Source of the DNA: a virus
Virus record (IMG/VR): IMGVR_UViG_3300049595_003941
Location: 1-29,136 of that record
Length of the DNA stretch: 29,136 nt
Direction: 5' to 3' (one strand)
Below are positions 1-29,136 of the stretch, one piece after another. The translations under genes were made by a program, and so were the position numbers. Numbering within the stretch: position 1 is the first letter of the stretch; every line of letters begins with the position of its first letter. The notes beneath the pieces were generated by a model, which had not been told where the DNA came from, made no database searches, and was given only the letters and a program-made list of their open reading frames with translations.

Positions 1-12
1 GCGGACGGAAAG
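1..12. repeat. Terminal direct repeat, left copy
   Basis: The bases GCGGACGGAAAG at the left end are identical to the last 12 bases of the window (29125-29136). This is best explained by the ends of a circular or circularly permuted sequence. It could also reflect a short physical terminal redundancy. The frame of the gene crossing this point stays open whether one or both copies are kept, because 12 is divisible by three. Confidence 0.7.
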
Positions 13-197
13 CCCGAGCCGCTAACCCCCCGTTTCCAGAAACGAATCCGGGGTAGTCTGCGTTTCTGCACACTTACGTTTGCCCGCACGATGCAGACCG
101 CAGCCTCAGCCGCGGGAACACCGAAGCGATACCACCACACCGCAGCCTCGCGTAGCGCGCGATCGATTGCGGGGTCACCTACCTGGACTGTGCGCAT
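1..197 (-). CDS. Unknown protein, 5' part of a gene that crosses the window ends
   Basis: This leftward reading frame starts at an ATG (197-195) preceded by an AGGAGG-type ribosome binding site at about 204-210. It stays open to base 1. If the window ends are joined through their shared 12 bases it continues into 29124-29058, giving an 87-residue protein. It begins MRTVQVGDPAIDRALREAA, has an aromatic WWYRF patch near residues 21-25, and then a stretch around residues 26-46 that could fold as a helix-turn-helix. A basic segment follows (QKRRLPRIRFWKR, about residues 44-56). The stop overlaps the start of the small terminase gene by 17 bases, so it is probably the first gene of the late operon. 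I do not recognise the family. A DNA-binding role is only a guess from the basic charge and position. Confidence 0.6.
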   Translation of the reverse strand, partial: MRTVQVGDPAIDRALREAAVWWYRFGVPAAEAAVCIVRANVSVQKRRLPRIRFWKRGVSGSGFPS

Positions 198-226
198 ACC
201 TGGCACCTCCTGCCCACAGTTTGCGC

Positions 227-244
227 ACCGTCGACGGTACCGTC
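227..244. promoter_or_regulatory. Two overlapping 12-bp palindromes, possible operator
   Basis: ACCGTCGACGGT (227-238) and GACGGTACCGTC (233-244) are both perfect palindromes and share six bases. They lie in the divergent control region, 30-47 bases upstream of the leftward ATG at 197 and upstream of the rightward promoter at 306. A weak leftward TTGACG (247-242) sits beside them, so the pair could be a protein-binding site controlling late transcription. No protein partner can be named. Confidence 0.35.
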
Positions 245-305
245 AAGCCGCATCTATTTTGCACAAAGTTTGTTAAACGTGACACGCAAAGGTCTTGCAT
301 AAAGC

Positions 306-334
306 TTGACAACCTTGGACCGGCGGTGTATCTT
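306..334 (+). promoter_or_regulatory. Sigma70-like early promoter P1
   Basis: A perfect TTGACA (306-311) is followed after 17 bases by TATCTT (329-334), a 4-of-6 match to the -10 consensus. TTGCATAA (295-302) lies just upstream, as it also does at the promoter near 1276. Transcription would start near 341 and read into the gene at 391. Confidence 0.7.
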
Positions 335-341
335 GATTTCA

Positions 342-359
342 CCAGCGCAGCACCGCTGG
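342..359 (+). promoter_or_regulatory. Hairpin at the predicted 5' end of the P1 transcript
   Basis: CCAGCG (342-347) pairs perfectly with CGCTGG (354-359) around a six-base loop. It lies at the expected transcription start of promoter P1 and before the ribosome binding site at 377-383. A hairpin in this place could protect the mRNA 5' end. There is no U-run, so a terminator is unlikely. Confidence 0.4.
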
Positions 360-390
360 CAACAACAACCGACCTCAAGGAGACACCACC

Positions 391-630
391 ATGCACTACG
401 CCGACACCATCACCACCGCCGTCCACACCAGCGCCCGCAACGACGTGTCCGTCACTTTGCGCGGTATCGACGACATCGACGACGCTCGCCAGCTCGTCGA
501 GGACGCGTTCGACGACCTGATCGGCGACGTCTACGCCAACTACGAGATTGAGCAGCACGACGACGGCGAGGGCGTGACTGTGCGCGGCTACTCACGCTTG
601 CACAGCATCGTCATTCACCTTTGCCGCTGA
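391..630 (+). CDS. Small acidic protein of unknown function
   Basis: This 79-residue protein is the first gene of the rightward arm, directly downstream of promoter P1. Its start is supported by AAGGAGA at 377-383, seven bases before the ATG. The protein is strongly acidic in the middle (IDDIDDARQLVEDAFDD, about residues 26-42) and ends in a more neutral, histidine-containing tail. I see no membrane segment or catalytic motif and do not recognise the family. As the first early gene with a strong promoter and ribosome site, it may act on a host function or mimic DNA, but that is inference from position and charge only. Confidence 0.75.
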   Translation: MHYADTITTAVHTSARNDVSVTLRGIDDIDDARQLVEDAFDDLIGDVYANYEIEQHDDGEGVTVRGYSRLHSIVIHLCR

Positions 631-662
631 TCGCGCCGCAAACCACCAAGGAGGACACAACC

Positions 663-830
663 ATGCGCCACCAATGCCGCGACTGCCTGACCGTCACCGC
701 CCGCCCTGAGCGCTGCACCACCTGCGCAGCGTCGCACCGCCGAGCCGAGCTCTTTGTCGCCGCGATCGAGTACGCCTTGATCGTCGGCTTCTTCGGTCTC
801 GCCCTGCTCATCGCCGCGGCCCTGTCATGA
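663..830 (+). CDS. Small zinc-ribbon-like protein with a C-terminal membrane helix
   Basis: This is a 55-residue protein. The start at 663 is chosen over a longer in-frame one because AAGGAGG (648-654) lies eight bases upstream. The N-terminal part has two CxxC pairs (CRDC near residues 5-8 and CTTC near 18-21), which would bind zinc. The last 25 residues (from about FVAAIEYALIVGFF) form a single hydrophobic helix ending at the C-terminus. The expected product is therefore a tail-anchored inner-membrane protein with its zinc knuckle in the cytoplasm. Its stop overlaps the next start (ATGA). The function is unknown. Confidence 0.7.
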   Translation: MRHQCRDCLTVTARPERCTTCAASHRRAELFVAAIEYALIVGFFGLALLIAAALS

Positions 831-1069
831 GCCGCCAGCTCCGGCACAGTTGGCAGCTGCTCGGCGACGCCGTCTACCCGTGGTCGCGGTACCGTTGCCG
901 CATCTGCGGCGCGAACGTCGAGGCACGTTACGGGCCACCGTCGACGCTGTACCCGATGCGGTGGGAGGGCAAGACGATCGACAGGTTTGAGCCGCGCCCC
1001 GATTGCGTCGGGCCGAACCGACAGGTGCCGACGTTTCAGCCGCGGGTGCTGACGTTTCTCGGCAAGTGA
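827..1069 (+). CDS. Small unknown protein with a CxxC motif
   Basis: This 80-residue protein is translationally coupled to the gene before it through an ATGA overlap at 827-830. It contains a CRIC pair near residues 24-27 and a further cysteine near residue 60, so a partial zinc-binding site is possible. It is rich in arginine and tryptophan. There is no membrane segment and no family I can recognise. It is the last gene before the repeat-rich non-coding region, so it closes the first early transcription unit. Confidence 0.6.
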   Translation: MSRQLRHSWQLLGDAVYPWSRYRCRICGANVEARYGPPSTLYPMRWEGKTIDRFEPRPDCVGPNRQVPTFQPRVLTFLGK

Positions 1070-1100
1070 CCGTCGACCTGCAAGGGTTGACCCGTTTTCC

Positions 1101-1267
1101 GCAAGCTTGCCGCATGGGTCCGCAGAAGGCTAAACGCTAGACGTGCAAGCTTCTGCAAGCTTTGCAAGCTTGTTTTGTACACGTACACATATACACCCCT
1201 AAGAGGGTCTTACATACAGAAGGGAACGAGCAAAACAAGCTTGCAAACCTTGCAGACCCTTGCATAA
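1101..1267. other. Candidate replication origin with iteron-like repeats and a 17-bp inverted repeat
   Basis: The region holds five copies of GCAAGCTT: 1101-1108, 1145-1152, 1155-1162, 1164-1171, and inverted at 1237-1244. The three middle copies are spaced 10 and 9 bases apart, close to one helical turn. The last two lie in a perfect 17-bp inverted repeat, 1161-1177 against 1231-1247, around a 53-base spacer that begins GTACACGTACACATATAC and is AT-richer than the genome. It lies upstream of the SF3 helicase and primase genes. Phased repeats beside an AT-rich stretch next to replication genes are typical of origins. Operator sites are the main alternative. Confidence 0.5.
1161..1247. repeat. 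Perfect 17-bp inverted repeat
   Basis: TTTGCAAGCTTGTTTTG at 1161-1177 is the exact reverse complement of CAAAACAAGCTTGCAAA at 1231-1247. The 53-base spacer contains a smaller ACCC/GGGT stem at about 1195-1208. No coding frame explains the conservation, because the whole span is non-coding. It could extrude as a cruciform or bind a dimeric initiator. Confidence 0.85.
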
Positions 1268-1275
1268 CTTTCTGC

Positions 1276-1304
1276 TTGACACACTCCAGCACCCCGTCTA
1301 GACT
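1276..1304 (+). promoter_or_regulatory. Sigma70-like early promoter P2
   Basis: TTGACA (1276-1281), a 17-base spacer and TAGACT (1299-1304) form a good housekeeping promoter. TTGCATAA (1260-1267) lies upstream as in P1. The transcript would start near 1311 and cover the leader ORF at 1360 and the helicase and primase genes. Confidence 0.7.
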
Positions 1305-1359
1305 GCCTCGGCGGCACCGCTGCTAGCACCAGCAACCGCGCAAGAACACAGGAGACCCC

Positions 1360-1479
1360 GTGGACCTTCGACCGTCGACACCTGTTCGGTACCGTGCCCG
1401 ACCCGCGTATTTGTCTCCGCGCGGTCTCGGGGTGCTTCGCGGTACCGGGCAGGTGTCGGCAGCCGAGGAGGCACAGTGA
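1360..1479 (+). CDS. Putative 39-residue leader peptide upstream of the helicase
   Basis: A GTG start at 1360 follows AGGAGA (1350-1355) at good spacing. The frame runs 39 codons, beginning VDLRPSTPVRYRARPAYL and ending AEEAQ, and stops in a GTGA overlap with the helicase start at 1476. This junction type recurs in the genome (8069, 10316, 19406), which supports real translation. The peptide is basic and arginine-rich. A long interrupted inverted repeat (1377-1457) lies within it, so its translation could open or close structure around the helicase ribosome site. It may be a regulatory leader rather than a functional protein. Confidence 0.45.
   Translation: MDLRPSTPVRYRARPAYLSPRGLGVLRGTGQVSAAEEAQ
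1377..1457 (+). repeat. Long interrupted inverted repeat in the helicase leader
   Basis: The arm at 1377-1393 (GACACCTGTTCGGTACC) pairs at 15 of 17 positions with the arm at 1441-1457 (GGTACCGGGCAGGTGTC). The 47 bases between them contain further GC-rich partial complementarity. The structure ends about 10 bases before the GAGGAGG ribosome site of the helicase gene (1465-1471). It could control translation of the replication genes. Confidence 0.6.
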
Positions 1480-2897
1480 AGCTATCCGACCTGCCAGGAC
1501 TCGACGACCTCGGGAACGCCGCCCGCCTTGCAGCCTTGCACGGCGACACCCTGCGTTACCTGCAAGACCGCGGCGAGTGGCGAGTGTGGCAACCGCCGAA
1601 GTGGCGTTCGCACCAGCCCGCGCTTGTCTATCGCAAGGCCGCCGACGTCGTGCGGCACATGCGGGACGAACTGCCCGACCTGTCCGACGACGCCGAGACC
1701 GACGCCAAAGGCACGCAGCACAAGAGCGCCAGGGCAGCTTACGCCGCGCACATCCACCGCACGTCGAGCCGTCGGGCGCAGGATGATATGGTGCGGCTGT
1801 GCGCGCACATGGAAGGCATTGCGTGCGTGGCTGCGGACTTCGACACCCGCGTGTTCGAGCTCAACACGCCTGCGGGAGTGTGGAGCCTTGCCGACGACGG
1901 CGGCGAAGGCCCGAATAAGCCCGAGTTGCTTCACAGCAAGTCGACGCGCGTTGCCCCGAACCCGTTCCAGCCAACGCCGACGTGGGACGCGTTCCTGCGC
2001 TTCGTGACCTGCAACGACGCCGAGCTCGCCGCGTGGCTGCAACGTGCCGTCGGCATGAGCCTTATCGGTCGGCAACAGGAACACGTGTTCCTGTTCTGCA
2101 GCGGCGACGGCGGCAACGGCAAAGGGACGTTCCTCAACACCTTGGTTGACCTCCTCGGCGACTACGGCCAGACCCTGCCGCCCAACATGCTTGTCGAGCG
2201 CAAGAGCGATGCGCACTTGACCGAGCTGGCCGACCTTGAAGGTTGCCGCATGGTCATCGGTACCGAAGTGCCGCGCGGGTCGGCGTGGGATGAGGTCAAG
2301 ATCAAGATGCTCACGGGCGGCGACCGCATCCGCGCGCGCAAGATGCGGCAGGATTTGTACGAATTTGCGGCCACGCATACGTTTTGGATTAGCGGCAACG
2401 ACAGACCAAGGCTTCGCGGCACCGACAACGGGATTTGGCGCCGCATGCGCGTGATCCCGTTCAACGCGAGGCTGACAGAAGCCGAAATGGACATCGAGCT
2501 CGACCGCAAGCTTGCAGACGAGGCCCCTGGCATTTTGGCGTGGGCGCTGGAAGGGTGCCGCCTGTTCCGTCAGCACAAGCTGGGCTGGTGCGAAGCCGTG
2601 CGCGCCGCAACCGAAGGGTATCGCAAGGAGGAGGACATTCTCGGCGGCTTCATCGAAGAGGAGTGCATCCTCGGAGACGGCGTGATGGTGACGAAAGAAG
2701 CTTTCCGCGGTGCCCTGCGCATGTGGCTTGAGGCGCGCGAGTACCGCCCGATTTCGGACCGCGCGCTAAAGCCCGATATGTTGCGCAAGGGTTTCACCGA
2801 ACACCGCGATGGGACGGCTGGGGTGTGGCATTGGTGCGGCGTAAAGCTTCGCACGCGGTGGGACGTTGTCGTTGACGACGCGAAGGTGCGGCGATGA
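1476..2897 (+). CDS. SF3 replicative helicase (D5/P4 primase C-terminal type)
   Basis: This 473-residue protein is expected to unwind DNA as a hexameric ring at the phage origin. The N-terminal 200 residues resemble the D5_N region. The ATPase core shows Walker A GDGGNGKGT (210-218), a Walker B region RMVIGTEV (about 258-265), sensor 1 FWISGND (about 303-309) and an arginine-finger motif GIWRRM (about 319-324). This is the superfamily 3 pattern of phage and plasmid D5-like helicases. Related proteins often carry a primase at the N-terminus. Here the primase is a separate gene downstream. The GTG start is in a GTGA overlap with the leader ORF, with GAGGAGG just upstream. The stop overlaps the primase start (ATGA). 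Confidence 0.9.
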   Translation: MKLSDLPGLDDLGNAARLAALHGDTLRYLQDRGEWRVWQPPKWRSHQPALVYRKAADVVRHMRDELPDLSDDAETDAKGTQHKSARAAYAAHIHRTSSRRAQDDMVRLCAHMEGIACVAADFDTRVFELNTPAGVWSLADDGGEGPNKPELLHSKSTRVAPNPFQPTPTWDAFLRFVTCNDAELAAWLQRAVGMSLIGRQQEHVFLFCSGDGGNGKGTFLNTLVDLLGDYGQTLPPNMLVERKSDAHLTELADLEGCRMVIGTEVPRGSAWDEVKIKMLTGGDRIRARKMRQDLYEFAATHTFWISGNDRPRLRGTDNGIWRRMRVIPFNARLTEAEMDIELDRKLADEAPGILAWALEGCRLFRQHKLGWCEAVRAATEGYRKEEDILGGFIEEECILGDGVMVTKEAFRGALRMWLEAREYRPISDRALKPDMLRKGFTEHRDGTAGVWHWCGVKLRTRWDVVVDDAKVRR

Positions 2898-3766
2898 GGG
2901 TGCAGGACGCAAGATCTTGGGTGTCGCTTGTTGCCGGCGATCCCGACGCGTCCATGACATGGCAACTGTTCGACGACACCGCCGAGCGCGACCCGCGCAA
3001 AGCCCGCATCCTGCACGGGACGTTGGCCGAGGTCGGCGGAGAGCTGCTGCGCGCCAACCTCGACGGGTCTGGAGTGTTCGCCGCGGTCAACGCCTGCGAT
3101 GGAAACGGCCGCAAATCCGCGAACGTGCAAGCCGTGCGCGCGTTGTTCGTGGATTTTGATCACGCGGTGGCGCCGACGTGGCACGTCCCGCCAAGCTTCA
3201 CAGTCGCATCGGGCAGCGGGCCGCACGGGTACTGGCTTGTTGACGATTGCCCGCTCGACGGCTTCGCGCGTGCGCAGAAGAGGCTAGCCGCGCACTACGG
3301 CTCGGACCCTGTCGTTCACGACCTCGCGCGGGTCATGCGGGTTGCGGGGTTTTGGCACTGCAAACGCGAGCCTCGGCGGCAGGTGACAATTCACGCGGGC
3401 ACGTGCGGCACCTACAAGCTTGCCGACATCCTGCGCGACGTGCCCGAGCTGCCCGTGGCCGATGCGCCGCCGCGACAACGGCTGGCGACGCAAGAGGCAA
3501 CGGTGTCGTGGTGGAGGAACGTCGATGCACTGCGGGCCTTTCGAGAGTCGGGCCTTTACGGTCGCGAGATTGCCTACGGCAAGCACGCAATCCTATGCCC
3601 GTGGATACACGAGCACACGCAGAAGGACTTTGAGGCTCGGAGCGCCGACACTGTGCTATGGGAGACCTCAACCGACGGCGCCGCCGTGTTCCACTGCAGC
3701 CACGCCCACTGCGCGGGTCGGTACCTGGTGCACGCGCTCGCGGAAATCGGCGCCATGCTGTTGTAA
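2894..3766 (+). CDS. RepB-like (AEP) DNA primase with a C-terminal zinc-binding region
   Basis: This 290-residue protein is likely the primase that makes primers for phage replication. The segment GRKSANVQAVRALFVDFD (residues 72-89) carries the acidic DxD metal-binding pair. SGSGPH (106-111) is the next conserved motif of the RepB-like archaeo-eukaryotic primase fold, and RVAGFWHCK (149-157) provides the third. The C-terminal part has CPWIHEHTQKDF and, further on, CSHAHC, which could form a zinc site of the kind that follows such primases. The gene starts in an ATGA overlap with the helicase, so the two are probably made together and act as a split primase-helicase. The family call rests on motif order alone. 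Confidence 0.8.
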   Translation: MRVQDARSWVSLVAGDPDASMTWQLFDDTAERDPRKARILHGTLAEVGGELLRANLDGSGVFAAVNACDGNGRKSANVQAVRALFVDFDHAVAPTWHVPPSFTVASGSGPHGYWLVDDCPLDGFARAQKRLAAHYGSDPVVHDLARVMRVAGFWHCKREPRRQVTIHAGTCGTYKLADILRDVPELPVADAPPRQRLATQEATVSWWRNVDALRAFRESGLYGREIAYGKHAILCPWIHEHTQKDFEARSADTVLWETSTDGAAVFHCSHAHCAGRYLVHALAEIGAMLL

Positions 3767-3769
3767 CGC

Positions 3770-3797
3770 TTGACACCGTCCAGCAATCAGCTAGACT
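3770..3797 (+). promoter_or_regulatory. Sigma70-like early promoter P3
   Basis: TTGACA (3770-3775) is separated by 16 bases from TAGACT (3792-3797), the same -10 hexamer as in P2. The promoter begins just after the primase stop and would start the recombination-gene transcript at about 3804, ahead of the ribosome site AAAGGGGA near 3826-3833. Confidence 0.65.
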
Positions 3798-3837
3798 TGA
3801 CACAGACGCGGAAAGCACCGCGAACAAAGGGGACACA

Positions 3838-4728
3838 ATGCCGATCGACACTTATCACGAACTGCCGGGCTTGAACTGGTCGCGCCTCAAATACGTGCTG
3901 GAAAGCCCGCGCGCGTACCGTCACGCCGTCGACAACCCGCCGTCCGAGACGCCTGCGATGGCGTTCGGTACCGCCGTACACATGGCGGTTTTGGAGCCCG
4001 AGCGCGCCGCCGTCGAGCTCATCACCGCCCCGTCGGAATATCTGACGGCAACGGGCCTGCTTTCGACCGCGAAAGCCGCGAAGGACTGGATCGGGACCCT
4101 GCCCGCGGACGCAATCGTGCTGACGCCTGCGCAGCGCATCGCGATCGACACGGTGTGCAAGCACCTTGCCGAGCATGCAGGCGCCAAGGAGTGGTTGGCG
4201 TTGGCCCACCACCGCGAACACGTCCTGACGTGGAAGGAAAACCTGTCGGTGTTGAAAACAAAGTCCGTGGTTGGAATTTCAGGCGATCCAGATACGGTCA
4301 ACACAGTGGACTGCAAGGCCTGCGTGGACGCGTGGGGCAACGGCCTGCTGCTGGACGTCAAGACGTGGGCGCCTCGAGGTCGGTTCACTCCGCAGGCCTT
4401 CATGCGCGAAGCACTGTCGCGCAAGTACTTGGGGCAACTCGGGTGGTATTTCCGCGGTTTGGAAGCGGCGGGGCAGCCTGTGCACCGCATGGGGTGGGTC
4501 GTCATCCAGTCGACGGCGCCGCATGATGTGATGGTGCTGGAGCTGGACGTTGACGCGTTTGATTACGCCATCGAAGAGGCGCAAGAAGCGATCGACCTGT
4601 TCCACCTGTGGAGCTCCGAAGGCATGCCCGCGCACGGCGCATATCCCGAGGCTGTGTTGTGCAACCTGCCTGCTTACCTGCAGCGCGACGACCCCGCGGA
4701 CAACGGCGCGGATCTGGAGGGTTTCTGA
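3838..4728 (+). CDS. PDDEXK exonuclease of the RecE/YqaJ type
   Basis: This 296-residue protein should degrade one strand of double-stranded DNA ends and so prepare them for recombination. The start SWSRLKYVLESPRAY-like segment (residues 14-30, written here NWSRLKYVLESPRAYRHAV) and FGTAVHMAVLEPE (about 42-54) are typical of phage RecE-like nucleases. The catalytic core is the KACVDAW...LLLDVKT segment at about residues 160-180, giving the D-x(n)-DxK pattern. A QLGWYF helix follows, matching the QxxxY element of the fold. It starts after promoter P3 and AAAGGGGA. The next three genes encode a partner protein, SSB and a resolvase, so this is a recombination module. No annealing protein is recognisable. 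Confidence 0.85.
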   Translation: MPIDTYHELPGLNWSRLKYVLESPRAYRHAVDNPPSETPAMAFGTAVHMAVLEPERAAVELITAPSEYLTATGLLSTAKAAKDWIGTLPADAIVLTPAQRIAIDTVCKHLAEHAGAKEWLALAHHREHVLTWKENLSVLKTKSVVGISGDPDTVNTVDCKACVDAWGNGLLLDVKTWAPRGRFTPQAFMREALSRKYLGQLGWYFRGLEAAGQPVHRMGWVVIQSTAPHDVMVLELDVDAFDYAIEEAQEAIDLFHLWSSEGMPAHGAYPEAVLCNLPAYLQRDDPADNGADLEGF

Positions 4729-4729
4729 G

Positions 4730-5212
4730 ATGGAAGCGCGCATCGTGGAAAGTTTCGACGCCTTGTTTCCTGGGCGGTTTCTCAAAGCCGCCGACCTCGG
4801 CAACGCCAAAGCCACGGCCCAGATCGAAAGCGTCGTCATCGAGCAACTGGAAGGCGACAAGGGTGTCGAGGACAAGGTCTTGGTGTCGTTTGTCGGCAAG
4901 CAGAAGCGGCTTGTGCTGGCCAAAATCAACGGCATTTCGCTGCGGGCGATGTTTGGAAGCGACGTGCGGCAGTGGATCGGCAAGCGCGTAACACTGTACG
5001 CCACGGCCGACGTAATGCCGCTGCGCCGCGGCGAGGCCTGCATCCGAGTCTACGGGTCGCCCGACATCGACAGGCCGCTGCCCGTCGAGTGGAAGCCCGC
5101 GAAGCGCAACAAGCTGCGGTGGGTGCTGCAGCCGACGGGCACGGCAACGGCTGCGCAGCCCGACACCGCAACAAACGACGACCTTGAGCCGTTCGTCACC
5201 GAGGAGGCATAA
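4730..5212 (+). CDS. Conserved phage protein next to recombination genes, unknown function
   Basis: This is a 160-residue protein. The segment FPGRFLKAADLGNAKATAQI near the N-terminus, KRLVLAKINGISLRAMFG in the middle and WIGKRVTLYATAD further on match a pattern I know from many phages. That family usually lies beside exonuclease and SSB genes and has no assigned function. The beta-rich middle could be an OB-like or annealing-associated fold, but this is not shown. The last 30 residues are low-complexity and acidic. GGAGG at about 4716-4720 supports the ATG at 4730. The stop overlaps the SSB start (TAATG). It may be the partner of the exonuclease, since no Beta/RecT/Erf protein is seen. Confidence 0.75.
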   Translation: MEARIVESFDALFPGRFLKAADLGNAKATAQIESVVIEQLEGDKGVEDKVLVSFVGKQKRLVLAKINGISLRAMFGSDVRQWIGKRVTLYATADVMPLRRGEACIRVYGSPDIDRPLPVEWKPAKRNKLRWVLQPTGTATAAQPDTATNDDLEPFVTEEA

Positions 5213-5652
5213 TGCAAACGCAAGAACCCATGCAAGGCGTGTCCGCACGCATCACAGGCCGCGTGTATGAAGTCGCGGCACCGACAGGCAACGGCCCTGT
5301 GGTCGTGACGGTGCGGGTGTCGCACGGCAAGGACAAGACCACGGGTAACTACCGTCCGAGCAGTTGGTACCGCATCAAGTGCTTTGCGGCCAAGCAGCCG
5401 GAGTTGGCCAAGCTCAACCCGCAGAAGGATGACCTGATTACCTTTGAAACCTACGGCGGAACCGACGAGTGGACCGACAAAGAAGGCAAGAAGCGCAGCG
5501 ATAAAGTGTGGTTTTATGTCGCTGCGACGAAGCACAGCAGCGGCGAAGCGTACCGCGACGACCGCGAAGCGAAGCCGCCGAGCGCAAAAGATTACGCGGC
5601 CAAGCGCGCCGAGTTTGCCCGCCCTGCCGATGCCGATGAGGTGCCGTGGTGA
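5212..5652 (+). CDS. ssb: Single-stranded DNA-binding protein
   Basis: This 146-residue protein likely coats single-stranded DNA during replication and recombination. After the N-terminus a beta-rich domain reads ISGRVYEV-like (here ITGRVYEVAA), then VVVTVRVSHGKDK, SSWYRIKCFA and DLITFETYGG, the strand order of an OB fold. The C-terminal third is low-complexity and charged and ends DADEVPW. This resembles the acidic tip with terminal aromatic or proline residues through which bacterial SSBs bind partner proteins (consensus DDDIPF). It is coupled to its neighbours on both sides, with TAATG in front and a GTGA overlap behind. SSB is the most likely call, though the OB domain is divergent. Confidence 0.75.
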   Translation: MQTQEPMQGVSARITGRVYEVAAPTGNGPVVVTVRVSHGKDKTTGNYRPSSWYRIKCFAAKQPELAKLNPQKDDLITFETYGGTDEWTDKEGKKRSDKVWFYVAATKHSSGEAYRDDREAKPPSAKDYAAKRAEFARPADADEVPW

Positions 5653-6254
5653 TTGCGCTCGCACAAGGCCTGAGGGTGGCGGGAATTGACCCAGGCAAGA
5701 CGATCGGCGTCTGCGTGTACGACACCGCGGCGGGAAGGGTAACGGATGCGGCACAATACCGCAGCCTAGCCGAGACCGTCGAGCACTGTCGGCGCCTGCT
5801 GCAATCGGGCATGTGCGACGCGTTCGCCATCGAACGCCCGCGCATCTACAGCCACGGCGGCAACGAGCTCGCCGACACGATCGAGCAATTCGGCGCCTTA
5901 TGGCATGCAATTGGCGGTCGTGCGCCGTTGCCCGCGGAGACGCAGCAACTTCAAGGCGGTGTGTATCGGGTTGACGTACAAGGCTGGGATTTCGTCCGCC
6001 CCCTGTACGCCATCGAACGCCGCGCCGTGACGCGTGAGCTGTCGCGGGAAATGGGTGAGGACGTCCGCGGCGATGCGGGCGTGTGGGCGGTGCTTGTCGA
6101 GCTGCACGGCGGACGCGGTGTGGCAGACAGGCGCGCGGCAAAGGGTGCGGAACCCGGGGCGCTCGGCTTATTGCACGGCCTGCCCCACGCGCGCGCGGCT
6201 TTGGCGGTTGCCTGGGCTGCGGGACAGATTGAGATCGGCCAGACGGACGCATAG
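5649..6254 (+). CDS. RuvC-like Holliday junction resolvase, divergent active site
   Basis: This 201-residue protein has the RNase H-like fold of RuvC-type resolvases, which cut four-way junctions before packaging. The first acidic residue lies in VAGIDPGKTIGV (about residues 10-21) and the second in FAIERPRIYSHGG (about 60-72). In the family the last acidic residue lies near the C-terminus in an HxxD helix. Here the matching stretch reads LPHARAALAVAW, with alanine where aspartate is expected. Either the active site is altered or another residue replaces it. GTG at 5649 is preferred because it gives a GTGA overlap with SSB and a better distance from GAGG (5638-5641). GTG 5646 is the alternative. 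Confidence 0.75.
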   Translation: MIALAQGLRVAGIDPGKTIGVCVYDTAAGRVTDAAQYRSLAETVEHCRRLLQSGMCDAFAIERPRIYSHGGNELADTIEQFGALWHAIGGRAPLPAETQQLQGGVYRVDVQGWDFVRPLYAIERRAVTRELSREMGEDVRGDAGVWAVLVELHGGRGVADRRAAKGAEPGALGLLHGLPHARAALAVAWAAGQIEIGQTDA

Positions 6255-6272
6255 CCGTCCAAGGAGACAACA

Positions 6273-6497
6273 ATGGAAGTGATTACACTGCAATATGTTG
6301 CGGCGCATTTCGTGTCGCTGTCGATAACGGCGCTTGTCAACGGCGATGCGTGGACGGCCGAAGGCGTGACCGCAAGCGGCGAGCGCGTTTTTCGGTACCG
6401 CGTGACGCTTCCCGAGCTTCTTGCGGATCTGCAAGCGTATGCTGCGCGCAAAGATGCCGAGCGCGTGTTGAACCTCGTGCGCGCAACGGAGGCCTGA
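6273..6497 (+). CDS. Small unknown protein
   Basis: This 74-residue protein follows the resolvase. The start is supported by AAGGAGA at 6261-6267, six bases before the ATG. The first half is beta-like and hydrophobic (VITLQYVAAHFVSLSI). The second half is helical and charged (LPELLADLQAYAARKDAERVLNLV). No cysteine cluster, membrane segment or catalytic motif is visible. I do not recognise a family. Its ribosome site is stronger than those of its neighbours, so it may be made in larger amounts. Confidence 0.65.
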   Translation: MEVITLQYVAAHFVSLSITALVNGDAWTAEGVTASGERVFRYRVTLPELLADLQAYAARKDAERVLNLVRATEA

Positions 6498-6498
6498 G

Positions 6499-6654
6499 AT
6501 GTTTTGGGCGGGCTTGGCGGTGTGGCTGTACAGCATCGAGGCGACAGAAAGCTTGGCAATCGTTTGCGCGGGCAGCTCCGAGTGCTTGCGGCTTGGTGTG
6601 TGGTGCGTGGTCGAAGCGGTAGCAAACGGTCAGTGCGAGGTGGTGCCGTGGTGA
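6499..6654 (+). CDS. Tiny hydrophobic protein of 51 residues
   Basis: The ATG at 6499 lies one base after the previous stop, with GGAGG at 6488-6492 as ribosome site. The 51-residue product begins MFWAGLAVWLYSIEATES and is hydrophobic, with cysteines near residues 23, 29, 36 and 46. It ends CEVVPW and stops in a GTGA overlap with the next gene. A weak membrane segment at the N-terminus is possible. The function is unknown. Placement between two well-supported genes without gaps is the main reason to accept it. Confidence 0.5.
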   Translation: MFWAGLAVWLYSIEATESLAIVCAGSSECLRLGVWCVVEAVANGQCEVVPW

Positions 6655-6992
6655 GAGATGCAAAACCGTGCAGCCGCGAAGGTTGCGACAAGCAGGCAAA
6701 GACCCGCGGTCTGTGCGCGGCACACTATGCGCATGCCCGATACCACCGCACGGTTGAAGAGCATCCCAAGCACGTCAAGCCGTCTTGCATCGTGTGCGGC
6801 GACCCGAACACAATCGCCCGCCAAATGTGCTGGCGCCACTACAAAGCTTGGACCCGCCGCGAAGGCAACGGCAAACCCAAGCCCGTGCAACCATGCACAG
6901 CAGGCGCAAAACACGTCTACACCCCTGCGGGCAAATGCCTGCGGTGCGGGTGGTCCAAGCCGACGGCGTCGAGCGCGCCGATCGCCCCGTAG
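6651..6992 (+). CDS. Zinc-finger protein with repeated Cys/His motifs
   Basis: This 113-residue protein starts at GTG 6651 in a GTGA overlap with the gene before it. It has two similar modules. The first is CSREGCDKQAKTRGLCAAHY (about residues 7-26). The second is CIVCGDPNTIARQMCWRHY (about 46-64). Each has the C-x(2-4)-C...C-x2-H spacing seen in small phage zinc proteins, some of which accompany HNH nucleases. A third CLRCGW pair lies near the C-terminus. No HNH catalytic triad is visible. A nucleic-acid-binding role is likely but unproved. Confidence 0.65.
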   Translation: MRDAKPCSREGCDKQAKTRGLCAAHYAHARYHRTVEEHPKHVKPSCIVCGDPNTIARQMCWRHYKAWTRREGNGKPKPVQPCTAGAKHVYTPAGKCLRCGWSKPTASSAPIAP

Positions 6993-7051
6993 ATCTGGCC
7001 AGCCCAATCGCACAATCGGTCGGAACAACTGCGGGGATGTGTCCCGCCTGC

Positions 7052-7073
7052 GGTGTCGGCACGGTGTCGGCAC
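7052..7073 (+). repeat. Tandem 11-bp direct repeat
   Basis: GGTGTCGGCAC occurs twice head to tail (7052-7062 and 7063-7073) in the short gap before the gene at 7097. It may be chance in GC-rich DNA or a small binding site. No other copy was noticed nearby. Confidence 0.6.
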
Positions 7074-7096
7074 CGCACGGCGGGGACGGAGAATTC

Positions 7097-7279
7097 ATGA
7101 AGCAGACGATCGAGGTCGAGATCAAGCAAGCCGTGCGATGTTGGGTTGCGGTTGTACGCCGCAACGGCGTGTGGATCCTGCAAGCGCAAGCAGCGAACGA
7201 GCGCGAGGCGACGCAGGAAATCTATCTGCGACTGCGTGAGTTGCGCGACGGTATCGACGCGGTGTTGAGGGAGCTGTGA
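7097..7279 (+). CDS. Small unknown protein of 60 residues
   Basis: ATG 7097 is chosen because GGAG (7088-7091) lies five bases upstream. An in-frame ATG at 7037 would add 20 residues including a CPAC pair, but it has no clear ribosome site. The protein has a beta-like first half (KQTIEVEIKQAVRCWVAVV) and a helical, charged second half (NEREATQEIYLRLRELRDGIDAVLREL). The stop overlaps the next start (TGATG). I do not recognise the family. Confidence 0.55.
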   Translation: MKQTIEVEIKQAVRCWVAVVRRNGVWILQAQAANEREATQEIYLRLRELRDGIDAVLREL

Positions 7280-7506
7280 TGGGCAAGCCGATGGACTGTG
7301 CCGCACTGCGAGAGGCCGTCGAGACGTGGCCCGAGCTGGATCGCCTGCGACGGCTGCGGGAGGCAATCGCACTGTGGCCCGCTTCGATCCACGAACAGTG
7401 GTGCAATATCCGCGCAGATTACCCGTGCGACTGCGGTCACACTGAGGTTAAGGTGGCAAGAGAGGCTGCACGGCGGCTGGTCGGTATCGAGGAGCATGCG
7501 CCGTAA
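7279..7506 (+). CDS. Small helical protein of unknown function
   Basis: This 75-residue protein is coupled to the previous gene through TGATG at 7277-7281. It is rich in arginine, glutamate and leucine (for example ELDRLRRLREAIALWP), suggesting helices. A CDCGH sequence around residues 51-55 together with an earlier cysteine could bind a metal. There is no recognised family and no membrane segment. Confidence 0.55.
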   Translation: MGKPMDCAALREAVETWPELDRLRRLREAIALWPASIHEQWCNIRADYPCDCGHTEVKVAREAARRLVGIEEHAP

Positions 7507-7585
7507 TAAAGCGATCCTGCACGATAACATCGGCAACGATACCGTGCAGACACAATCGCCGCCCACGGTGGGCGCGACAGCCTGA
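7496..7585 (+). CDS. Possible 29-residue ORF
   Basis: A short frame beginning MRRNKAILHDNIG overlaps the end of the previous gene by 11 bases and fills much of the gap before 7642. GAGG lies only about three bases before its ATG, closer than usual. Codon content gives little guidance at this length, so it may not be a gene. Confidence 0.2.
   Translation: MRRNKAILHDNIGNDTVQTQSPPTVGATA
7518..7548. repeat. Imperfect inverted repeat between genes
   Basis: TGCACG (7518-7523) pairs with CGTGCA (7543-7548), with further partial pairing inside. A second small GC hairpin (CGCCC at 7560-7564, GGGCG at 7570-7574) follows. Together they could form a weak attenuator ahead of the transglycosylase gene. 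There is no U-run. Confidence 0.3.
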
Positions 7586-7641
7586 CGGGCGCAAACGAGC
7601 TTTCCAAGCGGCTCCGCGACGTCAGGCACAGACGAGGACAC

Positions 7642-7953
7642 ATGCCAGGATTAGAAGCAATCATATCCGCCGTGATCTGGGTCGAGTCGCGCGGGGTGCC
7701 GACTGCGACGAACGGATGCTTTCGCGGACTGATGCAGGTGTGCACGCGATATGCGCACTGCACGCCCGACGAGCTCTACAATCCCGAGATCAACCGCCGC
7801 GAGGGCGAGCGGCTGCTTCGGTACTGGTACCGTCACAGCCACGGCGACTGGGGCAAGGCACTGGCCGCATACAACTGCGGCTGGGGCGGCCTTCGCGGTA
7901 CCTGTGGCAAACACTACGCGGCGAGGGTGCTGCGTCTGGCGAGGTCGCTGTGA
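7642..7953 (+). CDS. Small lytic transglycosylase (SLT domain)
   Basis: This 103-residue protein should cleave the glycan strands of peptidoglycan. It shows the hallmarks of the SLT/lysozyme-like fold: VESRGVPTATNG with the catalytic glutamate near residue 15, GLMQV around residues 29-33, NPEINRREGERLLRYW around 47-62, and GKALAAYNCGWGG around 71-83. It is short, essentially the bare domain, and has no signal peptide. It lies in the early rightward arm, far from the NlpC-like lysin in the late arm. It may open the wall at entry, act in lysis, or play another part. The next gene is a lipoprotein coupled through TGATG. Confidence 0.85.
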   Translation: MPGLEAIISAVIWVESRGVPTATNGCFRGLMQVCTRYAHCTPDELYNPEINRREGERLLRYWYRHSHGDWGKALAAYNCGWGGLRGTCGKHYAARVLRLARSL

Positions 7954-8072
7954 TGCTGATTGTGTTGTTGTGCCTACTGCTGTCGGCCTGCGTCGCCGAC
8001 CCTGTGACCCCGAGCGCGGACGCGGGTGCAGGTGAAGTATCGGATCCGTATGGCGATGGAGAGGTGCCGTGA
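7953..8072 (+). CDS. Tiny lipoprotein, o-spanin-like candidate
   Basis: This 39-residue protein begins MLIVLLCLLLSAC and has a clear lipobox, LSAC, with the lipid-carrying cysteine at residue 13. The signal lacks the usual lysine or arginine after the start, which is odd. The mature part of 27 residues is acidic with several prolines (VADPVTPSADAGAGEVSDP). It is coupled by TGATG to the transglycosylase and by GTGA to the methyltransferase. Size, lipobox and neighbour resemble Rz1-type outer-membrane spanins, but no partner inner-membrane spanin is adjacent. If real it implies an outer membrane in the host. Confidence 0.6.
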   Translation: MLIVLLCLLLSACVADPVTPSADAGAGEVSDPYGDGEVP

Positions 8073-8611
8073 GCTCGACAAACAGAGGAACGCAAAGGGC
8101 TGGGTTGGACTTCTATCCGACGCCTGATTGGTGCGCAGATGTTGCGATCAAGACGTTTGGGGCAGGCTTTACGCTGGACCCATGCGCGGGCAACGGACAG
8201 TTGTTGCGTGCAATCGAACGGGCCGGCGGCTGCGCTCGCGGCATCGAAATACAACCCGATCTTGCTGCGCAATGTCCTGGCATGTGTCATATCGGCGACG
8301 GTCTTGCGTTTTCATGGAGAGGCGAAAGCATCATCTGCAACCCGCCGTTTGCAAACGCGTTGGAATGGATGGAAAAGGCCTGTCGCGAAGCAGAAAACGC
8401 AGCCTTCCTCGTGCGTTTGGCGATGCTTGCCGGCAAGAAACGCAAGGAGTTTTGGGAACGCAATCCACCGTCGTCGATTTGCATCCTGTCGCAACGTCCA
8501 TCATTCACCGCGACCGGCACCGACAGCGCGGACTATATGTGGGTCACGTGGAGCTACAAACGCAAAGGCCAGCCGACACAGGTTGCTTGGCTTGGAGGCA
8601 AGGAATGTTGA
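8069..8611 (+). CDS. Phage DNA N6-adenine methyltransferase
   Basis: This 180-residue protein likely methylates adenine in phage DNA, perhaps against host restriction. It starts at GTG 8069 in a GTGA overlap. The N-terminus contains DFYPTPDWCADVA, then motif I DPCAGNGQLL (about residues 37-46), the acidic SAM-binding end of strand 2 (IEIQ, near 60) and the catalytic motif IV NPPF (about 91-94). The order and size match the small Dam-like phage methyltransferases. No restriction enzyme lies nearby, so it is an orphan methyltransferase. The target sequence cannot be told. Confidence 0.85.
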   Translation: MSSTNRGTQRAGLDFYPTPDWCADVAIKTFGAGFTLDPCAGNGQLLRAIERAGGCARGIEIQPDLAAQCPGMCHIGDGLAFSWRGESIICNPPFANALEWMEKACREAENAAFLVRLAMLAGKKRKEFWERNPPSSICILSQRPSFTATGTDSADYMWVTWSYKRKGQPTQVAWLGGKEC

Positions 8612-8886
8612 GACCGTACGATCTAACAAGGTGGCGCGGCATGGCCTCGCGATCCTACCGCCACGAGCTGGCCGAGCCAGTGCGCCAACTGTGCGACGAG
8701 GTGGAGCTATTGCAGCGCCAACTATCCGCGCTCGTCGAGGAGCTGCACCGTACCCGCCGCCACGCGCTCGGTCTCGATCTCCCGCATGATACCAACCGCA
8801 GAAGCGGCGATGGCGCGGACAAGCAGTCGGGCGACATCGGGAGCGACGCCGAGGTTGACAGCGTACGGCAGCACAACCAGCGATAA
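8605..8886 (+). CDS. Small coiled-coil protein, last gene of the rightward arm
   Basis: This 93-residue protein starts at ATG 8605 with GGAGGCAAGGA just upstream, overlapping the methyltransferase end by seven bases. Residues 20-55 form a charged helix (ELAEPVRQLCDEVELLQRQ, then ALVEELHRTRRH) likely to be a coiled coil. The last 55 codons are read from DNA that also encodes the opposing leftward gene at 8722-8967, and that part looks less protein-like. The gene may have grown into its neighbour, or only the N-terminal half may matter. The function is unknown. Confidence 0.55.
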   Translation: MLRPYDLTRWRGMASRSYRHELAEPVRQLCDEVELLQRQLSALVEELHRTRRHALGLDLPHDTNRRSGDGADKQSGDIGSDAEVDSVRQHNQR

Positions 8887-8967
8887 GCGATCGACGATTG
8901 ACTCGTTGTCAGCCATCGCCCGTACCGCGCCGCCAGCCTCGCGCTTTGCCAAATCTGCCAGGCTCAC
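8722..8967 (-). CDS. Small helical protein, last gene of the leftward arm
   Basis: This 81-residue protein starts at GTG 8967 in a GTGA overlap with the gene before it. It begins MSLADLAKREAGG and is mostly helical and alanine-rich, with a hydrophobic middle (SIVDRLSLVVLPYAVNLGVAPDV split by charges) that is not a clear membrane segment. It is the terminal gene of the late operon and overlaps the rightward gene by 165 bases. I do not recognise the family. Confidence 0.6.
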   Translation of the reverse strand: MSLADLAKREAGGAVRAMADNESIVDRLSLVVLPYAVNLGVAPDVARLLVRAIAASAVGIMREIETERVAAGTVQLLDERG

Positions 8968-9200
8968 GCGGCAGCCTCTTCGGCGGGCATGGCTTCCTCT
9001 TCGCCGTCCTCCATGAGCATCGCAACGGCCTCGAGCAGCGCCTCGGCAGCCTTCAAGCCCGCGTCACCCTCTGCGGCGGCGGCAGCCTCGAGCGCGGCGA
9101 CAACGGCGTCGGCAACGTCGGCGGGGATGGCGCCTTCCTCGGCAAGGACGGCGACGGCTTCAACAGCGGCGGCGATTTGGGCGATCATTTCCTCGGACAT
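8964..9200 (-). CDS. Alanine/glutamate-rich helical protein
   Basis: This 78-residue protein is almost entirely alanine, glutamate, valine and leucine (for example MIAQIAAAVEAVAVLAEE). It should be acidic and wholly helical. AGGGGG lies about six bases before its ATG. It sits in a tight run of small late genes downstream of the lysin and two membrane proteins. No function can be read from it. A role as a minor virion or lysis-associated protein is possible. Confidence 0.6.
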   Translation of the reverse strand: MSEEMIAQIAAAVEAVAVLAEEGAIPADVADAVVAALEAAAAAEGDAGLKAAEALLEAVAMLMEDGEEEAMPAEEAAA

Positions 9201-9209
9201 AGCAACCCC

Positions 9210-9473
9210 CTAGTATTCGACCTTTTCGGCTTCGATGTCGACGAGCACCTTGCCGTCACATCCGACCGTTACACGACCCGCGGGCTTCGGTGCCGTCGGG
9301 TGCGAGGAGATAAGGATGGGCACGCGCTTGCATTGCGTCGGCCCGCATCCCGTGAAGAACCCCGCGACGCCGATGGAAATGGCAGCGATCGCCGCCCACT
9401 TCAACACAAAGACAGCAATCGGCAAGGCAATCGCCGCAACAACAATCGCTAACAGTTTGAGGCGCAGCAACAC
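9210..9473 (-). CDS. Small membrane protein, possible holin or spanin component
   Basis: This 87-residue protein starts at GTG 9473, overlapping the previous stop (TAGTG). Residues 2-45 hold two hydrophobic segments (LLAIVVAAIALPIAVFVL and AAIAAISIGVAGFF) separated by a lysine-tryptophan pair. These are followed by TGCGPTQC, whose first cysteine could be a lipid-attachment site. The C-terminal 40 residues look soluble and beta-like (RVTVGCDGKVLVDIE). Its position two genes after the lysin suggests a lysis role. A lipoprotein reading is the alternative to a two-helix membrane protein. Confidence 0.55.
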   Translation of the reverse strand: MLLRLKLLAIVVAAIALPIAVFVLKWAAIAAISIGVAGFFTGCGPTQCKRVPILISSHPTAPKPAGRVTVGCDGKVLVDIEAEKVEY

Positions 9474-9847
9474 TATTGCACCTCGGCGGCGGTTGCGTCG
9501 GCAGGCTCGGCCGCGACGGTTGCGTCGGACGGCATCGCGCAAGGCGAGACGTCGGCGGGCAGCGCAGCGGGTGCATCCGCGACGGTCTGTGGCGCGGCTT
9601 CGGGTGCAGGTGCATGGCCGCCCGAAGTGGTTGCGACCGCGACCGCGACACCGACGACGGCAGCGGACACGGCCTGCTGCCACGTCGCGCCGTTCTGCAG
9701 ACGGTTGGTAGCGTGACGGACGTTGAGCGCAAGCGCGTCGAGCAACGCCCACAGCCGCGGCGACTTTGCCTTGACCTCGGCGGGCACGGCTGCGCACACG
9801 GCAGCGTTGACGGCGACAACAAGCAGGACAACAGCTTCGACGGTCAT
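9473..9847 (-). CDS. Membrane protein next to the lysin, holin candidate
   Basis: This 124-residue protein starts at ATG 9847, one base after the lysin stop, behind GGGGGG. It has a hydrophobic N-terminal segment (residues 4-22), a central helical part with SPRLWALLDALALN, and a second hydrophobic stretch at about residues 66-83 (AVSAAVVGVAVAVATT). The last 40 residues are low-complexity alanine and proline. Two membrane segments, small size and adjacency to the lysin gene are what one expects of a holin, but no family motif is visible. Confidence 0.55.
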   Translation of the reverse strand: MTVEAVVLLVVAVNAAVCAAVPAEVKAKSPRLWALLDALALNVRHATNRLQNGATWQQAVSAAVVGVAVAVATTSGGHAPAPEAAPQTVADAPAALPADVSPCAMPSDATVAAEPADATAAEVQ

Positions 9848-9848
9848 C

Positions 9849-10316
9849 TCAACCCCCCACGTATGCGGCAAATAGGATCGGCTTGCCGTTGCCGACTGCG
9901 CCCACAGCGAACCACGCGGGCCGTTTGCGTCGCGCGATACCTTTGCCGCTGCTGCTGGACTCGATCGTCATGCAGGCGGCGACGTCCTCGACCACCCACA
10001 CGTGGCCCGCGGTGCGCTTGCCGTTGCGGGTGCGTCCGGGGTACACACCGATGCAGCCAGGCACAGGTGCCGGGATTTGCCGCCACCGCTTGTTTGCGGT
10101 CTGGGCGTCGGTATAGATCGCGTCGGTGTTGTACCACCTGGAGCCGTCGAACTTGCGGCCGCCGTGGCAGCGCGCGACAAACGCCGAGCAATCGCAGCCC
10201 ACGGGGAAACCGTCGAGGTCCGCGCCCATACGGTACACACACCGCGGCGCAGCGTCGGGAGTCTGTGGCCCCCACTCTTTCAGCAGCTCGAGCGCGCGTG
10301 GCAACAGCGACTTCAC
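9849..10316 (-). CDS. NlpC/P60- or CHAP-like cysteine peptidase, endolysin candidate
   Basis: This 155-residue protein likely cuts peptide bonds in peptidoglycan to release progeny. The catalytic cysteine is probably Cys43 in GCDCSAFVARC, matching the DCSxFV motif of NlpC/P60 enzymes. The partner histidine is probably His105 in GHVWVVED. There is no signal peptide and no separate wall-binding domain, so it would need a holin. It starts at GTG 10316 in a GTGA overlap with the membrane/coiled-coil gene upstream. In some phages such enzymes are virion-associated tail peptidases, but here the neighbours are small membrane proteins, which favours lysis. Confidence 0.75.
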   Translation of the reverse strand: MKSLLPRALELLKEWGPQTPDAAPRCVYRMGADLDGFPVGCDCSAFVARCHGGRKFDGSRWYNTDAIYTDAQTANKRWRQIPAPVPGCIGVYPGRTRNGKRTAGHVWVVEDVAACMTIESSSSGKGIARRKRPAWFAVGAVGNGKPILFAAYVGG

Positions 10317-10552
10317 AGCTTGGCCTCGAGACGGGCAAGCGCGACAGCGTGCGCCTGCGTGGCATGCTCAACGGTACCGATGCGGCCTTCAAGCTTGTCG
10401 ACGTCTACGCGCATCGCGGCGACGCGGCTGTCGTGTTCGGCGGTCCACCGCGTGAGCTTGACGAGGTTTGACCCGATCCACACGGCAAAGCCCGCAACGA
10501 ACGCGACAAGGCTTGCGATGATCGGCCACAGCTTGATCACGGCTTCAAGCAT
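10313..10552 (-). CDS. Single-pass membrane protein with coiled coil, holin or i-spanin candidate
   Basis: This 79-residue protein has one N-terminal membrane helix (about residues 6-28, LWPIIASLVAFVAGFAVW) followed by a helical, heptad-like region (DSRVAAMRVDVDKLEGRIG, about 47-65). The topology fits an inner-membrane spanin or a small holin-like protein. It lies directly before the lysin and is coupled to it by GTGA. The longer in-frame upstream extension is rejected because it would overlap the previous gene completely. ATG 10552 overlaps that gene's end by eight bases. Confidence 0.65.
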   Translation of the reverse strand: MLEAVIKLWPIIASLVAFVAGFAVWIGSNLVKLTRWTAEHDSRVAAMRVDVDKLEGRIGTVEHATQAHAVALARLEAKL

Positions 10553-10793
10553 CGCTGCCCCCGTTGACCGCCGTTTGGGTTTCGCGATGCAGGCCCCACG
10601 CGGCGAGTTTGTCCTCGACCTCTTCGGGTTCGCATACGGTGTAGTGCAGGCAAGCGCCAGGCTTGTGTGCGCCCCACGCTGCGCCGATGTATCCCGCGGC
10701 CATGCCGTCGGCAAAGAACACGGGAACGTCCGCGACGTCGCACGGTGCCGCATAGGTGCGCTTTTCCAAACGGTGAAACAAGGTCAACTTCAT
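10545..10793 (-). CDS. Small protein of unknown function
   Basis: This 82-residue protein starts at ATG 10793 in an ATGA overlap with the LamG-like gene. It begins MKLTLFHRLEKRTYAAPCDV, contains FFADGMAAGYIGAAWGAHK, and ends with a charged tail. Cysteines occur near residues 18, 49 and 55. It has no clear membrane helix. Its position between a tail-surface protein and the lysis genes gives no firm hint. I do not recognise the family. Confidence 0.6.
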   Translation of the reverse strand: MKLTLFHRLEKRTYAAPCDVADVPVFFADGMAAGYIGAAWGAHKPGACLHYTVCEPEEVEDKLAAWGLHRETQTAVNGGSDA

Positions 10794-11566
10794 GCAACAC
10801 CCGCGCGTTGGAGCAGCAGTTGCGAAATCGATGCAATCTCGGCTGCCGTGCGTGCGCCCGAAAGCACGACCACCGACGCCAGCCAACCCGTCATGGCAAA
10901 CGAGGCGCCGCCATTACGGCCACCGATAGACAGAAGTTGAGAGCCAAACGTGTTGGTGTTATCAGCAGACGCCCAAACCGTCAAGGTTTGCAGTGCGCCA
11001 TCTTGCGCAATTGCGATTTCGGAACCTGCTGAAGCCGCTTTGTTGAACACCGCAGCGTTGCAGGTCCATTTATCTTGTGCAAACATGTAGTCTGCACCGG
11101 AGAAATTGACGTTGCCTTTGAGTGCAGCGCCTGCTTGTGCGGCTCGCCCGTACACCACAAGGCCTTCGGTAGATGCATTGAAATCCGCTGTGCGCTCGAA
11201 AATGTTCTTGTTGCTGGCGTCTGTCAGCCACCGCACGGTGAACACGGTGACGGCTTGCACGGGCCACGACGTGGCAGCAGTAACCATGCCGTCGTTTACG
11301 CCGTCGAACTGCATCGACGCCACGTTGTTCTTGACGGCTCTTGCGGGTTGCTTGCTGGCCAGTGCCTGCGTGGCGTTCGCAATGCCCGTACTGTCAGACC
11401 ACGTCTCGGCCGTCGAACCGAACGCAACCGGCGATGTCGAAGCGTCATACCACGCGAGCAGCGAGGGACCGAAACGACTGCGCAGATCCGCGGCCGCAAT
11501 GCTTCCTCGCTCTTGCCGCGGGGCAAAGCGGTTTGCCGTGCGTGCTGTGCGTGCGGAAATCAACAC
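10790..11566 (-). CDS. LamG/concanavalin-like domain protein, possible receptor-binding protein
   Basis: This 258-residue protein starts at GTG 11566 behind AGGAGG. After a basic N-terminal 30 residues comes FGPSLLAWYDASTSP, then a beta-rich region with MQFDGVNDGM, VFTVRWLTD, IFERTADFNASTEGLVVYG, SIGGRNGG and a final WLASVVVLSGART-type strand. This order (W-D-A-S ... F-D-G-x-N-D ... G-x-x-R) is typical of LamG-like jelly-roll domains that close tail modules of phages and may bind sugars. The role as a receptor-binding or tail-surface protein is inferred from domain and position at the end of the tail genes. Confidence 0.65.
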   Translation of the reverse strand: MLISARTARTANRFAPRQERGSIAAADLRSRFGPSLLAWYDASTSPVAFGSTAETWSDSTGIANATQALASKQPARAVKNNVASMQFDGVNDGMVTAATSWPVQAVTVFTVRWLTDASNKNIFERTADFNASTEGLVVYGRAAQAGAALKGNVNFSGADYMFAQDKWTCNAAVFNKAASAGSEIAIAQDGALQTLTVWASADNTNTFGSQLLSIGGRNGGASFAMTGWLASVVVLSGARTAAEIASISQLLLQRAGVA

Positions 11567-11592
11567 GGCGACACCTCCTGCGCGGCGGCGGC

Positions 11593-11940
11593 CTAGTAGG
11601 TAACGCCCGTCACAAAGACGTTTGCGGTCGCGCCGACACCGACAAGGTTTGTCACGCGGACGGCAATGCGGGGTTGGCCGCGGATCTCGAGCTGGAGCAG
11701 GCCCCCACCGTTCGCAGCCGTGACGGTCGTCGTCGGGACGTCGGTGTAGAGCACCCAGCCGAGGCCGTTGTACAAGTAGACCTGCACGTCGACCGAGGTG
11801 CCGACCGTGACAGCGACGTTGACGTTGACGAACCTGTGACCCTTGGTGTAGTAGCCGTCGGTCGCAGCGGAGGGTGCAGCCTGGGCCGCTTGGATGTTGA
11901 GCGTTGCCCCGAGTTGGTCTAGTGCGCGGCCGATCGACAT
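11593..11940 (-). CDS. Small beta-rich virion-type protein
   Basis: This 115-residue protein starts at ATG 11940 behind AGGAGGG. The first 25 residues are helical (IGRALDQLGATLNIQAAQ) and the rest is beta-rich (FVNVNVAVTVGTSVDVQVYLY and GQPRIAVRVTNLVGVG split by loops). This looks like a small sandwich fold with an N-terminal attachment helix. It sits between the last large tail protein and the LamG-like protein, so a tail-tip or fibre component is likely. I do not recognise the family. Confidence 0.6.
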   Translation of the reverse strand: MSIGRALDQLGATLNIQAAQAAPSAATDGYYTKGHRFVNVNVAVTVGTSVDVQVYLYNGLGWVLYTDVPTTTVTAANGGGLLQLEIRGQPRIAVRVTNLVGVGATANVFVTGVTY

Positions 11941-11961
11941 GGCGGAACCCTCCTGTGCTTC

Positions 11962-11983
11962 GGGCAGGATAGCGGATCTGCCC
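11962..11983 (-). terminator. Hairpin between two late tail genes
   Basis: GGGCAG (11962-11967) pairs with CTGCCC (11978-11983) around ten bases, in the gap between the genes ending at 11999 and starting at 11940. There is no clear U-run after it on the minus strand, so it is at most a weak attenuator or an mRNA-processing structure. Confidence 0.3.
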
Positions 11984-11998
11984 CTTGCCGTCTATACC

Positions 11999-13555
11999 TT
12001 AGAGCGTCTCAGGGTCGGTGATGGTGCGGCAGACGCGCATCGAGATGCCGTTGGTGTTGGTGGTCGACAACGCCTCCGTATACGGCGTGTCTTGAGTCGT
12101 GAGCTCGACGGCTGTATCGCCTGCCGTGAACCCGACCACGTCGAAGCGTTCGTCGGTGGTGGTGTCGTAGATAGCCGACGTGATTGTCGCCGTGCCGAAC
12201 CCGACTTCGGGCGCGGCCGTCAACGACGGGAACAACGACCACGGCGGGTTCGCAGTCTGGCCGACCATACTCGAGGCGGTAATTGTGTGTGTCGGAGTCG
12301 AAGCGCGCAACAAGGCTTGGTCGCATGACTCGGTAATTGCAAAGCAGGCCGCCTCGGCTCCGACGTTGACGCGTGCGGCCCAATACCTGGTTGAAAGGTT
12401 TGTGGTGCTACCGTCGTAGGTATGCGCAGTGCCGGAGTACGGCGCAAGGGCGACAGCCTCGACGCGTTTGCATGCGGTCGCGAGCGCAGACGTTGCAGCA
12501 GGCGGTGCGGGATCCGTCCACACAACGACAGGGTCGGAGCTCGCAGGAGGCGTCCACCATGCCACTACGGCAAACACGTAGGTTGTATTGCCAGTCGTGT
12601 TGCTGCATTCGACTTCAAGATCGGCATGGGTCTGGCCGTTGTGTCCGTGCACGTAAATCGGCAGCGTTGCGGTTTCGATATTGCCCGTTGCGTTGAACGA
12701 CACCGCGTCGCCTTGGGTGTTGAGCAGTTTGACGCGACCAGTTGTCGATCCCGCGGAAACTGCGGCGATGACCGAGACGTCCAGCACTGTGCCGGTTTTG
12801 GAGGCGTACGGCAGCCACGCTCGGGCGGGAGGCAAGGTGTATCCTGTGCCACCGCCGATTGCATCGGTGCACAAAAAGCGAGGGTTTGCGCCCCATTCCT
12901 GCACGAACGCGAACGCACACTGCACGCGGTCTTGGTATACGGCCGCGGACGAAACGCCGCAGCGGTTCAGCCATTCCTCATGTATCGCTGCTTGGTTCGC
13001 GGACTGCAGCAAAGTGTCGTCGAACGGCACAAACCCCGACGGCTTGACGCCTGCGGTTACAGGTGTGCCGGCAGGGTAGCATAGAAGGTGGTGGTCAGTG
13101 CGTGTGCCGGCGGCGGGTGCCGTGTATCCGACGCGGATTGCACGGACGTTTGCGGCAAGCGTGACCGCGGGCGATGTGTAGGTGGTCAGCGTTCCCGCGC
13201 CGCCCGTCACGACAGCAGCCGATGCGACGTTTGTCCACACTGTCGCGCCGCCCGCGTATGCCACGGCAGTATCCACCGACACCGTGACGGTTTGAGTCGC
13301 GGCCGAGCACACAAAGCGGTGCGCAAAGATGTAGTCAATGCCATCCGCGGACGGCGAAACGGGGATGTGGTACACGACATTGCGGCCCACGGCGCCTGTG
13401 CTGCAATACACTACTGACAGCATTGCAGGGCTGTGGTACCGATAGAGGTAGTTGGTGTTTTCAAGCGCAAGTTGCAAAGGCTGCTTGGCAAGAGGCGCGA
13501 GCAGCAGTTGCGACTGTTTGACGATGTTGAGACTTGACGGTGTCGTAAATGCCAC
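11999..13555 (-). CDS. Putative distal tail protein
   Basis: This 518-residue protein starts at GTG 13555, five bases after the stop of the large tail hub gene. An upstream ATG at 13594 would overlap that gene and is less likely. The sequence is rich in threonine, alanine, serine and valine with repeated beta-strand patterns (for example AVTLAANVRAIRVGYTAP and TYVFAVVAWWTPP), as in fibre and appendage proteins. No enzymatic motif is visible. Position between the tail hub and two small surface proteins suggests a tail-tip or host-contact protein. I do not recognise the family. Confidence 0.65.
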   Translation of the reverse strand: MAFTTPSSLNIVKQSQLLLAPLAKQPLQLALENTNYLYRYHSPAMLSVVYCSTGAVGRNVVYHIPVSPSADGIDYIFAHRFVCSAATQTVTVSVDTAVAYAGGATVWTNVASAAVVTGGAGTLTTYTSPAVTLAANVRAIRVGYTAPAAGTRTDHHLLCYPAGTPVTAGVKPSGFVPFDDTLLQSANQAAIHEEWLNRCGVSSAAVYQDRVQCAFAFVQEWGANPRFLCTDAIGGGTGYTLPPARAWLPYASKTGTVLDVSVIAAVSAGSTTGRVKLLNTQGDAVSFNATGNIETATLPIYVHGHNGQTHADLEVECSNTTGNTTYVFAVVAWWTPPASSDPVVVWTDPAPPAATSALATACKRVEAVALAPYSGTAHTYDGSTTNLSTRYWAARVNVGAEAACFAITESCDQALLRASTPTHTITASSMVGQTANPPWSLFPSLTAAPEVGFGTATITSAIYDTTTDERFDVVGFTAGDTAVELTTQDTPYTEALSTTNTNGISMRVCRTITDPETL

Positions 13556-13559
13556 GGCC

Positions 13560-16088
13560 TCAGCTCCACGTGCCGCCGTCGCCGACGTGCGCAAATTGGG
13601 ACTGGAAGGTTACCGACAACCCGCCAGCAAGCAAGGGCAGCGTCACGTGCGAGTCGCCTGCAACGACAGTGTGGCCGCCGCTGTGGTTGTCCACCGTCAG
13701 CACGCAGAACCCGCCAAGCTTTGTTTCGGCGGTAACGCGGTGGGTCTGGTTGACCGCTTCGACCTGCCCAGGCCTGTAGTGTTGGATGTAGTAGTTGCCG
13801 CCGGTCGCCTGCCTGCATGCGGCAAAATGCGGGTAGTATTCGATCGGCACAGAAATCGACGTGGCATTGGCGGGGTTTGTCACCGCCGAGACCACGGGCG
13901 ACGGCGACAAAGCGCGCGTGGATTGCTGGCCGTCAAAGATGATCGTCAGCCGTACTTGCAGCCGCACGAGGTCGAGCGTGCGCCCGACGACACGCCCCAA
14001 ACCCGAGTAGCCGATTTGTCCTGGGTTGCTCGACCACGTCCACAGCGACGGATGCGTCAACCCGTCGAGCTTGACGACGTCGCCGACATCGGCACCGAAC
14101 CACGGCGGCACGACAAACACAGCGGCTTGCGCGGTCTGGTCGTAGGCAAACCACCCCGCCGACATCACCGTCGCCTGTTGCACATACTTGGCGCGGTTCG
14201 TGGTCTGGATTGTAAACTCGGCCATGCGCAGGCCTTGCGCCTCGATCGTCGGCAGGTCGGACGCATAGATCGTGTCCTCGGTGTCGGTGTCTCCGTGCGG
14301 CAGGATGACCTTGATCGCGTTGGGTGCGTCGAGCCGCTGCACCGATTGCACGGGGTCGCCTTCGTGTGCGAGCAAATCCGCGTCGGTCAAATTAAACGGC
14401 TGCGCTGCCGACGGACTGTCGGTCGATATGACAGTCAGTTTGATCTGCGGGCTTGTCGCTGCCGTGATGTCTCGATCGAACTTGGACACAACCGCCAAAC
14501 GGTTGAACCCGAGTATGCCACCGTACATATCGGCAAAGGCCTTTTCTGCAGGCTGTGCCGTGCCTTGTTCGGTGGTGTCGTTGAGTGCGCCATGTGCAAA
14601 CGACACAAGATTGATGCGTGTTTCTGGGATCCCGTATCCTGCGCCACGTCGCAGGTTGTCGTACGTGCCACGCAATGCCGCGGTGCCGGAGCTTTCCAGC
14701 GTCTCAAGCATGATCTGGCTGTAGTATGCCTGCGACGATGTGGCGATTTCAGCAGTTGCCCCCACGATCTCTTTTCCCGAAGTCGGATTTGCCGCAAACC
14801 ACAGATACATGCGACCGTTCGACAAGGTGCCGTTGATGTAGGAATGTTCTACACCGTCGATTGTTACGTTGCCTTCTGGTTCGATTGCCGCAAGTTTGGG
14901 GTCGTCGAGACGTATTGCCAACGTGTATACACCGGGATTTCCTGAACCTTGAACAAACCACGGCGTGCCGTACACGTACATGAGCGGCAACAGAGTGTGG
15001 TCTAGGTGCAGGCCTTGACCCGCCGCTTTGTATGACCCCCCTGCAAACTCAAGATTGACGGCAAACGATACCGTTTGTGCCTGCTTGCGGAAGTCGATTA
15101 CAAACTCATGCGATAAAGGGGCAAACTGAATGGCATCTTGCTTGCGCCAAAACCCGCCCCAGATATGCACGTTTGCGCCAGAAGCGATGGCGGTCGCATT
15201 GAACTGCGTTTCAAACAGCGCCCGCGCCTCGGCTGTTGAGATGGTGTCGCCTGTGACGTAGCCTGAACCTGCAAACGGCGAAAAGGTAAAGCCAAACGAC
15301 CATTGCATGTTGCCGTTATTGTTGTACCCAGCGGCAGCAATATTGCACACAAGCCCCAAATCGACGACAGCCAAACCACCTATGGACTCCACAACGCCGG
15401 TAATGGCGGGAGCAAGCGCGGCGTCGAGTACGCGATCCAAGGCCTCGGCCTCGAACGCAAAGCCGTTTTGCGTGCGCGCAGGCCCGCCTGTGATGCGGCC
15501 GCGCCACACCTCGCGCGCGTCGTCCAACAGGTCATTGCCTGGCACGTAACCGTTGGGGGCGACGGGTACCGCGTACAGCGTCACAGCGCGCCCTCGCCAA
15601 TACCTCGGACGGTCGGACACAACCTGCGAGGACGTGCCCAAACCGTGGGCATACGCGATGCCGTTGACGCCGCGGGCCGAAAGGTTGAGCACGCCCGCGC
15701 CTGTACCGGAAAGCGTGACGTGCTCAAGCCCAATCCACGCGTCCGACGTGAACCCCGACGAGCTGTCGACGGACAGACTTGTCGCCGTTGCCGATGCGTT
15801 TGCCGTCAGCACCGTTTGCGCCGACGGCTTACGCAGCCAATCCCGCGTTGTCGCGGTGTCGAGGAGCTCGAACGAAAGCGGCGGCGTCGACGGTGTGCCG
15901 CGCAACCGGTCGATCTGCTCAATACCGACGGGACCAGAACGGTCGACGGACAACGCCGCAACCTCGACGGTGTACCCTGTCGGCAACGACTTTCCCGTCG
16001 CAACCTCTGACCACACGACAGGGATGCCTTCGACCAGCAGAAAGTAGCCTGGCGAAAAGCCGTACCGCGTTGCGTCCCACACACTCAT
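13560..16088 (-). CDS. Large tail hub/tip protein
   Basis: This 842-residue protein is the largest in the window. It starts at ATG 16088 in an ATGA overlap with the gene before. The N-terminal 200 residues are beta-rich and contain PGYFLLVEGIPVVWSE, LSFELLDTATTRDW and VTLSGTGAGVLNLSARGVNG. The middle contains WRGRITGGPARTQNGFAFEAEALDRVL, a pattern I associate with baseplate hub-like proteins of siphoviruses. A stretch reading PPWFGADVGDVVKLDGLTH lies near the C-terminus. Its position third after the tape measure supports the role. The precise hub family cannot be named from sequence alone. Confidence 0.65.
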   Translation of the reverse strand: MSVWDATRYGFSPGYFLLVEGIPVVWSEVATGKSLPTGYTVEVAALSVDRSGPVGIEQIDRLRGTPSTPPLSFELLDTATTRDWLRKPSAQTVLTANASATATSLSVDSSSGFTSDAWIGLEHVTLSGTGAGVLNLSARGVNGIAYAHGLGTSSQVVSDRPRYWRGRAVTLYAVPVAPNGYVPGNDLLDDAREVWRGRITGGPARTQNGFAFEAEALDRVLDAALAPAITGVVESIGGLAVVDLGLVCNIAAAGYNNNGNMQWSFGFTFSPFAGSGYVTGDTISTAEARALFETQFNATAIASGANVHIWGGFWRKQDAIQFAPLSHEFVIDFRKQAQTVSFAVNLEFAGGSYKAAGQGLHLDHTLLPLMYVYGTPWFVQGSGNPGVYTLAIRLDDPKLAAIEPEGNVTIDGVEHSYINGTLSNGRMYLWFAANPTSGKEIVGATAEIATSSQAYYSQIMLETLESSGTAALRGTYDNLRRGAGYGIPETRINLVSFAHGALNDTTEQGTAQPAEKAFADMYGGILGFNRLAVVSKFDRDITAATSPQIKLTVISTDSPSAAQPFNLTDADLLAHEGDPVQSVQRLDAPNAIKVILPHGDTDTEDTIYASDLPTIEAQGLRMAEFTIQTTNRAKYVQQATVMSAGWFAYDQTAQAAVFVVPPWFGADVGDVVKLDGLTHPSLWTWSSNPGQIGYSGLGRVVGRTLDLVRLQVRLTIIFDGQQSTRALSPSPVVSAVTNPANATSISVPIEYYPHFAACRQATGGNYYIQHYRPGQVEAVNQTHRVTAETKLGGFCVLTVDNHSGGHTVVAGDSHVTLPLLAGGLSVTFQSQFAHVGDGGTWS

Positions 16089-16786
16089 CGCGGCACCCCC
16101 ACCAAGAACTCGGAACTATACCACCCCTCGGACTGTTGGGCGACCGGCGTCGAGCCGATGACAAAGCCGTCGACGTAGCCTGCGGGATTTGTCGCGCTGT
16201 AAGCGTTGAGCGCCGCGCCGCTGTTGGCCTGGTATACGCGGATGCGTCCCGACTGCACCCACCCTTGGCCGTAAATCAACGAATTGATTTGATCCAAATG
16301 CACCGTGATCCTGTGGATTTGGTGATTGCCCCACACTACGGCCGCGGTCCTGCCGTGACGGTACCGCGCGAGCTCGATTTGCGTCCAATCCTCGGCAGGC
16401 TCCACCGTCGCCCCGATGAGCTCGCAACGGCCTGTCGGCGGCTCTGCACCAGTCCACGACGTGCCCGTGCCACCGTAAGACGTGAAACCGACAAACAGCG
16501 AGGTTTGCGCGGACAAAGCGGGATCCCAAGCATACAGACCGAGCGCCGTTTCCAGCGTTACGCGCCGTGTCGCGGGGTTGTAATAGAAGTTCCACGGCGC
16601 ACCTGCAGGTTCGGCCGTGTTCATCGCAGCTTGCCACGACGCCAACAAATCCGTAAACCGCTGTGGCGTCGACGGTCGGACATAGGTGCCCGTCAGCGTC
16701 GCAAACGTCTGCACGGTGTCGATCGGGCACGTAGCACCGCTGCCACCCTCGGAGTACGCGTAGGCCTCGATGTATGCGCCTGCCAT
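16085..16786 (-). CDS. Putative distal tail protein, 233 residues
   Basis: The ATG at 16786 is preceded by AGGAGG. The protein has a helical stretch around residues 40-55 (RFTDLLASWQAAMNT) and a mixed beta-rich remainder with FYYNPATRRVTLETALGLYAWD. The combination of a short helix and PATRRVTL-like strands also appears in its upstream neighbour (16789-17427), suggesting related folds. It lies second after the tape measure, where distal tail proteins are found. No family is recognised. Confidence 0.6.
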   Translation of the reverse strand: MAGAYIEAYAYSEGGSGATCPIDTVQTFATLTGTYVRPSTPQRFTDLLASWQAAMNTAEPAGAPWNFYYNPATRRVTLETALGLYAWDPALSAQTSLFVGFTSYGGTGTSWTGAEPPTGRCELIGATVEPAEDWTQIELARYRHGRTAAVVWGNHQIHRITVHLDQINSLIYGQGWVQSGRIRVYQANSGAALNAYSATNPAGYVDGFVIGSTPVAQQSEGWYSSEFLVGVPR

Positions 16787-16788
16787 GC

Positions 16789-17427
16789 CTACGGCCTCCT
16801 GCGGCTTGCTTCAAGGCTAAACCGATACGTCGTGTCCTCGCGCGTCCTGCGCACTTCACCGAGCGACACGTCGGCCCACGAACCTGACCATGTGATATAC
16901 ACCCACGCCACTCGCGGCGATGTTGCGGCGGCAAGCACCGACGACAACCGCGCAGCGTCGATTGCTTTGCCGATGCCTTCGATATCGAACCCAAGGTTGG
17001 CAAGACCAATCGACCCAGGACGAACCGAGCCGTTGCCCGATGCGTCGCCTTCGGCAAGGTTGCCCAAATCATACCGAACAGACAACGGCGGCTCAGGCGC
17101 CCACGTGCCCAAGGCCGCCGTCGTGCCTGTCGCCGTGTTGACGTATGCGCCCGCGACAAATCCAAGCGCCGCAGATGCGCCGCTGTTCAGCATAAAGCCC
17201 GTGTTGTATCGCAGCACAAGCAAAGCGCCCGCCGTCGAGTCTTGCCGTTGCCACGTCCACGACCAGCCCGACCCCCACGGCCGCGAGCTCGTATCGTTCA
17301 GCCACTGCACAAGCGCCGCGACAGACTCAAACGCCGATGTGGCCGTGTTGGTGTAGGTGTCGACGCCTGCGCCAACTGTGACAGTCAGCGACCACGACCA
17401 CCCCGAGCTTGTGCGCAGCGACAGCAT
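16789..17427 (-). CDS. Putative distal tail protein, 212 residues
   Basis: This gene begins at ATG 17427 in a TGATG overlap with the tape measure stop. It is beta-rich at the start (LRTSSGWSWSLTVTVGAG), has a helix SAFESVAALVQWLNDT, and then GALLVLRYNTGFMLNSGASAALG. The C-terminal part contains AWVYITWSGSWADVSLGE. Direct position after the tape measure fits a distal tail (Dit-like) or tip-initiation protein, but the classical Dit motifs are not visible, so this is inference from gene order. Confidence 0.6.
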   Translation of the reverse strand: MLSLRTSSGWSWSLTVTVGAGVDTYTNTATSAFESVAALVQWLNDTSSRPWGSGWSWTWQRQDSTAGALLVLRYNTGFMLNSGASAALGFVAGAYVNTATGTTAALGTWAPEPPLSVRYDLGNLAEGDASGNGSVRPGSIGLANLGFDIEGIGKAIDAARLSSVLAAATSPRVAWVYITWSGSWADVSLGEVRRTREDTTYRFSLEASRRRP

Positions 17428-19406
17428 CAGACCCCCATCGCCATGCGCGGCGACCACCCGCCCGCGCTTGCCGCCTTCTGTGCCTTTGCCACGCTCTTGC
17501 CGATTTCGTACGGGGTTCCGAGCGGGGCGTTGAAGTTGATTACAGTCGTTGCGCCGCCACCGCCTCCGCCGCCACCGCCGCCGCCGCCGCCCATGCTCGG
17601 CGTTGCAGCGAAGCCGCCTGCCGACCCTGCAGACGGTGCCGACGCGCCGCCGCCGATAACACCGCCCGCGGCCGCAGCATACAACGCCGCCGCACCTGTT
17701 GCAGCGATGCCTTGTGGGATCTGACCGGTCGCAAAGTAGATCGCTGCTTGGGCCGCAGACGTTAGTGCCAAGATAGCTGCTTTCTCTTTCTCGCCTTCAA
17801 CCACGGCAGACGCAACGGCGCCAACGGATCCGACAATCGCTTCGGCTCCGACGCCTTCGCCTTTCCACTGTGCCGCGAGCTTTTGGCTTTGCGATACAAC
17901 CTCGCCGAGCGCGCGCCCGATGCCGTTCTCGCCCGACAATGCAGCGACTGCAGGTCCGACCAAATTGTTGACGGACTCCCACGTGGCCCGCTGGGTATCG
18001 GCAAGTTCTCGGTTCTTTTGCTTCAACTTTTCGATGCGGTCTTGTTCGGCTTTGGCAACCGATTGTGCCTGGGCCTCTCGTTCTTTTGCGATGCGGTCGT
18101 TTTCATCGGCAAGCGCCTTCTGCACCGTCGCGACTTCGTTAGCCGTCTGGAGCTCCAGCGCCGCAAGCTTCTTGACCCGCGCAACCTCGGTAAGTTCGGA
18201 CGTCTGCGACAACACCTCGCGCTCGTTGGCAGCCTTGCGGCGGATTTCTGCGATCGCCAGCTCGGCACGCTCGACACCCTTTGCCGCTGCAATCTTTGCA
18301 GCCGCGAGCTCCTGCTCTGCTTGTTCTTCGCCCTTTAGGAACTTCTCAACGGTCTCCAACGTTTCTTTGCGGCGGTCCTCTTCGGCCTTCTTCTCTTCTT
18401 CGCGGCGCCTGCGGGTCTCTGCCGCGGCCTTGTCGGCGGCTGCCCGTTGCTTTGCAAGGCGAGCTTCGCGCAGGGCTTGGCCTGCCGCAGCGTCTGCCCG
18501 ATCTTCCGACTCCAGTGCAATGCGCTGCTTGATCAAATCCTGTCGGCGTTTCTCGGTGTCGAGCTCGCGTTGACCTGTGTTGACCCGCGCTGTGGCGAGG
18601 TCCGCAAGTTGGCTTTCCACCTTTGCCAAATCCTCGCCGCGCAATCTTGACCTGGCGTTGAGCCTTTCTCGCTGGTCTTGGATAGCGTTGATCTGCGCTT
18701 CCCGCTCCAAACGCTGGGTGCTGAAACGCACGGAAACGGCTTCGGCAGCGGCCAGTCGGTCGGCACGTTGCTTTGCCTGTTCCAACTGCTGCGCGCCGAT
18801 TTCGAGATTGCGGCGAAGTTGCGTCTCTTCTCGCTGCAGCGTTGCAAGCTGTTCTTCCTCTTCGTCCTTGATCGCTTCCTGTTGCTTGATTTGGTTATCT
18901 AGGATCTTTTGCGCAGCCTTCTGGTTTTCGGCGATCTGCTCGTCGACTGTCAGTTTCTTGCTTACGACACCCAGAATGTCCGCGTTGACGCCAAGGATTT
19001 TGGCCGTTGCCTCTTGGCTTTCTTTGGCGTTCTCAAGTTCTTTGATGCGCGCGTCGATAATCGCCTCGCGCGCCTTCTTCGCTTCGCTGTAGAAATACGC
19101 AGCCGCGGCACCAGCAGCGGCCAACGCAATGCCGACGGGACCAAACGCGGGCCCAAACCCTTTGATCGTGGCTTCGATGCCGCCCGCCACATCCAGCAAA
19201 CCTCGCATCTGGTCGCCGAGCAAATCGCCCGCGATGTCTTTGACGCCGCGCAAGCCCTGCTCGATGTCTCCCGATTTCTCGGCCACATCTTTGGCGGATA
19301 CGGCCAGACCGCGAAACGAGCCCTTGACGTCCTCGACGACTTTGGTGGCGTTGTCCTGCCCGCGTAAGGAGATGACCTGTTCGATGCGACCCGCAGCCAC
19401 GCTCAC
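17427..19406 (-). CDS. Tape measure protein
   Basis: This 659-residue protein sets tail length and is ejected with the DNA. It starts at GTG 19406 in a GTGA overlap with the end of the tail chaperone extension, the usual gene order. The N-terminus (residues 1-70) has the amphipathic pattern of tape measures. A hydrophobic segment follows at about 82-107 (FGPVGIALAAAGAAAAY). Long coiled coils rich in lysine, glutamate, alanine and arginine run from about 110 to 480. Near the C-terminus a run of 13 glycines (17553-17591) forms a hinge before the last 45 residues. It is short for a tape measure. At about 0.15 nm per residue the tail would be near 100 nm. Confidence 0.85.
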   Translation of the reverse strand: MSVAAGRIEQVISLRGQDNATKVVEDVKGSFRGLAVSAKDVAEKSGDIEQGLRGVKDIAGDLLGDQMRGLLDVAGGIEATIKGFGPAFGPVGIALAAAGAAAAYFYSEAKKAREAIIDARIKELENAKESQEATAKILGVNADILGVVSKKLTVDEQIAENQKAAQKILDNQIKQQEAIKDEEEEQLATLQREETQLRRNLEIGAQQLEQAKQRADRLAAAEAVSVRFSTQRLEREAQINAIQDQRERLNARSRLRGEDLAKVESQLADLATARVNTGQRELDTEKRRQDLIKQRIALESEDRADAAAGQALREARLAKQRAAADKAAAETRRRREEEKKAEEDRRKETLETVEKFLKGEEQAEQELAAAKIAAAKGVERAELAIAEIRRKAANEREVLSQTSELTEVARVKKLAALELQTANEVATVQKALADENDRIAKEREAQAQSVAKAEQDRIEKLKQKNRELADTQRATWESVNNLVGPAVAALSGENGIGRALGEVVSQSQKLAAQWKGEGVGAEAIVGSVGAVASAVVEGEKEKAAILALTSAAQAAIYFATGQIPQGIAATGAAALYAAAAGGVIGGGASAPSAGSAGGFAATPSMGGGGGGGGGGGGGATTVINFNAPLGTPYEIGKSVAKAQKAASAGGWSPRMAMGV

Positions 19407-19735
19407 CCCCTGCCGTGTTCGCGCAACATCACGACACCATGCACGGCCCAGGCTGCGTACCTGTCAGGCCAACCTGCGAGCGGTGCAACCTCGGACAGTC
19501 TAGCAAGGTTACGCAAGCTTTGCACCTGCGGACTTTCCCACAGGCACAGCGGGCAGTGCGACCACGCCAATTCCGGGACGTCGGTATCGGGCATGCCGTG
19601 CGGTTTGCCCGTGCATCCCAACACGCTGCGGATGATGCCTGCGCGGCCCTGCAACCGCAGGAGTTTTGGCAATGCTGAGATGATGGTTTGAGGCTGGCCG
19701 CCGTGGCTTACTTGCCGTCCGTCGGCCCCTGCAAG
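19403..19735 (-). CDS. Frameshift extension of the tail assembly chaperone (GT-like)
   Basis: This frame has no start codon with a ribosome site. It lies in the -1 frame relative to the gene at 19708-20007 and is entered after the slippery heptamer GGGAAAC (19741-19735). Slipping there joins 91 residues of the first frame to 110 residues of this one, starting LAGADGRQVSHGG, for a product of about 201 residues. The extension has a CPLC pair and ends REHGRG, with a GTGA overlap into the tape measure. In lambda the equivalent gpGT recruits the tape measure and the tail tube protein. The same role is expected here. Confidence 0.8.
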   Translation of the reverse strand, partial: LAGADGRQVSHGGQPQTIISALPKLLRLQGRAGIIRSVLGCTGKPHGMPDTDVPELAWSHCPLCLWESPQVQSLRNLARLSEVAPLAGWPDRYAAWAVHGVVMLREHGRG

Positions 19736-20007
19736 TTTCCCGCTGTGGCAGCCCAGATCGCGCGGTAGAGTGGGAGCACGTACAACACCGACGGGCAGCC
19801 GAGGAATGCGTCCTTGCCTGCGGGACAATCGACGAGCCCGCGCGCGAGCGTCTGGCGGATGTTTTCGGTGGTGTCGTCCACGGCGTAGATTGCCTGGCAC
19901 TCGAAGTAATCAAGGCTCTGGATCGTCCAATCGCCCGCAACGGACGGGACGAACTCGCCTTCGACAAAGGCAACGCGAAAGGGTTGGTGCGCAAGAATAG
20001 ACTGCAT
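19708..20007 (-). CDS. Tail assembly chaperone (G-like)
   Basis: This 99-residue protein starts at ATG 20007 behind a TGGAG-type site. It is mixed alpha/beta (AFVEGEFVPSVAGDWTIQS, then DDTTENIRQTLARGLVD) and has no membrane segment. It sits between the tail tube gene and the tape measure, the classical position of chaperone G, and ends shortly after a perfect G-GGA-AAC slippery site read in the right frame. It should coat the tape measure before tube polymerisation. The sequence itself is not a clear family match, so the call rests on position and the frameshift. Confidence 0.8.
   Translation of the reverse strand: MQSILAHQPFRVAFVEGEFVPSVAGDWTIQSLDYFECQAIYAVDDTTENIRQTLARGLVDCPAGKDAFLGCPSVLYVLPLYRAIWAATAGNLQGPTDGK
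19735..19741 (-). promoter_or_regulatory. Programmed -1 frameshift slippery site GGGAAAC
   Basis: On the minus strand the heptamer GGGAAAC occupies 19741-19735 and is read as G GGA AAC in the upstream frame, the exact X XXY YYZ arrangement. The stop of the upstream frame lies nine codons later (19710-19708). Directly after the site CTTGC and GCAAG (about 19735-19731 and 19715-19711) can pair, a possible stimulatory stem. The downstream frame is in the -1 register and stays open to 19403. Confidence 0.85.
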
Positions 20008-20048
20008 GGGTGGTGCTCCATGTGTGGGGGCGTGGTGCTACTGTTCGC

Positions 20049-20082
20049 GGGGCGGGCGGCTGCACCACGAGCCGCCCGCCCC
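20049..20082 (-). terminator. Strong 13-bp GC hairpin after the tail tube gene
   Basis: GGGGCGGGCGGCT (20049-20061) and AGCCGCCCGCCCC (20070-20082) are perfectly complementary around an eight-base loop. The hairpin lies 12 bases after the tail tube stop and before the chaperone start. No U-run follows on the minus strand, so it may slow rather than end transcription, or protect the 3' end of a highly expressed mRNA. Lowering chaperone and tape measure levels relative to tube protein would make sense. Confidence 0.6.
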
Positions 20083-20094
20083 TACCTGTCGAGA

Positions 20095-21432
20095 CTATCC
20101 CACGCCCATGCGGAAGATCGAGTCCAGCGGGCTGTCGGTGGTGGTCTCGGTGTGGATGGCGGTGTCGCCGGTGTAGTTGGTCGCCTCGACGTCGAGCTTG
20201 TATGCGAGGAACTCGCCGCGCTTCTCGGTCGCAACCGCGGTGAAGTATGCGGCCGGGATCAGGAACGCCCACGCGCGGCCGACCTTGCTGCCGACGTAGC
20301 ACCCGATGGAGGTGGTAACGCCGCGTTCAAAGAACGACTGCCACTGATGGCTGCCCACGTTGCCCGCGTTTCCGGCGCTGTCATACACGGTGTCAGCGGT
20401 GTCGTGCAGCACCTGCACGGATGCACGGATCCGCGGGTTGCGGTAGGCAACGGCCGAGATGCCCTGCGACGCAGCGTGGCACACGATGTCGACAACCTCG
20501 ATCGCGTAGTCCAGCGTGCAAGACTCCATGCCGCACTTCTGCGACCCAGCCAGCGACGCGTAGCCGTTGACGCTGCCGACGATTTGCGGCACGCGGTCGA
20601 AAGCGGCAGGGACAACCAAACCGCCCGCGGTCTTGTCCATCGCAAAATCGTAGAATTTGCCGTTGATGGTGACCGTCGGCACCTCGCCGCTGTTCCAAGT
20701 GACTTGGAAGCCCTCGACCACAAAGTCCTGCATAATGTACGCCAGAGTCGCGTCTTGACCCGTGAATTTGATCGTCATCGGGATCTGGCTGTAAGCCGCG
20801 GCCGACAGCCAACCCGTGGCGGTGCCGTAGTTGTCGGCGGTGTTGCTGTTGACTGCGTTCTTCGACGCCTCGAACAGCGTGACCACGTTGCCCGCGGCCG
20901 ACTTTGCAAAGCCAAGCTGCAGGGTGGTCGATGTCGGCGACTCGGCCGTCAGCACAAGATCGCCCGCATCGACGTCCGCAAACGCACCAGGCGCATCGTA
21001 GGTGATCGCGGTCGTCGTCGCCGACGCCACGCCCGAGGCTTGGTACGTGCTGTTGTTCATGTGCGCCCCGTTCCAAAAGTTGGCGGCGTTGGCAACCGCG
21101 GCAACGTTGCTGCCGAGCGCGTTGGCAACAAGGCACATCCAAGGAGGGATCACGCCTGCGCTGCCAGGGTTCTCAAGCGTCGGATCGTATCCGGACTTCA
21201 ACCCCTCCAGCGGGATCTTGAAACCGAACGTGCCGCTGCGGCGACCGATGACGCGCTCGGGAGCGGCGCCGATCTGGCCGGTCAGCAAGGCGAGCTCGGT
21301 GACCGCGGTGTCGAACGAGAACGACGGCGCCTCGCACTTGACCGTGCGATAGTCCGCGCCCGTCATATTCGGGTTGCCGAAGCCCGAGATCTGCGGCGCA
21401 AGCGAAACACTGTAATCATTCCACGTAGCCAC
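20095..21432 (-). CDS. Major tail tube protein
   Basis: This 445-residue protein probably forms the tail tube. It starts at GTG 21432 behind AGGGGG. The N-terminus (MATWNDYSVSLAPQISGF) leads into a long beta-rich protein with FGFKIPLEGLKSGYDPTLENPG, AYIMQDFVVEGFQVTWNSGEVPTVTINGKF-type strands (about 225-260) and a C-terminal EKRGEFLAYKLDVEATNYTG region. The strand pattern of a helical-tube fold, its size, the neighbours (tail terminator-like gene before, chaperone after) and the hairpin that follows all support a highly expressed tube protein. At 445 residues it is longer than the simplest tube proteins and may carry an added Ig-like domain. Confidence 0.75.
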   Translation of the reverse strand: MATWNDYSVSLAPQISGFGNPNMTGADYRTVKCEAPSFSFDTAVTELALLTGQIGAAPERVIGRRSGTFGFKIPLEGLKSGYDPTLENPGSAGVIPPWMCLVANALGSNVAAVANAANFWNGAHMNNSTYQASGVASATTTAITYDAPGAFADVDAGDLVLTAESPTSTTLQLGFAKSAAGNVVTLFEASKNAVNSNTADNYGTATGWLSAAAYSQIPMTIKFTGQDATLAYIMQDFVVEGFQVTWNSGEVPTVTINGKFYDFAMDKTAGGLVVPAAFDRVPQIVGSVNGYASLAGSQKCGMESCTLDYAIEVVDIVCHAASQGISAVAYRNPRIRASVQVLHDTADTVYDSAGNAGNVGSHQWQSFFERGVTTSIGCYVGSKVGRAWAFLIPAAYFTAVATEKRGEFLAYKLDVEATNYTGDTAIHTETTTDSPLDSIFRMGVG

Positions 21433-21435
21433 AGT

Positions 21436-21864
21436 TCACCCCCTCGTCCAATGCACCGTTGCGGTGCGTTCGCAAATCAATGCCCCATCGCCGTCTGGCG
21501 AGATGTCGCCCTCTGCAAGCTCGACCCGCAGCGCGTTGCCCTGCGCGGACCACGCATAGATTGCCGCGGCGATTGTCTCGCTGTCGAGCAACGCGCGTTC
21601 GTACGCTGTGCGCTGGCCTTCTTCGGCCTGCCCGATTGCGTAGATCACCGACAACGAAACGGTGGTGCCCCAGTCCGTACAGGTCGAGCCGGGCAACAGA
21701 CGGATCGGTGGCGACGCGGTGACAAGGACCGCGCGCGTGCTGCGACGAACAGGCGCACCGAGGGTAAATGTTCTGAAAGTGTCATCCTCGGACACAGGGT
21801 CCGACGGCGACGCGGCCTCGATGGCTGCGCGCAGGCTGTCGAGCAAATCGACGATTGACACCAT
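21436..21864 (-). CDS. Tail terminator-like protein
   Basis: This 142-residue protein starts at ATG 21864 in a TGATG overlap with the connector gene. It begins MVSIVDLLDSLRAAIEAA, a helix typical of tail terminator or tail completion proteins. A beta-rich middle follows (RAVLVTASPPIRLLPG, TTVSLSVIYAIGQ), with a helix ALLDSETIAAAIYAW and final strands. Its place between the head-tail connector and the tube gene is where tail terminators are normally found. The role is inferred from size, fold pattern and order. Confidence 0.6.
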   Translation of the reverse strand: MVSIVDLLDSLRAAIEAASPSDPVSEDDTFRTFTLGAPVRRSTRAVLVTASPPIRLLPGSTCTDWGTTVSLSVIYAIGQAEEGQRTAYERALLDSETIAAAIYAWSAQGNALRVELAEGDISPDGDGALICERTATVHWTRG

Positions 21865-22733
21865 CACCGCACCGCCTGCAGCGTGTAGATTGCGCCAGCG
21901 TTCGGGGTGCTGTCGTCGACGGTGCCGGTTGCGTTGCTGTCGTAAGCCGCAGCCGTCAGCGCCTGCGCCATCGCATCGTCGAACGCAAAGCGCAGTTCGC
22001 GCATTGCTGCGATTGCGTCTCCGCCTGGGTAGACGCCTTCTTCGGCAAGCGCGTAGCGGATGCCTTGTCGCGCCGCCTCGTCAAACACAAGCGGCGACAG
22101 GTATAGCCACGGCCGACGCCCCGTCCGCAGGATTGCCGATCGGATGCGGTCGTTGACGACAGCCGCGACGCGGTCGCAGAACGCCTCGGACTTGCGCTCT
22201 TGAAACGTGTTGGCAAGCGTGCTGCGGACGTCGGCTCCTGCAACGGGAGCAAACCACGGCCACCGCACGACGGCGGCTTGATAGGATGCTTGGCGGCTTT
22301 CGGCGCCGCTGCTATATGCCCACACAATGCGGTAGCCTGCGCCGATGTTAGCGACACCTGGCGCCGTTACTACCGCTGAGATTTGTGTTGCCTTGACCGT
22401 CGAGCCGTTATCCACCGCGACGGGCAACGCATCGACCAGGTGGGCGGTGGTGCCGTCGAGCCGCGCAATCCGCGACACGTACACGACGCCGTCCGACGTG
22501 ATAGCGATCGGCGCACCGACCGCAAACCCGACTGCAGACGTCAGCACAAGCGCGGTCGCGGTCGTGCCTGCTGCGGTGGTCGTCGACGCGGTGGGCAGGG
22601 TAACCGCCGACGTCGACAGCTCGGTACCGTCGGGCTTGTACACTTTGCACGTCGCCGATGTGGCGACAACGCCCTCGGCGTCGGCGTGCACCACGGTGGT
22701 AGAGGCATCGTATTTGATTTCGATCTCTACCAC
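21864..22733 (-). CDS. Head-tail connector-like protein with an N-terminal beta domain
   Basis: This 289-residue protein starts at GTG 22733. The first 150 residues are beta-rich and threonine-rich (MVEIEIKYDASTTVVHA; LPTASTTTAAGTTATA), like an Ig-like or adaptor domain. The second half is helical (STLANTFQERKSEAFCDRV, SPLVFDEAARQGIRYALAEE, MRELRFAFDDAMAQALTAAA) as in small head-completion connectors. It follows the major capsid gene. The fused two-part layout is unusual. The connector role is inferred from order and the helical half. Confidence 0.55.
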   Translation of the reverse strand: MVEIEIKYDASTTVVHADAEGVVATSATCKVYKPDGTELSTSAVTLPTASTTTAAGTTATALVLTSAVGFAVGAPIAITSDGVVYVSRIARLDGTTAHLVDALPVAVDNGSTVKATQISAVVTAPGVANIGAGYRIVWAYSSGAESRQASYQAAVVRWPWFAPVAGADVRSTLANTFQERKSEAFCDRVAAVVNDRIRSAILRTGRRPWLYLSPLVFDEAARQGIRYALAEEGVYPGGDAIAAMRELRFAFDDAMAQALTAAAYDSNATGTVDDSTPNAGAIYTLQAVR

Positions 22734-22779
22734 CGCAGCACCCCCTTACGCCGACGCCGAGGACATCACCTTTCGCACC

Positions 22780-23682
22780 TTAGGGGACGTTGCTGCCGAT
22801 GATCCCGTACTCGTACGGGCTCTTGAAGAAGCAGCAGTCAACCTCGGCCACGGCCTCGTAGAACAGGCCGTCAACCGACAGAGCGATACGCGCCGTCGGG
22901 TCGCTGCCGAGCGCCATGCCGACCGGGGCGTTGGCCAGGTCGATGAGGAACCAGTCGCGGTCGTCGGTCGAGAACGGCCACACCACGATATCGGACACGA
23001 TGCCCTTGACGAAGTTGGACGCGTTGTCTTGGCCCGACAGCTGCGACACAACCAACTCGTGCGCGACCTTGGCGTTGGCAGGCGAAACCACCAGCACCAG
23101 ACCGCCGTTGCTGCCGAGGTGCAGCGGGATGCCGCGGTCGCTGCGGTACTGCAGCATGAGCTTGATCGCCGCGTTCAGCGAGGTCTCGTCGAGCGCCGAG
23201 GCGACCAGGTTATCCTGAGTCGCGCCGCCTGCCAGCAGCAGACCCGTGTCCAGGTACTTCTTGCCCGCGCCGACCAGACCGTCGCCGACACCTTGGCGAG
23301 GGTGATTGGCGGCGAACAGACCTTCGAGGCCGTCGAAAAACAACTTATCGAAGGTCTTGATCGCCGACTGCGCAAGCTGGGCGCCGAGCTGCTCGAACCC
23401 GTAATCACCGTTGACTGTGTGGACAGGCGCAATGTGCTTGACAACCTTCTTGGTAACCGTGTGGCTGGCGGTGAAGGTAAACCAGTCGCTCAGCGCCTGA
23501 GTCGTGGCGGTGTTCGTCAGGGTCGCGCCGATGGCGCCGAAAGCGCCGCCGCCAATGTCGACCGTGCGAGCGCCGCCCGTCGAGATGATGCGGCCCGCGC
23601 GCTGGACGAGCGGGGCGGTGTTGGTGAGACCCTGAGCGAACGAGGTCTGAAGGATGCGGTTAGCGTTCTGCGAGCTGGCCAT
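22780..23682 (-). CDS. Major capsid protein, Mu gpT-like
   Basis: This 300-residue protein should form the head shell with the HK97 fold. The N-terminus (SSQNANRILQTSFAQGLTN) is followed by TVTKKVVKHIAPVHTVNGDYGFEQLG, FDKLFFDGLEGLFAANHP and QGVGDGLVGAGKKYLDTG. The LFF-x-GLxGLFAANHP segment resembles Mu-type gpT capsid proteins. The second half has NAAIKLMLQYRSDRGIP, LVLVVSPANAKVAHEL and a final beta-rich part near the C-terminus. It is preceded by a scaffold gene and a small gene, as expected. No capsid protease is seen nearby. Confidence 0.8.
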   Translation of the reverse strand: MASSQNANRILQTSFAQGLTNTAPLVQRAGRIISTGGARTVDIGGGAFGAIGATLTNTATTQALSDWFTFTASHTVTKKVVKHIAPVHTVNGDYGFEQLGAQLAQSAIKTFDKLFFDGLEGLFAANHPRQGVGDGLVGAGKKYLDTGLLLAGGATQDNLVASALDETSLNAAIKLMLQYRSDRGIPLHLGSNGGLVLVVSPANAKVAHELVVSQLSGQDNASNFVKGIVSDIVVWPFSTDDRDWFLIDLANAPVGMALGSDPTARIALSVDGLFYEAVAEVDCCFFKSPYEYGIIGSNVP

Positions 23683-23695
23683 AGTAGAACCTCTT

Positions 23696-23713
23696 GCGGC
23701 GTAAAGTTGCCGC
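23696..23713 (-). promoter_or_regulatory. Small hairpin upstream of the major capsid gene
   Basis: GCGGC (23696-23700) and GCCGC (23709-23713) pair around an eight-base loop, about 14 bases upstream of the capsid ATG (23682). It lies in the leader of the most abundant structural protein and could stabilise a processed mRNA end. There is no terminator U-run. Confidence 0.35.
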
Positions 23714-23752
23714 TCAAAGCCCTACCTCGCCGGGCGCAACAGGCTCCGTGTC

Positions 23753-24169
23753 CTAGCCGCGACCGCGGTTGATGACCTCGCGCGGCATAACGCTTTCAGT
23801 GTAACGACCTGTCGCGATGCCGTCAATCATCATCCTTTGTCGCGCCGCCAACCGTTGTTCGTGGATTTCGCGCGGGATGACCCACACCTCAGCCGATGCC
23901 CACCCCTCGACGACGGGACGGCCGCCGAGGAGTTGGTAGCCTTTGCCTGCAATGCGGCGGCGTTCGGCCTCGATGCGGTCGGGCTTGGAGTTGAGATCGA
24001 CGATCGCCACCGCCCACTTGGTATAGTCCAGACCCTGCACGCGGCCTGGGTGGGTCATCGGTCGATCGATGTCGACAGCCTTGAAGCTGGATGGATCGGG
24101 CAACACGATTGAGGTGTCGAAAGACTCGTCCATCGACGGAACAGGCTGCCGAGCGTTACGTGTAGCCAT
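23753..24169 (-). CDS. Unknown protein between scaffold and major capsid genes
   Basis: This 138-residue protein starts at ATG 24169 behind GGGGGG, next to the scaffold stop. It begins MATRNARQPVPSMDESFDTS and contains HPGRVQGLDYTKWAVAIVDL, a helix KPDRIEAERRRIAGKGYQLL and VEGWASAEVWVIPREIHEQR. The C-terminal third is charged and helical. Proteins in this place are often head decoration proteins. This one is not recognisably of that type, so the role is open. Confidence 0.6.
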   Translation of the reverse strand: MATRNARQPVPSMDESFDTSIVLPDPSSFKAVDIDRPMTHPGRVQGLDYTKWAVAIVDLNSKPDRIEAERRRIAGKGYQLLGGRPVVEGWASAEVWVIPREIHEQRLAARQRMMIDGIATGRYTESVMPREVINRGRG

Positions 24170-24170
24170 C

Positions 24171-24761
24171 TCAACCCCCCAACAGCTTGCGCAGTCCATC
24201 GCGCGAAATCAGCGGCGACTTTTCGGCGCCTGTGAGAATACGTGCAAGCCGCGAACCCTGCGGCACGTCGTACGGTGTCGACTGCGCATCGGCGCGGCGG
24301 ACGAACTCGGGATTGTCCTTGGCCCACGCTTCAAGCGCGGCGGCGCCCGTGGGGTCGGCGGGATCGACGTCAGGAACAAGCGCCGCGGCTTTCTCGAGGA
24401 TGCCGAGCTTCGACATTGCGTCTTTGCGCCGCGTCTGCCGCAATGCATCGCGCTCGGCCTGCAGCGCCTTGCGGTCCTCTTCGAGTTTCTCGCGCTCGGA
24501 CATTGCCGACCGCCGCGACTCTTCGGACGCCTTGGCCTGCTCGGCTTTCATCGCGGACAGCTCTTTGAGCTGCGTCTGCAGCGCCTGCAACCGCTGCTTG
24601 TACGCAGGCGGCTCGGGTGCCGCAGGCTTGGCCACAGCGGGAGCGAGTACCGACTTGGGTTGGTTTGGTTGTTCCGCGGCCTGCGGAACAGCTGGCGCCG
24701 TGGTATCTACCGCGGGTGCCGTCGCGGTCGCGACCGCGATGGGTGGTGCGTTTTCGGACAT
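24171..24761 (-). CDS. Head scaffolding protein
   Basis: This 196-residue protein should guide capsid assembly and then leave. The first 50 residues are low-complexity alanine, proline and threonine (MSENAPPIAVATATAPAV). A long charged coiled coil follows (about 52-115, with RLQALQTQLKELSAMKAEQ and REKLEEDRKALQAERDALR). The C-terminal part holds FVRRADAQSTPYDVPQGSR and a final basic helix (SRDGLRKLLGG) that could bind the shell protein. This layout of a disordered N-terminus, coiled coil and short C-terminal helix is that of phage scaffolds, and it lies upstream of the capsid gene. Confidence 0.75.
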   Translation of the reverse strand: MSENAPPIAVATATAPAVDTTAPAVPQAAEQPNQPKSVLAPAVAKPAAPEPPAYKQRLQALQTQLKELSAMKAEQAKASEESRRSAMSEREKLEEDRKALQAERDALRQTRRKDAMSKLGILEKAAALVPDVDPADPTGAAALEAWAKDNPEFVRRADAQSTPYDVPQGSRLARILTGAEKSPLISRDGLRKLLGG

Positions 24762-24768
24762 GTCCTAC

Positions 24769-25467
24769 CTACTGCGGCGACAACGCCGCCGCGAACTCTC
24801 TACCCGTTTTTGAGACTGCGCGCAAGGTGCCGGGATCTGCGCCTGTTGCTTTCGACAGCCACAGCAACACCGCGTCGTGCGCACCGTCTGCCAAATCCCG
24901 TTGCAGCTCCGCGGACGGCTCCAGCAAGTTGGTGTTGCGATAGGCAAAAACGGAATATGCTTTCAGGCGGTTTGGCACCTTCTTGGACACGACCTGCAAC
25001 CGCCGTTTGCCGTCTTTGTATTCTTTGCCAATGCGCGCGTATTTGACTTCTTGCCCGATCGATGTTCCTGCAAACTCGATGATTGCCGCGTTCGGCCCGT
25101 AGTTGCGAACCTTCAAACCGCGCCACATACCGCCCGTGCGGTTGTATGACGCATCGTCCTTCTTTGCCGTTTCGTGCCAGGCATTGGACGACGCCCAAAT
25201 CCATCCGCCCTCGGGCAAGATGTGCACCAAACGCTTGGCACGTTTCCAGCCCTCGCGGTTCTGAAACCTCGAGCCGAGCGCCGCCATGTATTCGTTGCCG
25301 AGAAACTTTCGAGAACTTCGAGAGAACGTCAACTTGCGCTTGTCGTTGAACGCCTGTTCGCGCAGTGCCCGCGCCATCACCGTAGCGGCCTCGATTGCGT
25401 TGACCACCAACGGCCGAACAACGCCCCCATCGAGGAACGCAGACCGCGACAGTTGGACCGAAATCAC
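24769..25467 (-). CDS. Unknown head-module protein
   Basis: This 232-residue protein starts at GTG 25467 in a GTGA overlap with the portal gene. It begins MISVQLSRSAFLDGGVVRP and has a basic helical region (MARALREQAFNDKRKLTFS), then WIWASSNAWHETAKKDDAS, MWRGLKVRNYGPNAAIIEF and QEVKYARIGKEYKDGKRRL. It is basic and mixed alpha/beta. Position between portal and scaffold is where a head morphogenesis protein or a protease is often found, but neither a protease motif nor the SPP1 gp7/Mu gpF type is visible. A neck-type (HK97 gp10-like) fold is possible. Confidence 0.6.
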   Translation of the reverse strand: MISVQLSRSAFLDGGVVRPLVVNAIEAATVMARALREQAFNDKRKLTFSRSSRKFLGNEYMAALGSRFQNREGWKRAKRLVHILPEGGWIWASSNAWHETAKKDDASYNRTGGMWRGLKVRNYGPNAAIIEFAGTSIGQEVKYARIGKEYKDGKRRLQVVSKKVPNRLKAYSVFAYRNTNLLEPSAELQRDLADGAHDAVLLWLSKATGADPGTLRAVSKTGREFAAALSPQ

Positions 25468-27107
25468 ACGACCACCACAGCACGCGGCTGAAATGCCGCG
25501 GCCCGCTGTACCATCGCCGCGACCTTTGCAGGATCAAGAAGCGGGAAAGCCAAAGTGATAACGGATGCCGCCGCATCGGGTGCAAGTTGACCAGCGCCAA
25601 CCTGCTGCACAATCGCGACAAGCTGTTGCACCTGGGCGCCGTTGAGCGCGGTATCCTGCACCGGCGCGCCTTCTGCCAACACATCCTCGGGATCGACGTT
25701 GGAGGAAGGAACGTCGGACGGCGCCGCAATAGCAGACGCGGCAACAGGTGCCGCTTCGATGAAGCCAAGATCGCGCGCTTCTTGCAGGTTGGCGTCCACT
25801 TTGACGCGGGCAGCCGCAAGCGACAGACCGTCACGTTGCGCAACCTCCTCGACCACAGAACGCAATCCGAGTTTGACCGCAGCGGAAATGGCGGTGGTGT
25901 CGGCAACGGGATCGATCGTTGTTGCCGTGTCTTGCCACCGCAGGTCAACCGTCAGGGTATCGACGGGCAAAGCGACGATGCCCGTCAGGTTCAGCACTTG
26001 TGCGCTCAGCTTGGCTAGCTCGCGCTCGAACCGTTCCAGCACAGGGCGGATGCGGTCGCGCATTTCAGCGCGGGTTGCGTGCGCGAACAAACGGGCCGAC
26101 ACCGTTACCGCCGTGTTGACGCGCAGGAACGCCGACGGGTCGATGCCGAGCATGGCACAGTAAAGCTTGATCCGACCTTCAATCCACGTGGTCAGCTCGG
26201 TGACGGGAAGTTGCCCCTGCACCACACGCAGCGCAGGACCGGGCGCCGTCGGGTCGCCTGAGCGCAACAGGGCAACGACCTTATCGGGACCCACTTGGAT
26301 CTGCTCGGTCATCTGCGCGATCGTTGCGTTTTCCAGCACCTTTTGCGGCCAAGCACTGTGGCGGATCACGAGCTCGGTTTCCGACTCAAGCAAGCACAAC
26401 GCAATTTGCAGGTTGTGGACAGGCTCGTTCAGCGGTGCCGCCCACCTGCCCAACTCGGGAGCGACGCGGTGGCCCAGCACAAGCGGTACCGTGCCGAAAG
26501 GATGCGAGCCGTTGGGTGCGTAAATGCCGATCTTGCTGCCGCGCACGTACCGCCATGCCTCGGTGCGGGTCAACTCAATCGTGCCCCACGTGATGACGCC
26601 CGTGTCGGCGTCGATGGTATCGGGAACGGTGATCTTGACTGACTCCCATCCCGCGACGTCCCACGGCCGCAGCGTGTCGAGGATTTTGGGCTCCATCTGC
26701 CATGGCGACACGGGCAGGATAGAAATGCCTGCGCCGTCGGGCAGCACCATCGCCGCCATGGTCTGATGCACCCACAACCCCGACTCGACCACCGACATCG
26801 CTGCGTCCGCGCGGGCCTCGTCGTACACCGTCACCATCTTGCGCCAAGCAGCCTGCGGCAGCGCCTGCGGATCTGCGGGCGAAAGGAACCGCCGCACAAC
26901 GGGGCGTTGGTACAGCCCGCCGAGCTCTTCGACGTACCGCCGGACGAACGGGATCTTGCGGATCGGCGCGTCGGTGTTCGGCAGGTGTTGCCGCAGGTAT
27001 GCAGGTATCGACGAGAAGTCGAGCCGCAGGAGCTGGTCGAGCTCCTGGCCCTGCTGCTGTGACTCGGACACATTGTAGAGCGACAGCGGCTGCAACTGCA
27101 CGGGCAT
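25464..27107 (-). CDS. Portal protein
   Basis: This 547-residue protein likely forms the twelve-subunit ring through which DNA enters and leaves the head. ATG 27107 is preceded by GGAGG. The N-terminal part (RLDFSSIPAYLRQHLPNTDA, then RKIPFVRRYVEELGGLYQRP) and the middle (ISILPVSPWQMEPKILDTL; LNEPVHNLQIALCLLESETE) match the pattern of portal proteins. The helix WIEGRIKLYCAMLGIDPSAF and the following ARLFAHATRAEMRDRIRPVL fit the stem and wing. The C-terminal 120 residues are helical and alanine-rich. It follows the large terminase and precedes the head genes. Confidence 0.85.
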   Translation of the reverse strand: MPVQLQPLSLYNVSESQQQGQELDQLLRLDFSSIPAYLRQHLPNTDAPIRKIPFVRRYVEELGGLYQRPVVRRFLSPADPQALPQAAWRKMVTVYDEARADAAMSVVESGLWVHQTMAAMVLPDGAGISILPVSPWQMEPKILDTLRPWDVAGWESVKITVPDTIDADTGVITWGTIELTRTEAWRYVRGSKIGIYAPNGSHPFGTVPLVLGHRVAPELGRWAAPLNEPVHNLQIALCLLESETELVIRHSAWPQKVLENATIAQMTEQIQVGPDKVVALLRSGDPTAPGPALRVVQGQLPVTELTTWIEGRIKLYCAMLGIDPSAFLRVNTAVTVSARLFAHATRAEMRDRIRPVLERFERELAKLSAQVLNLTGIVALPVDTLTVDLRWQDTATTIDPVADTTAISAAVKLGLRSVVEEVAQRDGLSLAAARVKVDANLQEARDLGFIEAAPVAASAIAAPSDVPSSNVDPEDVLAEGAPVQDTALNGAQVQQLVAIVQQVGAGQLAPDAAASVITLAFPLLDPAKVAAMVQRAAAFQPRAVVVV

Positions 27108-27157
27108 CGGTGGACCTCCGCGCTACAGCATACCGCGCAACCCCTGCGCCTGCAACG

Positions 27158-28579
27158 TCAATGCACCGACCGCGACGACCACCCCGGCCGCGATGCTTCG
27201 GGCGGACGGTCGGCCGTTTGCCGCTGCTGCAACCGCTTGCCGCCGTGCAGGTCGGTGAAGTCTGCCGACGCCATTACCGCGTAACGCAGCGCGTCAACAG
27301 CGTGATCGTGAATGTTGTCTTTGCGCGGCCTGTTTGTCGGCTGGCCGTCGTTGTCGAGGTAGTACGTGTACCCGCGCAGCGCCGGCACAATGCCAGCCGT
27401 CGGCCCCTGCACCGTCTGGGACAGCGAGTGCGAAAACACAAGCGCGGGCTCGCCGTCCAACGGATCCATCATATCCCGCATGCACTCCAGACCGCGCGTA
27501 ACCTGCTGCTCTTCGCGCGACTCCATCCAGCGAACTTGAGTCGAACGCCACCGCGCTTGCAGGTCTTGGTTTTCGACAGGTGCCGCACGGTCGGCGCCGA
27601 TACACCGCGGCGGCGAACCGCCGTGCGACAGCATCCACTTTTGCAGGCGGTCTTGGAAATGGCCCCGCGGCATGCCGTCGCAAACGAGCTCGTCGGCGAC
27701 AACCCATTGCCCGTCGGGTCGCACCTGCGCCATGACCGCGACGTGGTGGTCCTGCCCGCCCCAGTCGACACCGTACACGCGCGGCAGCGTGAGATGCTCC
27801 CGCCAGCTCCATTCAACCAAATGCCGCGACTCGAGCGACAGCACCGTATGCAGCGGCCGCAAAACCTTGCCTTCGACTTCTTGCTGATACCGACGGCGAG
27901 ACATCGCCGACAAGCTGTCGAAGAAGTGTTGCGGCAGGTAGGGGTTGTCGAACGAGGTCGCCGAGGTGATGCGATACGCGTCCCACGGTGCCGTGGTCGT
28001 GCCGCGGCCTTTGGCTTCTAGATAGCTGCGCTGGGCCTCGACAAACTTGCGGGTGATGCCGCGCATGCCGTTGGGCGATGTGGCGACAAGGAACCCGGGA
28101 CATGGACCGTGGCCGCGCAGACGTCCCGTGATAACAGTCCAAATCTCTTCGGGGTCTGCTTCGCTCCATTCCACTTCGTCGGCTGCCGCCCAGGTCAGCG
28201 TGAGACCGCGTAGTTTGGAAATGCGGTTGTACGGGCGGAACCAGATCACCGAGTCGTTCAACAACCGCAGGCAAGCGTTTCCCTTGTCGTAGTCTTTGAT
28301 CCAGTTGACCTTTGACTGGTCCTGCATTTCTTGCAGGCGGTCAAACAGGTTTGGCAAAAGCACGGTGCGCAAGTCGATCTCGGTACGGCCGAGCAGCGCA
28401 CCGACCGACCCAGGGTTGCGCAACGCTCGGACGATTGCCGCGCACGTCAACGCATGCGACTTGCCCGAACCGACACCGCCCAGGAACAGTTGAAACAGAC
28501 TGTCGCCGAAGATGAAATCGGCCTGCTTGTCGTACGGCTTCCATGCCTGCGACAGGTCAAGTGCTACTTGCACGGCCAC
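27158..28579 (-). CDS. terL: Terminase large subunit
   Basis: This 473-residue protein is the packaging motor that pumps DNA into the head and cuts it. The ATPase shows Walker A GGVGSGKS (residues 34-41) and Walker B LTWAAADE with Asp134 and Glu135. The nuclease half has VYGVDWGGQDHHVAV at about residues 265-280 and, near the C-terminus, HDHAVDALRYAVMA, which carries the last catalytic aspartate of the RNase H-like nuclease. Both halves look intact. It starts at GTG 28579, ten bases after the small subunit stop. The packaging type (cos or headful) cannot be told from the sequence alone. Confidence 0.92.
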   Translation of the reverse strand: MAVQVALDLSQAWKPYDKQADFIFGDSLFQLFLGGVGSGKSHALTCAAIVRALRNPGSVGALLGRTEIDLRTVLLPNLFDRLQEMQDQSKVNWIKDYDKGNACLRLLNDSVIWFRPYNRISKLRGLTLTWAAADEVEWSEADPEEIWTVITGRLRGHGPCPGFLVATSPNGMRGITRKFVEAQRSYLEAKGRGTTTAPWDAYRITSATSFDNPYLPQHFFDSLSAMSRRRYQQEVEGKVLRPLHTVLSLESRHLVEWSWREHLTLPRVYGVDWGGQDHHVAVMAQVRPDGQWVVADELVCDGMPRGHFQDRLQKWMLSHGGSPPRCIGADRAAPVENQDLQARWRSTQVRWMESREEQQVTRGLECMRDMMDPLDGEPALVFSHSLSQTVQGPTAGIVPALRGYTYYLDNDGQPTNRPRKDNIHDHAVDALRYAVMASADFTDLHGGKRLQQRQTADRPPEASRPGWSSRSVH

Positions 28580-28588
28580 CCCGTGGTT

Positions 28589-29074
28589 CTATTCGGTGTC
28601 GATGATGTCGCCGATCTTGGCGTCGGTCTTGCGCGCGCCCCGTCCGACGGGCGGTGGCGGCGGTGCAAATCCGCCCCACGTGATAGAAATCTGGGCGCCC
28701 CCTGCCGAGGCCTGCGCGGCTTGAAGCTGGACGACCGAGGTCGCAAAGACTCCCAGCTTGTCCCAGCCCGTCAGCTCGCGCTCGGCCGTGAGGTCGCCCG
28801 ACTCGACGAGGCTCCGCAGTTTCTCGACGCGGAAAGCAAGCAGGCCCGCGAGATCCGACGGAGACAACGTGCGCTCGCCAAACGCTCGGATGCGCGCAAC
28901 CGCCGAAGCCGACAAAGTATCGTCGGCGCACAGCATGTCGACGAGCGGACGGCCAGTCGCAATATCCGCAACAGGCTCCGATGCCTCGATTGCGCCCCGC
29001 ACGGCGTCCCGTTTCGAGGCTCCGCGGGCGGCCGCTTTGGCCTTAGGCTTTGTTGGCTTACGGCCTCCGAGCAT
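28589..29074 (-). CDS. Terminase small subunit, probable
   Basis: This 161-residue protein starts at ATG 29074 behind a GAAGGCGG-type site. The first 25 residues are basic and alanine-rich (GGRKPTKPKAKAAARGAS). Next come helices around RDAVRGAIEASEPVADIA and a second helical block SPSDLAGLLAFRVEKLRSL, consistent with a DNA-recognition and oligomerisation protein. A glycine/proline segment (FAPPPPPVGRG) and a charged tail may contact the large subunit. It lies directly upstream of the large terminase gene, which is the main support. No clear helix-turn-helix motif is proved. Confidence 0.7.
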   Translation of the reverse strand: MLGGRKPTKPKAKAAARGASKRDAVRGAIEASEPVADIATGRPLVDMLCADDTLSASAVARIRAFGERTLSPSDLAGLLAFRVEKLRSLVESGDLTAERELTGWDKLGVFATSVVQLQAAQASAGGAQISITWGGFAPPPPPVGRGARKTDAKIGDIIDTE

Positions 29075-29136
29075 AACCTACCGCCTTCTTTGCTTTTTCT
29101 TCGAGCGATTGCAGAAAATGTGCGGCGGACGGAAAG
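29058..29136 (-). CDS. 3' part of the gene that crosses the window ends
   Basis: This is the continuation of the frame that begins at 197. After the join it reads SAAHFLQSLEEKAKKAVGY and ends ARRP at the TAA (29060-29058), overlapping the small terminase start at 29074 by 17 bases. The lysine-rich helical tail is plausible as protein. The continuity of the frame, the ribosome site at its start and the terminase overlap together support the circular join. Confidence 0.6.
   Translation of the reverse strand, partial: FPSAAHFLQSLEEKAKKAVGYARRP
29125..29136. repeat. Terminal direct repeat, right copy
   Basis: GCGGACGGAAAG is identical to bases 1-12. Joined once, the two ends give a continuous leftward gene from 197 to 29058, so the copy is probably an assembly overlap of a circular map or of circularly permuted phage DNA. 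Confidence 0.7.

Follow-up and report, generated by a model that had tools for sequence, protein, structure and literature searches.

A gene on the minus strand of a viral DNA of 29,136 nucleotides, which was analysed as a whole and is called the window here, very probably encodes the tail assembly chaperone of a long-tailed phage, with programmed -1 ribosomal frameshifting of the lambda G/GT type as its mode of expression. As far as sequence can tell, the switch between coding frames takes place at a conserved in-register heptamer. We infer slippage itself, its efficiency and the roles of the products as chaperones, the latter roles and the G/GT mechanism because of the gene architecture and by analogy with the reviewed lambda system.

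Gene layout and coding frames

The features of the locus are the following.

20095..21432, minus strand: candidate tail tube protein, 445 aa; upstream conservation in L023, L107, and L110
19708..20007, minus strand: short form, 99 aa, candidate tail assembly chaperone (G-like); ORF, substitution phases, and homologues in six other lineages
19735..19741, minus strand: slippery heptamer G-GGA-AAC, in register; same heptamer and register at the L023, L107, L110, L117, and L118 junctions
19681..19734, minus strand: predicted hairpin region, a possible stimulator, spanning the 0-frame TAA at 19710-19708; RNA folding, z -1.0 to -1.7
19403..19741, minus strand: -1 frame extension, putative C-terminal domain of the 201-aa fusion (T-like); translation, substitution phases, and 35-51% identity in L023, L107, and L110
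17427..19406, minus strand: candidate tape measure protein, 659 aa; position, length, and Ala/Glu/Gln-rich composition

According to the ORF list and translation, the 99-codon gene starts with ATG at 20007 and ends with TAA at 19710-19708. The original prediction had placed G-GGA-AAC at 19741-19735 in the correct frame of this gene, and the heptamer is indeed there, in register with the ATG. Codon 89 ends with G19741, which gives the register required for tandem -1 slippage. The stop of the short form lies where it had been predicted, nine codons past the slip codon AAC. The -1 frame, entered at GGG-AAA, runs without a stop until TGA at 19405-19403, as had been proposed, and the fusion, expected to have about 201 residues, has exactly 201. 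Its junction reads AATAGN followed by LAGADGR. The predicted tryptic peptides are AIWAATAGNLAGADGR for the fusion junction and AIWAATAGNLQGPTDGK for the short form. The GTG of the candidate tape measure gene overlaps the stop codon of the fusion. This gene is the next long ORF and resembles a tape measure gene in position, length, and composition, in agreement with the predicted place of the pair before the tape measure.

In the proposed mechanism, most ribosomes would stop at 19708 and produce the 99-aa short form. A fraction of ribosomes, at the point where tRNA-Gly occupies GGA and tRNA-Asn occupies AAC, would slip back by one base onto GGG-AAA. Reading would then resume at CTT in the -1 frame and continue to 19403, yielding the 201-aa fusion. 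On the model of lambda gpG/gpGT, binding to the tape measure protein would fall to the short form and recruitment of tail tube subunits to the C-terminal domain of the fusion.

Substitutions were compared among near relatives, which are near-identical contigs (L002-L005) with other sample identifiers and provide three distinct sequences of the region. Before the heptamer, 22 of the 23 variable sites fall on third codon positions in the 0 frame. After it, third positions of the -1 frame account for 12 of 14, and all 14 leave the -1-frame protein unchanged. Since the phase of the substitutions changes here from 0 to -1, both frames are translated and under selection, and the changeover lies at the heptamer or close by. 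Judged by these phases, both frames are coding. No variable sites are found among the near relatives at gene positions 261-339 (79 nt, counting the ATG as 0), a stretch that contains the heptamer and the doubly coded region, nor within the hairpin region 19681..19734.

The window contains 3 copies of GGGAAAC vs 3.5 expected, and a registered heptamer lands in the overlap in 7% of synonymous shuffles. On these counts, the heptamer by itself is weak evidence, and its significance comes from conservation. GGA is the rarest glycine codon (4-8%) in the four genomes measured, and even where Gly-Asn is fixed, GGA-AAC would arise by chance with a probability of 3-7% in each lineage. A second in-register GGGAAAC at 28277-28283, near codon 99 of the terminase large subunit gene, is probably due to chance.

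Conservation and possible turnover of the slip site

Single-protein scans of viral contigs returned almost solely near-identical contigs, and the divergent relatives were reached via TerL and tube alignments. Conservation of the heptamer in relatives, which had been suggested as a check, was found. The corresponding junctions of five divergent relatives (L023, L107, L110, L117, and L118) contain GGGAAAC in register. L023 is a viral contig whose TerL, tube, and C-terminal part are 59%, 47%, and 51% identical to those of the window. L110 is also a viral contig, L107 is a contig of a deltaproteobacterial MAG, and L117 and L118 come from genomes of the class of that MAG. In L023, L107, and L110, the upstream part of the protein is 27-36% identical to the window and the downstream part 35-51%. 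The 0-frame stop lies 0-3 codons past the heptamer in all five, and the residues coded right after the heptamer (GKLA/GKP) align among relatives. In L023, the 0-frame stop directly follows the heptamer and a -1-frame stop lies two codons upstream. Because these stops flank the heptamer, a shift is possible only inside 13 nt that include it.

Two more distant relatives, L111 and L120, carry C-CCT-TTR in register, four sense codons ahead of the 0-frame stop. The frameshift arrangement is thus conserved with GGGAAAC in five relatives and with CCCTTTR in two more. XXXYYYZ is absent at the corresponding junction in L119, L121, L122, L123, and L108. The first four of these have C-CCY-AYG at a spacing matching the L111/L120 site, and L108 has C-CCT-ACC immediately before its 0-frame stop, so that C-CCY-AYS is common to all five where L111 and L120 carry CCCTTTR. 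The 0-frame stops are at 1433 in L121, 1484 in L122, 1424 in L123, and 3867 in L108, and any -1 shift in L122 and L123 is confined to 37 nt. The junction sequence is CCCTACG in L121 and CCCCACG in L122. The gene pair keeps its -1 relation in all five. The original prediction had named relatives without a slippery heptamer and with two separate, well-started frames as evidence against it; these five are without XXXYYYZ but also without separate well-started frames.

In C-CCY-AYS, re-pairing is open to the P-site tRNA-Pro alone (CCY to CCC), which makes a single-tRNA slip possible. L108, L119, and L121-L123 may use such a non-canonical slip or another mechanism. We tentatively suggest one homologous chaperone family with slip-site turnover between GGGAAAC, CCCTTTR, and C-CCY-AYS, the last perhaps a non-canonical single-tRNA -1 slip, although this is a doubtful reading. 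Most annotated frameshift overlaps in one phage set are reported to be without XXXYYY (PMC10885494), and a missing canonical heptamer is therefore not strange in itself. Site turnover is the sole unusual element of the locus.

L121, L122, and L123 are all from genome G038, which belongs to the class of G001, and represent three loci of the chaperone family in one genome. The C-terminal domain is found in six of the 52 genomes searched in the class of G001. When 379 genomes drawn from the phylum were searched, these six turned up again and no others. These six genomes hint at the host group.

RNA structure, start codons and alternative explanations

A stem of CTTGC and GCAAG beginning at the site had been predicted. 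Both words exist, at 19735-19731 and 19715-19711, but their pairing probability is about 0 in a 75-nt context, and this stem was discarded as the preferred structure. A different stem, GGGGCCG.../...CGGCC..CCTC, is predicted instead and begins a few nucleotides downstream of the site. Taking the best of several folding lengths, the predicted downstream hairpins of L107, L110, and L118 stand out as strong (best z -3.2 to -4.0). Those of L023, L117, and the window are weak, and in the window z is a modest -1.0 to -1.7 over 45-60 nt. A hairpin common to L107, L110, and L118 was also rejected; the predicted stems pair in different registers, and no covariation is claimed. RNA structure may act as a stimulator here.

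One alternative is that the locus holds two separate genes, the second frame having a start of its own or being reached through termination-reinitiation where the short form stops, with no frameshift. The -1 frame does have a GTG at 19900, upstream of the heptamer within the overlap, so the claim that this frame has no start of its own was too strong in its literal form. In L107 and L118, moreover, a GTG overlaps or adjoins the TGA of the short form. However, no -1-frame start is conserved in position among the divergent relatives compared, and none preceded by a Shine-Dalgarno sequence was found among the GGGAAAC lineages tested; what the relatives keep is the heptamer. GTG 19900 was rejected as a start because L023 closes the same frame by its stop two codons before the heptamer, which excludes upstream starts. 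The first start past the slip in the window is a TTG, 23 codons on and without a Shine-Dalgarno sequence, and the GKLA/GKP residues that align across relatives are coded directly past the heptamer. Substitution phases, protein conservation, and the distribution of starts thus describe the overlapping -1 frame as a conserved extension that lacks a usable start, which is the part of the claim that stands, and two separate genes are very improbable. Transcriptional slippage is likewise judged unlikely, since the site is without a long homopolymer run.

A frameshift mutation or an assembly error splitting one ordinary gene might be suspected, as the window is one metagenome-derived virus record. 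The same structure is present in contigs with other sample identifiers, however, and divergent relatives have their two frames in an identical -1 relation at this heptamer, making such an artefact extremely improbable. The frameshift may also be real with a product other than a chaperone, such as a structural protein of the tail that has an alternative C-terminal domain. Neither half matches a family, and the C-terminal domain has no fold match and two cysteines (C43 and C63) conserved in nine relatives. Against this stand the position of the gene between tube-like and tape-measure-like genes, the usual place of chaperones, and the two top-ranking PDB matches for the short form, which, though weak, are to the HK97 tail chaperone. 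We consider a non-chaperone product unlikely. Reading the pair as a tail chaperone with a -1 frameshift, as originally predicted, is supported by the conserved in-register GGGAAAC together with this position.

Comparison with known tail chaperones and phages

Tail assembly chaperones are usually encoded directly before the tape measure and after the tube. The order of tube-like, chaperone, and tape-measure-like genes is shared by the window, L023, L107, and L110. The tube-like gene is 47% identical to that of the window in L023 and 41% in L107, and L110 also has a tube upstream. The tube and tape measure identities were assigned from position, size, and composition, not from strong profile matches: the candidate tape measure has no profile match above E 0.007, and the candidate tail tube has no strong one, while the L110 tube gives a weak tail match. 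Pfam and PHROG searches gave no match to either half in the window or relatives (best E about 0.04, unrelated families), including no significant profile match to a named tail chaperone family.

Structure models were made of the two halves, each folded separately. The short-form AlphaFold model has a mean pLDDT of 78 with a shallow alignment, and the model of the C-terminal domain has a mean pLDDT of 81. A fold search with the latter gave no match. The cysteines C43 and C63 of this domain are conserved in all nine aligned sequences (window and relatives). Some relatives add CxC or CxxC-like cysteines, a possible metal site.

GenBank phages were searched at the DNA and protein level with the chaperone region, tape measure protein, tube, portal, capsid, and an 842-aa protein, and none of these gave a match. 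TerL alone matched GenBank phages, mostly at 21-26% identity; likewise, tblastn of six proteins or gene products against 50,697 GenBank phage records gave relatives for TerL only (about 21-26% identity). By these comparisons, the window is a poorly sampled phage lineage. A lineage with almost no recognisable genes would now be placed among the tailed phages using G/GT-type frameshifting. The gene model is also corrected to one predicted 201-aa fusion instead of a misstarted second ORF. In addition, the homologous junctions form a natural set for studying the evolution of -1 slip sites, including sites without a canonical heptamer.

The slippery heptamer of lambda G/GT is GGGAAAG. The window differs from lambda gpG/gpGT in its GGGAAAC heptamer and in a C-terminal domain with conserved cysteines, and its proteins have no detectable sequence similarity to the lambda proteins in the searches run. 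The top two PDB matches of the short-form model, which was built from a shallow alignment, are to the HK97 tail assembly chaperone (PDB 2OB9), but at 8% identity, E 0.93, and a TM-score of 0.43 (range 0.38-0.43) the likeness is suggestive only. G_GGA_AAC, identical to the site of the window, has been reported as the g-t shift site of the haloarchaeal virus HCTV-1 (PMC5009743). The locus is a new, well-conserved example of a widespread and well-known phage mechanism.
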